Part shown: positions 1 through 64,000 of the stretch, piece after piece
How the letters are laid out: every line of letters begins with the position of its first letter
Numbering within the stretch: the first letter of the stretch is position 1
From: an uncultured Prevotellaceae bacterium
GTDB taxonomy: Bacteria > Bacteroidota > Bacteroidia > Bacteroidales > Muribaculaceae
Length of the DNA: 64,000 bases
Direction of reading: 5' to 3'
NCBI GenBank assembly: GCA_900320245.1
Contig: ONRP01000028.1
Coordinates: 1 to 64,000 of the forward strand
The notes under the pieces: model-generated
Told to the model about the DNA's origin: nothing
The model's database searches: none
What the model saw: the letters and a program-made list of their open reading frames with translations, nothing else
Translations under genes and position numbers: made by a program

Positions 1-253
1 TTTCACCGAGGACGGCTGGTACCGCATCGAGGCTTACGCTGTTGCTGATGGCAAACTCCCGAGTGATCCCATCGCTTATGAGTTCATCGTTAATCCCGCC
101 ACCGGCTTGAGCGAGATGACTGGCAGCAAGACCGTTGCTGGCGTACGCTACTTCAACGCAATGGGTCAGGAGATGCAGGAGGCTAACGGCATGACGATCG
201 TTGTTACCACCTACACCGACGGCACCACCAGCACCGCTAAGGTGATGAAGTAA
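1..253 (+). CDS. C-terminal end of a secreted protein with type IX-like tail (5' partial)
   Basis: The frame is open from the window edge to TAA at 251-253. The readable 83 residues end in a motif V-RYFN-x2-GQEM, then GMTI, then VTTYTDGTTSTAKVMK. The same tail closes the proteins at 19449-20672 and 46276-48144, and occurs out of frame at 35781-36671. It resembles the type A sorting domain of type IX secretion cargo (a GQ motif followed by a short strand and terminal Lys), with a longer last hairpin, so surface export is inferred. The catalytic or binding part lies outside the window. A strong terminator follows at 324-355. Confidence 0.75.
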   Translation, partial: FTEDGWYRIEAYAVADGKLPSDPIAYEFIVNPATGLSEMTGSKTVAGVRYFNAMGQEMQEANGMTIVVTTYTDGTTSTAKVMK

Positions 254-255
254 TG

Positions 256-300
256 CAGTTAACAGTTGATAGTTAATAGTTAACAGTAAATAGTTAGCGA
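256..300. repeat. Degenerate heptanucleotide repeat
   Basis: About six consecutive 7-nt units of the form GTTAACA/GTTGATA/GTTAATA/GTAAATA lie between the stop codon and the terminator. The same 7-nt periodicity with drifting sequence recurs in many intergenic regions of the window. Confidence 0.7.
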
Positions 301-323
301 TTGGCTATTGGCAGACAATTAAA

Positions 324-355
324 CGGGCGGCCCGCAACAGGGCCGCCTGTTTTTT
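324..355 (+). terminator. Rho-independent terminator
   Basis: A 10-bp GC-rich stem (CGGGCGGCCC paired with GGGCCGCCTG, one G-U), loop GCAACA, then six T. It ends the transcript of the partial gene at 1-253. Confidence 0.85.
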
Positions 356-445
356 GTGCGAGACATCCAGCCAGCATCCTTGCTCACCACACACACCCAT
401 CGGGCTAACGCAGGGTACTCGCCCAACAGGGTAGTGAAGAGGACT

Positions 446-680
446 ATTTTAGTAGTCACGTCCTGCGGACTCGTGTAGTTGACTGGGGCAAGCGACTCGT
501 CCAGCAGATTCGTTTAGCGGGGTAGTGCAAGGGACTCACTCGATAGACTCGTGCAGCACACTCGCCCTGCGCACTCGTATAGAGGACTGTGGCAAGCGAC
601 TCGTACAGTGCACTCGCCCTGCGGACTCGTATAGAGGACTGTGTCAAGCGACTCGTGCAGCGCACTCGCCCAACGGGCGA
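446..680. repeat. 52-bp tandem repeat, degenerate toward the left
   Basis: Units starting at 554, 606 and 658 are spaced exactly 52 bp and are near-identical (CAGYRCACTCGCCCTGCG..., then ACTCGTATAGAGGACTG). More diverged copies with the ACTCGT motif extend left to about 446. A 69-codon minus-strand frame crosses it, but its residues simply follow the repeat, so no gene is called. Confidence 0.7.
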
Positions 681-681
681 G

Positions 682-899
682 CCTCTGAGTAACCCGTGGT
701 AATGCTGACTATCGAGCGCAGCGAGAAAGTCAGCATTACCACGGGCAATGACGTACTAAAGGATGTCGCCGGAGGCGACCCCATTATAGGCGAGGAGTCG
801 CCTCCGGCGACGATACAGAGAGGCCACCATCGCCCGTGGTGCCTGTCAGTGCACTCGCTGCGCTCGTTTCGTTGACAGGTACCACGGGTTACTCAGAGG
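682..899. repeat. Nested inverted-repeat cluster (three hairpins inside an outer palindrome)
   Basis: The outer arms are 682-699 and 882-899 (18/18). Inside lie hairpin A, 693-710 with 728-745 (18/18); hairpin B, 765-779 with 797-811 (15/15, arm GTCGCCGGAGGCGAC); and hairpin C, 833-848 with 873-888 (15/16). The motif CCCGTGGT occurs four times in alternating orientation. Loops A and C carry a GAGCGCAGCGAG-like core in opposite orientations. No coding frame is credible here. It resembles a REP/BIME-type element in organisation only. Confidence 0.8.
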
Positions 900-985
900 T
901 CACCCTCCGGGTGTCTCATCGAGAAAAAGGGAGGTTGATGGCCCCCGTGAGTGTAAGTGTGGTTTCAGAAGGCAAGAAGGTTTTA

Positions 986-1087
986 TTTTAGTTTTTAGTT
1001 TTTAGTTGTAAGTGTGATTACTCTCGCCCTCTTGTAGCAACATCAGGTAACTGTACTAAAAACTAAAAACTTAAAACTAACAACTCA
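986..1087. repeat. Converging heptad repeats (TTTTAGT / ACTAAAA)
   Basis: TTTTAGT is repeated three to four times from 986. From about 1050 its reverse complement ACTAAAA is repeated with drift to about 1087, so the two blocks can form one long imperfect hairpin. No gene is seen in the stretch. Confidence 0.65.
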
Positions 1088-1226
1088 CATCTTTCTTGTC
1101 TTCCTGTTTATCCGTATCGCGTCAGCCTTAGTATTTCTTGTACTTCTTGTTTTCCCTGTATCCGTATCGCGGATGCCTCTTTAACCTCTAACCTTTAACC
1201 TCTAACCTGCGAGCGCAGCGAGCCCC
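1088..1226. repeat. Dispersed intergenic modules downstream of the transporter
   Basis: The stretch holds a module GCGTCAGCCTTAGTATTTC (about 1119) whose inverted relative lies near 61148-61190. Heptads TCTAACC/TTTAACC follow at 1180-1207, then the GCGAGCGCAGCGAGC core at about 1210-1224. Nothing coding is seen. The transporter gene stops immediately after it, at 1228 on the minus strand. Confidence 0.55.
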
Positions 1227-1227
1227 C

Positions 1228-2910
1228 CTATACTGCGAAGATGATGATGAGTTCGGCAATAAGGACGCGCATAAACATCGTCAGGGGGTATACCGTGGCA
1301 TAGGCTACAGCAGGAGCGTCGTTACCGGCGGTGTTGTTGGCATAGCCCAGCGCAGGGGGGTCGGTGGTGGCACCGGCCACGAGGCCCATGATGGTGCAGT
1401 AGTTCAGATGCAGTTTGCCGCGTGCGACGACGACAGCGATGAGCAGCGGGATGATGGTGATGAGGAAGCCGTAGAGTACCCACATCGCACCGTTGGCGCT
1501 GAGCACCGTCGACACGAACTTGCCGCCGGCAGCAATACCCACCGAGGCCAGGAACAGGCACAGGCCCAACTCACGCAGCATCAGGCTGGCGGCGGTGCTG
1601 GTGTAGGTGACCAGACGTGCCTTGTAGCCATAGCGCCCGATGAGGATGGCGACCACGAGGGGACCACCGGCGAGACCCAGTTTCATGGGCACCGACATGC
1701 CGGGCAGCATGAAGGGGATAGAGCCGACGATGATACCCAGGAAGATGCCGATGAACATGGTGAACAGGTTGGGATGCTCCAGGCGCTTGTAGGAGTCACC
1801 CATGCGTTTGCCCAGACGGTCCACGTCTTCCTCGCGTCCCACGACGGTGAGGCGGTCGCCCACCTGCAGCGACAGGTTGGGGCTGGCAAGCAGTTCCACG
1901 CCGGCGCGGTAGATGCGGGTGATGTTGACCTTGTAGCCCTCGTGCAGGCGGATGGAGCCGATTTTGCGGCCATTGAGTTCGTTGTTGGTGATGACGATGC
2001 GCTTGCTGACGATGCCCTTGGGCGAGGTCTCGAGTTGCCAGTCAAAGTCGACGTGCGGGCCGATGATGGCGTCGAAGATGTCCTGGTCGTTGGCGCTCAT
2101 GACGATGCGCAGCACGTCGTCCTGGTGGATGACGGTTTCGCCCTGGGGAATCTCGATGGTGCCGTCGGCACGCTTCATGCGCGAAATCGTGAAGTTGTGG
2201 TCGATGATGGCGTGCAGTCGTGTGACGGGGATGTCATAAATGAGTTTGTTGGTCACCTGGTAGGTCACCACGTGGGGCTTGAGTTGGCTGTCCTCCTTCT
2301 CACGCTCGATAGCCTCGATTTCCTTGTCGGTGTTGATGCGGAAGATGGCCTTCAGCAGCACCATCGACAAGATGATGCCGATGACACCCAGCGGATAGGC
2401 GGCGGCATAGCCCAGCGACATCGACTCGTTGAGGTCGGCCGCATTGGCATTGTTGGTCTCGATGAGTGCCTGCTGGGCCGCACCGAGGCCCGGCGTGTTG
2501 GTCACGGCGCCGCTCATGACGCCCACCAGGTCGGTGATGTTGATGTGTCGGTCGATAAAGAAGATGGCCATGGCCACGGCCACGTTGAGGAACACGATGA
2601 GCATGGCGACACCGTTGAGTTGGATACCCTCGTGCTTGAACGACGAGAAGAAACTGGGACCCACCTGCAGACCGATGGAGAAGATGAACAGGATGAGGCC
2701 GAACTCCTGGATGAACTTGAGCGTTGGCGCATCGACGGTCACGCCCAGATGGCCGGCCAGGATGCCGCAGAACAGCACAAACGTTGCCCCGAGCGAGATG
2801 CCGAAGAACTTGATTTTGCCCAGCAGCACGCCGATGGCAATGACGATGGCATACACGATGAGGGTGTGTGCAACGGTGTTTGAGGTAAATAATTCAATAA
2901 GCCAACTCAT
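1228..2910 (-). CDS. AspT/YidE-family putative transporter (AAE antiporter fold with two TrkA-C domains)
   Basis: This 560-residue inner-membrane protein has two hydrophobic halves (residues 15-185 and 380-560) around a soluble middle. The middle carries two RCK-C/TrkA-C-like segments, about 205-285 and 290-370. The duplicated membrane half with an internal RCK-C pair is the architecture of the aspartate:alanine exchanger family, which includes E. coli YidE and YbjL. Both halves carry the family Gly/Pro-rich turn with a Thr-x-Pro/Asp-Pro pattern (NTPGLGAAQQ in the first, TTDPPALGYAN in the second). Substrate is not deducible. The gene lies 25 bp downstream of the HAD phosphatase on the same strand and is probably cotranscribed. 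The start is the ATG at 2908-2910. Confidence 0.85.
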   Translation of the reverse strand: MSWLIELFTSNTVAHTLIVYAIVIAIGVLLGKIKFFGISLGATFVLFCGILAGHLGVTVDAPTLKFIQEFGLILFIFSIGLQVGPSFFSSFKHEGIQLNGVAMLIVFLNVAVAMAIFFIDRHINITDLVGVMSGAVTNTPGLGAAQQALIETNNANAADLNESMSLGYAAAYPLGVIGIILSMVLLKAIFRINTDKEIEAIEREKEDSQLKPHVVTYQVTNKLIYDIPVTRLHAIIDHNFTISRMKRADGTIEIPQGETVIHQDDVLRIVMSANDQDIFDAIIGPHVDFDWQLETSPKGIVSKRIVITNNELNGRKIGSIRLHEGYKVNITRIYRAGVELLASPNLSLQVGDRLTVVGREEDVDRLGKRMGDSYKRLEHPNLFTMFIGIFLGIIVGSIPFMLPGMSVPMKLGLAGGPLVVAILIGRYGYKARLVTYTSTAASLMLRELGLCLFLASVGIAAGGKFVSTVLSANGAMWVLYGFLITIIPLLIAVVVARGKLHLNYCTIMGLVAGATTDPPALGYANNTAGNDAPAVAYATVYPLTMFMRVLIAELIIIFAV

Positions 2911-2935
2911 GGTGTTTTAGGGGTTTAGGGGGTTG

Positions 2936-3604
2936 TTATGAGATTTGGATTCCGTTCTCGACGACATCCAGGATGTCGATGGGGTTGTTCACGATGACGT
3001 TAGCATGGTACTCGACCAGTTCCTTCGTGCTGCGGAAGCCCCAGGTCACGCCCACCGAGTCGACACCGGCACGGCGTGCGGCTTCCATGTCCACGCCGCT
3101 GTCGCCCACGTAGAGCGTCTCGGCCTTGGCAACTTGGGCCTGGCTGAGGATGGCAAACAGGACGCTGGGGTCGGGCTTGACGTTGACGCCCTCGCGATGC
3201 CCCTCGATAGCCACGAAGTCGATTGTGGGGAAGTAGTGGGCGATGATCTTGTCCACAGCCTGCTGGTACTTGTTGCTGGCCACTGCGATGCCCACGTTCT
3301 TGTCCTGCAGGTCCTGCAGCAATTCGGGCATGCCGTTGTAGTGCTTGGTGTAGTCGGTGCAGTGCTCGTTGTAGTACTCCATGAAGTCGCCCAGCACGCG
3401 GTCGACGGTCTCGTCGTCGCGCGCGTCTTCGGGCAGCACACGCGTCATCAGGCGGCGCACGCCGTTGCCAACGAAGTAGGGGTAACTGGCCATCGAGTGG
3501 GTGGCATAGCCGTTGCGCTCCAGCGCATAGTTGGCGGCCTGTCCCAGGTCCTCGATGGTGTTGAGCAGGGTGCCGTCCAGGTCAAATATCACGAGTTTCT
3601 TCAT
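2936..3604 (-). CDS. gph: HAD-superfamily phosphatase, phosphoglycolate phosphatase-like
   Basis: The 222-residue protein starts with the HAD motif I FDLDGTLLNT (nucleophile Asp at about residue 8, acid/base Asp at 10). Motif II is VASNKY, the motif III Lys lies in KPDPS and motif IV is YVGDSGVDMEAARRAG. A helical cap sits between motifs I and II. This is the Gph/PgmB branch of HAD hydrolases, likely hydrolysing a small phosphorylated metabolite; phosphoglycolate is the family default, not proven here. Length is normal. A TACCTTTG promoter element lies 23 bp upstream of the ATG, and the gene leads a two-gene unit with the transporter. Confidence 0.82.
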   Translation of the reverse strand: MKKLVIFDLDGTLLNTIEDLGQAANYALERNGYATHSMASYPYFVGNGVRRLMTRVLPEDARDDETVDRVLGDFMEYYNEHCTDYTKHYNGMPELLQDLQDKNVGIAVASNKYQQAVDKIIAHYFPTIDFVAIEGHREGVNVKPDPSVLFAILSQAQVAKAETLYVGDSGVDMEAARRAGVDSVGVTWGFRSTKELVEYHANVIVNNPIDILDVVENGIQIS

Positions 3605-3626
3605 CTCTCACTTGCTTTGATTACTG

Positions 3627-3634
3627 CAAAGGTA
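3627..3634 (-). promoter_or_regulatory. Promoter -7 element of the gph/transporter unit
   Basis: The minus strand reads TACCTTTG, matching the Bacteroidetes TAnnTTTG consensus, about 23 bp before the ATG at 3604. The rest of the 3605-3962 gap holds only the divergent amylase promoter. Confidence 0.65.
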
Positions 3635-3866
3635 GTCATTTTATTTGATATACCCGATGAAAACCTTAACAATGATGACCAGGTGCAGGCATTCTGCCAT
3701 TTGTTACCCTGCGTTCACGCCAAGGCGATGCCCCGCAGCCTATACTGTTATCAATTTTTTGGCAGCCATACCGGGCGTGGTGGTGCCTGGGAATGGGTGC
3801 AATCGTTTGCACTGATTTTTTTGTCCCGCATGACAGCCTCCTATAAATAATGTGGGTCGAAATGTG

Positions 3867-3874
3867 TAATTTTG
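3867..3874 (+). promoter_or_regulatory. Promoter -7 element of the amylase gene
   Basis: TAATTTTG on the plus strand matches TAnnTTTG. The start site would fall near 3881, leaving a leader of about 80 nt before the amylase ATG. No clear TTTG box is seen at -33. Confidence 0.6.
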
Positions 3875-3962
3875 GAGACACGAAGAACCGTTGATGGGCG
3901 TCTGTACCCATCCCACCATCTGAATAACCAACGATTCAATCGATAACTCTAAAAAATAATTG

Positions 3963-6900
3963 ATGATGAAAAAGACATTTACGCTGATTCTTGCGCTTGT
4001 GGTGTCGTTGCTGACACTGCAGGCAAGCGCCCAGATGTATATCGTGGGCGATGCGCCGTTCGGCAACTGGAATCCTGCCGGCGGTGTCCTGATGACCGGC
4101 CGTCCCGACGGCACCTACATCTACACGGCCACCATCAGTGGCAAGGTGTATTTCGTGTTTGGCACGGCACTGGCTTCGTCATCTGATGACTGGCCCACGT
4201 TCAACAACAACTACCGCTATGGCCCGCTCGTCGACGGGCAGGTGGTTAACACCAACACGTGGGTGACTACCCAGCGCAGCCCCGAGGGTGCTTATTGCTT
4301 CACGGGCGACGGGTCGGTATACCGTATCACGTTCGACACGATCAACAAGCGCTTCAGGGTTGATAACGAGAGCGCTCCCGTGGATCCTGTCACGGGCCAT
4401 CTGTTCATGATCGGTGAGGCAGAAGGCAACTCGTGGGCTCCAAACAATGGTGTGGAGATGACCACGACCGACGGTAATGTGTTCACCTCGACGGTGACCT
4501 TCAACGGCGAACACAGCGAGGAGGATGCCAACGTGAGTTACTTCTCGTTCACGACCAAGTTGTCGTCGGGTGCCGATGACTGGAGCAGCATCCAGCCCTA
4601 CCGCCTGACACCCATCGCCGACGAGGGTACCAACTTCTGGGTAACTCCGGCGATGCTGGGTCATACCATCGCGCTGAATGAGCCGGGCACCAACGTGGAT
4701 GTGGCCTTCCGCATCCCCGCAGGCACCTACACCATCACCGTCAACGTCAGCAGCCGCACCTGCGTGATCACGCGCGAGAGCGGCGGCGGTCCCGTGGCCG
4801 GCAAGGGTTGGCCCGCGATGTATGGCGGCGTGATGCTGCAGGGCTTCTACTGGGACAGTTACAAGGCTACGCGCTGGTCCACGCTGACCGACAATGTTCA
4901 GGAGTTGGGCCAGTACTTCGACGTGGTGTGGGTGCCCAACTCGGGCAGTGTTGACGCCAACGGAGTGGGCGAGAGCATGGGTTACATGCCCGTCTACTGG
5001 CTGAAGCACAACAGTTGCTTCGGCACCGAGACGCAGTTGCGCGGCATGATTGATGCCTTCCATGCCCATAACACCAGCGTGCTGATGGACATGGTCATCA
5101 ACCACAAGAGTGGCAAGAACGGCTGGGTGGACTTCGCCAACGAGACCGTGACGGGTCCCGTGACCGGCGAGACCTACAGCATGACCTGGTCGCTGGCCGA
5201 CATCTGCAGCACCGACGAGTGTGTCGCTTCGGGCCATGCCGCCACGGGTGCTGCCGACGAGGGCGAGGACTTTGACGGCAGCCGCGACCTGGACCACACC
5301 AGCGCCAACGTGCAGCAGAACGTCAAGACCTACCAGCAGTTCCTGATGAAGGAGTTGGGCTATGACGGCTTCCGCTACGATATGTGCAAGGGCTATGCGG
5401 GCTACTATGTGGGCTTGTACAACCAGGCCAGCGAGCCCGCGTTCTCGGTGGGTGAGTATTGGGACGGCAATCCCGAGACCCTGCGCTGGTGGCTCAACGA
5501 GACCAAGCAGGACGACCGCATCCAGACCGCCGTGTTTGATTTCGCGCTGAAGTACCCGATGCAGAGCGCCTTTGCAGCCGGTAACTGGAGCGCCCTCAAC
5601 GACAAGGGTCTGGCTGCCGATCCCAACTATCAGCGCTACTCGGTAACCTTTGTCGACAACCACGACACGGGCCAAAACACCAACTACGACTGCCTGAAGA
5701 CCAACATCATGCCGGCCAATGCCTTTATCCTGACCATGCCCGGCACGCCGTGTATCTTCTACAAGCACTACCTAGCCTACACCGATGAGATCAACAACTG
5801 CATCAAGGCCCGCCGTGCTGCAGGCGTTCACAACCAGAGCGCCATCATCACCCAGCAGGAGAGCAGCGGCGGTTACATCCTGGAAACCCAGGGCACACGC
5901 GGCAACCTGTACCTGCAGGTGGGCGGTGCCACGGCCAACGGCTGCCCCTACGGCTTTGAGCCGGTGCAGAGCGGTGACGGGTACGCGCTGTACATCACCT
6001 ACGGCATCGACTGGCGCCATGTGGGCAAGGATGGCAGCATTCTGGGCCATCCCGTGGTGAGCAAGCCCGCCGGCAACTATGTGGACAATGTGAGCCTGAC
6101 GGTAGCCCCCAGTGCGAGCGGCACGAAACTCGTCTACACCACCGACGGCAGTGATCCCACCGTCACGAGCACGCTGATTACTGCAACGACGCCGCTGACC
6201 TTCACCGAGAACACCACGCTCAAGGTGGGTGTGCTCAACGGTGACCAGGTCGAGAACATCGAGCACTACATCTACACCATCACCGATGCCGCTACCACGG
6301 GCATCAACATCTATGTCAAGACCTCCAAGGCCAATGCCTATATCTGGGCATGGACCGACGAGGGCAGCGTGACGGGCGCCAACTGGCCTGGCAAGAAGAT
6401 CAGCAGCCTGGACAAGGTGACTGTCAACGACATCGAGTGGTATTGCCTGCACGTGGAAGCCGACGAGGTGAATGTCATCTTCAACAACGGTGCTGGCGGC
6501 TTTGAGAACCAGACGGCGATCATTAACGTGACGCGCGACGCCTTCTTCATCTATCCCAACACCGACCTGTCGACCTACAACTATGCGGCAGGCGACACCT
6601 ATCTCGACGTGACCGAGCGCTATGCCGGTGCCGGCAGCGCCAGTTTCGAGAAGGTGTATGTGATGGGTAACATCAACTCGGCCGGCTGGTTACCCAACAA
6701 CGGCTTCGAGATGACGACGACCAACGGTGAGAAGTATACCGCGACCATCAACTTCGTGGACCCCTACGGCGGCTACAGTTACTTCAGTTTCTCGACCGCA
6801 CTGGCCTCTTCGTCGAGCCAGAGCGCATGGGCCGAACTTGCAGGCAAGCGCATGGGCGCCATGACGAATAACTACCTGATTAGTCAGCCGTTGCTGGGTA

Positions 6901-7208
6901 CCAACCTGACTGTCGTGGCCGGCGAGAATTCCTTCAAGATTGCCACGGGCAAGTATAACCTGACGCTCTACCTGTCGCGGGGCATCCTTGTCGTTGAGAA
7001 GTGGACCGAGCCCCAGCCTGTCGTTCGCGGCGACGTGAACAACAGCGGTGTTGTCGACATCAACGACGTCACGGCCCTCATCGGCTATGTCCTCACGGGC
7101 AACGCCACGGGTATCAACCTGGACAACGCCCAGTGCGACAGCAGGCCAGCCATCGACATCAACGATGTGACGGCCCTGATCAACTTCCTGCTTGCGGGCA
7201 CTTGGTAA
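3963..7208 (+). CDS. Secreted multidomain alpha-amylase (GH13) with starch-binding modules and dockerin-like C-terminus
   Basis: About 1081 residues with a signal peptide at 1-22 ending ASAQ. Two related beta modules (about 24-140 and 145-270, SusE/SusF-like in pattern) precede the GH13 barrel (about 275-680). A chitobiase/Hex C-terminal-like segment (YTTDGSDPT), a CBM26-like starch-binding segment (IYVKTSKANAYIWAW) and a third copy of the N-terminal module (about 895-1015) follow. Two dockerin-like repeats (DVNNSGVVDINDVTALI and AIDINDVTALINFL) end the protein. Catalytic residues are visible: nucleophile Asp about 473 in GFRYD, acid Glu about 498 in VGEYW, and Asp about 568 in FVDNHD, plus DMVINH of region I. 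It should hydrolyse alpha-1,4-glucans outside the cell. No SusCD pair adjoins it. The in-frame TTG at 3960 is less likely than the ATG at 3963/3966. Confidence 0.9.
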   Translation: MMKKTFTLILALVVSLLTLQASAQMYIVGDAPFGNWNPAGGVLMTGRPDGTYIYTATISGKVYFVFGTALASSSDDWPTFNNNYRYGPLVDGQVVNTNTWVTTQRSPEGAYCFTGDGSVYRITFDTINKRFRVDNESAPVDPVTGHLFMIGEAEGNSWAPNNGVEMTTTDGNVFTSTVTFNGEHSEEDANVSYFSFTTKLSSGADDWSSIQPYRLTPIADEGTNFWVTPAMLGHTIALNEPGTNVDVAFRIPAGTYTITVNVSSRTCVITRESGGGPVAGKGWPAMYGGVMLQGFYWDSYKATRWSTLTDNVQELGQYFDVVWVPNSGSVDANGVGESMGYMPVYWLKHNSCFGTETQLRGMIDAFHAHNTSVLMDMVINHKSGKNGWVDFANETVTGPVTGETYSMTWSLADICSTDECVASGHAATGAADEGEDFDGSRDLDHTSANVQQNVKTYQQFLMKELGYDGFRYDMCKGYAGYYVGLYNQASEPAFSVGEYWDGNPETLRWWLNETKQDDRIQTAVFDFALKYPMQSAFAAGNWSALNDKGLAADPNYQRYSVTFVDNHDTGQNTNYDCLKTNIMPANAFILTMPGTPCIFYKHYLAYTDEINNCIKARRAAGVHNQSAIITQQESSGGYILETQGTRGNLYLQVGGATANGCPYGFEPVQSGDGYALYITYGIDWRHVGKDGSILGHPVVSKPAGNYVDNVSLTVAPSASGTKLVYTTDGSDPTVTSTLITATTPLTFTENTTLKVGVLNGDQVENIEHYIYTITDAATTGINIYVKTSKANAYIWAWTDEGSVTGANWPGKKISSLDKVTVNDIEWYCLHVEADEVNVIFNNGAGGFENQTAIINVTRDAFFIYPNTDLSTYNYAAGDTYLDVTERYAGAGSASFEKVYVMGNINSAGWLPNNGFEMTTTNGEKYTATINFVDPYGGYSYFSFSTALASSSSQSAWAELAGKRMGAMTNNYLISQPLLGTNLTVVAGENSFKIATGKYNLTLYLSRGILVVEKWTEPQPVVRGDVNNSGVVDINDVTALIGYVLTGNATGINLDNAQCDSRPAIDINDVTALINFLLAGTW

Positions 7209-7210
7209 AT

Positions 7211-7253
7211 TAGGAGTTAGGAGTTAGGAGTTAGGAGTTAGGAGTTAGGAGTT
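7211..7253. repeat. Heptad repeat TTAGGAG
   Basis: About six near-perfect copies of TTAGGAG follow directly on the amylase stop codon. This is the cleanest array of the 7-nt repeats seen throughout the window. Confidence 0.85.
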
Positions 7254-7254
7254 G

Positions 7255-7287
7255 GCATCCGCACCCTTTTGATGAGGGGTGCGGATG
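7255..7287. terminator. Hairpin between convergent genes
   Basis: GCATCCGCACCC pairs with GGGTGCGGATG around a loop of about 10 nt, between the convergent amylase and YARHG genes. There is no long T-run, so terminator function in either direction is inferred from position only. Confidence 0.5.
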
Positions 7288-7309
7288 TCTGCGTTGTAGG
7301 TCGCTACCT

Positions 7310-8488
7310 TTACTTCATGGTGGACTCGACTTGCTTGATGAGCAGATAGTTGAAACGCTCCAGGTCGGTGAGACGGACGGGTTTGCCCGACCGCTTGTAC
7401 CACGGCTGGCCGTCGAAATAGCGCTGCGTGGCGGGGTCTCTGAAGGTGTCGCCGTGACGGGCATAAATCTCGGCCCTCATGAGCGTGAGTACTTGTTTGG
7501 GGAACAGTTCCAGCATCTTGTTGGTTAATGGGATGACCGAGGCGAATGCCCACTTGCCCTCGAGCCCCTGATAGGGCGTCTGCACCTTGGTGAGCATCAC
7601 GGTGTCGCCCTCGTTGCCGATGGCGGGCATGTGCTCGACAAAACGCTCGTCACGGACCACAATGGCCTGCAGACCCTCGACGGTAAAGCGGATGTTCCAC
7701 TCCATCGGGCCCATGATGGCCGCTGCACCGCCTCCACCCGGCATCTTGCCCCAGTTGGGGCTGCTGGGGTCGCCGTGGCTGACGCGCCGGCTGCCATAGA
7801 GGATGTCCATCGACTTGAAGTCGCGGTTGATGTAGTAGCCGTTCAGTATGCCGGGGTCGGTATCATACTCGCTGCCGGTGTAAAAGGGGCATTTGGGCCC
7901 GAACACCGCGTTGTGGCCGTCGGGCAGGGTGTAGTTGCCCATGACGAGGTATTGGGCCAACGACGTCCAGGTGCCATCATTGCGCTGGTCATTCGTGATG
8001 TTGAGCAGCACCATGACCGGGTGGTTCTGGGCATTGCGCCCCACCAGCAGGATGTGACCGGCGACTTGCTCGATACTGACCCTGACATCGGGTCTGTCCG
8101 ACAAGACGATGTTGCGCCCCTTGACCTTGAGCGGCTTGATGGCGATGACGTCTTCGGGGATGTCGCTCTGCATGATCGGGCTGAAATAGACCTGCCGGTC
8201 ATCGTTGTCGTAGAACGTCTCGTAGATGCCCACACCGTTGGTCCACAACTGGCTGTCGTCCTTGAGCAGGTACTTGGCCGTCGACAGGACCTTGAGCGGC
8301 TTCTCGCGCGATGCTGTCCAGTCGGCAATCTCGCTGTTCAGGTAAGTGGCCATATCGCGGTCGTCCAGGTACATGCGGGAATAGACCCTGCGTTGGGCGT
8401 GTGACGGAACAGGTAACAGGGCCGTGAGTAACACTAACGAGAGGATGAGCAGTCGGCAGCAACGGTCGTGACAGGGTGATATCTTCAT
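7310..8488 (-). CDS. Secreted YARHG-domain protein
   Basis: A 392-residue protein with an N-terminal signal peptide (LLILSLVLLTALLPVPSHAQ). Its C-terminus matches the YARHG domain: the motif EIYARHG, then FRDPATQRYFDGQPWY and a final helix (LTDLERFNYLLIKQ). YARHG is a small extracellular domain often at the end of bacterial cell-surface proteins; its ligand is not established. The central 280 residues are not recognised. The start at 8488 is preferred because a TACCTTTG promoter lies at 8516-8523, making the longer in-frame ATG at 8518 untranscribed. It is divergent from ruvC. Confidence 0.75.
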   Translation of the reverse strand: MKISPCHDRCCRLLILSLVLLTALLPVPSHAQRRVYSRMYLDDRDMATYLNSEIADWTASREKPLKVLSTAKYLLKDDSQLWTNGVGIYETFYDNDDRQVYFSPIMQSDIPEDVIAIKPLKVKGRNIVLSDRPDVRVSIEQVAGHILLVGRNAQNHPVMVLLNITNDQRNDGTWTSLAQYLVMGNYTLPDGHNAVFGPKCPFYTGSEYDTDPGILNGYYINRDFKSMDILYGSRRVSHGDPSSPNWGKMPGGGGAAAIMGPMEWNIRFTVEGLQAIVVRDERFVEHMPAIGNEGDTVMLTKVQTPYQGLEGKWAFASVIPLTNKMLELFPKQVLTLMRAEIYARHGDTFRDPATQRYFDGQPWYKRSGKPVRLTDLERFNYLLIKQVESTMK

Positions 8489-8515
8489 TGTGGTGAATGG
8501 GATTGGTGTATGACG

Positions 8516-8523
8516 CAAAGGTA
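8516..8523 (-). promoter_or_regulatory. Promoter -7 element of the YARHG gene
   Basis: TACCTTTG on the minus strand, 28 bp before the ATG at 8488. It sits back to back with the ruvC promoter. Confidence 0.65.
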
Positions 8524-8533
8524 ATGCTTTTTC

Positions 8534-8564
8534 TTGTAAAGGTGTGGAATATTAGTTAATTTTG
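8534..8564 (+). promoter_or_regulatory. ruvC promoter (TTG-N20-TAATTTTG)
   Basis: A TTG at 8534-8536 and TAATTTTG at 8557-8564 form a Bacteroidetes-type promoter. The predicted start site, about 8571, is only a few bases before the ATG at 8574, so ruvC would have an almost leaderless mRNA. The upstream ATG at 8562 lies inside the promoter and is excluded. Confidence 0.65.
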
Positions 8565-8573
8565 CAGCCAGCA

Positions 8574-9137
8574 ATGGAGAAGCAGTACGAGAATATCATC
8601 ATCGGCATCGACCCGGGCACCAACGTCATGGGCTATGCCCTGCTGGGCGTGAACGGCAAGAAGCCCGAACTCATCGTCATGGGCGTGCTGCAGTTGGGCC
8701 GCATGGAGGACCACTACATGCGCCTGCGCCACATCTATGAGCGCGTGAGCGGCGTCATTCAGGAATATCTGCCCGACGAGATGGCCATCGAGGCCCCCTT
8801 CTACGGCAAGAACGTGCAGTCGATGCTCAAACTGGGCCGTGCCCAGGGCGTGGCGATGGTCGCCGCCCTCAACCGCGAGATTCCCATCACCGAGTACGAG
8901 CCGCGCAAAATCAAGATGGCCATCACCGGCAACGGTGCCGCCAGCAAGGAGCAGGTGGCACTGATGCTGCAGCGCACGCTGGGCATCGCCGACGAACAGA
9001 TGCCTGCACTGCTCGATGCCACCGACGCCCTGGCCGCCGCGTTGTGCCACTTCTATGAGCGCAACAAGCCCTTCCAGAGCAAGGGCTCCAAATCCTGGAA
9101 ATCGTTCATCGCCCAGCATCCCGACCGCGTCAAGTGA
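8574..9137 (+). CDS. ruvC: Holliday junction resolvase RuvC
   Basis: The 188-residue protein has the RNase H-like RuvC fold with all four acidic residues: Asp 13 in GIDPGT, Glu 73 in AIEAPF, and Asp 148 and Asp 151 in [12 protein letters not shown]. It cleaves Holliday junctions symmetrically, working with RuvAB in recombinational repair. Length is typical. ruvA and ruvB are not adjacent. The start is chosen from the promoter position. Confidence 0.93.
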
Positions 9138-9169
9138 GAAGTCGGTGTGTAATAATTGCGACCAGGTAA

Positions 9170-9246
9170 TATAACCGTGATGTCGCACGGGAAATGATCC
9201 AAATTTTGAATTCTTTTGAAAAATTTCCCGCCCTCGGGCGGTTATA
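9170..9246. repeat. Dispersed hairpin element (copy 1)
   Basis: The outer arms TATAACCG (from 9170) and CGGTTATA enclose GTCGCACGGGAAAT, an AT-rich loop and ATTTCCCG. A second copy with the same CGTG-TGTCGCACGGGAAAT core and ATTTCCCG end lies at 45926-45984. It is non-coding. The rest of the gap to 9403 shows nothing clear. Confidence 0.6.
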
Positions 9247-9403
9247 ATTCTGGCAGTTGAATTATGATTCATCATCTTTCCCCTGTTTTTTTGCCTTACC
9301 ATTTCCGTTCAATCATGGACGGCCTTTAAACCATTTTGATGTTTTTGGGTCTAAATTATAAGAAGATAAACCAGTAATAATAACCAGATTAAAACTGAAA
9401 ATT

Positions 9404-9946
9404 ATGAAACGCTTGATTTTAATGGCAGTGGTTCTCTGCCTCGCAACAGGATTGACAACGCAGGCACAAGTGAGTCGCCAGAGGGGGGTGAAACGTGCTC
9501 AAAACAGTGAACAGGTGGTCACCGGACCCAGGTCTCAACGCGTGGCCGGAAAGCCGCAGCGCAATGACAAGCAGACCAGTGTAAAGACTGGCGATGATGT
9601 CAAGAAGAATAATGTTGACAATGCTAAGAACGATGCCTACCGGAATTACAGAATCGCAGTCAAGAAGGTGGAAAGTGCGCAGAAAAAGGTGGATAACACC
9701 CAGCGCAAACTGGAGAAACTGCAGCAGGATCTCGTCAATGAACGACTGAAAGTGGCCGAAAAAATCACATCGGGCAACGGCCTGACTACCGAGGTGGCAT
9801 CGGCTTTGGAAAAGGCTCTGCAGGAGGTGGACGAGAAGTACGGAGCCAAGATCGCTGGTGCCCGCACAGCCTTTGAAAGTGCTCAACTCGACCTGGAGCA
9901 TGCCAAGGCCAATCTGGAGGCTGCCGAGATGGAGTACAAGCGCTAA
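9404..9946 (+). CDS. Secreted coiled-coil protein of unknown function
   Basis: 180 residues with a signal peptide (MKRLILMAVVLCLATGLTTQAQ), a basic Gln/Arg-rich linker, then about 120 residues of heptad-type helix (residues 60-180) rich in Lys, Glu, Ala and Leu. The likely location is the periplasm or outer membrane. No family is recognised. It is monocistronic, with a strong terminator right after it. Lys/Glu repeats make a structural or adhesin-spacer role possible, but nothing in the sequence decides. Confidence 0.75.
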   Translation: MKRLILMAVVLCLATGLTTQAQVSRQRGVKRAQNSEQVVTGPRSQRVAGKPQRNDKQTSVKTGDDVKKNNVDNAKNDAYRNYRIAVKKVESAQKKVDNTQRKLEKLQQDLVNERLKVAEKITSGNGLTTEVASALEKALQEVDEKYGAKIAGARTAFESAQLDLEHAKANLEAAEMEYKR

Positions 9947-9975
9947 GTGTTAATCCGACAATAGGATATCATCAA

Positions 9976-10012
9976 GATGAGGTCAGCAGAATCTGGCCTC
10001 ATCCTTTTTTTT
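9976..10012 (+). terminator. Rho-independent terminator
   Basis: GATGAGGTCAG pairs with CTGGCCTCATC (loop CAGAAT), followed by nine T, 30 bp after the coiled-coil gene. Confidence 0.85.
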
Positions 10013-10168
10013 GTGGAGCCTGTCCAGAATGGCGTGAAGTGCTCATAATGGTTTCATTATAAGCAAAACAGGAGAACCGTCTTTGGGTTCTTAGGGACAA
10101 TGAAGAGGGTGATTTTTAGTTAAATCTGTTAAAGTGGAAGTTTTGTTAATAATTCTTTTGGTCAGACC

Positions 10169-10199
10169 TTTGTTGGGTGGTGAAAAATGCTTACCTTTG
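10169..10199 (+). promoter_or_regulatory. Promoter of the TonB receptor operon (TTTG-N19-TACCTTTG)
   Basis: TTTG at 10169-10172 and TACCTTTG at 10192-10199 are separated by exactly 19 bp, a full match to the Bacteroidetes consensus. The start site near 10206 gives a leader of about 230 nt. A 74-codon frame starting at 10187 would begin upstream of this start site and is not called. Confidence 0.8.
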
Positions 10200-10243
10200 C
10201 ACCCGAATTGAAGACTATAACGAAAATGTCGATTTATTCATTA

Positions 10244-10318
10244 GGTATACCCTTTAGGATAACTTGTAGTGGTGAGGCTGCCAGCCAATTCTATAACCCG
10301 CTGCAGGAAAGGGTATCC
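10244..10318 (+). promoter_or_regulatory. Structured leader RNA domain, riboswitch-like
   Basis: P1 pairs 10244-10255 with 10308-10318 (11 bp, one bulged U). P2 pairs 10263-10272 (CTTGTAGTGG) with 10298-10307 (CCGCTGCAGG), ten contiguous pairs including G-U. P3 is GGCU-GCC-AGCC at 10276-10286. P1 and P2 abut on the 3' side and are joined by a 7-nt bulge AGGATAA on the 5' side. GGATA in that bulge can pair with TATCC at the end of P1, offering an alternative fold. A terminator follows at 10328. The architecture is that of a cis-regulatory aptamer plus expression platform; I could not match it to a class I know. Confidence 0.6.
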
Positions 10319-10327
10319 AGCGACAAA

Positions 10328-10378
10328 CGCGCTGTATTTTACGGGGAGAGTACCGTAAATGCAGCGCGAAACTTTTTT
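10328..10378 (+). terminator. Terminator inside the 5' leader (attenuator candidate)
   Basis: CGCGCTGTATTTTACGG pairs with CCGTAAATGCAGCGCG (one bulge) around a GGAGAGTA loop, then GAAAC and six T. It lies between the promoter and the ATG at 10438, so it would stop transcription before the receptor gene unless prevented. Confidence 0.8.
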
Positions 10379-10437
10379 AGGCAATATTCATTTTTATACA
10401 ACAATTATTAATTTTAGTTATCATTAAAAGTTTTACT

Positions 10438-13400
10438 ATGTTGAGAACAGTTAAGTTTATGGCCTTGGTGGCAATGCTGTTTGTGGCATTGTCGGCAAGC
10501 GCTCAGGTGACGACCTCGGCACTGTCGGGTGTTGTGACCGATGAAAATCAACAGGCGATGATTGGCGCAACAATCACCGCATTGCACACGCCCTCAGGCA
10601 CTAAGTACAACGCCGTGACCAACATGGATGGCCGTTACACCATCCAGGGTATGCGTCCCGGTGGTCCCTACACCGTTACGGTGAGTTACATCGGCTATGA
10701 GCCCCGCAGCATTGAAGGCGTGACCCTGCAACTGGCTGAGACCTCCAACCTTGACTTTGACATGAGCATTGATGCCAACACGCTGGGTGAGGTTGTGGTT
10801 ACTGCAGCCGCCACCAAATTCCGTGCCGAGAAGACCGGTGCCGCTACCAACATCAACAGTGCCCAGATCACCAATCTGCCCACTGTTACCCGCAGCCTGA
10901 CAGACATTACCCGTCTGTCGCCCTTCGGTGGTAACGGTATGAGTTTTGCCGGTACCGACGGCCGTACTGCCAACTTCACCGTTGACGGTGCCAACTTCAA
11001 CAATAACTTCGGTCTGAGCGACAACCTGCCTGGTGGTGGCAACCCCATCAGCATCGAGGCTATCGAGGAGATGCAGGTCGTTATTTCGCCCTACGATGTT
11101 CGTCAGACCAACTTTATCGGTGGTGGTGTGAACGCTATCACCAAGAGTGGTACCAACAAGTTCCGTGGCAGTGCCTATATCTTCCACCGCAACGAGAACA
11201 TGCGCGGTGACGCTGTACAGCGCACCCAGATTGGTCAGGCCCGCGAGAAATTCAAGGTGACCACCTATGGTGCTACCATCGGCGGCCCGATCATCAAGGA
11301 CAAACTGTTCTTCTTTGTGAACGGTGAGATGACCAAGCAGCCGACTATAGTCAACTCATGGGTTGCTTCACGGGACGGTGTTGCCATTCCCGACCAGTAC
11401 GTCTCGCGCACCACGCTCGCTGACCTGGAGCGCGTGAGCAACCACGTGAAGAGCAAATATGGCTATGACACGGGTTCATGGACCAAATTCCCTGCCGACG
11501 AGAACAACTATAAGATCCTCGCCCGTCTGGACTGGAACATCAACCATGACCATCACCTGGCCCTGCGCTACAACTACACCAAGAACCGCTATTGGAGCAA
11601 TCCCAATGCGACCTCGATGGACGGTGGCACGCGTATGGCAACTGCCCGTGTATCTCAGAAGTCCTTCTCCTTCGCCAACTCGATGTATGGCATGGACAAC
11701 CTGGTACACTCCTTCTCTGTAGACCTGAACAGCCGTCTGACCGACAACCTGTCGAACCAGTTCCTGGCTACCCTGTCTAAACTGGACGATATCCGCGCCA
11801 GCAACTCGAGCGAGTTCCCCTTCATCGACATCACGATGACCGATGCCGACGGCAACAAGGACAACTACATGGCTCTGGGTTATGAGTTGTTCACCTGGAA
11901 TAACGCCGTTCACAACACCATCTGGAACCTGCGTGACGACGTGACCTGGTACTATGGTAACCACAAGATCATGGGTGGTCTGTCGTTTGAACACCAGATG
12001 GCCGACAACCAGTATATGCGTAACGGTACCGGTTACTACCGCTATAACAGCGTTGACGACTTCATCAACGGCGCTACGCCCGAGGTTGTCTGCTTGACCT
12101 ACGGTTACGGTAGCGAGACCAAGCCTGCTGCCCGCGTGCAGTTCAACAAGGCTGGTATCTATGCCCAGGACGAGTGGAACGTGACCAAGCGCTTCAAGTT
12201 GACCTATGGTCTGCGTCTCGACGGTCTGTTCTTCAACAACGGTGACCTGATCACCAACAACGCTATTCTGGCACTGACCTATTATGACAATAAGGGTAAT
12301 GAGCGTCACATCGACACTGGCAAGTGGCCCAACAGCAACCTGATCGTTCAACCTCGCCTCGGCTTCAGCTGGGACGTGCTCGGCAACAAGGTGCTGAAGG
12401 TGCGCGGTGGTACGGGTCTCTTCTCGGGCCGTCTGCCCCTCGTATTCTTCACCAACATGCCCACCAACGGCGGTCTGGTACAGTATCAGGCTCAACTCAA
12501 CGCCAACACCAAGATTGGTGGTATGGTTAAGGATCCCAACACGGGTGAAATGGTCTACAAGCCCAACCGTGGCTTTGAGAACTACACTGGTGCCTACACT
12601 ACCGATGCCAACGGTAACCGCTACATTGACATGAGCCAGTTTGCCGGCGGTCTGGTGACCGAGAACGGCCAGGCTTCGATCAATGCTCTGCGCAACAAAC
12701 TCATCGCTATGGGTTATCCCGAGAACGTGACCTCTGACATGGGTACTGTTCCCTCGGCCGTCAATGGCGTGGATCCCAAGTTCAAGATGCCGATGGTCTG
12801 GAAGACCTCGCTGGCTGTTGACTACAGCATCCCCGTTTCGTTCCCCTTCAGCGTAACCATCGAGGGTATCTTCAACAAGAACATCAACGCTGCCAGCATC
12901 AGCGACTGGTCTATCCCCAGCGTGGGTGGCTATGCCCGCTTCAACGGTGCTGACAACCGTCCCATCTATCCCGCCGGATACCGCACGGGTACCAAGGCTT
13001 TCGTCCTGGAGAACACCAGCCGTGGTTATGGTTGGATTGGCAACATCACCTTGAATGCTGAGCCCACCGACTGGCTGAGCCTGATGGCCGCTTACACCCA
13101 CACCGTACAGAAGGAAGTTACCGGTATGCCCGGTAGCGCTGCCGAGAGTGCCTTCACCTATGTTCCCACCGTTGAGGGTCCCAACAACATCAAGTTGCAC
13201 AACTCGCAGTATGTAACTCCTGACCGTTTCATCGCTTCGGCAACCGGTCATGACCGCAGCGGTAACCACTATGGCCTGATCTATGAGGCATGGCGCGGTG
13301 GTTACAACTACTCCTACATGATGGCCAACGACATGAACGGCGACGGCTACAACTACGACGCACTGTACATCCCCACCGACGAGCAGGTCGCTAACGGTGA

Positions 13401-13833
13401 GTTCCGCTTCGTGAGCGAGGGCGACAAGAACCGCTTCATGGACTATGTACATGCCAACAACTACTTGAAGAACAATCAGGGCAAGTATGCCGAGGCTTAC
13501 AGCCTGTACAGCCCCTGGGTACATCGCATCGACCTGAGTTACAAGCATGACTTCTCGGTGAACGTGTGCGGTGCCAAGCACACCCTGCAGTTGCTCCTTG
13601 ACGTGAAGAACGTGCTGAACTTCTTCAACTCGAGTTGGGGTGTGAGCAAGTACCTCAACCCCGAAATCGGCAGCGATCCCCGCATCCTGAAGTATGAGGG
13701 CGTTGACGCTCAGGGTTATGCCACCTTCTCGACTCCCAAGTCGATTGACGGTGCTACCAAGACCTTCGTTCCCAACAAGGCCATCGGTCAGTGCTGGAAC
13801 GCATCTATCGGTATCAAGTACATCTTCAACTAA
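10438..13833 (+). CDS. Oar-like TonB-dependent outer-membrane receptor
   Basis: 1131 residues: signal peptide 1-22 (ASAQ end), carboxypeptidase-D regulatory-like domain at about 26-115 (GVVTDENQQAMIGATI, YIGYEPRS), a plug with GEVVVTAAATK, NINSAQITNLPT and IEAIEEMQVVISPYDVRQ, then a large beta-barrel ending in a C-terminal aromatic strand (GIKYIFN). The pattern matches the Oar branch of TonB receptors, distinct from SusC because no SusD partner follows. It should import a bulky substrate across the outer membrane using TonB energy. It begins an operon with the BACON/OB-like lipoprotein 23 bp downstream. Its leader contains the structured RNA and terminator described separately. Confidence 0.88.
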   Translation: MLRTVKFMALVAMLFVALSASAQVTTSALSGVVTDENQQAMIGATITALHTPSGTKYNAVTNMDGRYTIQGMRPGGPYTVTVSYIGYEPRSIEGVTLQLAETSNLDFDMSIDANTLGEVVVTAAATKFRAEKTGAATNINSAQITNLPTVTRSLTDITRLSPFGGNGMSFAGTDGRTANFTVDGANFNNNFGLSDNLPGGGNPISIEAIEEMQVVISPYDVRQTNFIGGGVNAITKSGTNKFRGSAYIFHRNENMRGDAVQRTQIGQAREKFKVTTYGATIGGPIIKDKLFFFVNGEMTKQPTIVNSWVASRDGVAIPDQYVSRTTLADLERVSNHVKSKYGYDTGSWTKFPADENNYKILARLDWNINHDHHLALRYNYTKNRYWSNPNATSMDGGTRMATARVSQKSFSFANSMYGMDNLVHSFSVDLNSRLTDNLSNQFLATLSKLDDIRASNSSEFPFIDITMTDADGNKDNYMALGYELFTWNNAVHNTIWNLRDDVTWYYGNHKIMGGLSFEHQMADNQYMRNGTGYYRYNSVDDFINGATPEVVCLTYGYGSETKPAARVQFNKAGIYAQDEWNVTKRFKLTYGLRLDGLFFNNGDLITNNAILALTYYDNKGNERHIDTGKWPNSNLIVQPRLGFSWDVLGNKVLKVRGGTGLFSGRLPLVFFTNMPTNGGLVQYQAQLNANTKIGGMVKDPNTGEMVYKPNRGFENYTGAYTTDANGNRYIDMSQFAGGLVTENGQASINALRNKLIAMGYPENVTSDMGTVPSAVNGVDPKFKMPMVWKTSLAVDYSIPVSFPFSVTIEGIFNKNINAASISDWSIPSVGGYARFNGADNRPIYPAGYRTGTKAFVLENTSRGYGWIGNITLNAEPTDWLSLMAAYTHTVQKEVTGMPGSAAESAFTYVPTVEGPNNIKLHNSQYVTPDRFIASATGHDRSGNHYGLIYEAWRGGYNYSYMMANDMNGDGYNYDALYIPTDEQVANGEFRFVSEGDKNRFMDYVHANNYLKNNQGKYAEAYSLYSPWVHRIDLSYKHDFSVNVCGAKHTLQLLLDVKNVLNFFNSSWGVSKYLNPEIGSDPRILKYEGVDAQGYATFSTPKSIDGATKTFVPNKAIGQCWNASIGIKYIFN

Positions 13834-13856
13834 TTCCTAAAGACTAAGACAATATT

Positions 13857-15374
13857 ATGAAACTGAGATATTTTATTTCGTTTTTTGCACTGGTTGCCAT
13901 GTTGTCGGCTTGCTCCGATGACGATGCGATGACCCTGCTCGATGAGATTCAGGTTTCGTCTTCCTATGTGGCCATTGACGAGGCTGGTGGCTCAAACACC
14001 ATTACCCTCAACGCCAAGGAGGCCTGGTCATTTGACCAGGAAGAACTTCCCGAGTGGCTGACCGTGAGCCCGATGAACGGCGGCGCTGGTGAGACCAAGG
14101 TGACCTTCAGTGCTCCCGCTACCCCCGACGGACGCACCGCCGTGCTGCATGTCGCTTGCGCTGGCAAGAAGCAGACCATCAACGTGATCCAGGGCCTGGC
14201 TACCGTTAGCGAGGCTACCTGTGCCGAGGTCATTGCCGGTCCCGAGAGCAAGACCTACCGCGTGACCGGTACCGTAAAGAGCATTGTCAACACGACCTAT
14301 GGTAACTGGTATCTCCAGGATGAGACCGGTGAGGTTTACATCTATGGTACGCTCGATGCCAAGGGCCAGACCAAGAACTTCCTGAGCCTGGGCCTGGAGG
14401 TCGGTGACATCGTTACCGTCGAGGGTCCCAAGACCGTGTATAACGGTACTGTCGAACTGGTTGACGTTACCGTTGTCAAGATTCAGAAGTCGCTGGTTAA
14501 GGTCGAGGGTTATGACCCCGAGGACGCCACCATCCCCCTGGAGGGCGGCAACGTGACCGTTAACCTGACCTGCAAGACCAACAACGGCATCTCGGTCGAG
14601 ATTCCCGACGAGGCCAAGAACTGGCTGGGTATCGTGTCGGTAACCGGTGGCGCTGAGCCCGTGGTTGTCTTCCACGCCAACGCCAACAATGGCGGCGACC
14701 GCAGCACTACCGTTGTGTTCAAGACCACCGACGACAGTGGTAAGGAATATACCGCTCAGGCAACCATCAACCAGAAGGGTGCCATCGTGGCTGCTACTGT
14801 AGCCGAGTTCCTCGAGGCTCCCGTGGGTGACACCTTCTACCGCATCACCGGTGTGATCACCAAGGTGGCCAACGCTACCTATGGCAACGTCTACATCCGT
14901 GACTGGTCGGGCGAGACCTACGTTTACGGCATCGGTTCTCAGGGCGACTTTGAGGCTGCTGGCCTGAAGGCTGGTGACGTCGTTACCCTCGTGGGCAAGC
15001 GTGGCGAGTACAAGGGCACCCCGCAAATGACCGGCGCATCGCTCGAGTCCTTCATCCCCGTTACCCCCATCAGCATCGATGAGTTCCTGGATCTGGAAGA
15101 CAATCCCAATGCCTACTATATGATTACCGGTACGATTACCGAGATCGCTAACCCGACCTATGGTAACGTCTACCTGGACGACGGCACCAACAGCGTCTAT
15201 GTCTATGGCTGCTATCCCGGTTGGGGTGCTACCGGCGACAACCGCAAGGGCCTGTTCGAGAGGGAAGGTATCGAGGTTGGTGATATCATCAGCATCATCG
15301 GCGTCAAGGCCACCTATCAGGGTGCAGCACAGATGTCCAACGGTATCTACTTCTCGCACGAGAAGCCTGAGTAA
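13857..15374 (+). CDS. Surface lipoprotein with BACON-like and repeated OB-fold-like domains
   Basis: 505 residues with a lipoprotein signal (lipobox LSAC, Cys 19). A BACON-type domain (about 30-110, SFDQEELPEWLTVSP) comes first. A unit of about 90 residues reading YRVTGTV / NWYLQDETGEVYIYG / GDIVTVEGPKT follows. The same YRITGVI-YGNVYIRD-YVYG-GDVVTLVGKRGEYKG unit recurs twice (near 320-400 and 415-495), with a second BACON-like stretch between. The repeated unit resembles the OB-fold/DUF5689-like modules in Bacteroidetes surface proteins. It is probably the outer-leaflet partner of the receptor encoded just upstream, binding the substrate. Ligand unknown; nucleic acid or a glycan would both fit such folds. 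Confidence 0.75.
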   Translation: MKLRYFISFFALVAMLSACSDDDAMTLLDEIQVSSSYVAIDEAGGSNTITLNAKEAWSFDQEELPEWLTVSPMNGGAGETKVTFSAPATPDGRTAVLHVACAGKKQTINVIQGLATVSEATCAEVIAGPESKTYRVTGTVKSIVNTTYGNWYLQDETGEVYIYGTLDAKGQTKNFLSLGLEVGDIVTVEGPKTVYNGTVELVDVTVVKIQKSLVKVEGYDPEDATIPLEGGNVTVNLTCKTNNGISVEIPDEAKNWLGIVSVTGGAEPVVVFHANANNGGDRSTTVVFKTTDDSGKEYTAQATINQKGAIVAATVAEFLEAPVGDTFYRITGVITKVANATYGNVYIRDWSGETYVYGIGSQGDFEAAGLKAGDVVTLVGKRGEYKGTPQMTGASLESFIPVTPISIDEFLDLEDNPNAYYMITGTITEIANPTYGNVYLDDGTNSVYVYGCYPGWGATGDNRKGLFEREGIEVGDIISIIGVKATYQGAAQMSNGIYFSHEKPE

Positions 15375-15444
15375 CGCTCGACAGAAAAAGGATTTTCTAA
15401 GTCCTGTTACTAAGCGAAATTTCATTTAATTCATGAATTAGCCA

Positions 15445-15478
15445 GGGGGAATACCCATCACGGATATTCCCCCTTTTT
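15445..15478 (+). terminator. Rho-independent terminator within the operon
   Basis: GGGGGAATA pairs with TATTCCCCC, then five T. It separates the lipoprotein gene from the phosphodiesterase, whose ATG lies only 13 bp further on, so the latter needs read-through or an unseen promoter. Confidence 0.85.
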
Positions 15479-15490
15479 ATAAAACATAGA

Positions 15491-16690
15491 ATGATGAAGA
15501 AATTGCTATTGCTATTGTTGGTGGTGTTGATGCCGGTGTGCTCATGGGCTGCCGGTCGTGACACCTACACCGTGATTGTGTCGCTTGACGGGCTGCGGTG
15601 GGACTATCTGGATGCCTATGACGTGCCGTTCCTGAACCAACTGGCCCACGACGGTGTCAAGGCGGTGATGCAGCCGTCGTTCCCGAGCAAGACGTTCCCC
15701 AACCACTATACGCTGGCAACGGGCCTCGTGCCTGACCATCATGGCATCATCGCCAACAGGTTCTGGGACCGTGAGCGTGGCGTGGAGTTCTCGCTGAGCA
15801 ACAATGACACGCGCAGCAAGGGCTACTATTACGGTGGCGATCCCGTGTGGCTCACGGCCAAGCGCCAGGGCGTGAAGACGGCGACGGTCTTCTGGGTGGG
15901 CAGCGATGTCACGATCAAGGACGACCATCCTACTTACTGGCGCGACTACCAGACCGAAAAGATTGACTTCCCGGGACGCGTCGACGAGGTGATCCGCCTG
16001 CTGAAGTTGCCCGAGAAGGACCGTCCTCACCTGGTGATGGCCTACTTCGAGGAGCCTGACCATAGCGGCCACGATTACGGCCCTGTGAGCCGCGAGACGC
16101 GCCAGGCGCTGGAATACCTGGACTCGTTGCTGAGCATGATGTGGACGCGCATCCAGATGCTGCCCATCGGCTCCCAGGTGAACCTGATCATCACGGGAGA
16201 CCACGGTATGACCAGTGTGGACCCTGCCCGCTTCATCAACATCAACGACTACCTGCCGCAGCGCTGGGTAGAGCGTGCGGTCAACGACTATCCCACGCTC
16301 GTCTATGCCAACAAGCCAGAGTATGTGGATTCCATCTACAACGCGCTGCAGGGCGTGGACCACATCCGTGCCTGGAAACGCGGCGAACTGCCCGAGTACC
16401 TGCAATACGGCCACAACGCCAACATGGGCGACGTGGTGGTGCTGCCCGACGTGGGCTGGCTGTTTGACTACAAACCGAGCAAGAAGCAGCGCGGCAGCCA
16501 CGGCTTTGACCACATGGCGGCCGACATGCAGGTGGGTTTCCGCGCCATCGGCCCCGACTTCAAGGTGGGTTACACCAAGCCTGAACGTTTCCGCAACGTG
16601 TGCATCTATCCGTTGCTGTGCTATCTGCTGGGTGTGACACCGTCGCCCAACGACGGCAACCTTGACGAGGTGCGCGACATGCTGCGGTGA
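15491..16690 (+). CDS. ENPP-type nucleotide pyrophosphatase/phosphodiesterase
   Basis: 399 residues with a signal peptide ending CSWA. Alkaline-phosphatase-superfamily metal sites are complete: Asp in SLDGLRWD, nucleophile Thr in KTFPNHYTLATG, Asp and His in EPDHSGHDYG, Asp-His in TGDHGMT, and His in GSHGFDH. These identify the type I phosphodiesterase/nucleotide pyrophosphatase (ENPP) family, which hydrolyses nucleotide pyrophosphate or phosphodiester bonds with two Zn ions. It acts in the periplasm or outside. Its position after the receptor and lipoprotein suggests processing of the imported or surface-bound substrate. A terminator sits just upstream of its start. Confidence 0.88.
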   Translation: MMKKLLLLLLVVLMPVCSWAAGRDTYTVIVSLDGLRWDYLDAYDVPFLNQLAHDGVKAVMQPSFPSKTFPNHYTLATGLVPDHHGIIANRFWDRERGVEFSLSNNDTRSKGYYYGGDPVWLTAKRQGVKTATVFWVGSDVTIKDDHPTYWRDYQTEKIDFPGRVDEVIRLLKLPEKDRPHLVMAYFEEPDHSGHDYGPVSRETRQALEYLDSLLSMMWTRIQMLPIGSQVNLIITGDHGMTSVDPARFININDYLPQRWVERAVNDYPTLVYANKPEYVDSIYNALQGVDHIRAWKRGELPEYLQYGHNANMGDVVVLPDVGWLFDYKPSKKQRGSHGFDHMAADMQVGFRAIGPDFKVGYTKPERFRNVCIYPLLCYLLGVTPSPNDGNLDEVRDMLR

Positions 16691-16709
16691 TTAACGCACT
16701 GTCGTGCGT

Positions 16710-16772
16710 GCATAATGTTTAAAGGATAATGTTTAGTGCTAAACATTATCCTTTATCTTTTATCCATTATGC
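16710..16772. repeat. Long perfect palindrome, probable terminator
   Basis: TAAAGGATAATGTTTAG (16720-16736) pairs perfectly with 16739-16755 across a TG loop. Outer arms GCATAATG and CATTATGC (16710-16717, 16765-16772) add a second stem. It lies just after the phosphodiesterase gene. AT-rich, without a clean T-run. Confidence 0.6.
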
Positions 16773-16803
16773 AGTGAGCGAAGCGAATTTTAAATAGGGG
16801 TAC

Positions 16804-16907
16804 AAAAAAAGGGCAAGTGAACTACAGCGCGCCGCTACAACCTCGTTACCCTTGCTTCGGTCAAGACCTGGGGGATTGGGAGGGAGCTGGCCGTGTAGGA
16901 CTTACCC
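16804..16907 (-). ncRNA. ffs: Probable small signal recognition particle RNA
   Basis: A minus-strand RNA of about 100 nt starts just after a TACTTTTG promoter and ends at seven T. The ends pair (GGGUAAGU with ACUUGCCC, then CCUACA with UGUAG), as in a long hairpin, and the apex reads CCAGGTCTTGACCGAAGC followed by AAGGGTAACGAGG, recalling the SRP apical motif. Size, hairpin shape and promoter support 4.5S-like SRP RNA. The apical loop differs from the E. coli GGAA form, so a covariance-model match is needed for certainty. Confidence 0.6.
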
Positions 16908-16912
16908 GGCTG

Positions 16913-16943
16913 CAAAAGTACTGCTTTTTCCCAATATGGCAAG
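16913..16943 (-). promoter_or_regulatory. Promoter of the SRP-like RNA
   Basis: On the minus strand CTTG (16940-16943) and TACTTTTG (16913-16920) are exactly 19 bp apart. The predicted start near 16907 is the first base of the paired RNA. Confidence 0.75.
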
Positions 16944-17107
16944 ACTTTTTCGGGAAAATATTTTATCACAAGGGCTAACGTGCTGGCTGACAGGGCCTGT
17001 GCATGCCAGGGGCTTGCAATGCCGCGACGGGTCCTGCTGGCGTGGTGGGACAGTCCGGTGTGCCGTGGCATTGCCACGGCATGCAGGAGCGGTAAAGGGG
17101 GGGGACG

Positions 17108-18511
17108 TTAGTTGTCCTGGTCGGGAGCGTAATCGTTAAGGCGGTTGCCCCAGAGATAGTGGCGTGTCTCGCGGGCGATAACGCCGCTCAGCAGCAACAG
17201 GGACAGCAGGTTGGGGATAGCCATCAGGGCGTTCATGCAGTCGGCGGCGTTCCACACGACATCGAGGCTGATGATGCTGCCCACAAAGACCATGGCGACG
17301 AACACGATGCGGTAGCCGAGCATCCAGCGCTTGCCCTTGAGGTACTCGACGGCGCGCTCACCATAGTAGCACCATCCCAGGATGGTGGTGAAGGCAAACG
17401 TCAGCAGTCCGAAGGTCAACAGTGGGGTGCCCACATAGGGAATCTTGGAGAAGGCAGCCTTGGTGAGTGCTGCTCCGTCGTTCACGCTGATGTCGGGGTG
17501 GGCGATGATGGAACTGACAATCACCAGCCCCGTGAAGGCGCAGATGACCACCGTGTCCCAGAAGGTGCCCGTCGAGGAGACGAGCGCCTGGCGCACGGGG
17601 TTGCGCGTTTTGGCCGCTGCCGCCACGATGGGTGCTGAACCCAGACCGGACTCGTTGCTGAACAGACCGCGGGCGATACCGTAGCGTGCCGCCATGATGA
17701 CCGTGGCGCCGACAAAGCCGCCACCGGCCGCCTGTGGCGTAAAGGCCGACTTGACGATGAGGATGATGGCGGGCAAGACGTACTGCCCGTTGGCAATCAG
17801 GATGTAGATGCAGCCCAGCACATAGAAGAAGGCCATGAAGGGCACCAGGGCGCCGCACACGCGAGCGATGCTCTTGATGCCACCCAGCAGCACCAGGGCT
17901 GCAAGCAGGCAGATGGCAGCGCCTGTGAGCCAGGCGGGGATGCCGTAGGAGTCGTAGGCTAGGGTAGAGATGGCGTTGGCTTGAACGGTATTGCCGATGC
18001 CGAACGAGGCCAATGCGGTGAACAGGGCAAACAGCACGGCGAGCCATTTCAGACCCAGACCGCGCTCCAGGGCGTACATCGGGCCACCGAGCATACGGCC
18101 GTCGGGGGCCTTGACGCGGTATTTGATGGCCAGCAGGCCCTCGCCGTACTTGGTGGCGATGCCGAACACACCCGAGAGCCAGCACCACAGCACGGCGCCC
18201 GGTCCGCCCATGGCAACCGCCGTGGCGACGCCCACGATGTTACCTGTGCCGATGGTTGCCGCCAGTGCCGTGGCTAACGCGCCGAACTGCGACACGTCGC
18301 CCGACGACTCCTTGTCGCGGCTGACCGACAAACGTATGGCCGTAAAGATTTTGAACTGCGGAGCGCCAAGCCTTAAAGTGAGGAAGATGTGCGTTCCCAG
18401 CAGTAATATGATAGTGGGCCAGCCCCAAAGGTAGTTGCTCAACGTCGAGAAAAAGGTGTTCAACGTCTCGTTCAAGACCTCAAGGAGGCTGCTTATGGTT
18501 TCCATCGTCAT
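17108..18511 (-). CDS. Alanine/glycine:cation symporter (AGCS family)
   Basis: About 467 residues with roughly ten hydrophobic segments. The signature of the Na+:alanine symporter family is visible: GALATALAATIGTGNIVGVATA near residue 80, then GGPGAVLWCW, and RGLFSNESGLGSAPI near 290. It should cotransport a small neutral amino acid with sodium across the inner membrane. A TAACTTTG promoter element at 18541-18548 makes the longer in-frame start at 18571 impossible. Starts at 18511 (MTMET) or 18505 remain. It is monocistronic. Confidence 0.88.
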   Translation of the reverse strand: MTMETISSLLEVLNETLNTFFSTLSNYLWGWPTIILLLGTHIFLTLRLGAPQFKIFTAIRLSVSRDKESSGDVSQFGALATALAATIGTGNIVGVATAVAMGGPGAVLWCWLSGVFGIATKYGEGLLAIKYRVKAPDGRMLGGPMYALERGLGLKWLAVLFALFTALASFGIGNTVQANAISTLAYDSYGIPAWLTGAAICLLAALVLLGGIKSIARVCGALVPFMAFFYVLGCIYILIANGQYVLPAIILIVKSAFTPQAAGGGFVGATVIMAARYGIARGLFSNESGLGSAPIVAAAAKTRNPVRQALVSSTGTFWDTVVICAFTGLVIVSSIIAHPDISVNDGAALTKAAFSKIPYVGTPLLTFGLLTFAFTTILGWCYYGERAVEYLKGKRWMLGYRIVFVAMVFVGSIISLDVVWNAADCMNALMAIPNLLSLLLLSGVIARETRHYLWGNRLNDYAPDQDN

Positions 18512-18540
18512 AGCACAAAGAGGTTTTAAGGTTGAAAATG

Positions 18541-18548
18541 CAAAGTTA
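18541..18548 (-). promoter_or_regulatory. Promoter -7 element of the AGCS gene
   Basis: TAACTTTG on the minus strand, 30 bp before the ATG at 18511. Confidence 0.6.
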
Positions 18549-18596
18549 GGGAATTCAGTTGAGAAAAGCAAGTTTTCCCGCCATTATCCACACCAA

Positions 18597-18632
18597 GAGA
18601 ATCGCCGAAGCAGTCTTGCTCCGGCGATTCTC
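18597..18632. terminator. Hairpin after the LRR gene
   Basis: GAGAATCGCCG pairs with CGGCGATTCTC, and AGCA with TGCT nearer the loop, giving about 15 bp. It lies downstream of the LRR gene on the minus strand and upstream of the AGCS promoter. There is no T-run, so function is inferred. Confidence 0.5.
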
Positions 18633-18652
18633 ATGATGCGTGATATCCTGGA

Positions 18653-19291
18653 TTACATCTCGACGATTTTGCCGAAGTAATCGTTCCAGTCCGAGTCGTG
18701 GTAGACGTCTGCCGTACCGGCGGGCACGTGCAGGGTGCGTGACGAGTAATCCTCGCTCTCCAGGTAGAAGGCATTGTAGCCAAGGGTCATCTCGTATGGG
18801 TCGTTGATGAAGCAATACACGTCGGTCAGGCCGGTGCAGTTCTGGAAGGCCCACATCTTGATTTCTTTGACGCCGGCGGGAATGTTCACCTGGGTGAGGC
18901 CTGAGCAGCCTTCAAAGGCAGCCGTCTCGATCTGTTCGAGCACGTCGGGGAGTTGCAGTGCCGTCAACGACGTGCAGTTCTCAAACGCATGGTCGTTGAT
19001 GACGGCAACCGAGGCAGGGAAGGTCACGCCGGTCAGCCCTGCGCAGTTGCTGAAGGCGTAGGCGTTGATTCTGATGACCGGATAGGTCGTGTCGTCATGG
19101 GTGACCTCAGCGGGAATTGTCACTTTGCCGCTGTAACTGGGGCCGTCTTCGCCTTTGTCGCATACCATAGCGTATTCGCCCCACATGTCTGTCATGAAGT
19201 AAATGCCGCCAATCTCAAACTCGTAGGCCGCGGCCTTCTGGGGCAGCCACATTGCCAGCAGCAATAATGATGTCGTGATGAGATGTTTCAT
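18653..19291 (-). CDS. Secreted BspA-type leucine-rich repeat protein
   Basis: 212 residues with a signal peptide ending KAAA. At least four LRR_5 units follow, reading INAYAFSNCAGLTGVTFPAS, then DHAFENCTSLTALQLPD, AAFEGCSGLTQVNIPAG and MWAFQNCTGLTDVYC. The C-terminal part (LHVPAGTADVYHDSDWNDYFGKIVEM) is the usual cap of Bacteroidales BspA-like proteins. Such proteins sit on the surface and bind host or bacterial proteins. It is short for the family, with few repeats, but intact. The start is the ATG at 19291; a TTG two codons upstream is less likely. A TAGTTTTG promoter lies at 19335-19342. Confidence 0.85.
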   Translation of the reverse strand: MKHLITTSLLLLAMWLPQKAAAYEFEIGGIYFMTDMWGEYAMVCDKGEDGPSYSGKVTIPAEVTHDDTTYPVIRINAYAFSNCAGLTGVTFPASVAVINDHAFENCTSLTALQLPDVLEQIETAAFEGCSGLTQVNIPAGVKEIKMWAFQNCTGLTDVYCFINDPYEMTLGYNAFYLESEDYSSRTLHVPAGTADVYHDSDWNDYFGKIVEM

Positions 19292-19334
19292 AGTCAATAC
19301 TGTGTTATTAGTGATAATGTTATTTTTGCAGTTA

Positions 19335-19392
19335 CAAAACTATCGATTTTTCTTCAAATGGAGAAATTTTTCCGTTTTTTTGTTTAAATTTG
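19335..19392. promoter_or_regulatory. Divergent promoters of the LRR gene (-) and the secreted protein (+)
   Basis: The minus strand has TAGTTTTG at 19335-19342, for the LRR gene. The plus strand has TAAATTTG at 19385-19392, for the gene at 19449. Neither has a clear TTTG at the expected -33 position. Confidence 0.55.
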
Positions 19393-19448
19393 CACCAATA
19401 TTATTTAAGATAACCAACTATTTTTAATCATTAACCGACCAAAAGCGT

Positions 19449-20672
19449 ATGAAGAAATTATCATTACTTATCATGTGTGCGGTTCTCGCCTTGGGTGCAT
19501 CGGCCCAGGTGAAATCGCAGGGTAACTCGTACCGTCCTCAGGGCAAGACCGCACCAGCAGGCAAGGCTCACTCGCGTGTGGATATCATCACCGAGCAGCC
19601 CGAGGGCACCGTGGTGAACTACACCCGTGAAGGCGAGTTCATGTTCACGAGTTTCTATGGCTTCGAGACCGACTATCAGACGGGCCGTGTCAAGGTGGTC
19701 TATGCTCCCGACGGCCAGACGGTCTACATCCAGGACCCCCTGTGTTACGGCGAGGGCGTGGGTGCCTGGGTTGTGGGACAGTTGAGCGAGGACGGCCTCA
19801 CGATTTCGGTGCCTCTGGGACAGTATGTCTCTTATAATGAGGAATATGACTATGGCCTGATCCTGGCTTGGGGCTCGACCGATGTCCTTGACTTGGGTGA
19901 CGACTTCTACTGGGTAGACTTCTATGTTGACGAGGACATGGATGCGGCTGTCTATGCCGTCAATCCCGAGACTGGCACCATCACGCTCGAGGGCACCGAT
20001 GGCAGCCTGGACAATCCTTTCCCCTATAACTGCGTTGCTACGGGTCTGACCGGCGTGTGGAGTGATGACGGCTCCATTGCCACCATCGAGTGGGGCTCGA
20101 CGTGGACCGTTCGCGGCGATGCCGTGCCCGCTGTTCCTGCCAACCCCGAGGCTGTTGAGTTCTTTGACTGCGGTGACGAGAGCGGCTTCACTCGCTTCGA
20201 CTTCAACATCAACCTGGTGGATGTTGACGGCAATCCCCTTGATGCCGACTGCCTGACCTACAGCATCTTTACCGATAACGACCAGTTGTTCACCTTCGAC
20301 TACGAGACCTATGGCGCAGGCAACGGCTTTGAGACCGACATGACCGAAATTCCTTATGGCTATAGCGGTTATGACTTCTACCTGCGCCGTGTATACTTCT
20401 ACCGCACCAACGAGGGCGACAATCCCATGTTCTCGTGGCGCATCGGCATCCAGTTGAACTATACGGTCGAGGGCATCACCAACAAGTCGGATATCGTTTA
20501 TCTCGAGGTTTATCCTCACACGGCTGTTGATGAGATCAATGCCGGCAAGACCGTTACCGGTGTGCGCTACTTCAACGTGGCCGGCCAGGAGATGGCACAG
20601 CCCAGTGGCCTGACCATCCAGGTGACCACCTACAGCGACGGTACCACCAGCGCTGTCAAGGTAATCAAGTAA
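19449..20672 (+). CDS. Secreted protein with type IX-like C-terminal tail, unknown function
   Basis: 407 residues: signal peptide 1-20 (ASAQ), a beta-rich body, and the tail GKTVTGVRYFNVAGQEM / GLTIQVTTYSDGTTSAVKVIK. The body is homologous to the second half of the protein at 46276-48144. Shared stretches include the pattern QDP-Y-GV-AWVVGQLSEDGLTI / GQYVSYNEEYDYGLILAWG and VDGNPLDADCLTYSIFTDN / VYFYRTNEGDNP. These are paralogues of one surface-protein family. No enzyme motif is visible. The tail suggests type IX export and surface anchoring. A strong terminator follows. Confidence 0.75.
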   Translation: MKKLSLLIMCAVLALGASAQVKSQGNSYRPQGKTAPAGKAHSRVDIITEQPEGTVVNYTREGEFMFTSFYGFETDYQTGRVKVVYAPDGQTVYIQDPLCYGEGVGAWVVGQLSEDGLTISVPLGQYVSYNEEYDYGLILAWGSTDVLDLGDDFYWVDFYVDEDMDAAVYAVNPETGTITLEGTDGSLDNPFPYNCVATGLTGVWSDDGSIATIEWGSTWTVRGDAVPAVPANPEAVEFFDCGDESGFTRFDFNINLVDVDGNPLDADCLTYSIFTDNDQLFTFDYETYGAGNGFETDMTEIPYGYSGYDFYLRRVYFYRTNEGDNPMFSWRIGIQLNYTVEGITNKSDIVYLEVYPHTAVDEINAGKTVTGVRYFNVAGQEMAQPSGLTIQVTTYSDGTTSAVKVIK

Positions 20673-20694
20673 CGACGTGATTCTTGTCTTGATA

Positions 20695-20739
20695 AAGATT
20701 TAAGCCACAACCAATAAACGGTTGTGGCTTAAATCTTTT
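20695..20739. terminator. Bidirectional terminator
   Basis: An 18-bp perfect stem (AAGATTTAAGCCACAACC with its complement, loop AATAAAC) ends in TTTT on the plus strand and in TTTATC on the minus strand. It serves the convergent secreted-protein gene and glpB. Confidence 0.85.
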
Positions 20740-20758
20740 GTTTAAATAAATCTTTTGT

Positions 20759-22003
20759 TTATTTCCCGGCCAGGATGTCCTGTGCTACGGCAAGTGCCGA
20801 CAGCAGCGACACGCCTGTTCCGTCACCCATCTTGACCGCGTTGTGGCCGCTGAGCACCGACCCGATGGCGTGCAGATTCTCGATGCGCGCCCCCTGCTTG
20901 AAGCACCGCAGGGTCTCGTCGGTGGTGACGCCGTAGGTCCAGTAGTTCTGTGGCTCAAGCACGCCGAAGTGTGTCCAACGGTCGCGGTCCTCGTCAGCGT
21001 CCACGTCGAGGTCGAGCACGGTCTCGTAGATGTGCCGCGCGTCGGCCGCGAGGCCGCGCGAGACGAACGAGCCGGTGGCAAGCACGTAGTTGTCGGCCGT
21101 GAGCACCGGGGATCCCGACTTGGCAGTAGTGACTCCGGTCAGCCGTCCGCCCTCGATGATGCCACCGGTAGCGGCCTCGCCGGTGCGGTAATCGCCGCCC
21201 AGCATCATGAAGTAGTGGAGCAGTTGGGCCTGGATGCGCATGCCGACCACGGCGGGAGGCAGTGTGGCAACGAGGCGCAACGGCTTGTCGCACAGGTCCT
21301 GCAGCAAGCGCACACTGTCGTCGTTCTTCTGCCCGAACACGCTGGGCAGCAGCACGAGTTCGGCATCGCCTGACAGGCTGTTGACCTGGTTGGCAATCCG
21401 TTGTAGGGCGTTGTGGCTGAGCAGGCGCTTGGCCAGCGTGGTGGCGCGCATCTCGGTGGGGCTGCGGCGCAGCGAGGCAATCTCGTCGGTGGTGAATTCC
21501 ACTACTTTTACCTCGAAGCCCAGGTCGCGCAGGCCTTGGGCCAGCATACCGTTGGGCTGGTCAAAGAATCCGCGTATCGCCATCAGTGCTATCTTTTTGA
21601 TAGGCAGATGACTTAAATTGTCAATTCTAAAGTATTCATTTAAGGTAAGCCAGGCGGGTTTGGCAATGCCCATGGGAGTGATGCGCCAGTGGTTGGCGGT
21701 TGCATCACCCGCCGTGGTGATGCCTACGTCGTTGAGCAGTTCACGGGCTTGGCCGGCAAGGTCGGCGATGCGTTCGGCGCCGATTTTGCGGTAGGGATGG
21801 CAGTCGGGCAGCGAGGCGATGGCGTCGAGCGGGGCGGTGACTGGCTGGCCGTCGATGGCGCCCAGCAACTCCATCGAGCCGCCACTGAACATCAGGGTGG
21901 ACGGCCCGCCCGACAAGACGGTCACGTTGTGGCCTCGCTTGGCCAGCGCCAGGCCGCAGGTCAGGCCGCTCAGGCCTCCGCCGATGATGATAGTGCTGCT
22001 CAT
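20759..22003 (-). CDS. glpB: Anaerobic glycerol-3-phosphate dehydrogenase subunit B
   Basis: 414 residues starting MSSTIIIGGGLSGLTCGLALAKRG, the FAD-binding GxGxxG fold of GlpB, followed by GPSTLMFSGGSMELLG and a C-terminal GDGTGVSLLSALAVAQ. With GlpA it oxidises sn-glycerol-3-phosphate to dihydroxyacetone phosphate, passing electrons toward the quinone pool, normally through GlpC. The ATG overlaps the glpA stop codon (ATGA at 22000-22003), so translation is coupled. No glpC follows: the next element is a terminator. A long N-terminal extension of the frame lies within glpA and is not used. Confidence 0.88.
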   Translation of the reverse strand: MSSTIIIGGGLSGLTCGLALAKRGHNVTVLSGGPSTLMFSGGSMELLGAIDGQPVTAPLDAIASLPDCHPYRKIGAERIADLAGQARELLNDVGITTAGDATANHWRITPMGIAKPAWLTLNEYFRIDNLSHLPIKKIALMAIRGFFDQPNGMLAQGLRDLGFEVKVVEFTTDEIASLRRSPTEMRATTLAKRLLSHNALQRIANQVNSLSGDAELVLLPSVFGQKNDDSVRLLQDLCDKPLRLVATLPPAVVGMRIQAQLLHYFMMLGGDYRTGEAATGGIIEGGRLTGVTTAKSGSPVLTADNYVLATGSFVSRGLAADARHIYETVLDLDVDADEDRDRWTHFGVLEPQNYWTYGVTTDETLRCFKQGARIENLHAIGSVLSGHNAVKMGDGTGVSLLSALAVAQDILAGK

Positions 22004-23646
22004 ATCTTGTTGTCCTGTTCTTGTTGTTGGTTGATGGCTGTGTCGAGTCCGCACAGGCCCTGATAGATGCTTGCGGTGAACTGTGCCTCGCGCAGGGTGT
22101 CGCCCCATGCCACGGGCCTCATGCCCTTCCAACGCTCGTCCAGGAAGTTGGCCAGGTCGGTCTGTGCACGCCTGATGTCGTGGTGGAACAGTGCCAGCAG
22201 CGATGCGGCGCGGCAGGAGCACAACTTGCCCTGACAGTTGCCCATACCCAGACGCGTACGTCGCCTGAGGTTCACCAGGTTATAGACGTGCAGGTCCTTA
22301 AGGGCATATTTGATTTCGCCCACGGTGACGCCTTCGCATTCACACACCAGGGCATTGTCGATTTCGTCTTTGCTGTCGCATTTCGCGGCCAGTGTGCCGT
22401 GGCGGCCGATGGCGGCACGTTGTGCAAAACTGTAGCGTGTCGTGTCGTCGTCCAGGCCCTTGGCGGGACCGTCGGAGCCGGGCAGCGGTCGGTCGGCAGT
22501 GGTGCACGGGGCTGTGTTGCCCAGTTTGGCGCACACGGCGTCGGTGGCGGCCTGTGCCATGAGTCGGTAGGTGATCATCTTGCCGCCGGTGATGGTGACC
22601 AGGCCCTCGATGCCGTCGCGCTGGGCGTGGTCCAGGCACACGATGCCGCGGCTGATGCTGCGGCCGCTGGGGTCGTCATCGCTGGCGACGAGCGGGCGCA
22701 CACCGGCGTAGGCGCGGATGATGCGTGTGCGGGTCAGTTGGGGCGACAGTTTGGCGCCCTCGGTCAGCAGGGTGTCCACCTCCTCACGGGTGACGCGCAT
22801 GTCGTCGATAGCCTCGATGGGGATGCGGTCGCTGGTGGTGCCCAGCACGCTCACGGTGCCGTCGGGCACGAGGATGTCGCCGTTGGAGGGCTTGCGGCAC
22901 CGGTTGATGACCATGCGGTTGATGCGGGGGCCGAAGATGAGCAGCGCGCCGCGGGCCGGGAACATGGGGATGTCCACGCCGGCCATGCTGGCCAGCCGGT
23001 GACCCCAGATGCCTGCTGCGTTGACCACGACGTGGCCGTGCACCTCGGCACGCGTGTCGTCGAGTTTGTTAAACAGTTTCACACCCTCGACGCGGCCCTG
23101 GCTGGTGACCACGCCCTCCACCTCGTGGTAGTTGAGCGTCACCGCGCCGTGCAGGCGGGCGTCGAGCAGGTTGGCTACGGTCAGGCGGAACGGGTCGATC
23201 GACGCGTCGGGGACGCGCACGGCGCCGATGATGTCGGGATTGACGGCGGGATCGAGTTGCAGGGCCTCGGCGGGGTCGATGGCCTGGGCGTCGATGCCTG
23301 CGTTGCGGCATGCCGTCACAAAGGTGTCCTGATATTGCAGGTCGTCGTCGGGAAGCGTGATGAACAGGCCGTCGGTCGGCTCGATGCAATGGCGGGCAAT
23401 GGTGCGCATGACACGGTTCTCGGCGATGCACTCGGCAGCGCTCTCGCCGTCGGTCACGGCATAGCGTGCGCCGCTGTGCATCAGGCCGTGGTTGCGGCCT
23501 GTCGCCCCAGTGCTGTAGTCATTGCGCTCGACGAGCAGCACCTTGAGCCCACGCATGGCGCAGTCTCTCGCGGTGCCGGCGCCGGTGACGCCACCACCCA
23601 CGATAATCACGTCATACGTAGTGCTATAGATATCGCTGGTCGTCAT
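22000..23646 (-). CDS. glpA: Anaerobic glycerol-3-phosphate dehydrogenase subunit A
   Basis: 548 residues: N-terminal FAD-binding fold (DVIIVGGGVTGAGTARDCAMRG), the GATGRNHGLMHSGARYA substrate-site region, and a C-terminal BFD-like [2Fe-2S] domain with the Cys pattern VCECEGVTVGEI and GMGNCQGKLCSC near residues 420-465. This is the catalytic flavoprotein of the anaerobic G3P dehydrogenase. It precedes glpB with a 4-bp overlap. A TATTTTTG promoter lies at 23664-23671, giving a very short leader. Length is normal. Confidence 0.9.
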   Translation of the reverse strand: MTTSDIYSTTYDVIIVGGGVTGAGTARDCAMRGLKVLLVERNDYSTGATGRNHGLMHSGARYAVTDGESAAECIAENRVMRTIARHCIEPTDGLFITLPDDDLQYQDTFVTACRNAGIDAQAIDPAEALQLDPAVNPDIIGAVRVPDASIDPFRLTVANLLDARLHGAVTLNYHEVEGVVTSQGRVEGVKLFNKLDDTRAEVHGHVVVNAAGIWGHRLASMAGVDIPMFPARGALLIFGPRINRMVINRCRKPSNGDILVPDGTVSVLGTTSDRIPIEAIDDMRVTREEVDTLLTEGAKLSPQLTRTRIIRAYAGVRPLVASDDDPSGRSISRGIVCLDHAQRDGIEGLVTITGGKMITYRLMAQAATDAVCAKLGNTAPCTTADRPLPGSDGPAKGLDDDTTRYSFAQRAAIGRHGTLAAKCDSKDEIDNALVCECEGVTVGEIKYALKDLHVYNLVNLRRRTRLGMGNCQGKLCSCRAASLLALFHHDIRRAQTDLANFLDERWKGMRPVAWGDTLREAQFTASIYQGLCGLDTAINQQQEQDNKI

Positions 23647-23663
23647 AGATTCGTTTCAGGTAG

Positions 23664-23671
23664 CAAAAATA
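23664..23671 (-). promoter_or_regulatory. Promoter -7 element of glpAB
   Basis: TATTTTTG on the minus strand, 18 bp before the glpA ATG. Confidence 0.55.
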
Positions 23672-23814
23672 ATCATTTTTGGCCACATGACAGTCTTTTT
23701 GGCCGTTTTTTTAATCTCACCCTCTCGACAATCTCACTCTCCTCTCCTGCAACCTTATACGACAACCGCCTGCGGATTAACCGAATCGGCATCCGCGTTC
23801 CTGCAATAACTGCC

Positions 23815-23910
23815 GGCGGATTATACGGATTAAATGGATTGTGCTACCGCGCTTAGACGGCTGGAGGGCGGATACTTCTCTAACCTCTAACCTGCGAGCG
23901 CAGCGAGCAT
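23815..23910 (+). repeat. 96-bp dispersed repeat, copy in plus orientation
   Basis: The unit runs from GCGGATTATACGGATT through TGTGCTACCGCGCTTAGACG to GCGAGCGCAGCGAGCATC. An inverted copy with about six or seven mismatches lies at 26735-26830. A partial third copy, covering the left part, lies inverted at about 59070-59140. Confidence 0.8.
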
Positions 23911-24140
23911 CAAAGCGGATGCCTCTCTAACCTCTAACCTCTAACCTGCGAGCGCAGCGAGCATCAAAGCGGATGCCTCTTTAACCTTTAACCTCTAACC
24001 TGCGAGCGCAGCGAGCATCAAAGCGTCAGCCTCTTTAACCTCTAACCTTTAACCTCTAACCTGCGAGCGCAGCGAGCATCAAAGCGTCAGCCTCTTTAAC
24101 CTTTAACCTTTAACCTCTAAACTGCGAGCGCAGCGAGCAT
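23893..24140 (+). repeat. Five-unit array of GCGAGCGCAGCGAGCAT with heptad spacers
   Basis: TGCGAGCGCAGCGAGCAT starts at 23893, 23947, 24001, 24062 and 24123. Unit lengths are 54, 54, 61 and 61, differing by exactly one heptad (TCTAACC/TTTAACC). The first four cores are followed by CAAAGCG then GATGCC or TCAGCC. No unique spacers exist, so this is not CRISPR. No coding frame is credible in 23647-24146. Confidence 0.85.
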
Positions 24141-24146
24141 ATTGTG

Positions 24147-25160
24147 TCAGTGTGTGACGATGCGGTCGGCAAAGGCGGCGTTGCTCCACACGACCAGAGC
24201 ACCGCTCACAGTGTCGGCGCTGATGGTCAGCACGCCCAAGTCGCGGCGTGGCTCCATCATGGCTTGCGTGGCGCTGTCGCCCATCACCATGCAGGCCGTC
24301 GCCCACGCGTCGGCAGTCATGCAGTCGGGGGCTATGACGGTGACGCTCAGCAGGGTGCCCACGCGGCTGTCGCCGGTGCGCGGGTCTATCAGGTGCGATA
24401 GCCGGTTGCCTCCCTCGTCGCGCCACTTGCGGTAGCTGCCGCTGGTGGCCACTGCCAGGCTGTCGAGCGTGATGGTCATGGCGCTCTCGTGGACGGTGGT
24501 GTCGGCCTGCTCGCTGGGCAGGTCCACGGCGACGTTCCATGGCTTGCCGTGGGTGTTGACGCCGTGTGCCACCACCTCACCGCCGATTTCGACGAGCCAG
24601 TTGCTGGCGCCGTTGCGGGCCAGCAGGCGGGCGATTTCGTCACAGGCCATTCCCTTGGCGATGGAGGAAAAATCGAGCATCACGCGCGGGTCGCTCTTCA
24701 CCAGGCTGTCGCCGCGCAGGGTTAACTTGTCCATGCCGACGAACTCGAGGATGCTGTCCACCTGGGCGCGCGAGGGCAGGGTGCCGCTCTTGTAGCCAAA
24801 GCCCCACGCGTTGACCAGCGGCATCACCGTCGGATCATAGGCGCCGCCGCTCTGCTCGTGGATGACGCGCGAGGCGCCAATGAGCCGTCGCAGGTAGGCG
24901 TCGGTGCGGCACGTCTGGTTCTCGTTGAGCGCGGTGATGAGCGACGCCTTGTTGTAGGGCGACACGCTCATGTCCAAGGCGTGCAGCAGCATCTGGATGC
25001 TGTCGCCCAGGTCGCGGTCGGCCTCGTAGGTGATGTGGTACTCGGTGGTCCACACCACGCCCTCGTGGGAGTAGTAGCGCTTGCGGTTGCGCGAGCACAG
25101 CATCATCACCACGGTGACAATCAGGACGACCAGTATGGCGGCGTAGCGTCGGTTGAACAT
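24147..25160 (-). CDS. apbE: FAD:protein FMN transferase (ApbE)
   Basis: 337 residues with an N-terminal membrane anchor or signal (residues 5-25). ApbE motifs are present: the Mg/FAD-site SSIAKGMACDEIARLL, the WLVEIGGEVVAHG motif, TSGSYRKWRDEGG, and HLIDPRTG with the later MTADAWATACMVMG. It covalently attaches FMN to Thr residues of flavoproteins such as NqrB/NqrC or RnfG in the inner membrane. No target gene is adjacent. It lies downstream of the two outer-membrane barrel genes on the same strand, separated by an inverted repeat. Confidence 0.9.
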   Translation of the reverse strand: MFNRRYAAILVVLIVTVVMMLCSRNRKRYYSHEGVVWTTEYHITYEADRDLGDSIQMLLHALDMSVSPYNKASLITALNENQTCRTDAYLRRLIGASRVIHEQSGGAYDPTVMPLVNAWGFGYKSGTLPSRAQVDSILEFVGMDKLTLRGDSLVKSDPRVMLDFSSIAKGMACDEIARLLARNGASNWLVEIGGEVVAHGVNTHGKPWNVAVDLPSEQADTTVHESAMTITLDSLAVATSGSYRKWRDEGGNRLSHLIDPRTGDSRVGTLLSVTVIAPDCMTADAWATACMVMGDSATQAMMEPRRDLGVLTISADTVSGALVVWSNAAFADRIVTH

Positions 25161-25178
25161 ATCCCTAGTGTTTAAGCG

Positions 25179-25252
25179 GAAATGACTTAAACAATCAGTT
25201 TAAATATGTTATTACAACATACTTTTACTCAACGGATTGGTTAAGTCATTTC
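25179..25252. repeat. Inverted repeat upstream of apbE
   Basis: GAAATGACTTAAACAATC (25179-25196) and GATTGGTTAAGTCATTTC (25235-25252) pair at 17 of 18 positions around a 38-nt AT-rich loop. It could be an operator pair or a processing/termination hairpin between the barrel gene and apbE. Confidence 0.6.
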
Positions 25253-25289
25253 TGTTATTGTGGTTGCCTCGTCGGTCGAGGTGTTGCCT

Positions 25290-25932
25290 TTACTTTAAGA
25301 AGTAGGTGAGGTTGATGTACCACGTGCGGTTCTTGGCCACGTTCTCGTCGAGGAGTTTGGTGTGGAACGTCTGTCCCACCGAGAAGTTGTAGCCGCCGCG
25401 CAGTTGCCAGCGCTCAAACAGTTCGCAGCCCACACCCATGTCCAGGTAGACGTTGACAGGGGGGTAGGAGTTCAGGCTGCCGTGTGTGCCATGCAGCAGG
25501 AACGAGAACTGCGGGCCGACATAGGCCATCGGCATGATGGTAGTCTCGGCGCCGCCCAGGCGGTTGAACTTGAGTTTGAGGTGCAGGGGCACGTCCAGGT
25601 AGTGCATGCCCACGGTCTCGGTGCCGTAGCCCAGTGAGGACCACACCGTGCGGTCGCCGTAGCCCAACTTGCCCTGTTTGAGCGTGTAGAGCAGCGATCC
25701 GTCGACGCCAAAGCCGATGCCGCTGAAGTTCATCTCGCTCGTCACGCCCAGTTGCGGCCCTACCATGCGGGTGCTGACCCACCATGCGTTTACTTGACAT
25801 GATGTCGGTTTGCTTGAAGTGGATTTCGTTGAAGTTGGCGCCGGCGGTGATGCCCCAGCGCGAGGTGGATTGGGCCGTGGCTGCCGTGACACACAGCAGC
25901 AGGGCCAGGAGCAGTAATGAGGTCTTTTTCAT
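25290..25932 (-). pseudogene. Outer-membrane beta-barrel (porin family), frame disrupted by a 19-bp duplication
   Basis: The 5' frame gives a signal peptide (MKKTSLLLLALLLCVTAATAQ) and GITAGANFNEIHFKQTDIMSSKRMVG. The rest continues in another frame from PQLGVTSEMNFSGIGFGVDGSLLYT to the C-terminal aromatic strand WYINLTYFLK. Between them, CGCATGGTGGG and CGCATGGTAGGG recur 19 bp apart (plus strand 25762-25769 and 25781-25788). Removing 19 bp restores a continuous protein that aligns without a gap to the intact neighbour at 25993-26577. About 208 residues when repaired. It could be a real mutation, a switchable tract or an assembly error. Confidence 0.8.
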
Positions 25933-25992
25933 TATCTTGAATTGTTTTTTAATGTTCTGCCAATAGGGGCGTCCGCGGTGGCGGCGCGATGG

Positions 25993-26577
25993 TTAGAAGA
26001 GCCAGGCTGCACTCAGCGTCCAGTGCCGGTCCTTGCCGTACACCTTGTCGCCGTTGTACTCCTTGTCGATGTAACTCATGGCGCGGGAGATGCCCAGGCC
26101 GTAACTTGCCGTGATCCTCAAGTGGTTGAACAGGTCGGCGCCGGCGCCCACGTCCCACGACACGTAGGTCTTGCGGCTCTTGTATTCCTTGGGTGCGTCA
26201 TCGCTGAACATGACGGCAAACGTGGGGCCCGTGAACACCATCGGGGCGAACACGTGCTTCACTTTGGGGATGTCGAGCCGGTAGCGCGCCATCACGGGAA
26301 TGTCGATGTAGTTGCGCTTGAACACCACGTTGCCGTCGCTCAGGCGGTTGTCGCGGTGGGTGTACATCACGCTGGCCTCAACGCCCAGGCCCACCACGGG
26401 GATGTTCAAGTCTATCAGCAGGCCACCGCAGTAGCCCGCGCGGTTGTCACTGTCGATGACGTCGCGGTCGAAGCGCAACTCGTTCAGCGTGATGCCGCCG
26501 CGCACGCCCAGCCGCACCTGTGCCGCAGCGGGCAGCACCGATAGCATCAACAGGCCGATAAGGAGAACCTTTTTCAT
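25993..26577 (-). CDS. Outer-membrane beta-barrel protein (porin family, OmpA-barrel-like)
   Basis: 194 residues with a signal peptide ending AAAQ, alternating beta strands and a C-terminal aromatic strand (HWTLSAAWLF). This is the PorT/OMP_b-brl family common in Bacteroidetes: GVRGGITLNELRF near the N-terminus, then YIDIPVMARYRL and GPTFAVMF. It is a paralogue of the frameshifted gene 60 bp downstream and probably cotranscribed with it. Function is not known. Confidence 0.8.
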   Translation of the reverse strand: MKKVLLIGLLMLSVLPAAAQVRLGVRGGITLNELRFDRDVIDSDNRAGYCGGLLIDLNIPVVGLGVEASVMYTHRDNRLSDGNVVFKRNYIDIPVMARYRLDIPKVKHVFAPMVFTGPTFAVMFSDDAPKEYKSRKTYVSWDVGAGADLFNHLRITASYGLGISRAMSYIDKEYNGDKVYGKDRHWTLSAAWLF

Positions 26578-26663
26578 CTTCTTGTCGTTTTTGTTTGTTT
26601 CAAACTCACAAAACTACAAACTTTTTTCCAATCCCACGCCACAATGGGTGACGAATTACACTA

Positions 26664-26830
26664 ATTTAACGAATATGCTCGCTGCGCTCGCAGTTTAGAG
26701 TTTAGAGTTTAGAGTTTAGAGAGGCTGACGCATTGATGCTCGCTGCGCTCGCAGTTTAGAGTTTAGAGAAGTATCCGCCCCCCAGCCGTCTAAGCGCGGT
26801 AGCACAATCCGTTTAATCCGTTTAATCCGC
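26664..26830 (-). repeat. Dispersed repeat, inverted copy, with heptad tract
   Basis: From 26664 ATGCTCGCTGCGCTCGCAG and the heptads AGTTTAG alternate. The part 26735-26830 is the inverse of 23815-23910 (about 93% identical by eye). Further modules follow to about 26890 (the CAGAATATTCAG string, also near 59143 and 61105). Confidence 0.75.
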
Positions 26831-26950
26831 ATGCTGTCAAACCTGGGGTGCGGATGCCAATCAGAATATTCAGAATATTCAGTTGTTGAAAAAAGGCGGT
26901 GTAATTCGTGCGTTCAGACCATGTGTGTTGAGGGGTGGGGGAATAAAGCA

Positions 26951-26981
26951 AACGGGCCCTGCACCGTAGTGCTGGACCCGT
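26951..26981 (-). terminator. Terminator of tRNA-Val
   Basis: On the minus strand ACGGGTCC...GGGCCCGT encloses GCAC-TACG-GTGC, followed by TTTGCTTTATT. It starts directly after the tRNA CCA end. Confidence 0.7.
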
Positions 26982-26983
26982 GT

Positions 26984-27061
26984 TGGTGGGCAGTGAGGGA
27001 TTCGAACCCCCGACCCTCTGCTTGTAAGGCAGATGCTCTGAACCAACTGCGCTAACTGCCC
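26984..27061 (-). tRNA. tRNA-Val (anticodon TAC)
   Basis: A full cloverleaf on the minus strand: acceptor GGGCAGT/ACTGCCC, anticodon stem TCTGC/GCAGA with loop CTTACAA, T-arm GGGGGTTCGAATCCC, discriminator A and encoded CCA (26984-26986). The anticodon TAC reads GUA valine codons. Confidence 0.95.
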
Positions 27062-27103
27062 GTTGCTGTCAAAAGCGATCTGCCCGTTGCTGTCAAAAGC
27101 GAT
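27056..27103. repeat. 24-bp perfect tandem duplication at the tRNA 5' end
   Basis: The unit starting CTGCCCGTTGCTGTCAAAAG is repeated exactly at 27056 and 27080. It covers the first six bases of the tRNA and its upstream leader. Confidence 0.9.
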
Positions 27104-27104
27104 G

Positions 27105-27112
27105 CAAAGGTA
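27105..27112 (-). promoter_or_regulatory. tRNA-Val promoter -7 element
   Basis: TACCTTTG on the minus strand. The start site near 27098 falls inside the duplicated unit. In the remaining 27113-27423 gap I see only AT-rich DNA and no gene. Confidence 0.6.
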
Positions 27113-27423
27113 CTGCTAATTTTGAAACCACCAAAAAAAATCTCACTTTTTTTTCAAAAAATGATGTTTTTTTCAAAAAAACGGGTCCTTGAGGCGGTTT
27201 TTTAGCCGAAAAATGACTAATTTTACGACCGCTTGGGGCACAAAAGTGCATTCGGCGGTGCTTCACATCCCTGCTGTCCGCTTTGGCATCAGGGTGCGAG
27301 ATTCAGGTTCCATGTGTGCATCATCGACAGCCCTGATGCGCTTTACCATGCACTATGTGCTGTCGTTCCTGAGCATGTGCTGTGGGTAATGTTGATAATT
27401 ACACTATTAGTTAAGACATTTAT

Positions 27424-27978
27424 ATGAATACGACTTTTGTTTTTCTGGCTGACGGCTTCGAGGAAATCGAGGCCTTGACGTGTATCGATGTGTTGCGTCG
27501 CGCGGGTATGCCCGTGACGACGGTGTCAATCAACCCCGGCCTGGAGGTTACCGGCGCCCATGGCGTGACGGTGCTGGCCGACAGCCTGTTCGGTGACAGC
27601 GACTATGAGGGTGCCGAGTGGCTCGTGTTGCCCGGCGGCATCCCCGGTGCGCCCAACCTGGCGGCCTGTGAGCCCTTGTGTGACCTGCTCACGGCCCAGG
27701 ACGAGCGTGGCGGCAAGGTGGCTGCGATCTGTGCCTCGCCGGCAGTGGTGCTGGCTCCCCTGGGGCTGCTGCAGGACCGCCGTGCTGTGTGCTATCCCGG
27801 TATGGAGCAGGGCATCGAGGGCGTGCGTTGGGCCGAGGGGCCTGTCGCCGTCGACGGCAACGTGGTGACGGGCAACGGCCCTGCCGCCGCTGCACCGTTT
27901 GCCCTGGCGCTGGTCGAGCAGTCGATGGGCCGCGAGACGGCTGCACAGGTGGCTGCGGGCATGCTGTTGGCACTGTAA
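27424..27978 (+). CDS. DJ-1/PfpI family protein
   Basis: 184 residues. DJ-1 features are visible: the acidic residue in ADGFEEIEALT (Glu near 16), the nucleophile elbow AAICASPAVVLAPLG with Cys near 105, and LVLPGGIPGAPNL. This is the YajL/DJ-1 branch, proposed to act as a chaperone or glyoxalase/deglycase in oxidative or carbonyl stress; the exact activity of the branch is debated. It is a single gene followed by a hairpin. Confidence 0.87.
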   Translation: MNTTFVFLADGFEEIEALTCIDVLRRAGMPVTTVSINPGLEVTGAHGVTVLADSLFGDSDYEGAEWLVLPGGIPGAPNLAACEPLCDLLTAQDERGGKVAAICASPAVVLAPLGLLQDRRAVCYPGMEQGIEGVRWAEGPVAVDGNVVTGNGPAAAAPFALALVEQSMGRETAAQVAAGMLLAL

Positions 27979-28036
27979 CGGCGTGCCATTATCGGGTGAC
28001 AAGAGCATCCGCTTTGTCAAAACAAGAAGTTTACAT

Positions 28037-28075
28037 AAGGGTTCAAGCGATTGGTTTCCAGTCGTTTGAACCCTT
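28037..28075 (+). terminator. Hairpin terminator after the DJ-1 gene
   Basis: AAGGGTTCAAGCGA pairs with TCGTTTGAACCCTT (one mismatch), followed by GTTGTTGCGTTT. The stretch from here to 28210 shows nothing else. Confidence 0.6.
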
Positions 28076-28210
28076 GTTGTTGCGTTTGCTGACCACGCCG
28101 GGCCATGGGGCTGCTCCCGCTCTCTGGTTCGGCCCGTTATGGCCGTTGTATTGCCGTCATTGTTTCATATAGAAGTTGTGAACAAGTATGTGTTTTTTTT
28201 ATTAAAAATG

Positions 28211-28241
28211 TTGCGGAAATGAAATATTTGGCGTAAATTTG
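28211..28241 (+). promoter_or_regulatory. Promoter of the dockerin-type secreted protein
   Basis: TTG at 28211-28213 and TAAATTTG at 28234-28241 (20-bp spacer). The leader would be about 110 nt, AT-rich. Confidence 0.65.
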
Positions 28242-28360
28242 TCGCATATTTTGAAATGAACTGTCCTCATTTCAAAATGTAAACCTGAGAACGAAAGAGA
28301 AAACAACTGAATATCATTATTTTATTAACCATTTTTTTATTAACTCAAATCTATTGATTT

Positions 28361-30127
28361 ATGAAAAAATTTTTAGCACTTATGTTTGTGTGTGCCGGTC
28401 TGACCGCAATGGCTGCCGCACCTCATGTAAACAACACGGCTAATATCACCAAGCAGGCTACCCATGCCCAGGTGATGAAAGCCTCTAAGGCAATTGACGC
28501 AAGGGCAAAGGCCAAGGTTACCTCGCAGAAGAATTCTTTGACCCCCAAGTCATTCTTCAAACAGTATGGCGTAACCCCCGAGGACAACATGCTGCTGAGC
28601 AAGAGGGCTCCCAAGCGCGTCGATGACGGTATGTTCGGCGAAGGTACCCACATCGACTTCCGCTATGTTTACACCTTCGACGACGAGGGTTATCTGACAA
28701 AGCAAGACCCCTTCTATGATGGTGCCAAGGGCGTTTACTTCATGTTGGATAATGACACTATGTACTGCGCAGGTCTGTACTGGAATCCCATGGGCTCGTC
28801 GTACTATCTGCCCATCAACTTGGACTATAACAACATGACGGTTGAGTTGGAGACCGGCTTTGGCCTCGACAACAAGACCTATTCGGGCAGTTGGAAGTAC
28901 TACAGCGCTCAGAATGCTCCCGTTTCTGGTGGCCAGGGTGGTTACTACAAGATGGATACTACCCTGAAGACCTACTTCGTTAACGAGCAGTACTTCTACA
29001 GCGAGGAAGGCAACTTCGACAACGTGACCGGTAAACTCTACAGCGACGGCTCGATTGAGTTCAACGACTCGATTGGTTATGCCTACTTCGGCACCATGGC
29101 CGTTCAGACCAGTTATAGAAAAACCCAGACTTCTACCGTCTCGGTATTGGCCAATGATACCACCGACATCTATGACATCTTCCGTGGCACCCAGTTCCTC
29201 GTTCCGACCGGTACCCACGAGTACAAGTACCAGGGCTCGAATGCAACGGCCACGACTTACACCGACAAAGTTTATACTTACCAGTATGACGACACCACCG
29301 TTGTTGTCTTCAACCTGTGGGGCTTCGGTACTCCGGGTAACTACATGAACATCTACGAGCCCAGTGAGGATATGGCCTACAACATGTACATGCCTGGTCA
29401 GGTGGTCTATGATGCTGAAGGTCGTGACTTCATGAACTCGACCTTCGAACTCGACGCCAACCACGGCTTCATCTTTGATGACCAAGGTTACGTTGACGGC
29501 TTCCAGGGTCTCGGTACCCTTGGTGACGCTACCAACGAGTATATCCACTGGGATGCTACCATTGCTCTGGACACCGCAGTGGGTTCGCTGCTGTATCCGT
29601 TGTTCGACAACTACCTGCGTCTGAACGAGGGCATGTGGCTCCTTGGCAATGCACAGACCCCGACCATCCAGATGGCTCCTGGTGACGAGGTTTACACCTT
29701 CTCGGGTGTGAGCGAGGAGACTGGTGCTGAGGTTTACCTCTTCACCCTGGTTCTCAACGAGGAAGGCCAGATTCTGGACTATGCAATGGTAACCAACCCC
29801 TATCAGGTAACCCGTACCGATGCTGACCAGGTAGTCACCTTGGGCGCTATCGCCGACGGCGTTGCAGGCAAGAACCCGAGCGACTTGTATGTTGCCCAGT
29901 TCACTGTACCCGCTAAGGAGACTGTACCCGAATTTGTTCGTGGTGATGTTGATGGCAATGGTGTCGTTGATATCAACGATGTTACCCGTCTGATTGACGT
30001 GGTTCTTGGTAAGGCTGTTGAGTTCGATGAGAATGCTGCCGACTGCAACGTTGAAGGTGGCAACGGTATGATCGACATCAACGATGTTACCGCTCTGATC
30101 AGCCGCGTGCTGTCTGGTGCATGGTAA
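28361..30127 (+). CDS. Secreted protein with C-terminal dockerin-like repeat pair
   Basis: 588 residues: signal peptide 1-19, a low-complexity Lys/Ala segment, a beta-rich body and a C-terminal module FVRGDVDGNGVVDINDVTRLIDVVLG / GMIDINDVTALISRVLSGAW. The two units carry the Asp/Asn calcium-loop pattern of type I dockerins. The body is paralogous to the next gene, sharing the pattern TGTHEYKYQG / DDTTVVVFNLWGFGTPGNYMNIYE. No catalytic motif is recognised. Bacteroidales have many such proteins without cellulosomes, so the module may serve surface display rather than cohesin binding. Confidence 0.78.
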   Translation: MKKFLALMFVCAGLTAMAAAPHVNNTANITKQATHAQVMKASKAIDARAKAKVTSQKNSLTPKSFFKQYGVTPEDNMLLSKRAPKRVDDGMFGEGTHIDFRYVYTFDDEGYLTKQDPFYDGAKGVYFMLDNDTMYCAGLYWNPMGSSYYLPINLDYNNMTVELETGFGLDNKTYSGSWKYYSAQNAPVSGGQGGYYKMDTTLKTYFVNEQYFYSEEGNFDNVTGKLYSDGSIEFNDSIGYAYFGTMAVQTSYRKTQTSTVSVLANDTTDIYDIFRGTQFLVPTGTHEYKYQGSNATATTYTDKVYTYQYDDTTVVVFNLWGFGTPGNYMNIYEPSEDMAYNMYMPGQVVYDAEGRDFMNSTFELDANHGFIFDDQGYVDGFQGLGTLGDATNEYIHWDATIALDTAVGSLLYPLFDNYLRLNEGMWLLGNAQTPTIQMAPGDEVYTFSGVSEETGAEVYLFTLVLNEEGQILDYAMVTNPYQVTRTDADQVVTLGAIADGVAGKNPSDLYVAQFTVPAKETVPEFVRGDVDGNGVVDINDVTRLIDVVLGKAVEFDENAADCNVEGGNGMIDINDVTALISRVLSGAW

Positions 30128-30156
30128 TCAATATTGATTCTAACATCAATCATCCA

Positions 30157-30191
30157 TAAAAGGGGCCTCCCGCCAGGGAGACCCCTTTTTT
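30157..30191 (+). terminator. Rho-independent terminator
   Basis: AAGGGGCCTCCC pairs with the GGGAGACCCCTT part around GCCA, with six T at the end. Confidence 0.85.
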
Positions 30192-30319
30192 CGTAAGGAG
30201 AGATGCTGGTGTGTACGTTGGCAAGACACAACGCGTGTCCCCTCCCGTGAAGGGGCTCTCCAAAAACTGTTGAAAAGAAGTTTTTTTTGGTAAAACGACG
30301 TGCTGGTATCAAATTAATG

Positions 30320-30335
30320 AGTACTTTTGTACTCA
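30320..30335. promoter_or_regulatory. Perfect palindrome overlapping a -7 box
   Basis: GAGTACTTTTGTACTC is a perfect 6+6 palindrome and contains TACTTTTG (30322-30329), a TAnnTTTG promoter element for the gene at 30375. A repressor site here would block the promoter directly. Confidence 0.5.
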
Positions 30336-30374
30336 CATTATATAAATAAGGTATTGACTAAAAATTGATTGAAG

Positions 30375-31571
30375 ATGATGAAACAGATATTAGCGCTTGT
30401 ATGTGCCGGTGTGTGTCTGCTGTCGAGTGCCGCCACCGCTGTGACGGGCAACAAGATCAGCCTGCTCAACCTGTATGATTGGAGCACGGATGCCAGCGGC
30501 AATGTGACGGTGAGTGCCCATGACCCGTTCTATGTGGGCGGGTGGAGTGCCAACATCGTCGAGGGCGCCGATGCCGGTACGCTGACGTTTGCCGACGGCT
30601 TCACGATGTATCAACTGCCTCAGTCCTTCAAGGTGAACTATAATGCCCGCACAGTGACGCTCGAGGTGACTGGACAGCCGTTCTACTCGCGCGAGGGTCA
30701 CAAGAGCACTACAAGCGGACAGGTGACGACCGCTGTGGACAGCACCATGAACTACTACTTTGTCAACGAGGCTTGGCTGGTGGGTACCGGTGCGATGGCC
30801 GACGTCACGGGTACCATTCAGGACGACGGCTCGATTGTGATCGATGGCGGCTTTGGCTACTATATCGAGAAAGTGAAGACCACCACGATGAGCACACCTC
30901 ACCAGGTGCTGATGCAGACCAGCGACACGACGCACACGACGTCGCTGCTGATGCGCAATGCCCGCCTGCTCACGCCCAACGGTGTGCATGAGTACACCGA
31001 CGAGTATGACGGCAAGCAGCGCCATGTAGACGTCTACATCAACCAGCACGACGACACGGTCACCGTGGTCAACCTGTTTGGCCTGGGATGGCCCTCCAAC
31101 TATATGGTGCTCTACGAGGACGGCACGATGTCGTTCCCGTGCCAGACCATCTGTGACATCAGCGATGCCGAGAATCCCGGTGGCGAGGGTGTGTGGAAGA
31201 ACATGAGTGCTGACGGCACCCCCGGCAATGTGGGCAACGTCACCAGCCAGGCCATCACCTGGGACCTGACATCGCCCAGCGACGGTCATGACACGTGGTG
31301 GGGATACGACAACAACCGCCTGTATTACACCGACGGCACCACGTTTGTGATTCCCGGCTCGCCCGGCTCGTACTTGCGCGGTGACGTTGACGGCAACGGC
31401 GTTGTTGATGTCAACGACGTGACACGCTTGATTGACTTGATTTTGGGCAAGCCCGTTGAACATGATCCCAATGCATCCGACTGCAATTACGATGGCGGCG
31501 ACGGCACTATCGATGTCAACGACGTGACGGCATTGATTGATTTTGTGCTCACCGGCCAATGGCGCAACTGA
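30375..31571 (+). CDS. Secreted protein with dockerin-like repeat pair (paralogue of 28361)
   Basis: 398 residues with a signal peptide (ILALVCAGVCLLSSAATA), a beta-rich body related to the preceding gene, and the C-terminal module GDVDGNGVVDVNDVTRLIDLILG / GTIDVNDVTALIDFVLTGQW. It lacks about 190 residues present in the paralogue, so the tandem pair arose by duplication and then diverged in length. The start is ATG 30375 or 30378; an in-frame TTG at 30369 is ignored. It has its own promoter and terminator. Confidence 0.78.
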   Translation: MMKQILALVCAGVCLLSSAATAVTGNKISLLNLYDWSTDASGNVTVSAHDPFYVGGWSANIVEGADAGTLTFADGFTMYQLPQSFKVNYNARTVTLEVTGQPFYSREGHKSTTSGQVTTAVDSTMNYYFVNEAWLVGTGAMADVTGTIQDDGSIVIDGGFGYYIEKVKTTTMSTPHQVLMQTSDTTHTTSLLMRNARLLTPNGVHEYTDEYDGKQRHVDVYINQHDDTVTVVNLFGLGWPSNYMVLYEDGTMSFPCQTICDISDAENPGGEGVWKNMSADGTPGNVGNVTSQAITWDLTSPSDGHDTWWGYDNNRLYYTDGTTFVIPGSPGSYLRGDVDGNGVVDVNDVTRLIDLILGKPVEHDPNASDCNYDGGDGTIDVNDVTALIDFVLTGQWRN

Positions 31572-31607
31572 TGAGCGCAGGCCGCCAGAGCGGCCGCAAC
31601 AGCATCA

Positions 31608-31644
31608 CCAGCGGGTCCCACATCTCGGGACCCGCTGGTTTTTT
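31608..31644 (+). terminator. Rho-independent terminator
   Basis: A 12-bp perfect stem CCAGCGGGTCCC with GGGACCCGCTGG, loop ACATCTC, then six T. Confidence 0.9.
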
Positions 31645-31730
31645 ATAGTGGCTATGGAATCATAGATGCTGTAGGGGATTGATGGCGGTGATTGTGCTTT
31701 TTGTGCTTGTGTGGCGGGAACGGGTAGGGG

Positions 31731-31738
31731 TAACTTTG
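31731..31738 (+). promoter_or_regulatory. Host-type promoter of the phage-like gene pair
   Basis: TAACTTTG matches TAnnTTTG. The start near 31745 leaves a 37-nt leader. A host-type promoter on these genes argues for expression outside any phage programme. Confidence 0.55.
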
Positions 31739-31781
31739 CGGTCGAAAACGTTTTTGTTTTACACATTATTTATAACGTACC

Positions 31782-33770
31782 ATGAACAAACATCCAAGCA
31801 TGAGAGAGGTCCGGGTTGTCCCCCGGGCCATGGTGCCGCTTGCCAATGGCGAGGCGGCACGTTGCGGCGAGGCCGACCTGGCACTGAATGTGCGCCAGAG
31901 CGAGCAGTCGCTGCAGGTGACAGGCAACCCTGCCACCGTGGGCGCTATTGCCGCCGGCGAGCGGTTGTTGCTGCTGACCGACGGGCACCGCGTGACCTGT
32001 AGCGGTGCTGTAGTGAAGATTGACGGCGCCGCCGTGGCCACCATTGCCGGCACGATTGTCAACGTGCATGCCGTGGGCGACCTGCTGGTGGTTGTGGGCG
32101 AGCACGGCATGACCTATATTGCCCGCCGTGAGGGGGCTTGGGTCGTGCTCGACATGGCCGATGCCATCCCGCAGTTGTCGTTCACCGCCACGGCCGTCAC
32201 CAGCAGTGCCGAGATTGCAGCCTATGCCTTTGCCGAACCTTATAGCACATGGCGCGCCCCGCTGGCCAGTGCCGACTGCCAGGTGCTGGCGACTGCGCTG
32301 CGCACGGCGTGGAATGCCCTGACCGCCGATGCCGCTGCCGAGGGACTGCACAGCGCGCCGATGCTGGTGCGGTGGGGCGTACGCCTGGTTGACGACAGTT
32401 ACCTGTGGCTGAGTGAACCCCAGCGCGTGGGCGATATCACCTTGGGCAATGCCGACCGCGTGAGCGCTGTGGTCACGACCAGCAGCAGCCGTTTCACTGG
32501 CATCGAGGCGTCGACGATGACATTGACCCACTACCGCCTGGGCGTGGACATCACGCGCCCCATTGATGCGTCATGGCTGCCGCTGGTCAAGAGCATCGAC
32601 GTGCTGGCCACTGCCGAGGGCCACCTGCTCACGTCGAGTCGTTCGCTGGATTACCGGTGCATCACGCGCACGACGGGTGGCAGGGAGTATATCCTGGAGA
32701 TGGGATTGTCGCGCCGCAGTGCGGGAGCCATTGCTGCCGAACTTGCCGCCTCGTCGTGGCATCTCATCGCCACCGCACCCGCCTCGCCGTCGCCGTCAAG
32801 CAGCGACTTCGTGCCTCCCGCCGAGCCGTTGTCGCTGACCAATGCCCAGTGTGGCGCCGTGGGGGCCTTGTTGCGCACCGATGGCGTAGTGTGCTCGACC
32901 ACTGCCGGAGGCCGTCTGTACTGCTGCACTGCCGGTGGCGACGTCATCGTGACACCGCCCGGCAATGCGCTTGTCGAGGCCCATCGCCGCAGTGTGACCG
33001 GCACGGTGCCGCTGGCCATGGCGGTGGTGACCAAGCCGTTGTATTCGGGTGGCTTCGGCCGCTATCCGGTGTATGTGTTCACCGATGACGGCATCTTTGC
33101 CGTTCCGCAGAGCACGATGGGTGCCTTGGGTGAAGCGCGCCTGGTGGACCGCACCGTCGTTATGCCCGATGTGGCACCTGTCGAGGGTGGGGGAGACGTG
33201 TGGTTCGTGTCGCGTCATCGCCACCTGTGCCGCCTGACCGGAGCGCGTGTCGAAGTGTGCCGCCGCGATGCGGATTGCCGCGCCCTGGCGTGGTGCAATG
33301 CCTACAGCGAGTTGTGGATGCTGCCCAGCGAGGGACTGCCCGAGGTGAGGATGAGTGATGCAACCCTGAGCCGTCGCAGCGTCGGGGCCGTGCAACTCTA
33401 CAGCGATCCGCGCCATGCCGTCGCCGTCACCGCTGCGGGCTCGCTGCTCGACTTGGAGCAGGAACAGGCCGCGACGATGGAGGTGGCCTGGCGCAGCCAT
33501 CCCGTAGCACTCGACCCGCTGCGGGGACGGGTCCTGCATCGTGTGGTGTGGCACGTGGTGAGCGACGGCGCTGACCTTGAATTGCGGGTCACCGGCCAGC
33601 AGGGTATCATGGCACGGGAGTTTGTGGCGAGCGTCATCACCGTCAATGGTGCCATCGACCAACCGCTGGCGGCGCCGACGGTGGCTGCGCAGCCGCGCTC
33701 CGTCAGGTTCTCACTCACGGGTACGGCATCGAGCGGCACCCTGCTGCTCCCCAGCCTGCTCTACACCTGA
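31782..33770 (+). CDS. Large beta-rich protein, phage structural-like, paired with a terminase
   Basis: 662 residues with no signal peptide and few predicted helices. Repeated short strands with GD/GG turns suggest beta-propeller or tail/head-completion folds. No motif is recognised with confidence. The phage link is inferred from the terminase gene 30 bp downstream on the same strand. Codon and GC content resemble neighbouring host genes rather than a recent AT-rich insertion. It is uninterrupted despite the absence of other phage genes. Alternative: an unrelated host beta-propeller protein that happens to precede the terminase. Confidence 0.6.
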   Translation: MNKHPSMREVRVVPRAMVPLANGEAARCGEADLALNVRQSEQSLQVTGNPATVGAIAAGERLLLLTDGHRVTCSGAVVKIDGAAVATIAGTIVNVHAVGDLLVVVGEHGMTYIARREGAWVVLDMADAIPQLSFTATAVTSSAEIAAYAFAEPYSTWRAPLASADCQVLATALRTAWNALTADAAAEGLHSAPMLVRWGVRLVDDSYLWLSEPQRVGDITLGNADRVSAVVTTSSSRFTGIEASTMTLTHYRLGVDITRPIDASWLPLVKSIDVLATAEGHLLTSSRSLDYRCITRTTGGREYILEMGLSRRSAGAIAAELAASSWHLIATAPASPSPSSSDFVPPAEPLSLTNAQCGAVGALLRTDGVVCSTTAGGRLYCCTAGGDVIVTPPGNALVEAHRRSVTGTVPLAMAVVTKPLYSGGFGRYPVYVFTDDGIFAVPQSTMGALGEARLVDRTVVMPDVAPVEGGGDVWFVSRHRHLCRLTGARVEVCRRDADCRALAWCNAYSELWMLPSEGLPEVRMSDATLSRRSVGAVQLYSDPRHAVAVTAAGSLLDLEQEQAATMEVAWRSHPVALDPLRGRVLHRVVWHVVSDGADLELRVTGQQGIMAREFVASVITVNGAIDQPLAAPTVAAQPRSVRFSLTGTASSGTLLLPSLLYT

Positions 33771-33800
33771 AACACTGACATAAAATGAATGTGATTGACC

Positions 33801-35678
33801 ATGAAAAATACACCTATCGAACATATTATTGCCGAGAACGAGCGCCGCAAGGCAATAGCGGCAGCCGACCGTTACGACCAACTAACGGGCGAGGGCTGCT
33901 ACGGCGACCGGGTGGAGGCCGACGGATGCCGCGTGCCGCGCGCTGTGCTCGCCCGCTGTCCCGACTACCTGTCGCTGCCGCCGCTGGAGCGCGACCGCTG
34001 GCGCATCCAGGAGGACTTTGAGTACTGGTGTGTCCGCTGCGTGACCATCAAGGACAAACTGAGCGGCCGCAACGTGCCCCTGCTGCTCAACCGCCCGCAG
34101 CGCCGGCTGCTCGCCATGATGGAGGACCAGCGCACGGTGGGCCGCCCGGTGCGCGTCATCCTGCTCAAAGCACGCCAGTGGGGTGGCTCCACACTGGTGC
34201 AGATGTACCTGGCCTGGATGCAACTGGTGCGCCATCAGGGTTGGAACAGCCTCATCTGCGGTCACCTGCATGTGACAAGCAAGAGCATCAAGCGGATGTA
34301 CAACCTGCTGCTGCGCCACTATCCGCGTGACCTGCTCGACGGCGGGCGGCCGCGGTTCACCAAACTTGAGGGCCAGCCCAACGTGCAGCAGGTCGAGGGC
34401 CGCGATTGCCTCGTGATCACTGCCAGTTCGCGCAGCGAGGATGCCGTTCGCGGCTATGACATCAAGATGGCCCACCTGAGCGAGGTGGCCTTCTGGCAGT
34501 CGAGCGCGATGCACAGTCCCGACGAGGTGGTGCGCAGCGTGTGCGGCAGTGTGGCCCTGGAGCCCGAGACCGTCATCGTGCTCGAGTCGACAGCCAACGG
34601 CGTGGGCGACTACTTCCATGACGAGTGGCTGCGCGCCCAGATGGGACGCAGCGACAAGCAGCCGGTCTTTGTGCCCTGGTACGAGATCGATATCTACTCG
34701 CACGAGGTCGATGACCCCGAGGCGCTGTGGCGTGAGATGGACGAGTATGAGCACACGCTGTGGAACGACGGATGCACCCTGGAGCAGGTGAACTGGTATC
34801 ATCACAAACGACGGGAGTACCGCCGCCACGAGATGATGATGGCCGAGTATCCCACCAGCGCCAGCGAGGCATTTGCCACGAGCGGCAACCACCCGTTTCC
34901 GCGCGAGGACCTGGACCGCCTGGAGCAGGGCTGTGCAGGAGGACCGCTGCTGGAAGGCGACATCCAGGGCGACGGCATGAGCGGTGAGGCCGCCAAGCGC
35001 AACATCCACCTGGTGAAGTCGGCCGGCGGCCTGCTGCGCGTGTGGGAGGCCCCCGAACGCCAGCGGCCTGTCAAGACGCGCTACATGGTGGTCGTGGACG
35101 TGGGCGGCAGGGCCGACAGCAGCGACTACTCGGTCATCGCCGTGTGGCGCATGGCCGCCGGCGGCCGCAAACCCGCTATCGCGGCACAATGGCGCGGCCA
35201 CATCGACCACGACGAACTGGCGTGGAAGGCGATGCAACTGGCCAAGTACTACAACGACGCGCTGCTCGTCGTGGAGAGCAACACGCTCACCAACGAGGCC
35301 GCGCGTGCGGGCGAGAGCGATTATATCCTGGAGAAGGTGTTGCACGTCTATGGCAACGTGTACCGCAGGGAGTCGGGGCGGCTGGGATTCCACACCAACG
35401 GCAAGACCAAGCGCAAGGCCATCTCGGCACTCATCGCCGCACTGCGCGACGACAAGTATGTGGAACGTGACATCGAGGCGGTGAACGAGATGCGCTTCTA
35501 TGAGGAGCACAACGGGCGCTATGCCGCCCGGGCCGGCAAGCACGACGACATCCTGATGACGCGTGCCATCGGCTTGTACCTGATGGAGGACCGTCGCGTC
35601 AATCCCGACTGGCAGCCGCCGTCGGTGTCGCTCAGTGTCGATACGTGGTGCGTCGAGCACGTCGCTACCGGTAGGTGA
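33801..35678 (+). CDS. Phage-type terminase large subunit
   Basis: 625 residues. ATPase half: a terminase Walker A variant KARQWGGST (Lys near residue 123), a Walker B-like segment IKMAHLSEVAF with the catalytic acid Glu, and the coupling motif ESTANG. Nuclease half: the RNase H-like acidic residues in VVVDVGGRADSSDYSVIAV, VVESN and GKHDDILMTRA. All core motifs look intact, so the packaging motor could be active. No portal, capsid, tail, integrase or small terminase gene adjoins. The start is ATG 33801 (the frame extends to a TTG at 33795). It ends at a bidirectional terminator shared with the convergent gene. Confidence 0.85.
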   Translation: MKNTPIEHIIAENERRKAIAAADRYDQLTGEGCYGDRVEADGCRVPRAVLARCPDYLSLPPLERDRWRIQEDFEYWCVRCVTIKDKLSGRNVPLLLNRPQRRLLAMMEDQRTVGRPVRVILLKARQWGGSTLVQMYLAWMQLVRHQGWNSLICGHLHVTSKSIKRMYNLLLRHYPRDLLDGGRPRFTKLEGQPNVQQVEGRDCLVITASSRSEDAVRGYDIKMAHLSEVAFWQSSAMHSPDEVVRSVCGSVALEPETVIVLESTANGVGDYFHDEWLRAQMGRSDKQPVFVPWYEIDIYSHEVDDPEALWREMDEYEHTLWNDGCTLEQVNWYHHKRREYRRHEMMMAEYPTSASEAFATSGNHPFPREDLDRLEQGCAGGPLLEGDIQGDGMSGEAAKRNIHLVKSAGGLLRVWEAPERQRPVKTRYMVVVDVGGRADSSDYSVIAVWRMAAGGRKPAIAAQWRGHIDHDELAWKAMQLAKYYNDALLVVESNTLTNEAARAGESDYILEKVLHVYGNVYRRESGRLGFHTNGKTKRKAISALIAALRDDKYVERDIEAVNEMRFYEEHNGRYAARAGKHDDILMTRAIGLYLMEDRRVNPDWQPPSVSLSVDTWCVEHVATGR

Positions 35679-35716
35679 GGTGGTGGGGTTTTGCAGCCCC
35701 GTTTACGTGAGTGCAC

Positions 35717-35753
35717 AAAAAAAACCGTGGGTCCCAATGGGACTCACGGTTTT
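35717..35753. terminator. Bidirectional terminator
   Basis: CCGTGGGTCCC pairs with GGGACTCACGG (one G-U), flanked by eight A on the left and TTTT on the right. It terminates both the terminase gene and the convergent secreted-protein pseudogene. Confidence 0.85.
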
Positions 35754-35780
35754 GTCATATCCAGATAAGAGGAGTTTCTT

Positions 35781-36671
35781 ACTTGATGACCTTGCAGGTG
35801 CTGGTGGTACCATCGTTGTAGGTGGTCACCTTGATGTTAACACCGTCGAAGGGCATGTTGCTCTCCATACCGGCAACGTTGTAATACTTCACGTTGTTGA
35901 TGGTCTTCTGGTCCAGGTTCTCAACTACACTGCTGCTGCCGAAGAGGGATCAGCGGTGAAGGCCTCACGGAAACCGAACTCCTGGTTGGCGATGATAATG
36001 TCGTTGAGGCGACCCTCAACCTCAACCTGGTTGTTGTTCTGCAGATAGATACCAATCAGGGGAGCGTCGTCTTTCTTCAGGGCGCCGTTCTCGCGATACA
36101 TCTTGGCGTTCTTGCTGCTGAAGTGGGTGCCGTTGTTCTGCTTGTTGGAGATGATCAGGGTGTAAACGCGGTAGGTGATACCGTCGATAACCTTGCTCTC
36201 CTTCTCACCATAGGTGAACTCAGCGCTGTTAGGCATACGGTTACCCTGCTCGAACTGTACGAGGTCGCCGTCTTCGTTCTCAATCTCAACCATCTCGATG
36301 GACTGAGGAACATAGATGTCGAACTGTACCGAGTTGTAGGTGATCTCGTTGTAGGGCTCAGCATTGTTGGCAATCAGGGTGGGAGTCAGGGCCTGAACTT
36401 TCTCGTTGAGATAGATCTGGTCGTCATCCAGCCACAACCAAACGGTTTGGGGAGTACCGGCCTTGAACGATACGACGTTGTCGTAGGTCGTAGCCTCGCC
36501 CATGTCGCTGTAGTCACCACGAACGAAGAGGTGGTCGAGGGTAGCCTGACCAACCATAGCGGGAGTACCGTCGCTCAGGGTAGCATACTCGCCGTTGCTC
36601 AGTTCATCGGCAAAAGCAGAAAGGCTCAGCGATGCTGCGGCAGCAAAAAGAAGTAAATTTTTAATCTTCAT
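35781..36671 (-). pseudogene. Secreted protein with type IX-like tail, single-base frameshift before the tail
   Basis: The first 248 residues read from a signal peptide (NLLLFAAAASLSLSAFA) through a beta-rich body rich in Asn and Asp. The frame then stops at a TAG near 35925, just after a GCAGCAGCAG tract. In another frame the sequence continues as VVENLDQKTINNVKYYNVAG, then GVNIKVTTYNDGTTSTCKVIK and a TAA at 35781. The tail is the same family as at 1-253, 19449-20672 and 46276-48144. One added base upstream of the CAG tract restores the frame. It could be a slippage mutation or an assembly error. Intact length would be about 296 residues. Confidence 0.75.
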
Positions 36672-36934
36672 AATAAATGAGTTAAAATGTTAGTAATAAT
36701 GTTAATTAATATTTTTTGTTTTTAGTCGTTTCAATTCGTTTATCTACTGCACTGGATGCCAATATGGGCAAAAGTGCATAAAAACTACAATAAATCGCTG
36801 AAAATGAGAAAACTACACAACAAAAGCGCAAAATTTCCCCCTTTTCAGACTACAATATTACGAACTTTTTTTGAACTGGCAAAATTTTTTTGAAAAATCG
36901 CTGAAAAAACTATTAACAGGTGCATAATTGGACC

Positions 36935-37042
36935 GTAACGATTCACCAAAACCCAGCAACAATAACTCACGCAAAGATCTTGGATCTTGTTTCTTGATAA
37001 AAAAACTTAGCGCCTTGCCGTCTTAGTGTGGGGCTTCGTTAC
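36935..37042. repeat. Degenerate copy of the MITE-like repeat
   Basis: It begins GTAACGATTCACC and ends CTTCGTTAC, with the inner block CTTAGCGCCTTGCCGTCTTAG. It is a worn relative of the elements at 45990-46178 and 50877-51093. The AT-rich DNA at 36672-36934 upstream of the pseudogene shows no other feature. Confidence 0.5.
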
Positions 37043-37084
37043 AATTGGGTCTTATGCGCCTGTCGTACTTCACTTAGTGTTTGG

Positions 37085-37340
37085 GGAAAGCCCCGCTAGG
37101 GGCGTCTAGGGTATAGGCAGGGGTGTAACGAAGCGAAGCCGAGTGAAACCCCTGCAGCAGTTGAGAACACACGTTCAAGCCCCATCGGGGCGACAGTAAG
37201 TCAATGACACATGATCTGTCACCCCTAACGGGGTTAATTGATGATTGGATGTACATTTACAGGGGTTCCGCTGCGCTCCACCCCTGCCTAAGCCCTGACC
37301 AGCCCTAATGGGCTTCAAATTAAGCCCTTTCAAGCGAAAA
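37085..37340. repeat. Cluster of short GC hairpins
   Basis: Successive palindromes of the form AAGCCCCGCTAGGGGC, GCAGGGG...CCCCTGC, AGCCCCATCGGGGC, ACCCCTAACGGGGT, CAGGGGT...ACCCCTG and AGCCCTAATGGGCT occupy this stretch. One pair encloses CGAAGCGAAGCCGAG and another CCGCTGCGCTCC. It is non-coding; repeats of this style occur between genes in other Bacteroidetes. Confidence 0.6.
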
Positions 37341-37413
37341 TGCCATAACGGCATTGATATTGAGGCGCTTATGGAACTTTAGCGCTTTTTCCCCGGACAC
37401 AAATAGTCGTTTT

Positions 37414-37563
37414 TCAGCGCTCATGGCGGCTCTTGAGTGTGTCGCCGGAACGCAGCATCGCCGTGAGTTGGCGCAGCCGTTTGTACCAGCCGGGACGGGC
37501 GGCAGGTCGCAGGGTGGGGATGCGGGTGCGGCGGCGCGGGGTGTTGAAAGGCTGCTTGATCAT
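37414..37563 (-). CDS. Small basic protein, 49 residues, translationally coupled
   Basis: The ATG at 37563 overlaps the stop codon of the DUF6048 gene (ATGA at 37560-37563), the same junction type as the next two upstream junctions in this operon. The product has about fifteen Arg/Lys residues (start MIKQPFNTPRRRTRIPTLR) and no hydrophobic segment. No family is recognised. The regular ATGA coupling is the main argument that it is translated; it may also be chance. Confidence 0.4.
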   Translation of the reverse strand: MIKQPFNTPRRRTRIPTLRPAARPGWYKRLRQLTAMLRSGDTLKSRHER

Positions 37564-38426
37564 GGCTTGTCAGTGTTGCTGCCGCGGTGCAGCGGCAAGG
37601 TGTAGTAGAGTGAGAGCGAGAAGCCCAGCGAACTGTTGCGCGGTCCGTAGCCCGGGATGAACCAGGGCCGTGAATGCTCGTTCTTGCCGTAGTTGAAGAT
37701 GCTATGGTAACGGATCATCCATCCCAGCGACCACGGCCCGGAGAGTTTCACCTTGAGTCCTGCGCCGGCCTCGCCCCACAGGGCGTGTGAGTGCTCACCC
37801 CGGATGTCGAAGGTGAGGTACTCTTGCCAGTAACTGTTGACGTAGCGGGCTTCGGTGATGTCATAGGTGAACGGGCTGTAGCCCAGCCTGATGCCCAGCA
37901 GCACCTGGTAGTCGGGGCTGTTCTTGAACAGGAAGTTGTAGTTCACGCCCACCTTGAAGTAGGGTGAGGGTTTGCCCTTGTAGGTGAAGTTCAAGTCGTC
38001 GGCCGACGACTTGGCCCATCCCAGTCCGACCTCGGCGGTGGGTTGCAGGCGGTTCCACATGTTGAGCGTGACGTTGACATCGGCGCTGGCATAACTCTGT
38101 CCGAAGGCCATGAACAGCGGCTCGGCCAGGTTGACGCCCACGGCGATGTCGGTCAGTAGGGGGTAGTGGTAGTAGACGCGGCGCAGCGAGTCCTTACGGG
38201 CCTCGGCGACGGCCGCAGCACTGTCACCGCTGATGTACTGCTGGATAATCTTCTCGTCGGTGCCCTTGGGTGGCGGCTGCACGCGGTTGGTCTCGGGCTT
38301 GACGGGTGTCACATGGCGCTTGTCAGGCTCCTGGGCACTCATGCCCAGGGCAACGATGACGGCCATCGCCGTCAGGACGATGACCTTGGGGAGTGTCGCC
38401 AATATGTTGTCGGTCAAGCGTTTCAT
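37560..38426 (-). CDS. DUF6048-like outer-membrane protein
   Basis: 288 residues with a signal or anchor segment (VIVLTAMAVIVALGMSAQ) and a beta-barrel-like body: YHYPLLTDIAVGVNLAEPLF, VGVNYNFLFKNS, VLLGIRLGYSPF, ending SLSLYYTLPL. Pattern and neighbourhood match the Bacteroidetes DUF6048 family, usually encoded beside DUF6452 lipoproteins. Function is unknown; a porin-like barrel is inferred. Start 38426 overlaps the stop of the preceding gene. The upstream extension of the frame lies within that gene. Confidence 0.72.
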   Translation of the reverse strand: MKRLTDNILATLPKVIVLTAMAVIVALGMSAQEPDKRHVTPVKPETNRVQPPPKGTDEKIIQQYISGDSAAAVAEARKDSLRRVYYHYPLLTDIAVGVNLAEPLFMAFGQSYASADVNVTLNMWNRLQPTAEVGLGWAKSSADDLNFTYKGKPSPYFKVGVNYNFLFKNSPDYQVLLGIRLGYSPFTYDITEARYVNSYWQEYLTFDIRGEHSHALWGEAGAGLKVKLSGPWSLGWMIRYHSIFNYGKNEHSRPWFIPGYGPRNSSLGFSLSLYYTLPLHRGSNTDKP

Positions 38427-38911
38427 TGCGACAGGTCGGTGAAGTGGATGCGCAGTGCCGGGGTGCGCGAGTTGGTGATATGGGTGGTCATCATCACCAC
38501 CGAGTCGATGCCGTGGGTGGTGTGGGTTACCTGATTGATGTCGAAGTTGTACATCGCGCCGCACTCGCTGGAGTGGAAGTAGGGCACGGCCTGATAGTCG
38601 AGTGTAATGGTGTCACGCACGACAAACGTCATCGAACTGCTGTTAAAGGTGCGCCACAGGGCATAACTCGTCGACGTCGCGTTGGCGCGCAGGGGCAGGA
38701 AGACCTCTTTGATCGACTTGCCGTCGGCCAGCAGGCTGTCGCCGGGCACACCGATGCCCATGATGGACAGGCCCGGAATCGACTGCTGGGAGTTGCCGAT
38801 GTAGAACGTGGCCAGCGGCAGGCTGCTGCCGTTGTCATAGCAACTGTCGTTGCTGCACGCGGCCAGGGCCAGTGCGGCAATCAGTGCGGCTATGTGGAGC
38901 AGGCGGGTCAT
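38423..38911 (-). CDS. DUF6452-like lipoprotein
   Basis: 162 residues with a lipobox LAACS (Cys 19). The body is beta-rich with an YHSSECGAMYNFDI motif and ends RTPALRIHFTDLSQ. Pattern and pairing with the barrel protein indicate the DUF6452/DUF6048 couple. The lipoprotein may seat on the barrel, an inference from position. Both ends overlap neighbours by ATGA, so the four-gene unit is tightly coupled. Confidence 0.72.
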   Translation of the reverse strand: MTRLLHIAALIAALALAACSNDSCYDNGSSLPLATFYIGNSQQSIPGLSIMGIGVPGDSLLADGKSIKEVFLPLRANATSTSYALWRTFNSSSMTFVVRDTITLDYQAVPYFHSSECGAMYNFDINQVTHTTHGIDSVVMMTTHITNSRTPALRIHFTDLSQ

Positions 38912-39960
38912 AACTCCTCGTTGACGACGGGTTGTTCGCGAGTGATGGTGAGGGGCGTTTCTACGCGCTGGCGGGCCTCAAGGGCGGGAGCGCCGGCGGC
39001 CGTCTCCTCGGTGATTTCCTCGTTGATCTCGTAGTGGTTGCGGTCGTTGCTGTGGCGGATGATGAGTTCGCCCAGGAATCCCGTGAGGAACAGTTGTGTA
39101 CCCAGCAGCATCGACGTCAGCGCCAGGTAGAAGTAGGGCGACTCGGTGACGAGGCGGTAACTGTTGCCGCTGTGCATGTTGTAGAGTTTGATGGCGCCCA
39201 CGACAATCACGGCGATGAAGCCGAGCAGGAACATCAGGCTGCCCAGCAGGCCGAAGAAGTGCATCGGCTTGACGCCGAACTTGGCCTGGAACCACAGCGT
39301 GATCAGGTCCAGGTAGCCGTTGACGAAGCGGTCCAGACCGAACTTGGTCGTGCCGTACTTGCGGGCCTGGTGTTTCACCTCCTTCTCTCCGATGCGTGTG
39401 AAGCCGGCAATCTTGGCCAGATAGGGGACGTAGCGGTGCATGTCGCCGTAGACCTCGATGTGCTTGACCACCTCACGGCGGTAGGCTTTCAGGCCGCAGT
39501 TGAAGTCGTGCAGGTTGTGGATGCCGCTCACGCGCCGTGCCGTGGCGTTGAACAACTTGGTGGGCAACGTCTTGCTCAGCGGGTCGTAGCGTTTCTTCTT
39601 CCAACCGCTCACCAGGTCATAACCCTCGTCGGTAATCATGCGGTAGAGCGCGGGAATCTCGTCGGGGCTGTCCTGCAGGTCGGCATCCATGGTGATGATG
39701 ACGTTGCCCTTGGCCCGTGCGAATCCCGTGTTCAGGGCCGGCGACTTGCCGTAGTTGCGCCTGAACGAGACACCCTTCATGCGCGGGTTCTTGTCGTGCA
39801 GCCCCTTGATGACCTGCCAGGAGTCGTCGGTGCTGCCGTCGTTGATGAACAGCACCTCATAGGAGAAACCGTTCTCGTCCATGACGCGCTCGATCCACTC
39901 TGCCAGTTCGGGCAGCGACTCGGCCTCGTTGTACAAGGGTACTACTACTGAAATGTCCAT
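38908..39960 (-). CDS. Family 2 glycosyltransferase, polyprenyl-phosphate type
   Basis: 350 residues: a GT-A catalytic domain (ISVVVPLYNEAESLPEL, then IITMDADLQDSPDEIP with the nucleotide-sugar Asp residues) at 1-230, and two C-terminal membrane helices (about 235-265 and 275-305). This is the DPM1/GtrB/ArnC-like class, which moves a sugar from a nucleotide donor to undecaprenyl phosphate on the cytoplasmic face. The sugar is not deducible. The gene follows DUF4199 in the same order seen in many Bacteroidetes and overlaps the DUF6452 gene. Confidence 0.85.
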   Translation of the reverse strand: MDISVVVPLYNEAESLPELAEWIERVMDENGFSYEVLFINDGSTDDSWQVIKGLHDKNPRMKGVSFRRNYGKSPALNTGFARAKGNVIITMDADLQDSPDEIPALYRMITDEGYDLVSGWKKKRYDPLSKTLPTKLFNATARRVSGIHNLHDFNCGLKAYRREVVKHIEVYGDMHRYVPYLAKIAGFTRIGEKEVKHQARKYGTTKFGLDRFVNGYLDLITLWFQAKFGVKPMHFFGLLGSLMFLLGFIAVIVVGAIKLYNMHSGNSYRLVTESPYFYLALTSMLLGTQLFLTGFLGELIIRHSNDRNHYEINEEITEETAAGAPALEARQRVETPLTITREQPVVNEEL

Positions 39961-40025
39961 ATCGTCAGAATGATATTGTTTTGAATAATCTCACATATTT
40001 ATAAATTAACGGCTCCATGGCAGCA

Positions 40026-40559
40026 TCACCGGCGCTTGGGCAGGCTGCGCCGTGCCACCAGGGCCGTGACGGCGCTGACCAGGCATCCGCCGAAGGTGAT
40101 GAACCAGAAGGCGTTGAATACCGTCTCGATGGGGGTGGGCAGCAGGCGCCGGTCGACCATCTTCTGCAGTATCTCGAGCATCTCGCTGTCGCGCATCTGC
40201 GGCAACTGCTTGTAGGTGTCGATAGCCATCTGTGTCTGCTCGTAGATGTAGTTGGGCCTGAGGTACTGCAGCACCAGATAGACCACCAGGCTGGAGATGA
40301 TCGTGCCCAGGATGAACAGCATGATGCCCAGCATCCACAGTCCCGCATACTCGGTGAAGCCGTTGTCCTCGATGAACTTGCGGCGCTGGAAGGCGTAGGC
40401 CACAACCGGCGTTCCCAGCAGCAGGATGAGGAACACCAACTGCAGCGGGGCAAACCAGTCGGCGTAAATCGATGCCACGGCGGCACACGATAAGTACAGG
40501 CCAAAGGGGAGGCCCCACTGGCCGGCACACTGGAAGATGCTTCTCTTAGGTTCCATCAT
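40026..40559 (-). CDS. DUF4199 integral membrane protein
   Basis: About 177 residues with four hydrophobic helices (VASIYADWFAPLQLVFLILLL, AGLWMLGIMLFILGTIISSLVVYLV, and a C-terminal pair) and a soluble amphipathic stretch EMLEILQKMVDRRLLPTPIE. Family assignment rests on this pattern and on its place before a GT2 gene. Function unknown, possibly a partner of the glycosyltransferase. Start 40559 or 40556 (ATGATG). Longer frames upstream are unlikely. Confidence 0.72.
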   Translation of the reverse strand: MMEPKRSIFQCAGQWGLPFGLYLSCAAVASIYADWFAPLQLVFLILLLGTPVVAYAFQRRKFIEDNGFTEYAGLWMLGIMLFILGTIISSLVVYLVLQYLRPNYIYEQTQMAIDTYKQLPQMRDSEMLEILQKMVDRRLLPTPIETVFNAFWFITFGGCLVSAVTALVARRSLPKRR

Positions 40560-40711
40560 TACAAACTGCAAAGTTACTCTTTTTAATCCATAATGTTGCC
40601 CAATTGGGGATAAAAAAATGAAACGCCGCCGCAAAAAGCCCCTGAAAGCAGATTATTGGCCCCGAAATCGAGAAAACGGCCCTTTTCTTGATGAGATTGG
40701 CCGAAAATGCC

Positions 40712-40719
40712 TATATTTG
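40712..40719 (+). promoter_or_regulatory. Promoter -7 element of the hybrid kinase gene
   Basis: TATATTTG on the plus strand, about 20 bp before the ATG at 40739. A CTTG lies about 21 bp upstream. The element rules out the longer in-frame start at 40688. Confidence 0.65.
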
Positions 40720-40738
40720 CAGTTCTATTGTTTGCAAA

Positions 40739-43630
40739 ATGACAAAACAGATACCGAGACGGCTCATCGTGTGGGCTGCTGTGGCGATGGTCGCCGTGGC
40801 AGCGCTGCTGCTCTCGGTCTTGCCCACGAGTTGCCACAAGACTGCGAACGCTCCCGCAAGGGACGCCCATTATATCTTGACCGACAGCCTGTTACGCACG
40901 GTGACCGATGTGGACAGCCTGGCGGTGATGGCCGAGCGTTACCATCAGTCGGGCGATGGCGTGGGCGAGATGCTGGCCCGCAGGCATCAGGGCAACAGGC
41001 TGAGGAGCGTGTGGCAGTACAAGCAGGCTGTCGAAGCCCACAGTCGGGGCTTTGACGTTGCCGTATCGCTCGCCGACACCCTGGAGGCATCAGCCGCCCT
41101 GAGCAATATCGGCACCGACTACCGCCGCATGGGCGACCTGAGTACCGCCAACGGCTACTACTACCGGGCCCTGAAACTGTGTGACATCTATAAGCATCCT
41201 ACTGATTCCGAGGTGGTTAAGTGCCGCATTGCCGCCCTTGACGGCATCGTCCTGATCGAGACAGAAATCTGCAACTACACTACTGCCGACAGTCTGTTGC
41301 GTGAGACCCTCCAGGCTGAAATCGCATTGGGCGACCCGGCTGGCTTGGCCAAATGCTACGGCAACATGGGCCTTGTGAAGCACAACGTAGGCGAGCGCGA
41401 CTCGGCGTGGTACTATTACCGCAAGTCGATGGACTACAACATGCAGACGGGTGAAGTGCTGGGACAAGCCATATGCCACCTGCGCTTCGGCAAACTGCAT
41501 GAGGACGAGCGCGCCTACTTCCATGCCCTCGAGGAGTACAAGCAGGCCTATGACCTGCTCAAGGGTCAGGACAACCAGTGGCACATCATGGACGTGTGCC
41601 TGGCATTGGCCAGCCTGCAAATCAAGTTGGGAGAGATGGACGAGGCTCAGCGTTATCTGGCCGAGGCCGAAGCCATGGCCGATCGCACTGGCAGCAAGGT
41701 CCACCAGGCCGCCGCCCACGAGGTGCATTATGAACTCTCACTGGCTCAAAATCATCACGAGGAGGCGTTGCATTACTATGTCAGGAGTAATGAACTGTTT
41801 GACAGCATCTATGGGCTGAATCGAGATGATGAGATGCGCTCCCAACGCATTGACTACCAGGGGCAACGCCTGAACGGCGAACTGAGTATGCTCAACGACG
41901 ACATTGCCCGCCTGAAGCGTGTCCGCAATACCCAGGTGGTGCTGACCCTGCTGTTACTGCTCATGGCCGGCGCCATTATTGCCGCCCTGGTCTATGCCAT
42001 GCGTGTGCGTGCCCGCACGCAGCGCCTGATGCGTCAGGTCGAGGAGACGCGGTCGCTCTTCTTTACCAATGTGGTGCACCAGTTGCGCACACCGTTGACG
42101 GCCATCATGGGCTCTATCGACGCCATCCTCGATGATGTTGCCGCATCGGGAATCACCTTGTCGTCATCCCAGCAGGAGAATGTGGACATCATCCAACGCC
42201 AGGGCAATAACCTGCTCGTGCTTGTGGACCGCATCCTCGAGGTGGGCAGCGTGCGCAGTGCCTTGAAGGAGCCCGAATGGCGTACCGGCGATGCTGTGAC
42301 CTTCATGCGCATGGTGCTCGAGAGTTACCGCGAGCAGTGCGTCGAGCGCCACATTGAACTCGCCTATGCTCCGCGCGAGAGCAGTGTCACTATCGACACC
42401 GTGCCGCCCTACCTGAACACCATCGTGGGCCGCCTCATCGAGAACGCCATCCAGTATAGCCGTGACTTCAGCAAAATAACGGTCACCTCGCGCGTCGAGG
42501 GCGACCTGTTCGTCATCAGGGTCGCCGACAACGGCATCGGCATCAGTCCGACCGACCTTCCTCATGTGTTCGAGCCCTTCTATCGTGGTGCCGCTGCCGA
42601 GCAATTGGTCGATGGCGTGGGCATCGGCCTGACGGTGGTGCGCGACATGACCATGGCCATGGACGGCACCGTCGCTGTCGAGAGTTCCGAGGAGCAGGGC
42701 ACGGTGTTCACCGTCAAGTTGCCGTGCCGCCATGGCGGTGGAGAGAAATTGCCATTCAAGAGTGCCCTGGAACCTATCCGTAAAGTCCTTGGCGAGCGCG
42801 TCACCAAGCGTGTCGCCATGCAATCGGCTGACCGTCAGGGCGGTAATCTCCCCATAGTGATGATTGTCGAGGACCACGACGATGTGGCTCGCCTCGTGGG
42901 CAAGGTGCTGGGCGATGATTACGAGGTGCATTATGCCCAAGATGGTGCCCTGGGCCTGGAGATGGCCCGGCAAATCATGCCCGACCTGATCATCACCGAC
43001 GTGAAGATGCCCAATGTGGACGGCTACGAATTCTGCCGCTCAATACGCCAGACGTTGAGCCTGAGCCACATTCCCATCATCATGCTCAGTGCCCGTACCA
43101 AGGTCACGGACAAGGTGCGTGGTGTCGAGGCCGGCGCCGACGCCTATCTTGTCAAGCCGTTCAACCCCGAGGAGATGCGCGCTTGGGTCAATCACCTGCT
43201 GGAGTGCCGCAAGCAACTGCGTGAAGTCTATGGCGCCTCGGCCCAGCCGGCTGCCATGGCTGCTGCTGGGAGCCAGTCCGCCGACAGCGCTGCCGACGAT
43301 GACCGCCGCTTCCTGGATGCCTTGGCCGCCGAGGTGGACAAGCGTATGGCCGAGGGCATCAAACTCGACCTCGACAAAATCGCGTTGACCTTAAAGATGG
43401 GCGAGAGCCAACTGCGGCGCAAGGTGCAGAAACTCACGGGCAAGAACATGGCGGCCTACCTTATGCAACTGCGCATGGAGCGGGCGATGTCGTTGTTGCG
43501 CAACAGGCCCGGTATGCTCATCGGCGAGGTCGCCGAGCGCTGTGGATTTGTTGATGTGGCTTATTTCTCGCGCGTCTTCCGCCAGCATTACGGCATGACA
43601 CCCACTCAGGCGCGCAGCAACCCGCTGTGA
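40739..43630 (+). CDS. Hybrid two-component sensor/regulator (TPR - HisKA - HATPase - receiver - AraC)
   Basis: 963 residues. The N-terminal signal or membrane segment (about 10-30) is followed by a TPR-type sensor (about 40-390) and a membrane helix (about 398-422). HisKA has the acceptor His 447 in NVVHQLRTPL. HATPase carries VADNGIGI and GVGIGLTVV, the receiver has phospho-acceptor Asp 754 in LIITDVKMP, and an AraC-type HTH ends the protein (FVDVAYFSRVFRQHYGMTP). This is a one-protein phosphorelay controlling transcription. It resembles HTCS regulators of carbohydrate loci but has TPRs instead of the usual beta-propeller sensor. Targets are not evident; it is divergent from the DUF4199 operon. 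Confidence 0.9.
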   Translation: MTKQIPRRLIVWAAVAMVAVAALLLSVLPTSCHKTANAPARDAHYILTDSLLRTVTDVDSLAVMAERYHQSGDGVGEMLARRHQGNRLRSVWQYKQAVEAHSRGFDVAVSLADTLEASAALSNIGTDYRRMGDLSTANGYYYRALKLCDIYKHPTDSEVVKCRIAALDGIVLIETEICNYTTADSLLRETLQAEIALGDPAGLAKCYGNMGLVKHNVGERDSAWYYYRKSMDYNMQTGEVLGQAICHLRFGKLHEDERAYFHALEEYKQAYDLLKGQDNQWHIMDVCLALASLQIKLGEMDEAQRYLAEAEAMADRTGSKVHQAAAHEVHYELSLAQNHHEEALHYYVRSNELFDSIYGLNRDDEMRSQRIDYQGQRLNGELSMLNDDIARLKRVRNTQVVLTLLLLLMAGAIIAALVYAMRVRARTQRLMRQVEETRSLFFTNVVHQLRTPLTAIMGSIDAILDDVAASGITLSSSQQENVDIIQRQGNNLLVLVDRILEVGSVRSALKEPEWRTGDAVTFMRMVLESYREQCVERHIELAYAPRESSVTIDTVPPYLNTIVGRLIENAIQYSRDFSKITVTSRVEGDLFVIRVADNGIGISPTDLPHVFEPFYRGAAAEQLVDGVGIGLTVVRDMTMAMDGTVAVESSEEQGTVFTVKLPCRHGGGEKLPFKSALEPIRKVLGERVTKRVAMQSADRQGGNLPIVMIVEDHDDVARLVGKVLGDDYEVHYAQDGALGLEMARQIMPDLIITDVKMPNVDGYEFCRSIRQTLSLSHIPIIMLSARTKVTDKVRGVEAGADAYLVKPFNPEEMRAWVNHLLECRKQLREVYGASAQPAAMAAAGSQSADSAADDDRRFLDALAAEVDKRMAEGIKLDLDKIALTLKMGESQLRRKVQKLTGKNMAAYLMQLRMERAMSLLRNRPGMLIGEVAERCGFVDVAYFSRVFRQHYGMTPTQARSNPL

Positions 43631-43639
43631 TGGCGGACT

Positions 43640-44017
43640 TCAACTGCGGCGGCTCAAGGGCGGCTGAAAGGCGTTGGGGATGAATCGGATGTCAAAGGCC
43701 GGCCCGGTGCCAATCATGATCATCACGTCAAATTGTACAGGCATCTGCAGGTTGTAGTGGCCGACATATCCGTTGGCCGCGCGCACCAGGTTGCGGATTT
43801 TGGCCGGCGTGATGGCTTCCATCGGGTCAAATTGAGGCATGGCCGTCGAGCGGGTTTTGACCTCGACGATGTGCAGCACACCGTCCTGCTGGGCGACGAT
43901 GTCGATCTCCAGCGGTGCCATGCGCCAGTTGGTCTCGCGGATGGTCATCCCCTTGGCGATAAGGTATTCGCAAGCGGCCTGCTCTCCTTGTTTGCCTAAT
44001 TTATTATGCTGGGCCAT
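43640..44017 (-). CDS. YraN/UPF0102 family nuclease-like protein
   Basis: 125 residues with the family start (GKQGEQAACEYLIAKGMTIRETNWR) and the PD-(D/E)xK-like core EIDIVAQQDGVLHIVEVKTR. UPF0102 proteins have a Holliday-junction-resolvase-like fold; their biological role is not settled. Normal length. It lies 33 bp downstream of rarA on the same strand, a plausible recombination/repair pairing. Confidence 0.85.
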   Translation of the reverse strand: MAQHNKLGKQGEQAACEYLIAKGMTIRETNWRMAPLEIDIVAQQDGVLHIVEVKTRSTAMPQFDPMEAITPAKIRNLVRAANGYVGHYNLQMPVQFDVMIMIGTGPAFDIRFIPNAFQPPLSRRS

Positions 44018-44050
44018 AAATTATTGATGCGTGCGACTTAAAGCGATTGT

Positions 44051-45355
44051 TTAACTTTCTTCCTTGGGTCCGTGCCCGGCATTGTCGCCCCAGCGGCTCT
44101 GCTGGCGTGCCGTCATCTGGTTCTCGGCGGGGTTGTCCTGGGGGTGCCAGATTTGGGGGTGGTGCAGTTCCTTGGGCATGTACTGCTGGCTGACGAAGTG
44201 TCCCGGGAAGTCGTGCGCGTAGCGGTAGTCCTTGCCATATCCCAGTTGTTTCATCAGTCCCGTGGGCGCGTTGCGCAGGTGCAGCGGCACGGGGGCGTTA
44301 CCCGTCTCGTTGACGAGGGCCAGCGCATCGTCGATGGCCAGGTAGGCGCTGTTGCTCTTGGCGCTGGTGGCCAGGTAGATGGCGCACTCGCTCAGCGGGA
44401 TGCGTCCCTCGGGCCACCCGATTTTATTGATGATGTCAAAGGTGGCGTTGGCCAGCAGCAGGGCGTTGGGGTTGGCCAGGCCGATGTCCTCGGCAGCGAG
44501 GATGCACAGGCGGCGGGCGATGAACTTGGGGTCCTCGCCGCCGGCGATGAGGCGTGCCAGCCAGTAGACCGCCGCGTCGGGGTCGCTGCCGCGGATGCTC
44601 TTGATGAAGGCCGAGATGATGTCGTAGTGCATCTCGCCGTTCTTGTCAAAGGCCAGCGGGTTCTGCTGCAGGCGGTCGGTAACGATGTCGTCGGTGATGA
44701 CAAAGGGCTCGCCGTCCTTCAGCGACTGCAGTATCAGGTCCAGGATGTTGAGCAGTTTGCGGGCATCGCCGCCCGAGAAGCGCAGCAGCGCCTCGGTCTG
44801 CTCGACGCGCACCTCACGGCCCTGGAAGGCCTTGTCGGTCTTGAGGGCATGGTCCAGCAACTGCAACAGGTCGTCGCGGTCCAGCGGATTGAGCACATAG
44901 ACCTGGGCACGGGAGAGCAGGGGACGGATGACCTCGAACGAGGGATTCTCGGTCGTCGCGCCGATGAGCGTGACCGTGCCGTGCTCCACGGCACCCAGCA
45001 GCGAATCCTGCTGCGACTTGTTGAAGCGGTGAATCTCGTCGATGAACAGGATGGGACGTCCCTTGGCGAACACGCTGCGGGCATCGGCTTGGCAGCGGTC
45101 GAGCACGTCGCGCACGTCCTTGACGCCTGACGTCACGGCGCTCAGCGTGTAGAAGGGCACCTGGGTCTGCTCGGCAATGATGCGTGCCAGTGTGGTCTTG
45201 CCCACGCCCGGAGGCCCCCACAGAATGAACGATGAGATGTTGCCGCTCTCGATCATGCGGCGAATCACCGCACCCTCACCCACAAGGTGTCGCTGCCCGA
45301 TGTAGTCGTCGAGCGAGCGGGGGCGCAATCGTTCAGCAAGCGGTTGGTAATTCAT
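44051..45355 (-). CDS. rarA: Replication-associated recombination protein RarA (MgsA)
   Basis: 434 residues: AAA+ core with Walker A GPPGVGKTTLA (about 47-57), Walker B ILFIDEIHRFNKSQQD, sensor ATTENPSF, and the tetramerisation region C-terminal (DPDAAVYWLARLIAGGEDPKFIARR). RarA acts at stalled replication forks. Length and motifs are standard. It lies downstream of the methionine sulfoxide reductase gene and upstream of yraN, all on the minus strand. Confidence 0.92.
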   Translation of the reverse strand: MNYQPLAERLRPRSLDDYIGQRHLVGEGAVIRRMIESGNISSFILWGPPGVGKTTLARIIAEQTQVPFYTLSAVTSGVKDVRDVLDRCQADARSVFAKGRPILFIDEIHRFNKSQQDSLLGAVEHGTVTLIGATTENPSFEVIRPLLSRAQVYVLNPLDRDDLLQLLDHALKTDKAFQGREVRVEQTEALLRFSGGDARKLLNILDLILQSLKDGEPFVITDDIVTDRLQQNPLAFDKNGEMHYDIISAFIKSIRGSDPDAAVYWLARLIAGGEDPKFIARRLCILAAEDIGLANPNALLLANATFDIINKIGWPEGRIPLSECAIYLATSAKSNSAYLAIDDALALVNETGNAPVPLHLRNAPTGLMKQLGYGKDYRYAHDFPGHFVSQQYMPKELHHPQIWHPQDNPAENQMTARQQSRWGDNAGHGPKEES

Positions 45356-45366
45356 TGTGAATGGCT

Positions 45367-45411
45367 GGATTAACTGGGTTAACAGGACTAACTGGATTAA
45401 CTGGGACGGCT
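45367..45411. repeat. 9-bp tandem repeat (GGATTAACT)
   Basis: Five units GGATTAACT, GGGTTAACA, GGACTAACT, GGATTAACT and GGGACGGCT overlap the end of the reductase gene. They supply its stop codon and last few codons (the SSRPS end). Confidence 0.75.
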
Positions 45412-45876
45412 GGATGGGGTGAAGACGTGGCGCTCAAGGACCTGGGCGATGATTTCGAGCCAGTGGGCATCCACGTCGTCAAATGCAGCCACGTCCTTGC
45501 TGTCGATGTCGAGCACGCCGGTGATGTTGCCGTCACCGTCATGCAGGGGCACGACAATCTCGCTGCGCGACAGGCTGCTGCAGGCGATGTGCCCCGGGAA
45601 CTTTTCCACGTCGGGGACGACAATGGTGCGTCCCTGCTCCCATGCTGTGCCGCACACGCCGCGTCCACGCTTGATGCTGTAGCAAGCCACGGGGCCCTGG
45701 AAGGGGCCTAACTGCAACGTGTCGCCGTTGACCAGATAGAATCCGGTCCACCACCAGCCCATGGTCTCCTGCAGCAGTGCTGCGGTATTGGCCAACTGGC
45801 CTGTGGCATTGTTCTCGCCCTCGATCAGGCTCTCGACCTGCTTGACGAGTGTGCTGTAGGTTTCATTCTTGTCCAT
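45397..45876 (-). CDS. msrC: Free methionine-(R)-sulfoxide reductase (GAF type)
   Basis: 159 residues of GAF fold with the fRMsr cysteines: ACYSIKRGRGVCGTAWEQ and GHIACSS. The opening MGWWWTGFYLV and LDIDSKDVAAFD also match the family. It reduces free methionine-R-sulfoxide in the cytoplasm using a Cys relay recharged by thioredoxin. A TAATTTTG promoter at 45881-45888 would start transcription almost at the ATG, so the message is probably leaderless. The last residues come from the 9-bp repeat. Confidence 0.9.
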   Translation of the reverse strand: MDKNETYSTLVKQVESLIEGENNATGQLANTAALLQETMGWWWTGFYLVNGDTLQLGPFQGPVACYSIKRGRGVCGTAWEQGRTIVVPDVEKFPGHIACSSLSRSEIVVPLHDGDGNITGVLDIDSKDVAAFDDVDAHWLEIIAQVLERHVFTPSSRPS

Positions 45877-45880
45877 AGCA

Positions 45881-45888
45881 CAAAATTA
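45881..45888 (-). promoter_or_regulatory. Promoter -7 element of the msrC-rarA-yraN unit
   Basis: TAATTTTG on the minus strand, five bases before the msrC ATG. Confidence 0.6.
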
Positions 45889-45925
45889 GTGCATTTTCGC
45901 CAAAGAAACAAGTCACGACCCCATC

Positions 45926-45984
45926 ACCGTGCTGTCGCACGGGAAATTTATCAAATTTTATAAATAATTTTGTTTAATTTCCCG
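45926..45984. repeat. Dispersed hairpin element (copy 2)
   Basis: CCGTGCTGTCGCACGGGAAA, an AT-rich loop and AATTTCCCG, closely matching 9170-9246. It directly abuts the MITE-like element that begins at 45990. Confidence 0.65.
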
Positions 45985-45989
45985 AAACT

Positions 45990-46178
45990 GTAACTATTCA
46001 GCCATTTCCCTTACGCTAAGTCGCTAAGTGTTTAATATTTAAAACGTTATGTAATTTGTTTATGATATGTCAGACGAAATGAAATACTTCAATCTATCAA
46101 AAAGTTTCCCTGTCGGGACTATGACGATTGTCTGAAAATCAAAAAAACTTAGCGTCTTTGCGTCTTAGCGTGAATAGG
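45990..46178. repeat. MITE-like element, right end incomplete
   Basis: It begins GTAACTATTCAGCC and runs in parallel with 50877-51063, nearly identical by eye, including a block from ATATGTCAGACGAAATGAAA to TCTGAAAATC and the inner ends ACGCTAAG.../CTTAGCGT. The right terminal repeat present in the second copy is missing here. It has no coding frame. Confidence 0.75.
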
Positions 46179-46207
46179 GAGTGTGATGCAGAGTCTGGGA
46201 GTGGGAC

Positions 46208-46241
46208 AAAAAAAGTGGAGACGCAAGTCTTGCGTCTCCAC
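46208..46241 (-). terminator. Rho-independent terminator
   Basis: On the minus strand GTGGAGACGCAAG pairs with CTTGCGTCTCCAC, followed by seven T. Confidence 0.88.
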
Positions 46242-46275
46242 CTGTTGGTTGTTGGCTAAAAGCCAATGGCTATGA

Positions 46276-48144
46276 TTACTTCACAACCTTAACAGCGTTG
46301 GTGGTACCATCGGTGTAGGTGGTAACCATGATGGTCAAGCCGTTGGGCTGAGCCATCTCCTGACCGGCTACGTTGAAGTAGCGTACGTTGGCAACGGTCT
46401 TGCCAGCGAGGGTCTCGGCAACGTTGGTGTCGATGTCATACAGCCATGCAATCTCACTAGCATTCTTCACGCCGTTAACGGTGTAGAATACCTGGATACC
46501 GATGTTCTCGGTGAACAGGGGGTTGTCACCCTCGTTAGTGCGATAGAAGTAAACGGCGCCAGTGTAGAAGTCCCAACCACCACTGTAGATGTAGTAAGGA
46601 ATCTCGGTCATATCCTGGCTGATGTCGGTGCTGTAGTGCTCATAGTCGAAGGTGAACAGTTCGGGACCATTACCATTGTCAACATAGATGCTGTAACTCA
46701 TGTACTCGGGATCCAGAGGATTGCCATCAACGTCGGTGGTGGGCAGGGTGAAGCCGAAGCGGCTGTAACCGCTCTCGTCACCGCAGTCATACCAACTGTC
46801 AGCGGTCGGGTTGGCGGGAACAGCGGGAACCAGGTTAACGATCTGGCCGAAGGGAGCAGCGTAGCCATACTCGTCGAGGTTAGCGAACTCGATAGCGGTC
46901 ATGCTCAGGTCGTCGCTCCAGTAGGTGTACATACCAGTTGCCTCAGCCCACTCGGGGAATTCGGCATTGAGGTCACCCTGGGTGCCCAGCAGGTAGATGT
47001 TGTCACCGTCGATCATGAACTGGATCTCGGTGGTGCGGTCGTCGAGCTCGCTGCCCAGGTAGTACAGGGGCTCACCGGTCTCCTCGTCTACGCCGTCCTC
47101 ATATACATAGGTGTCGCCCCATGCGAGGATAACGCCATAGCCGTAATCATCGCTCCAACTCAGGTACTGGCCGCAGGGGATGGTGATGATACCAGTCGTC
47201 CAGTCATAGGTACCCTTTACCCAACTGTTGTAGCCGTCGTGATACCAAGCGGGATTCTGCATGTAAACATCGCCGTTGCTGTCGAAGGCAACAGTGAACT
47301 TGCCATCGGTCTGGGTAGCGCCAACACCAAAGATGCTGCTGTAGATAGAAGAACTGTTGCGGTAGTAGGTGTAGGTCTGGCAACCATCGGGAATCTCAGT
47401 GATTACAGTAGGAGTCTCGGGAGCCTCATCGGGAACGAACTCACCAATGGTCACGTCGTCGATGTTCAGACGGAACATGTCGGTAACGTTGTAGTGACGG
47501 ATGGCGATGCAACCAGCCTGACCCTCATAGTCGCTCAGGTCGAACTCAAAGGCTTGCATCACGCCAGAGGCGGTGATGTCATCAGAGATCTTCACGAAGT
47601 CGTTGATGTTGGTGGGGTCACCTACGCAGATGTAAACTGCAAATACCTCGCTGGCATAACTGGGATCCTGGCCAATGTAGTAGAAACCGAGTTTACCGGT
47701 CAGGGTAACAACGGGCGAAATCAGCCAGTTGTCCGGGGTAAGAGCGGTGTAGGTGGGGTTGTCATAACTGAACGAAGCCATGCAGCCAAGACCACTATGG
47801 GTTTTGTTGCCGCCATCTTCGCTGTAAATGTACTCCCAACCGAAGCCGTCGCCGTCGTTGTCGAGAGTCATCCAGTCATTGAGTTGAGCCTCATCCTCAA
47901 AGTCCCAAACGATGGTGTTGCCATCCTTCAGAGCGTGGTTGCTGTGCTTAGCATTCCAGTCCATTGCCTGCAAAGCAGTGCCGGGCATTACATTAACGTC
48001 GCCCTTCTTTGCAAACTTGCTCTCGCGGTCCATAGCCTTAGCCTCCTTGACGTTAATCTTAGGAAGTTGCTTGGTTACCTTTACACCTGCCGATGCGCCA
48101 AAGGCAACTGCAGTTGCAATCAAAAGTACAAATAATTTCTTCAT
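46276..48144 (-). CDS. Large secreted protein: choice-of-anchor J-like domain plus type IX-like tail
   Basis: 622 residues: signal peptide 1-19, then a jelly-roll-like segment (about 70-235) with the pattern FEDEAQLNDWMTLDNDGDGFGW and LTPDNWLISPVVTL, characteristic of choice-of-anchor J (MAM-like) domains. The body from about 260 on is homologous to the protein at 19449-20672. The C-terminus is GKTVANVRYFNVAGQEM / GLTIMVTTYTDGTTNAVKVVK. It is probably exported through the type IX route and displayed on the surface. Substrate unknown. The promoter and terminator are both clear, so it is monocistronic. Confidence 0.8.
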   Translation of the reverse strand: MKKLFVLLIATAVAFGASAGVKVTKQLPKINVKEAKAMDRESKFAKKGDVNVMPGTALQAMDWNAKHSNHALKDGNTIVWDFEDEAQLNDWMTLDNDGDGFGWEYIYSEDGGNKTHSGLGCMASFSYDNPTYTALTPDNWLISPVVTLTGKLGFYYIGQDPSYASEVFAVYICVGDPTNINDFVKISDDITASGVMQAFEFDLSDYEGQAGCIAIRHYNVTDMFRLNIDDVTIGEFVPDEAPETPTVITEIPDGCQTYTYYRNSSSIYSSIFGVGATQTDGKFTVAFDSNGDVYMQNPAWYHDGYNSWVKGTYDWTTGIITIPCGQYLSWSDDYGYGVILAWGDTYVYEDGVDEETGEPLYYLGSELDDRTTEIQFMIDGDNIYLLGTQGDLNAEFPEWAEATGMYTYWSDDLSMTAIEFANLDEYGYAAPFGQIVNLVPAVPANPTADSWYDCGDESGYSRFGFTLPTTDVDGNPLDPEYMSYSIYVDNGNGPELFTFDYEHYSTDISQDMTEIPYYIYSGGWDFYTGAVYFYRTNEGDNPLFTENIGIQVFYTVNGVKNASEIAWLYDIDTNVAETLAGKTVANVRYFNVAGQEMAQPNGLTIMVTTYTDGTTNAVKVVK

Positions 48145-48265
48145 AAAATTGATGAATTTAGTTAGTAATTAAATGAATTAATACACTATAAAATAGTTGT
48201 TTATAGGTCCTGTATTAATGTTGATTTGGTTTCCACTTACAGTCAAGGTCTCCCTTTTCAACTCA

Positions 48266-48296
48266 CAAAGATACATACAATATACGAATAAACAAA
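48266..48296 (-). promoter_or_regulatory. Promoter of the 46276-48144 gene (TTTG-N19-TATCTTTG)
   Basis: On the minus strand TTTG (48293-48296) and TATCTTTG (48266-48273) are exactly 19 bp apart. The leader is about 115 nt. From 48297 to 48580 I see no gene. Confidence 0.75.
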
Positions 48297-48582
48297 ATTT
48301 ACCCACCATTTTTTATAAAAAAATTTACGGAAAATGTTGCCGCCGCTGCTTTTTGGCTCGGAAATCACCTGTTTCCAGCCTGTTACGCCGGCAGGCGGCC
48401 ATTTGTTGCGAAAGATTGGATAAATCGCCCCATCCGCTGGTGATGCAACTCTATCAGCAGTTTGCGATGGCTGGCGTTACGCGGTATCCCATCGGGCTCC
48501 CAGTGGGTGCTGTCGGCGTGTGATGCCGTTTTTTTTCTTGCCCATGGCTTGGTTGTGCAGGATTTGTTGTATTTTTGCATTT

Positions 48583-48750
48583 ATGCTCGCTTTGCTCGCA
48601 GCATCTATGCTCGCTTTGCTCGCAGTTTAGAGTTTAGAGGTTAGAGTTTAGAGGGGCATCCGCATTTGATGCTCGCTTTGCTCGCAGTTTAGAGGTTAGA
48701 GGTTAGAGTTTAGAGGGGCATCCGCTTTGATGCTCGCTTTACTCGCGTAG
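48583..48750 (-). repeat. Array of TGCTCGCTTTGCTCGCAG cores with AGTTTAG heptads
   Basis: Four inverted-orientation cores (the variant GCTCGCTTTGCTCGC) start near 48584, 48607, 48669 and 48731, separated by heptads AGTTTAG/AGGTTAG and the string GGGGCATCCGC. This is the reverse-strand version of the 23893-24140 array with a changed core centre. Confidence 0.75.
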
Positions 48751-48824
48751 GCGTTGGTGCACTTGGATATTGTTTAAGTAAAACTAGAACAAATATAGTA
48801 AATATTATTAAAATTAAGACAGTT

Positions 48825-49571
48825 ATGGAAATTAAAGCAATTCACATGTTTGATGGCGGCTTCATGAACCAGCCGTTCGCTTTTGGCGGCGAGGAGGGTA
48901 GGGAAGCCTTCGACGACCAGATCATTTATCGCAGCAGTCTGCAGAACTTCCTCATCGACACGGGCAACGAGGTCATCCTCGTCGACACCGGCTTCAAGAC
49001 GGGCTATGCCGCCCCAGCCAAGAAACTGGGCGCTCCCCTGTATATGGGCGAGAAAGTGGCCGACTACATGGAGGCGTTCGCTGCGACAGGCTATCAGCCC
49101 GAGCAGGTGACCAAGATTCTCATCACCCACAAGCATCCCGACCACAGCGACTGCATCGGCGAGTTTCCCAACGCCAAGGTGTATATCGCTCCCGAGGATG
49201 CCGACGCGATGAAACTGGAGGGCGCGAACATCGTCCGTGCCGAGTACGGCCAGCCCTACCACAACTTCCCCAACGCGATGCAGGTGGCCGAGGGCATCTG
49301 GTTCATCGAGGCTAAGGGCCACACCCGGGGCAACAGCATCGTCATTGCCGAGATGGACGGCCTCTACTACATGTTCCACGGCGACGTGACCTACTGTGAC
49401 GCCGCATTGAAGGCCAACAAACTCTCCATCGTGTTTGAGGACGTGGCGGCAGCCCGCGAGACCCTCGACCGCGTTCGCGACTTCATCAAGCACAATCCCA
49501 CCGTCTATCTCTCGACCCATTGCCCCGAGGGCTATGAGAACCTTGAGATGAAGCGCGTGATGAAACTGTGA
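48825..49571 (+). CDS. MBL-fold metallo-hydrolase, lactonase-like
   Basis: 248 residues. The metallo-beta-lactamase fold motif THKHPDHSD supplies the HxHxDH ligands near residue 103. HTRGN and HGDVTYCD supply the further His and Asp, and STHCPEG the last His. The N-terminal FLIDTGNEVILVDTGFKTG is typical of the N-acyl-homoserine-lactonase-like branch, but the substrate cannot be read from sequence. No partner gene is adjacent. It is bounded by repeats upstream and by a strong hairpin downstream. Confidence 0.85.
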   Translation: MEIKAIHMFDGGFMNQPFAFGGEEGREAFDDQIIYRSSLQNFLIDTGNEVILVDTGFKTGYAAPAKKLGAPLYMGEKVADYMEAFAATGYQPEQVTKILITHKHPDHSDCIGEFPNAKVYIAPEDADAMKLEGANIVRAEYGQPYHNFPNAMQVAEGIWFIEAKGHTRGNSIVIAEMDGLYYMFHGDVTYCDAALKANKLSIVFEDVAAARETLDRVRDFIKHNPTVYLSTHCPEGYENLEMKRVMKL

Positions 49572-49625
49572 GGCCACTACTGCACGAAGGCGGGCAGTCA
49601 TCGCGATGGATGAACTGGTGCCAAC

Positions 49626-49668
49626 AAATACGTTACCCTTCACTGCTCAGGTGAAGGGTAACGTATTT
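49626..49668. terminator. Bidirectional hairpin between convergent genes
   Basis: AAATACGTTACCCTTCAC pairs perfectly (18 bp) with 49651-49668 around TGCTCAG. No long T-run, but the placement between two convergent stop codons supports termination. Confidence 0.65.
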
Positions 49669-49690
49669 ATGTCCTGTATTATCGTCGGGA

Positions 49691-50263
49691 TTATTCCTCG
49701 ATGCTCATTGAAGACCGGGCTACGATGGCGCGTGGAACGGGCTTGCCGTCCACGTTGTCCTGGCCGCGGGTGCTCATGGGTGTTGTGGCGGCATCGCCAA
49801 GGGTGCCGCGGCGGTAAGCCGTGTAGGTGATGAACTGCTTGTCGAGCGCCAGCAGCAGATAACCATTCTCGTCAATCTTGTAGTACAATTCCTCGTGGTC
49901 GCTGTCATCGTACCAGATGTATAGACGTCGGAATTGCTGTTCCCACTTCAAGCCAATCCATGATAAGTTTTGATGAAAGTAGTAGGAATATTGGCCATTA
50001 TGGTTGTCCTGGAATTCAAAACTCACGGCATCATCATCAGGTATGTCGTATTGGCCGTAATAGTCTGCGCTGTATTCCGAAACCCAACTGCCGTTAATGC
50101 TTACATACTGGTAGTCCCCCATGATGGCACCGATAACGGCGTTGACATCGGCAACATTGACCTCGTCGTCACCGTTCACGTCACCATAAATGTAGTCCTG
50201 GGCATAGCCGCAGTAGGGGAGGACCAACAAAAGGCCTAAAATGAGTAATCTGATTTGTTTCAT
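49691..50263 (-). CDS. Small secreted protein with an N-terminal dockerin-like motif
   Basis: 190 residues: signal peptide ending GYAQ, then directly DYIYGDVNGDDEVNVADVNAVIGAIMG, one dockerin-like calcium-loop unit at the mature N-terminus instead of the C-terminus. An aromatic-rich body (residues 50-165) follows, with a hydrophilic tail. No function is recognised. It lies 32 bp downstream of the next gene and shares its promoter. Confidence 0.65.
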   Translation of the reverse strand: MKQIRLLILGLLLVLPYCGYAQDYIYGDVNGDDEVNVADVNAVIGAIMGDYQYVSINGSWVSEYSADYYGQYDIPDDDAVSFEFQDNHNGQYSYYFHQNLSWIGLKWEQQFRRLYIWYDDSDHEELYYKIDENGYLLLALDKQFITYTAYRRGTLGDAATTPMSTRGQDNVDGKPVPRAIVARSSMSIEE

Positions 50264-50295
50264 GATAGTGTGAATCTATCTTTTGGAATTTGCCA

Positions 50296-50760
50296 TCAAT
50301 CTGTTGATGAGGCCTGAATCATTGTCTGTTTGGGCGGGCTTGCAGCAGGGGCCGAAGCGGTGGCGTTTGCCGGGTGGACTCCCTCCCTTGGGCTGGAGAT
50401 TGCGGATAAATATATCCAGCCGCTTTGAGGTTTGGACGGTATGAGCCTCACGGTTTTTTCTGACGACGGGTCGTTAACTGTCACCTCGGCCTTATCATAT
50501 CCCGCATAACTGACGACAAGGGTGGAACCCTGCCGCGCCTTGATGCAGAAATTACCTTCGTAATCCGTAACGCAGCCCAAACGGGTGCCTTTAACCACAA
50601 CAGTCGCTCCGATTAACGGCTCGTCATCATTCACACTGACCACCTTGCCGATTACCGTGATGACTTGGCTGGTGTCCACAGCCTGTTGGGCTGATGTGGC
50701 TCCAATGCCAAGCACCAGCAGCAGGCAGAATGTGACGGTTATTTTGATGTATTGTTTCAT
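50296..50760 (-). CDS. Secreted carboxypeptidase-D regulatory-like domain protein
   Basis: 154 residues: signal peptide ending TSAQ, then one CarboxypepD_reg-like domain (VIGKVVSVNDDEPLIGATVVVKG... VSYAGYDKAEVTV, about 35-110) and a low-complexity Ala/Pro/Ser tail. In Bacteroidetes this domain normally precedes a TonB receptor plug, which is absent here. It could be the remnant of a receptor or a free-standing surface domain. A TATTTTTG promoter lies at 50789-50796. Confidence 0.65.
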   Translation of the reverse strand: MKQYIKITVTFCLLLVLGIGATSAQQAVDTSQVITVIGKVVSVNDDEPLIGATVVVKGTRLGCVTDYEGNFCIKARQGSTLVVSYAGYDKAEVTVNDPSSEKTVRLIPSKPQSGWIYLSAISSPREGVHPANATASAPAASPPKQTMIQASSTD

Positions 50761-50788
50761 AGCAGTCCTGATTTGGTTATTAATTCCG

Positions 50789-50796
50789 CAAAAATA
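50789..50796 (-). promoter_or_regulatory. Promoter -7 element of the 50760/50263 pair
   Basis: TATTTTTG on the minus strand, 28 bp before the ATG at 50760. Confidence 0.55.
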
Positions 50797-50876
50797 GCGA
50801 TTCTCGCCATAAATACAACCGGTATTGCAAATTCTTACAGAATATTAAGATTTTTTTACATGATGGCGAGGCGCTG

Positions 50877-51093
50877 GTAACGATTCAGCCATTTCCCTTA
50901 CGCTAAGTTGCTAAGAGTTTAATATTTAATACGTTACATAATTTGTTTATGATATGTCAGACGAAATGAAATGCTTCAATCTATCAAAAAGTTTCCCTGT
51001 CGGGACTATGATCATTGTCTGAAAATCAAAAAACTTAGCGTCTTTGCGACTTAGCGTGATATTTGGTAGCGGGTGTTTTGGCTGAATAGTTAC
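50877..51093. mobile_element. MITE-like element with terminal inverted repeats
   Basis: The 217-bp element has ends GTAACGATTCAGCCA and TGGCTGAATAGTTAC (14/15 complementary) and inner inverted blocks ACGCTAAG... and CTTAGCGTCTTTGCGAC. It has no coding capacity and no obvious target-site duplication. The sibling copy at 45990-46178 is nearly identical over about 175 bp. Confidence 0.65.
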
Positions 51094-51137
51094 GAGATGG
51101 TGGGAGAATCCGGTACATGGGCACCTGCCGATGGTTG

Positions 51138-52178
51138 TCACTCGCCGCAATCAGGTTGCGTGTCGTAGATGGCGGCGGCCCGATTGAGTTGGTCGCGCAT
51201 GTAGGATACTGCCAGGCGTGGCGACAGGATTTTCACCCCCGCACCGTAACTCATGAAGACGGAATACATCTCGTAGTTGATGACGACCTCGATCTGGAAG
51301 ATACAACTGCCGTCATCGGGATTCTCGCTGATGAGACGCTGCGAGGGGTGCATCGGCTTGGTCTTGATGTAGTTGCTCTGATCGTGGTCGGCCCAGAACT
51401 TGACGCGGCGCGGAAGAGAGCCTCTCAGGTTCTTGCTCACCCCGATCACGTTGTCAAAGAAGTGCTCAGCGTCAAAGTCAGGATTCTGGCGGAAAGCGAT
51501 ATCCTTGGCGGGCGTGACACCCACGATACGGTCCAGCGCCAGGTTGAACAACTGCATCTTGTCGTCGGTGCAGCCGAACAGGAACCAGCGGTTGCGGAAC
51601 TCCTTGAGCAGATAGGGGTGCAGCACATACTCCACCGGGTCTTGTCGTTTGAAGGACTGATAGATGACGCGCAACACGCGATGGTGGGCAATGTGGTCAT
51701 AGAGGGGGCTGAGTAACTTCAGGCCCCTCAGGTCGGGCACGTTGTCGTAGTGGACAATCGGGCTGCGCTCCTGGCGCGTGACCGAGAGTTTGTCCTGCAG
51801 ACGGTTGATGACGTCGGCCATCTCGCCGAACTGGTCAAAGTCCTGCAGTTGCTGCAGCATGTCAACGGCCTCCTGCAGCACGTCGACGTCGTTGCGCGAC
51901 AGCGGCATGCCGGTGATGGTGTAATCCGGGTCGCTGTAGCGGTAATACTTGAGGTCATACACCTCGATGGGGGCGTTATAGCCCAACTTGTCGGAGCGCA
52001 TCATCTGGATGTCGCCCTGCACGGTGCGCACCGACACGCCCTTGGTCATGCCCTCCATCTCGCGGAGGGCCATGGAGCATTCGTCCACCAGATCCTCGAG
52101 CGTCCAGCGGCGGAAACGGTTCGACAGGCACCGGTCAATCGTCTTGTAGCGGATTAGCGCGTTCTTGTTAGCAGGCAT
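51138..52178 (-). CDS. WYL-domain transcriptional regulator
   Basis: 346 residues: N-terminal helix-turn-helix region (about 5-75, IDRCLSNRFRRWTLEDLVDEC, then VSVRTVQGDIQMMRSD, a recognition-helix pattern), a linker, and a WYL domain (about 165-245, HHRVLRVIYQSFKR ... LHPYLLKEFRNRWFLFGC, with WFL for WYL). A WCX-like C-terminal region follows. WYL proteins bind nucleic acid or nucleotide ligands and control DNA-damage or phage-defence genes in several systems. Its promoter and that of the divergent gene each overlap one arm of a 19-bp inverted repeat, so autoregulation is likely. Confidence 0.85.
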   Translation of the reverse strand: MPANKNALIRYKTIDRCLSNRFRRWTLEDLVDECSMALREMEGMTKGVSVRTVQGDIQMMRSDKLGYNAPIEVYDLKYYRYSDPDYTITGMPLSRNDVDVLQEAVDMLQQLQDFDQFGEMADVINRLQDKLSVTRQERSPIVHYDNVPDLRGLKLLSPLYDHIAHHRVLRVIYQSFKRQDPVEYVLHPYLLKEFRNRWFLFGCTDDKMQLFNLALDRIVGVTPAKDIAFRQNPDFDAEHFFDNVIGVSKNLRGSLPRRVKFWADHDQSNYIKTKPMHPSQRLISENPDDGSCIFQIEVVINYEMYSVFMSYGAGVKILSPRLAVSYMRDQLNRAAAIYDTQPDCGE

Positions 52179-52185
52179 TTTTTTC

Positions 52186-52250
52186 AGTTAAGAGTTAAGA
52201 GTTAAGAGATAAGAGATAAGAGTTAATAGATAATAGATAATAGATAAGAG
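52186..52250. repeat. Degenerate heptad repeats AGTTAAG / ATAAGAG / TAATAGA
   Basis: About nine 7-nt units change gradually from AGTTAAG through AGATAAG to TAATAGA just upstream of the WYL coding region. An ACTATA-rich stretch follows to about 52345. Confidence 0.75.
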
Positions 52251-52383
52251 ATGTTTGATACTATACTATGCTAAACCATACTATGATATACTATACTAAC
52301 TATCGATACTATACCATATTAGTCCTTATCATATTATACCTTATCTGAGGTGATTCTCTCTCAGGTGATATCGGTCACGGGTG

Positions 52384-52504
52384 CAAATGTAGGCATTTTT
52401 GCGCAATCTATTTGCGTATGTGTTAAAAATCACACTTTTTGCCGTTTTTTTCGCGATTATTTTTTGCTACGCAAATAGATTGCGCACTATGGGCTTTACC
52501 TTTG
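52384..52504. promoter_or_regulatory. Divergent promoters with a 19-bp perfect inverted repeat (operator pair)
   Basis: The arms TGCGCAATCTATTTGCGTA (52400-52418) and TACGCAAATAGATTGCGCA (52468-52486) are perfect complements 49 bp apart. The minus strand has TACATTTG at 52384-52391 for the WYL gene, and the plus strand has TACCTTTG at 52497-52504 for the gene at 52596. Each arm lies 8-10 bp upstream of its -7 box, covering both -33 regions symmetrically. Confidence 0.8.
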
Positions 52505-52595
52505 CACCACGACAAATCAAAATGTGCCCTAGGAAAAATTGCATTGTTGCCGGTTTGTCATGACAACATTATAGTAATTATTAAACAATTGAACT

Positions 52596-53483
52596 ATGAG
52601 TGTATTTCTAACTAAAGCAGGTGGTATCACATCCACTTCGGCCAACACACTGGCCAACTGGGCAAAGAATGAAGCATTTGCAGCCACGATTGAATTGGCG
52701 TCCTTGACTTTTGTCAACACACGCATTGAACTCATCAACGGTGAGAACCCCAAGACTATGGGCATTGGTGTGAAAGACACAGCCAAGGTGGGCACACTCA
52801 TTGAGAAGATTGCCAGACTGAATAGTTTCAGCGCCTGGGTGCGTGAAGGTATCAAGGCCAAGGAGCAACTTCTGCGTGACCTCGATGATCTTGATGTTGA
52901 GGACTATGCTGAACTCAAGGGCATCGATATGCCCAAGGTGCCTGATTACCCCGAAGCCGTACAGGTTGCAGATGTCATCGCCGAGATGGATGTCAAGAAG
53001 CGCAACAACTACCTGAGACTGGAGGCTTTTGCCGCGACATACGGTAAGTATGTCCACAGCACAAGCGACTCGACTGGTGCCGTAGCACGTGCCCGCAACG
53101 AGTTGGTTGAGAGAATCGCTCGTCCCACTAAGGTCGAAGGCTCGGGTAGGGATAGTGTCCTTTACTCCTACACACCCTCTGTCCCCATGGAAGAGGTCGA
53201 TGCTATGTTCAACGCGCTGCAGATGACACAGCGCTCCTATGAGCAGCAACTCAACGCTATCAAGTACAACATTGAGAGCGAAGTGAATAAGCGCAATGCA
53301 AATGTACAGAGCGAGTATAATAATGCCTTGGCCGCTTATAGGGCTGAGATGAAAGCCCTGCGTGAGGCTCTCCATGAGTATAAGATTAAGGAAAGAGAAC
53401 GCATCGGCCGATTGAAAATCGTTGTTCCCAACGAGTTGGAAGAGATCTACGAGTATCTGAACTCGCTGGGCAAGGAGAAGTAA
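52596..53483 (+). CDS. Unknown cytosolic protein controlled by the WYL regulator
   Basis: 295 residues without signal peptide or membrane segment. The N-terminal half is mixed alpha/beta (KAGGITSTSANTLANWAKNEAF, then FVNTRIELINGENPKTMGIG). The C-terminal third (about 205-290) is a long charged helix with heptad character (LNAIKYNIESEVNKRNANVQ ... YKIKERERIGRLK). No family or catalytic motif is recognised. It stands alone, divergent from the WYL gene, and its codon use is less GC-rich than neighbours, which hints at separate ancestry. A stress or defence role is inferred only from the regulator type. Confidence 0.75.
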   Translation: MSVFLTKAGGITSTSANTLANWAKNEAFAATIELASLTFVNTRIELINGENPKTMGIGVKDTAKVGTLIEKIARLNSFSAWVREGIKAKEQLLRDLDDLDVEDYAELKGIDMPKVPDYPEAVQVADVIAEMDVKKRNNYLRLEAFAATYGKYVHSTSDSTGAVARARNELVERIARPTKVEGSGRDSVLYSYTPSVPMEEVDAMFNALQMTQRSYEQQLNAIKYNIESEVNKRNANVQSEYNNALAAYRAEMKALREALHEYKIKERERIGRLKIVVPNELEEIYEYLNSLGKEK

Positions 53484-53858
53484 ATCCGCCGCATGGATAG
53501 GTGAGTATTACCTGGCATACGTGTTTGCCTATTTTACTCTTTATGAATATAGGGAATGGCAGTAGATGCGGACATATAGTCCTCGTTATATTAATAACAT
53601 TTTGGAAATGTCAATTGGAGACATTTAAACAATTCAATGTCTGCCCCTGTTGCTGCTAACTTTAGCCTTTGTCTTAGTCAGACAGGGGCAGGTCTTAGAC
53701 TTCGACTGTGTCTTGGGCTTTGAAGCCATTCTCTATATTTGACTATCTTTTACTTTACATCGTATAGCGATAACCCCTAATAATAGCGTGGGCTTGTGAT
53801 TGAAACAAGTCCACGCTTTTTTGTGCGGGTGGCTCTAGTTTCTGCTCTCAGTCGATGT
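53484..53858. other. Intergenic stretch with a hairpin and a terminator
   Basis: CTGCCCCTGT (about 53641) can pair with ACAGGGGCAG about 33 nt later. At 53785-53822 AGCGTGGGCTTGT pairs with ACAAGTCCACGCT (one mismatch), followed by six T, a clear terminator on the plus strand. No coding frame is credible. A small RNA between the two structures is possible but no promoter is evident. Confidence 0.5.
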
Positions 53859-54566
53859 TCAGGGTTCTAATTTCCAGCCGTGGTCGCCGTGGTAGATCAT
53901 CTGGCGGGTCATGCCGCCGTCGATGCAGATGTTTTCGCCCGTGATAAACGTGGCCTTGTCCGAACAGAGGTACAGCACCATGTTGGCGATGTCCATGGGG
54001 TTGCCCACACGGCCTGCCGGCTGTTGTACGGCATCAGGTCCGTCATAGACGGTATAGGCGGTGTCAATCCATCCAGGCGAGATGCTGTTCACGCGCACTT
54101 TGCCCGCAAGACTGACGGCCAGGGCGTGGGTCAGGGCCGCGATGCCGCCTTTGGCCGCCGTGTAACTCTCGGTCTGCGGCTGGCTCATGCGGTCACGCGA
54201 TGACGAGATGTTCACAATCGCTGCTCCCTCGGCAAAGTGCGGCAAGAAGAGTTTTGACAGATAGAACGCTGCTGTAACGCCTACGCTCAGGGCATACTGG
54301 AACTCCTCGTAGGTGCACTCATAGATGCCTTTCATCAGCGGAAGGGCATTGTTGATGAGGAAATCCACGTGGCCATATTGCCCGATGACCTCCGTGGCAA
54401 ACCTCTCTAGGGTCCCCTTGTCGCTGATGTCGCCAACGAAGTGGTCGCCCTGCTGCTTGTCAATCACGCAGACATGGGCACCGGCCTTCTGGAACTCCTC
54501 GGCGATGCATCTGCCGATACCTTGTGCTCCACCGGTGATGACGACGGTTTTGTTCTTGAAATCCAT
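53859..54566 (-). CDS. Short-chain dehydrogenase/reductase
   Basis: 235 residues of classical SDR: cofactor loop TGGAQGIGR, NNA motif as INNAL, catalytic Ser in VNISSSRDR, and Tyr-Lys in ESYTAAKGG, with the SPGWIDT segment after it. An Asp at the end of beta-2 (VIDKQ) favours NAD over NADP. Substrate unknown. A TATCTTTG promoter lies at 54594-54601. The aldo-keto reductase gene lies upstream on the same strand but is separated by this promoter. Confidence 0.88.
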   Translation of the reverse strand: MDFKNKTVVITGGAQGIGRCIAEEFQKAGAHVCVIDKQQGDHFVGDISDKGTLERFATEVIGQYGHVDFLINNALPLMKGIYECTYEEFQYALSVGVTAAFYLSKLFLPHFAEGAAIVNISSSRDRMSQPQTESYTAAKGGIAALTHALAVSLAGKVRVNSISPGWIDTAYTVYDGPDAVQQPAGRVGNPMDIANMVLYLCSDKATFITGENICIDGGMTRQMIYHGDHGWKLEP

Positions 54567-54593
54567 AGACTTACTCTAAAGTGTTTGTGAGGG

Positions 54594-54601
54594 CAAAGAT
54601 A
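54594..54601 (-). promoter_or_regulatory. Promoter -7 element of the SDR gene
   Basis: TATCTTTG on the minus strand, 27 bp before the ATG. Confidence 0.6.
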
Positions 54602-54618
54602 ACCCTTTTTTTCTGATA

Positions 54619-55653
54619 TTATTTGTTTCGTGCGGCCGATACCCACACGGGGTCGGTGTCCATGACGGGCTTGTTGACGGCCATCACGCCCGACAGGTTG
54701 TGGGACACGTAGGGCTCTTCCAGGTAGCGGATGTCGTCAGCGGTCAGGTGGATGTCAAGCGCGCGCACGGCGCCCTCGATGTGGTGGAGTTTGGTGGCTC
54801 CCACGATGGGCGACTCCACCTTGGTCAGCAGCCAGGCCAGCGAAATCTGCGTTATCTCCACGCCGTAGCGGTCGGCCAGTTCCACAACGCGCTCCACGAT
54901 GCGGTTGTCCTGCTCGGCGGTGGCATCATATTTGAAATGCATGAAGGCGTCTTTCTCCTGGCGCGGTGAGGTCTCGCCCGGACGCTTGGCCAGTTTGCCC
55001 GAGGCCAGTGCGCTGTAGGGTGTCTGCGCGATGTTGTCCTCGCGGCACAGCGGCTGCATCTCACGCTCCTCCTCGCGCATGATCAGGTTGTAGTGGTTCT
55101 GCACACTGACAAACTTCGCCCAACCACGTTTCTCGGCCAGCGCGTTCATCTTGGCCAACTGGTAGGCATAGGCGTTGGCGATGCCGATGTAGCGGGCCTT
55201 GCCCGAGCGTACGGCCTCGTTCATGCCCTCCAGGATTTCCTCGGCAGGGGTCTTGTAGTCCCAGATGTGGTAAATGTACAAGTCGACATAATCCATGCCC
55301 AGGTGCTGCAGGCTGCTGTCGATGTTGTTCAGCACATGCTGGCAGCCATCGATGCCGGCAGCAATCTCCTCATCGGTGCGGGGGAGGAATTTGGTGGCAA
55401 CCACCACGTCCTCGCGCCGTGACATGTCGCGCAAGGCCCGTCCCACATACTGCTCGGACGTGCCCAACTGATAGGCGATGGCGGTGTCAAAGAAGTTCAC
55501 GCCCAGGTCGAGGCTACGGCTGATAATTTCCCGTGTCGGCTCCTCGCCGATGGTCCACGAATGCTGGCCGATAGTCGGATCACCGAAACCCATACAGCCC
55601 AGACAGATGCGCGATACGCGCAAGTCAGAATTTCCCAGTTTGACGTATTCCAT
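54619..55653 (-). CDS. Aldo/keto reductase
   Basis: 344 residues of the (beta/alpha)8 AKR fold: catalytic Asp and Tyr in FFDTAIAYQLGTSEQYVGRAL, Lys in VVATKFLP, and His in VDLYIYHIWD. The YakC/Tas-like branch has the closest pattern (MEYVKLGNSDLRVSRICLGCMGFG). It probably reduces an aldehyde or ketone with NADPH. Normal length; possibly in one transcript with the SDR gene downstream. Confidence 0.9.
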   Translation of the reverse strand: MEYVKLGNSDLRVSRICLGCMGFGDPTIGQHSWTIGEEPTREIISRSLDLGVNFFDTAIAYQLGTSEQYVGRALRDMSRREDVVVATKFLPRTDEEIAAGIDGCQHVLNNIDSSLQHLGMDYVDLYIYHIWDYKTPAEEILEGMNEAVRSGKARYIGIANAYAYQLAKMNALAEKRGWAKFVSVQNHYNLIMREEEREMQPLCREDNIAQTPYSALASGKLAKRPGETSPRQEKDAFMHFKYDATAEQDNRIVERVVELADRYGVEITQISLAWLLTKVESPIVGATKLHHIEGAVRALDIHLTADDIRYLEEPYVSHNLSGVMAVNKPVMDTDPVWVSAARNK

Positions 55654-55690
55654 ATTGTGTGTCAGTTGTCAATCTAATGTATAGCCGTCA

Positions 55691-56047
55691 CTAATCTTCG
55701 CTTTCTTGGCGGTGATTTCTACATGTTGGGCAGGCCTCTTCCTCGTCGGTGGAAACCTGCTCGCCGTCCTTGACCTCGCGGGCCTGGTACTTGATTTTCT
55801 CAAAGCCCTTGATGATGTTCTCGACGGTGGTCTTGTCGGCGTCGTAGGTGATGGTGACGGTTTGGTGCTCGACGTCGGTGACGATTTTCTTGACACCTTT
55901 CTCGAAGCGGATGTTTTCCTTGATGCGCTTCTCACAATTCTCGCAGTGCATCTGCGGAACGGTGGTGAGCACAACGGTCTTGATGTCCTTGGCGCTGGCC
56001 ATAGTCATGGTCAGGGCTGCGATGAGCAGTAAAAGAATCTTTTTCAT
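55691..56047 (-). CDS. Periplasmic heavy-metal-associated (HMA) domain protein
   Basis: 118 residues: signal peptide (LLLLIAALTMTMASA), then one HMA domain with the metal site MHCENCEKRIKENI, a ferredoxin-like pattern VKKIVTDVEHQTVTITYD, and a short Cys-containing tail (ACPTCRNH). It should bind a soft metal such as copper in the periplasm. It lies 33 bp downstream of a broken TonB receptor whose remaining parts are His-rich, so the pair probably served metal uptake or handling. Confidence 0.85.
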   Translation of the reverse strand: MKKILLLLIAALTMTMASAKDIKTVVLTTVPQMHCENCEKRIKENIRFEKGVKKIVTDVEHQTVTITYDADKTTVENIIKGFEKIKYQAREVKDGEQVSTDEEEACPTCRNHRQESED

Positions 56048-56080
56048 TGTAGTTATCTGAATGATTTGGTTGTTGTTGAA

Positions 56081-57941
56081 TTATCTGAACAGGTTGATGC
56101 GGATGCCCAGATAGGCCATCGCGCCGCTCACGGGGCCCCACACCATGGTGGGGTCGAACAGTTGGCTCCAGGGCTGGCCGGCGGCGATGATGGGGTTGGG
56201 TTGGCGGTAGTTGGTCAGGTTCTCGCCGCCCAGATAGACGGAGAAATGCCTGAACCAACGGGTCACTTGGGCGTTAAGTTGGCAATGGGCGGGGAAACGG
56301 GGATCCCATGACAACCGGGTGGGGTCGTCGATATAATAGGGGTCGGGCATACGGCCGCTGCCGTTGAGTTGCAGCGTCACGTCAAACTCCCACAGTCCCA
56401 GCGGCGTCTTGTAGGACGCTGCCACCAGGCCCTTGTAGCGCGGCGTGAGCGGTTTCTCGCGCAGTTCGCCGCCATAGGTCGTCTTGACGTCGTTGTGACG
56501 ATAGGCGACGGTCAGTTCCAGCCCCTCGACAACAGGATAGGACAAGTCCACCTGCCAGGTGTGGGACCGGGACTTGCCGTCCAGGTCGTAAATGTTGATG
56601 ATCAACGGGTCGCTGTCCATGTCGATGACCATCTGGTGATTGAAACGGGTGTAATGGTACTCGGCATTAACCTTCAACAGTTTTCCCCACAGCGGAATGT
56701 CCCATGCTGTGGTCCAGCCGGATGCCTGCCATCAGGGTCATCACGTCGCTGGCAGGCGTGAACGTGTACTGGCCGTAGGCTCCCGTGACGGTCTCTTTCT
56801 CCACCAGACGGGTCAGAGGGCCGTCGGCAATGTGGTCCAGGCGGTAGTCCTGCTTGAGGCGGTCATGGTTGAGGCTCAGGCCCAGCGACAGGGTGTGCGG
56901 GTCGGTCAACCGGGTCTCGAACATGAGTTGTGCATAGGCATTGGTCTCGTTGACGTCATACCGCTTGTGGCCATAGGCCCCGCCCAGGTCGTGATTGGCA
57001 GCCGAGGCCATCAGCGCGATGTTGGTACCGCGCTCGGCATTGAGCACGACGGCGTGCTTCATGTATCCCTCGTAGCGGTGCGTCTTCAGGTTGATGGCAA
57101 AGGGTTCCGCTCCCTCGTGATGGGCCTGAGTCTGCCCGCTGTGTCGCTTCTCATCAATCATGGCCAGGCCGCCGTGGAAGATGTAGCGGTCGCCCAACCA
57201 GTCCCAGCGGCTTTGCAGGTTGACCTGCCGCACATTGGGCTGGTCCAGGAAGTGGTCATGGTTGTGGTCCATATCGGCCAAGTTGTCCTCGTAGTGGGCC
57301 AGCAGGTTGGCATTGAGGCGAGGGGTCAGGTGCAGATTGCCGTCGGCATTGGCCTCGATGCGGCCGTCGCTGTTGCCGTACAGGTTGAGCGCCACGCCCT
57401 GCTCATCCTCGGGCTTGAGGTACTCCACGTCGATCTGTCCAGTGATACCCTCATAGCCGTTTCGCACCGACGAGGCGCCCTTCGACACCTGGATGCTCTT
57501 CATCCACGGCCCCGGCACATAGCCCAGGGCGAAGGGTAGGGCAGCGCCCCGCCAGTTGGGCAGGTTCTCGGCGAGCATCTGCACGTAGGTGCCGCTCAAT
57601 CCGAGCAATTTGATTTGCTTGGCGCCCGTGGCGGCGTCGCTGTAGTTGACGTCCACCGAAGGGTTTGTGGTGAAACTCTCGCCCAGGTTGCAGCAAGCGG
57701 CCTTGAACAGTTCGGCCTGGTTGATGCGCATCGTGTTCTCGGCCCCCGCAATGCGGCTCATGCCGGGACGGCGCGTCGTCACCGTGACCTCGCTGATGGA
57801 CTGCATGGGAATTGAATCGCCGTGCTGGCTCACCGATGTGGTATCGGCATTGTTGGCAACAACGCGTACTTGACCGGCTGCCTGCAATAAGACTGCCGCC
57901 ATGCCCAGTGCCACTATAATCCGGCGAAACATCACACTCAT
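56081..57941 (-). pseudogene. TonB-dependent receptor, His-rich, with internal deletion and frameshift
   Basis: The upstream frame (56667-57941) has a signal peptide, plug (ISEVTVTTRRPG, MRINQAELFKAACCNLGESF) and the first part of the barrel, with His-rich loops DMDHNHDHFLDQ and HSGQTQAHHEGAEP. It stops shortly after MAGIRLDHSMG. The downstream frame (to 56081) resumes at IPLWGKLLKVNAEYHYTRF and ends in a C-terminal strand (LGIRINLFR). Family members carry roughly 100 more residues between these points (NHNLLASGRQ-type region), so a segment is deleted and the frame lost. Metal (copper) transport is inferred from the His loops and the HMA neighbour. Confidence 0.8.
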
Positions 57942-58106
57942 CTATAACAATCGTAATACTGTGACCAAAGTACAACTAATTTGCGTACTATCGGTATTTT
58001 CTCCTTAAGAATTACCCACTTCAGGCATTGCCAAGCAGTTGTTTTTAGAAAAAATACACTATCTTTGCCGCAGTGTTATCTTGCAAGTTTATTAATTAAG
58101 GATAAG

Positions 58107-58397
58107 ATAAAGATTCATGTATTGCGCACTGGCGAGGTGAGGGTATCGCCTTACCTCCCCTTTGGCGGAGACGATTGCAGCATCATTAAGGCCTCGGGTG
58201 TCACGACTCCCAAGAGCAAATGGATTTGGTTGCCTGTGTTCAGTTTCCTCATCGAGCATCCCAAGGGAAAAATCCTCTTTAACACGGGATGGCACAGGGA
58301 GATGTCGCCCGAGGGCGTGTATGACAGGAGGGCGCAGATCAAATCCCTCGGTTCGTTCCTGCTCTATCAAATTATCCTACACGCGCAGCGAGCATGA
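58107..58397 (+). pseudogene. Truncated MBL-fold lactonase-like hydrolase
   Basis: The N-terminal 90 residues of an MBL hydrolase are legible (KIHVLRTGEVRVSPYLPFGG, GWHREMSPEGVYD, AQIKSLGSFLLY). The expected start codon reads ATA (58107-58109). The frame breaks right after SFLLYQIIL at ACGCGCAGCGAGCAT, a copy of the dispersed repeat core. The HxHxDH metal motif is absent. It is a dead remnant, not the parent of the intact MBL gene at 48825, to which it is only distantly similar. Confidence 0.8.
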
Positions 58398-58443
58398 GAG
58401 AAAAATCCAGAAATAATATGGGATTATGTTGAATTTTTTTTCT

Positions 58444-58451
58444 TAATTTTG
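58444..58451 (+). promoter_or_regulatory. Promoter -7 element
   Basis: TAATTTTG on the plus strand; the start near 58458 leaves a 43-nt leader and excludes the in-frame ATG at 58456 as the start. Confidence 0.6.
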
Positions 58452-58500
58452 TGGCTTGAGAACAAAATCAACTATTAATCCACTTAAATTTATACAGACT

Positions 58501-59013
58501 ATGAAGAAATCAATTTTCACCTTGGCACTGATGCTGGTGTCAGTGTTCGTCCTTAACGCCCAGAGCCTGACCGCCCATCAATGGGGCACGAAACTCATCT
58601 CCGAGGACAACCAAGAAGTGCTCGTATCGCTGTACTTTGATAAAAACGGGACCTGCGAACTCCTCGTCGGGGCTGAACATCAGATGAAAGAGGACGGTGT
58701 GCCCATCGACATCATGGGCAGCGTGACCGTTCCAGGCACCTACACCCACAAGGATGATGACCTGACATTGAACCTCAACCGGGGCAAAGCCGAGGTGGAT
58801 TTTGACTATGAAATCAAGGGCATGGACGCTAAGACCAAAGCCAAGATGGACAAGCAGATCAGGGGCGAACTTAACGGCCTGAAAGGAGAGTTCAAATCGA
58901 CGATGCTTGACGGTATGCCCAAGATGCACAACATGAAGATCGTCAAACTCACCAACAAGGAACTCACCCTCAAGAACGACGACGGACACGAAATCCCGTT
59001 CTACGCATTGTAA
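58501..59013 (+). CDS. Small secreted beta-rich protein of unknown function
   Basis: 170 residues: signal peptide (MKKSIFTLALMLVSVFVLNAQ) followed by a lipocalin-like pattern of strands (WGTKLISEDNQEVLVSLYFD, GTYTHKDDDLTLNLN, MKIVKLTNKELTLKNDDG). The ending with ELTL-KNDDG is common in Bacteroidetes lipocalin-like/DUF proteins. No binding residues can be assigned. It is monocistronic and flanked by repeats. Confidence 0.7.
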   Translation: MKKSIFTLALMLVSVFVLNAQSLTAHQWGTKLISEDNQEVLVSLYFDKNGTCELLVGAEHQMKEDGVPIDIMGSVTVPGTYTHKDDDLTLNLNRGKAEVDFDYEIKGMDAKTKAKMDKQIRGELNGLKGEFKSTMLDGMPKMHNMKIVKLTNKELTLKNDDGHEIPFYAL

Positions 59014-59285
59014 TATGCTCACTGCGTTCGCAGGTTAAAGGTTAAGAGGGCTGCCGCATTCCTGTATTGGAGTGCGGCAGCCAATCTGTTTAATCCGTAT
59101 AATTCGCCGGCAGTTACTGCAAGAGCGCGGATGCCCATCAGAACACTCAGAACCTTCAGTTGTTTAAAAAAATCAAGTTGTTCAAGTGGTTCGAACGTTG
59201 TTTCAGTTGTTTGAAAGTGGGCTGCGGATGCCTCTCTAACCATTACCTTTAACCATTAACCTGCGAGCGCAGCGAGCATATTATG
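59014..59285. repeat. Mixed dispersed modules
   Basis: The stretch holds a TGCTCACTGCGTTCGCAG core with heptads (59016-59045), a partial inverted copy of the 96-bp repeat (about 59070-59140, CTGTTTAATCCGTATAATTC), the CAGAACACTCAGAAC module (59140), heptads and a final GCGAGCGCAGCGAGCAT at 59263-59279. Nothing coding is seen. Confidence 0.65.
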
Positions 59286-59326
59286 TTGTTTGCCCCCGTG
59301 GGGCATGGTGTTTCAATAATTTTCGC

Positions 59327-59334
59327 TATCTTTG
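59327..59334 (+). promoter_or_regulatory. Promoter -7 element of the Imm32-like operon
   Basis: TATCTTTG, about 29 bp before the ATG at 59363. The four following genes are spaced 10, 27 and 34 bp and are read as one unit. Confidence 0.6.
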
Positions 59335-59362
59335 CCCATTCACAGAACTAATTCGAGGTATT

Positions 59363-59575
59363 ATGGATATTGAATGGGTAGACGGCTTCACCATCAGGGT
59401 GCGCAGCGACAGCGATGGCACGGTAGTGGTGTCGGCCAACCGGGAGGGCCTGCTCTCCTTGGCCGGGCAGTTGACGGCCCTTGCCGATGCCGAAGCCGGG
59501 AGCCACATCCACTACGATGAATACAATTCGTTGGAAGAAGGCTCCTCCCAGATGATAATAGAGAAAACAGAATAG
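59363..59575 (+). CDS. Imm32-like small protein
   Basis: 70 residues containing SANREGLLSLAGQLTALAD, then GSHIHYDEYNSLEEGSSQMIIEK. That pattern (Asn-Arg-Glu-Gly-Leu-Leu-Ser-Leu, later HIHYDEYNSLE-GS) is how I recognise the Imm32 family of presumed toxin-immunity proteins. No toxin gene lies nearby. Many family members occur without a toxin, so another role is possible. Confidence 0.55.
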   Translation: MDIEWVDGFTIRVRSDSDGTVVVSANREGLLSLAGQLTALADAEAGSHIHYDEYNSLEEGSSQMIIEKTE

Positions 59576-59585
59576 ATAGCGAGAT

Positions 59586-59945
59586 ATGAAACATATTGTC
59601 AAAACCACCGTACTGATCATTTTGCTCTTGTGCTCGTGCAAGCCCAACGCGTCTAAGGATGCTGTCACGGCAGCGATGGCCTACGAGGGCGTCAACAACT
59701 ATTGCCACAGCACCTATGACTGGAGAGTGGCCGACGAGAACCCCTCGCTGATGTCTGTCACGATGGGCGACTCCACGGCTGCCGAGTACCAGGTCATTTT
59801 CCGCAGTTACACCGGCGCGCTGGTCTATTTCCACGTCGACAAGGCCAGCGGCAAGACGCGCCTGGTCGAGCATGTCCCCGTCCTGGACATCGACAGCGCT
59901 GCCGGCACCATCGACCTGTTTGATTACCTCGACAAGAAACAATAG
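59586..59945 (+). CDS. Small lipoprotein of unknown function
   Basis: 119 residues with a lipobox LLLCSC (Cys at about 18). The body has VTAAMAYEGVNNYCHSTYDW and EYQVIFRSYTGALVYFHVD, suggesting a small alpha/beta fold. A Cys at about 40 is a possible partner for chemistry or disulfide. It lies 10 bp after the Imm32-like gene. No family is recognised. Confidence 0.65.
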   Translation: MKHIVKTTVLIILLLCSCKPNASKDAVTAAMAYEGVNNYCHSTYDWRVADENPSLMSVTMGDSTAAEYQVIFRSYTGALVYFHVDKASGKTRLVEHVPVLDIDSAAGTIDLFDYLDKKQ

Positions 59946-59972
59946 GGCGCCGAACCTTCCATTTTCAGCGAT

Positions 59973-60461
59973 ATGATCACCATTAGGGCATACACGCAGC
60001 AGGACGCCGCAGCGGCCATGGACATCTGGAACGAGGTCGTGCGCGAGGGCGTGGCCTTCCCGCAGGTCGAGGAACTGGCCCCTGACGAGGCCCACGGCTT
60101 CTTCGCCAGCCAGTCCTATACCGCCGTCGCCTGGGACAGCGATACTGCTGAGGTCGTCGGCCTCTACATCCTGCACCCCAACAACGTGGGCCGCTGCGGC
60201 CACATCTGCAACACCAGTTATGCCGTCAGGTCCGACCGCCGTGGGCAGCACATTGGCGAGCAACTCGTCAAGCACTCGCTGGCCATGGGCGCGCGGCTGG
60301 GTTTCCGCATCCTGCAGTTCAACGCCGTCGTCGCCGCCAACGTCCATGCCCTGCATCTGTACGAGCGCCTGGGCTTCACCCGCTTGGGCCGAATCCCGCG
60401 CGGCTTCCTCATGCGCGACGGCCACTACGAGGACATCATCCTCCTCTACATTCAACTGTAA
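59973..60461 (+). CDS. GNAT-family N-acetyltransferase
   Basis: 162 residues with the GNAT acetyl-CoA loop VRSDRRGQHIGEQLVKHSL (R-x-x-G-x-x-G type), the preceding beta-4 strand GHICNTSYAV, and the terminal FNAVVAANVHALHLYERLGF / RIPRGF region. It transfers acetyl from acetyl-CoA to an unknown amine. Normal length. Confidence 0.88.
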   Translation: MITIRAYTQQDAAAAMDIWNEVVREGVAFPQVEELAPDEAHGFFASQSYTAVAWDSDTAEVVGLYILHPNNVGRCGHICNTSYAVRSDRRGQHIGEQLVKHSLAMGARLGFRILQFNAVVAANVHALHLYERLGFTRLGRIPRGFLMRDGHYEDIILLYIQL

Positions 60462-60495
60462 CAATTCAGCATTCACCCCCAAAACTCATTTCATC

Positions 60496-61005
60496 ATGAC
60501 AGCATTCCGACCCATGCGCCGCAACCGGCAGCAACTGTCAGCCGAAGAGTGTCAGCGCATCCTCGGCCGTTGCACCTCGGGCGTGCTGGCCCTCACGGGC
60601 GACGGCGGCTACCCTTACGCCGTGCCCCTCAGTTACGTCTATGCCGACGGCGCCATCATCTTCCATTCCGCACTGCAGGGGCACAAGGTCGATGCCATCA
60701 AGCACGACAGCCGCTGCTCGTTCTGCGTCATCGACCGCGACGACGTCAAGCCCGCCGAGTTCACCACCCATTTCAGGAGCGTGATAGCCTTCGGCCGCAT
60801 CCACATATTGGAAGACGCCGACGACAAAGTCCAGGCCCTGCGCCTGCTGGGACGCCGATACGCCCCCGACGACGAGTCCGGCCTGCAGCACGAAATCGAC
60901 AAATCCCTCGACCGCGTCCTGCTCCTCCGCCTCGACATCGAACACCTCTCCGGCAAACAAGCCATCGAACTAACCCATCACGAGGACTGTAAACCCATTC
61001 AGTGA
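60496..61005 (+). CDS. Pyridoxamine 5'-phosphate oxidase-like flavoprotein (NimA-related)
   Basis: 169 residues with the split-barrel FMN fold: RILGRCTSGVLALTGDGGYPYAVPLSYVY, then IIFHSALQGHKVDAIKHDSRCSFCVIDRDD. These segments match the NimA/PPOX-related proteins, some of which are linked to 5-nitroimidazole resistance; most are general flavin reductases of unknown substrate. It ends the four-gene operon. A longer frame to 60220 runs through the GNAT gene in another frame and is not used. Confidence 0.82.
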   Translation: MTAFRPMRRNRQQLSAEECQRILGRCTSGVLALTGDGGYPYAVPLSYVYADGAIIFHSALQGHKVDAIKHDSRCSFCVIDRDDVKPAEFTTHFRSVIAFGRIHILEDADDKVQALRLLGRRYAPDDESGLQHEIDKSLDRVLLLRLDIEHLSGKQAIELTHHEDCKPIQ

Positions 61006-61099
61006 TAAAACCGCCAAACTGTCAACCCAGATTAGGCGAACGATAATATTAGTGTAAACCAACTTAGTTAATCGCTTTCAAATCTGTCATCGTTTTCTA

Positions 61100-61400
61100 G
61101 GGAAAAACAACTGAAGATTCTGAGTATTCTGATTGGGTGGCGCGCTCTTGATAAAAGGAAAACAAGAAATACAAGAAATACTATGGCTGACGCGTCCCAA
61201 CACAGGATTGCAGCAACCCTCTCTAACTCCTAACCCCTAACTCCAGACCTGCGAGCAACGCGAGCATCAATGCGGATGCTTCTTTAACCTTTAACCTCTA
61301 AACTCTAACCTGCGAGCGTGGCGAGCATCAATGCGGATGCTTCTCTAAACTCTAAACTTTAAACTCTAAACTGCGAGCAGCGCGAGCATAAACGCGAGCA
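61100..61400. repeat. Mixed dispersed modules upstream of the NRPS gene
   Basis: GAAAAACAACTGAAG and CTGAGTATTCTGATTGG (61102-61136) are the inverse of the modules near 26865 and 59143. AAAACAAGAAATACAAGAA (about 61160) mirrors 1119-1160. Three GCGAGC-type cores with changed centres (CAACGCGAGC, GTGGCGAGC, AGCGCGAGC; about 61251, 61312, 61372) alternate with heptads. The rest up to 61626 shows no gene or clear promoter. Confidence 0.7.
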
Positions 61401-61626
61401 TTTTAACAAAGAATAACACGTTTCGTTTAAGAGTTTAACCTGTTAAGGTGTATTTTTGAACATTTTTTCAGTGGCGTGTCCGTTTGATACTCTGTGCCAC
61501 CACCCGACATGGCATGTGCGGGCAGGCTGGATTAGCGCTAATTGGATTTTTGCTTCACGGTTGGCCGTCGAAGCGCAGAATGTGTGATAATAGTTTAACC
61601 ATCATAATAAAATAACCGTCAACGAT

Positions 61627-64000
61627 ATGGAACTGAACCCTTTGCTCCAATCCCAACTGGGAGTCTTCTATGACTGTATGAAGTATCCTGATGTGATGCA
61701 GTACAACATCCCTTGCATCGTGCCCTTGACCGGCGACATCGACCTTGACCGCGTGGAGGCCGCCATACAGACCATTTTCTCGGCGAGGGAGGAACTGCGG
61801 ATGCGCTTTATCATCGACGACAACGGCGAGCCCCGCCAGTATGTCGACGAGCAGAAGACGCTCAACGTCGTGCGCCGCGAGATGTCCGAGGCCGACTTCC
61901 AGGACTATGCCTACCACGGCTTTTGCCGTCCCTTCGACATCATGGGCGACGAGCCGCTCATCAGGGCTGAACTGGTAACGACGCCCGAGAAGAACTACCT
62001 GCTAGTCGACATCCACCACATGGTGACCGACGGCACGAGTTATCTGGTGCTATTCCCGCAGCGCGACTTGCCGCTGGCCTACGAGGGCAAGCCCCTGCCC
62101 GTGCAGCAGTACGGCTTGCTGGAGGCTGCCGCCGACGAGTATGCCCGCCTGGGTGACGACGAATACCAGCGTGCCCAGAGCGTGATGAAGGAGAAATATG
62201 CAGGCATGGACTTGGCCACGTTGTCGGCCCGCCCCGAGAATCCCGTGGGAGAGATGGGGCAGGAGTCGGCCTACATCAGCCGTGCTATGGTGGACGGCTG
62301 GTGCCAGGAGCAGGGATTTGCGCCTTATCAGATATTCCAGGCCGCATTCAGTTATGTGCTCGCCAGAATCATGCGTGAGGATAAAGTGGCCTACACCACC
62401 GTGTATCACGGTCGCCACGACCCTCGCGTGCGCGAGGACTACGGCATGTTCGTGCGCACCATCCCGTTCATGATGGAAATCAAACAGGGGCAGACCGTGC
62501 GCGAGTACATCTCCTCGGTGCGTGACGAGATGAAGGACACGCTCTCGCAGTTGGCTTATCCGTTCTCGCACTTCTGCCGCGACCTGGGCGTGCAACCGGG
62601 CATATCGTTCAACTTCACTGCTCTGCCCGGGTGGGAGGAGGAATACCACTTTGGCGACAAGCATTGCCCGTTTGTGCAGCAGGACCGTGGCGACGTGTTC
62701 TACGACCTGCTGGCGCACATCTTTATCGTGGGCGCTGACGTGGCAGGCGACACATCGACGGGCGACGAGTATTACGACATCCGCATGGAGTCGAGCCTGG
62801 CCATGAACAGCCGCAAGACCATGCGCATGATGGCCGATGCCATCAAAGCGACCGTGCAGCAGATGATGGCGCGCCCCGACACCTCCATTGCCACCGTGAG
62901 CATCGTCAGCGACGACGAGGCCGAGCGCATCATCAGAATCGGAACCGGCAAGGACATCGAGGTGGACCTGAGCAAGACCTTTGCCAACCTCTTTACCGAG
63001 CAGGCCAAGCGCACGCCCGACGCCCCCGCCGTGGTGGACAAGGACAGCCAGTTGACCTACGGCGAGATGGACCGCTACTCCAACATGCTTGCCCACCGGC
63101 TCATCGACTTCGGCGTACGGCCCGACGACTTCGTGTGCGTCATGCTCGACCGCACCAAGGAGTTCCCGTTGTCCGTCCTGGCCATCCACAAGGCCGGTGC
63201 CGCCTATACGCCCCTCGACTTCGAGTATCCCAACGAGCGACTGAGTTATATGCTCGAGAACTCCGAGTCCAAGGTGCTCATCACCTCGCACGAGGTGCTG
63301 GCCGCCAAGCAGGCCGAGGGAAACTTCGACACCGCCATGGCCCGCACGTTCTTCATCGACGACTTCATGGCCTCGGCGGCAGGCGCCTCTCCCGTGGGGG
63401 CCATCGACCTGTCGCACCCCGACGGCCTGGCCTATATGATCTACACCTCGGGCTCTACGGGCAAGCCTAAGGGCGCCATGCTCCACCAGGCTGGCCTGCG
63501 CAACTTCATCGCCGTGGTCATCGATATGGAGAAACTGACCGCCGAAGACCGTGTCAGCGGCCATCGCTCATTCTCGTTCGACGCCCACATCGAGGATATG
63601 TACCCCGTGCTCACCCTGGGCGGCTCGTTCCACATCATGCCCACTGAAATCCGCAAGGACCTGAATGCCATACGCCAGTTCCTCATCGACCACCGCATCA
63701 CCGGTGGCGGCTATTCCACGGCCATGACCTGCCTGCTGCTCAACACCTTCGACGATCTGCCCATCCGCTTTACCACGGGTGGCGGCGAGAAGATGGATGG
63801 CGTCTACAGCGACCACATCGAGATTATCAACGTTTATGGCCCGACCGAGTGTACCGACGACACGTCCTACTACAGCATCCCGCCGGGACAACGCATCGAG
63901 AACATTCCCATCGGCGAGAGCGTGGCCAACAACTGGAACTTCATCGTCGACACGGCCGGCAACCTGGTGCCCCAGGGCGTGGCCGGTGAGTTGTGCTTCG
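61627..64000 (+). CDS. Nonribosomal peptide synthetase, condensation-adenylation module (3' partial)
   Basis: At least 791 residues, open to the window edge. A condensation domain (about 1-430) carries HHMVTDGTS, the HHxxxDG active site (His near 125). An adenylation domain (from about 450) has AYMIYTSGSTGKPKG, FSFDAHIED and NVYGPTECT. The protein starts with the C domain, so this is an elongation-type start or a C-starter. By alignment to GrsA-PheA, pocket residues read D235, A236, E239, T299, G301, V322, D330 and D331 (278 uncertain), so the amino acid is undetermined. Carrier and later modules lie outside. The ATG at 61627 is the first good start. Confidence 0.88.
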   Translation, partial: MELNPLLQSQLGVFYDCMKYPDVMQYNIPCIVPLTGDIDLDRVEAAIQTIFSAREELRMRFIIDDNGEPRQYVDEQKTLNVVRREMSEADFQDYAYHGFCRPFDIMGDEPLIRAELVTTPEKNYLLVDIHHMVTDGTSYLVLFPQRDLPLAYEGKPLPVQQYGLLEAAADEYARLGDDEYQRAQSVMKEKYAGMDLATLSARPENPVGEMGQESAYISRAMVDGWCQEQGFAPYQIFQAAFSYVLARIMREDKVAYTTVYHGRHDPRVREDYGMFVRTIPFMMEIKQGQTVREYISSVRDEMKDTLSQLAYPFSHFCRDLGVQPGISFNFTALPGWEEEYHFGDKHCPFVQQDRGDVFYDLLAHIFIVGADVAGDTSTGDEYYDIRMESSLAMNSRKTMRMMADAIKATVQQMMARPDTSIATVSIVSDDEAERIIRIGTGKDIEVDLSKTFANLFTEQAKRTPDAPAVVDKDSQLTYGEMDRYSNMLAHRLIDFGVRPDDFVCVMLDRTKEFPLSVLAIHKAGAAYTPLDFEYPNERLSYMLENSESKVLITSHEVLAAKQAEGNFDTAMARTFFIDDFMASAAGASPVGAIDLSHPDGLAYMIYTSGSTGKPKGAMLHQAGLRNFIAVVIDMEKLTAEDRVSGHRSFSFDAHIEDMYPVLTLGGSFHIMPTEIRKDLNAIRQFLIDHRITGGGYSTAMTCLLLNTFDDLPIRFTTGGGEKMDGVYSDHIEIINVYGPTECTDDTSYYSIPPGQRIENIPIGESVANNWNFIVDTAGNLVPQGVAGELCF

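Follow-up and report, generated by a model that had tools for sequence, protein, structure and literature searches.

In the trpL leader, the Trp codons precede the 1:2 hairpin. Rare CUA codons sharpen the leu attenuator (PMC1183508), and in pyrBI the terminator is kept from forming when coupling across pyrL is tight (PMC5021804, PMC3641672). The ilvB-II motif of Corynebacterium was tested as a possible riboswitch, and the verdict was a uORF attenuator with AUG, GUG and UUG starts (PMC10272879); this is a precedent for the misreading considered below, in which a structured leader is taken as a riboswitch candidate. A uORF in E. coli has been described as sensing translation stress (PMC12121999), and modelling of translation in E. 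coli makes AUA a very slow codon and sequences containing it highly sensitive (PMC3783181). For the Bacteroidota, the open-access literature searched offers on leader-peptide control only the remark that the long 5' UTRs with sORFs of B. thetaiotaomicron are reminiscent of attenuating leader peptides, the sORFs being unvalidated (PMC7366714). That remark is illustrated with a different gene, BT_4401, and the accessible text mentions neither terminator overlap nor an AUA rule.

We have analysed a leader that precedes an Oar-like TonB receptor gene in a 64,000-nucleotide stretch of DNA (the window) from an uncultured Prevotellaceae bacterium. A sequence-only reading of this DNA had presented the leader as an undescribed regulatory element resembling a riboswitch, with three helices (P1, P2 and P3), a GGATA/UAUCC switch and a terminator of its own. 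There is indeed a terminator between the sole -7 box and the receptor gene, and no Rfam family matches the leader, so the idea of an undescribed regulatory element stands; the riboswitch reading does not. What had been overlooked is a leader ORF that spans P1, P2, P3 and the terminator (Table 1). The feature is very likely regulatory, as a variant of leader-ORF attenuation and not the riboswitch that was claimed; that it acts by some form of leader-ORF attenuation we hold with good confidence. Neither such a leader nor a fixed AUA codon turned up in the open-access literature searched (preprints and most subscription journals lie outside it).

Table 1 Features of the receptor leader and its operon, in window positions
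Feature	Position	Strand	Remarks
Promoter	10169..10199	+	TTTG 10169-10172; -7 box TACCTTTG 10192-10199
Leader ORF, 61 codons, MSIYSLGIPFRITCSGEAASQFYNPLQERVSSDKRAVFYGESTVNAARNFFRQYSFLYNNY	10226..10411	+	ATG 10226, TAA 10409-10411; coding signature in 39 homologs
P1	10244..10318	+	10244-10245 and 10247-10255 with 10308-10318; fold of this sequence alone, unsupported in relatives
AUA codon 8	10247..10249	+	ATA at aligned codon in 36/39 type A leaders
AUA codon 12	10259..10261	+	Directly before P2; ATA at aligned codon in 37/39 type A leaders
Hairpin P2	10263..10307	+	10263-10272 paired with 10298-10307; conserved
P3	10276-10279/10283-10286	+	Within P2; MFE fold, not conserved
Intrinsic terminator (predicted)	10328..10378	+	Stem 10328-10368, T-run 10373-10378; covariation in 9/16 pairs
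Oar-like TonB receptor	10438..13833	+	CarboxypepD_reg, OMP_b-brl_4
BACON / OB-fold lipoprotein-like gene	13857..15374	+	Kept downstream in 8/12 relatives read
NPP-family nucleotide pyrophosphatase/phosphodiesterase	15491..16690	+	Kept downstream in 7/12 relatives read

The promoter that had been claimed ahead of the leader is present, its -7 box TACCTTTG being the Bacteroidetes -7 consensus of the -33/-7 promoter type. The leader ORF begins 26 nt past this box. We assume that the receptor, OB-fold and NPP genes are co-transcribed, and the operon may serve in scavenging nucleotides or other phosphodiesters. Directly behind the NPP gene, on the opposite strand (16807-16914), lies an Rfam Bacteroidales small SRP RNA; this and a tRNA are the two Rfam matches at gathering score in the whole window, both outside the leader. 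The opinion that the leader (10200-10437) belongs to no known riboswitch class agrees with the Rfam covariance models, none of which matches it at gathering score, T-box included, and with E up to 10 the three matches at 10100-10500 are all far below gathering. The leader is single copy in the source genome (G000; 3.02 Mb, 73 contigs). Many of the genomes of close relatives (uncultured Muribaculaceae, Prevotellaceae and Bacteroidales) come from rumen samples.

Homologous leaders of the same kind, here called type A, were collected from 35 of 101 genomes of one Muribaculaceae genus by DNA search, and four more were added from before orthologous receptors, giving 39. A covariance model built from the type A leaders finds matches in 39/101 genus genomes; at the family level it matches 19 of 297 genomes and 1 of 30 genera. 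The -7 box is present upstream of the leader ORF in all 39, and none of them has another between terminator and receptor, nor do any of the 17 type B leaders described below.

The MFE fold of 10200-10437 contains the three helices of the sequence-only reading (P1 with 9+2 bp, P2 with 10 bp and P3 with 4 bp) followed by the terminator, and is more stable than expected (z = -2.63, with 0/200 shuffles equally stable). Across the 39 type A rows, however, the three-helix arrangement is kept only in part: P1 is paired in 69% of cells (double changes in 4/11 pairs, 7 cells) and P3 in 70% (no double changes), whilst P2 is paired in 94%, with a double change in one of its ten pairs and one-sided changes in six, so that its retention is mainly a matter of one-sided change. 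The intrinsic terminator, which had been called complete, is on firmer ground, being predicted in the MFE fold and paired in 93% of cells with double changes in 9 of 16 pairs. The covariation score of the whole structure (0.188, against 0.142 in shuffles; 0/500 reach it) is carried mostly by the terminator, and RNAalifold on the 39 rows returns P2 and the terminator only, without a conserved antiterminator exclusive with the latter. The GGATA/UAUCC switch fares worst, with the exact pair in 2/39 homologs and any 5-bp Watson–Crick/GU partner in 6/39. Because homologs without compensatory changes in P1–P3 are the very observation by which the sequence-only reading proposed to be judged, the riboswitch reading is counter-indicated.

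The leader ORF, by contrast with P1, P3 and the switch pairing, is kept, and it is for this reason that we read the conservation in the alignments as tracking codons (the frame and the rare AUA) and not the proposed three-helix aptamer. Over an 84-nt block, in-frame stops occur in 0/38 non-redundant type A rows, compared with 32/38 and 38/38 in the other two frames. Amongst single-base codon differences the share that is synonymous is 0.53 in frame versus 0.21 and 0.14 out of frame, and mean entropy at codon positions 1 to 3 is 0.53, 0.45 and 0.89. All 39 type A leaders have an ATG, GTG or TTG placed 7-9 codons ahead of a conserved Ile codon (ATG only in 16, GTG only in 7 and the remainder with ATG/GTG/TTG). 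In 39/39 type A and 17/17 type B leaders the terminator arm has already begun where the ORF stops, and in 35/39 of type A the stop lies beyond the entire terminator stem. Four leaders (L013, L024, L057, L058) differ in length upstream of the terminator by multiples of three, and frame shifts in three others (L021, L031, L033) are found only adjacent to the terminator. Two of the defining marks of an attenuator are thus present in predicted form, namely a short leader ORF whose translation is predicted from conservation and, between the ORF start and the structural gene, a predicted intrinsic terminator. Some third positions outside the helices of type A leaders are near-constant (ATA, AGG/AAG at codon 11, AAC and AGC), so that more than the peptide must be under selection; those beside AUA hint at an RNA-level constraint beyond the codons. 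In five type A loci (L008, L011, L013, L015, L018) the leader ORF is open in frame into the receptor gene, making a read-through fusion conceivable in those loci; this is not general. A search of the leader peptide against plasmids gave no match.

Receptor relatives were found in 100/101 genus genomes. We assembled 91 upstream regions, comprising the 35 leaders found by DNA search, 40 regions from close receptors (of which L073, at a contig end, was dropped) and 17 from more distant ones. Sorted by eye, these fall into 39 type A leaders, 17 of type B, 24 other leaders and 11 regions without such a leader (L069-L071, L156, L158, L163, L164, L168-L171). Type B leaders have a different peptide (such as MALLQFFIFDIYSPGSDAITAGDNISH), hairpin and terminator with the same order of parts, and their ORF too bears a coding signature: in-frame stops in 0/17 versus 14 and 14 in the other frames, and a synonymous share of 0.39 versus 0.25 and 0.16. 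The peptides of type A, type B and the other leaders are unlike one another, and what is retained is the order of parts, the overlap of ORF and terminator and the position of AUA. Eleven receptor upstream regions from other genera were also read by eye (L110 was not scored); L104 shows a possible layout without the early AUA, and no layout was seen in the rest.

AUA is rare in this DNA: the 179 Ile codons of six window genes include a single one. In type A leaders the early ATA falls at codon 8 in 31, codon 7 in three and codon 9 in two (36/39). The distance from the Ile codon to the -7 box varies between 41 and 57 nt (five values of 2 nt reflect a nearer box-like match) and the codon index stays at 7-9, a point in favour of its being read by the ribosome. 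In the four type A leaders that are one codon longer (L013, L024, L057, L058), an ATA is kept at codon 6, the shifted ATA having been lost in L013, L024 and L058 but not in L057. ORFs were also called by a rule blind to AUA (the longest ORF with 25 codons or more that starts at an ATG or GTG 18-62 nt past the -7 box), which gave ORFs in 37/39 type A, 17/17 type B and 23/24 other leaders. Within codons 2-12 of these, ATA occurs 82 times in frame versus 12 and 6 times out of frame in type A, and 17 times versus once and never in type B, where all 17 stand at codon 8. Amongst the other leaders the figures are 12 in frame versus 9 and 3, the 12 early AUAs lying at codons 6 (two), 7 (seven) and 8 (three); 11 of the 23 ORFs lack an early AUA, those of type C leaders included. 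Were AUAs spread evenly over codons 2-12, 12 out of 12 at codons 6-8 would have P = 1.7e-7, or 4e-4 when collapsed to six groups set by judgement, although this is a partial test, since the codon position was taken from types A and B and the leaders are related. Four leaders (L089, L092, L096, L093) represent another type, without AUA; the ORFs called in the first three have Met at codon 7, and L093 has no ORF by the rule.

Is this plan used elsewhere? A scan of both strands of the window found 39 -7 boxes, three of them with a terminator within 230 nt and one of those, the receptor leader, with an ORF entering the terminator. The source genome has 29 PF13715 places, 28 of which were checked (L154 was left out), and only at this receptor does a strong terminator follow a -7 box; three of the 28 have no ATG, and several have unreliable starts placed far upstream. 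At L131, whose start is one of the unreliable ones, a box is followed by a weak hairpin (-11.5 kcal/mol), and L152 has a strong one without a box. Two pattern searches of the same genome gave 22 matches (one for a reversed-pattern control) and 50 matches (control 13), and amongst the loci read from them the combination of short ORF, -7 box and near-stop terminator was seen only in the Oar leader and in one before a SemiSWEET-like gene; the patterns were limited to CTTTG-type boxes. L258 and L270, flagged as further places, were set aside by eye, as a likely small membrane protein and as without a -7 box respectively.

The second leader lies on contig C64 of the source genome (~33724-34213; L148, L206, L207), before a PQ-loop (SemiSWEET-like) gene; here the -7 box is joined by an ORF of 34 codons, the seventh of them AUA, and by a terminator. 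Thirty orthologs were read, drawn from 92 genomes with a match, and 14 of them have the leader, 13 by rule and L208 by eye (box TACCTTCG); by rule it is absent from 16/30 orthologs and from 20/20 more distant ones. AUA stands at codon 7 in 12 of the 14 (L208 by eye), the exceptions being L210 and L214, and the terminator is detected by rule in 10 of 13. A similar hairpin precedes the SemiSWEET-like gene even where the leader ORF is absent. In six genus genomes the type A model gives a weak second hit (L313-L318). These six places are diverged copies of type A leaders, and the genes behind them resemble one another in sequence; of two that were run through Pfam, both are DUF5689. AUA is at codon 8 in L314, L315, L318 and L317 (the count in L317 beginning at its third Met). 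Near codon 8 there is a CUA in L316, L313 has AUC at codon 6-7, and both have an AUA further on.

How might such a leader work? The leaders as read from their sequences have a conserved frame, an ORF overlapping the terminator, a constant AUA, a conserved terminator and P2, and no second -7 box. On this basis we lean, without great firmness, towards a ribosome-mediated transcription attenuator resembling pyrBI, in which translation through the ORF would block the terminator (ON) and AUA would slow the ribosome. RNA polymerase would initiate shortly past the -7 box and a ribosome would load on the leader ORF, to reach the rare and presumably slow AUA at codon 8 (and a second at codon 12) just ahead of P2. 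With the ribosome lagging or absent, the terminator would fold and transcription end, this being the default. A ribosome that has passed AUA and follows close behind the polymerase would, because the ORF runs through the 5' arm of the terminator, cover that arm and permit read-through into the receptor, OB-fold and NPP genes. Translation would then be the ON signal and AUA a speed brake, and what is sensed may be the speed of translation relative to that of transcription, perhaps reflecting nucleotide or charged-tRNA state. The model requires no antiterminator. Counting against it are the 11 of 23 other leader ORFs without an early AUA, the near-constant third positions beside AUA, the 11 of 91 receptor upstream regions that have no leader of this sort, the hairpin that precedes SemiSWEET-like genes even when the ORF is gone, and the fact that no pyrBI-like pause tract was seen by eye between P2 and the terminator. 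We can also imagine, as a tentative and on balance doubtful extension, a rumen Muribaculaceae regulon (the Oar-OB-NPP operon, the DUF5689 genes and the SemiSWEET-like gene) read out by the decoding speed of one AUA at about codon 7-8 of leader ORFs that are otherwise dissimilar, the cell sensing AUA decoding (a rare tRNA-Ile, its charging, modification or damage) and not an RNA-bound metabolite.

Other explanations deserve weighing. In a device of the trp/leu type, a ribosome stalled at AUA would keep P2 open and leave its 3' strand to pair downstream, so that no terminator forms and slow decoding is the ON state. AUA codons 8 and 12, directly ahead of P2, have the geometry expected of regulatory codons, like the Trp codons of trpL, and rare codons do sharpen the leu attenuator (PMC1183508), but RNAalifold yields no conserved pairing that overlaps the terminator, a possible pairing of the P2 3' strand with CAGCG (by eye) does not overlap it either, and the ORF passes through the terminator rather than ending before it. 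We think this explanation unlikely. Less likely still is a stand-alone small-protein gene, composed of promoter, ORF and terminator, whose peptide acts in trans and past which the receptor is expressed by leaky read-through. Although this would account for the coding signature, and also for the SemiSWEET-like locus, where promoter and ORF occur in 14/30 orthologs and the hairpin is seen without them too, a terminator inside the ORF (in type A, with the stop past the stem in 35/39) is odd for a plain gene end, and between types it is the order of parts, the terminator overlap and the AUA position that are kept and not the peptide.

The metabolite riboswitch, with P1–P3 as aptamer and the GGATA/UAUCC pair as switch, possibly overlapping an ORF, now seems very improbable. 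A fold that beats 200 shuffles and the conservation of P2 and of some nucleotides outside the helices are what it would lead one to expect; the incomplete pairing of P1 and P3 in relatives, a switch pair in 2/39, the lack of an Rfam match, the strong coding signature and a distribution confined, for the type A model, to 19/297 family genomes and 1/30 genera all speak against it.

If it is true that a rare codon is held at a near-constant index whilst peptide, hairpin and downstream gene change, then codon position itself is put to regulatory use, and the surprise lies in an AUA position rule that is shared by unlike leaders before three different kinds of downstream gene. The locus is also a warning that what looks like a riboswitch in a folded leader can be an ORF under translation. 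The ilvB-II leader, where this lesson was learnt before, differs from ours in its BCAA-rich peptide, its predicted antiterminator and its BCAA biosynthesis operon. The trp, leu and his attenuators share with the present leader an ORF, special codons before a hairpin and a terminator; here, however, no conserved antiterminator was found, there are one or two AUA codons instead of a run, the ORF enters the terminator and the operon is not one of amino acid biosynthesis. In E. coli pyrBI the leader ORF (pyrL) likewise overlaps the intrinsic terminator (PMC3641672). The genes downstream of pyrL concern nucleotides, and here there is an NPP gene. Whereas pyrBI has a uridine-rich pause stretch, no U- or A-rich polymerase pause tract was seen by eye here between P2 and the terminator, and set against pyrBI the present leader has a fixed rare AUA and a conserved hairpin, P2, and stands before an outer-membrane receptor operon in the Bacteroidota.
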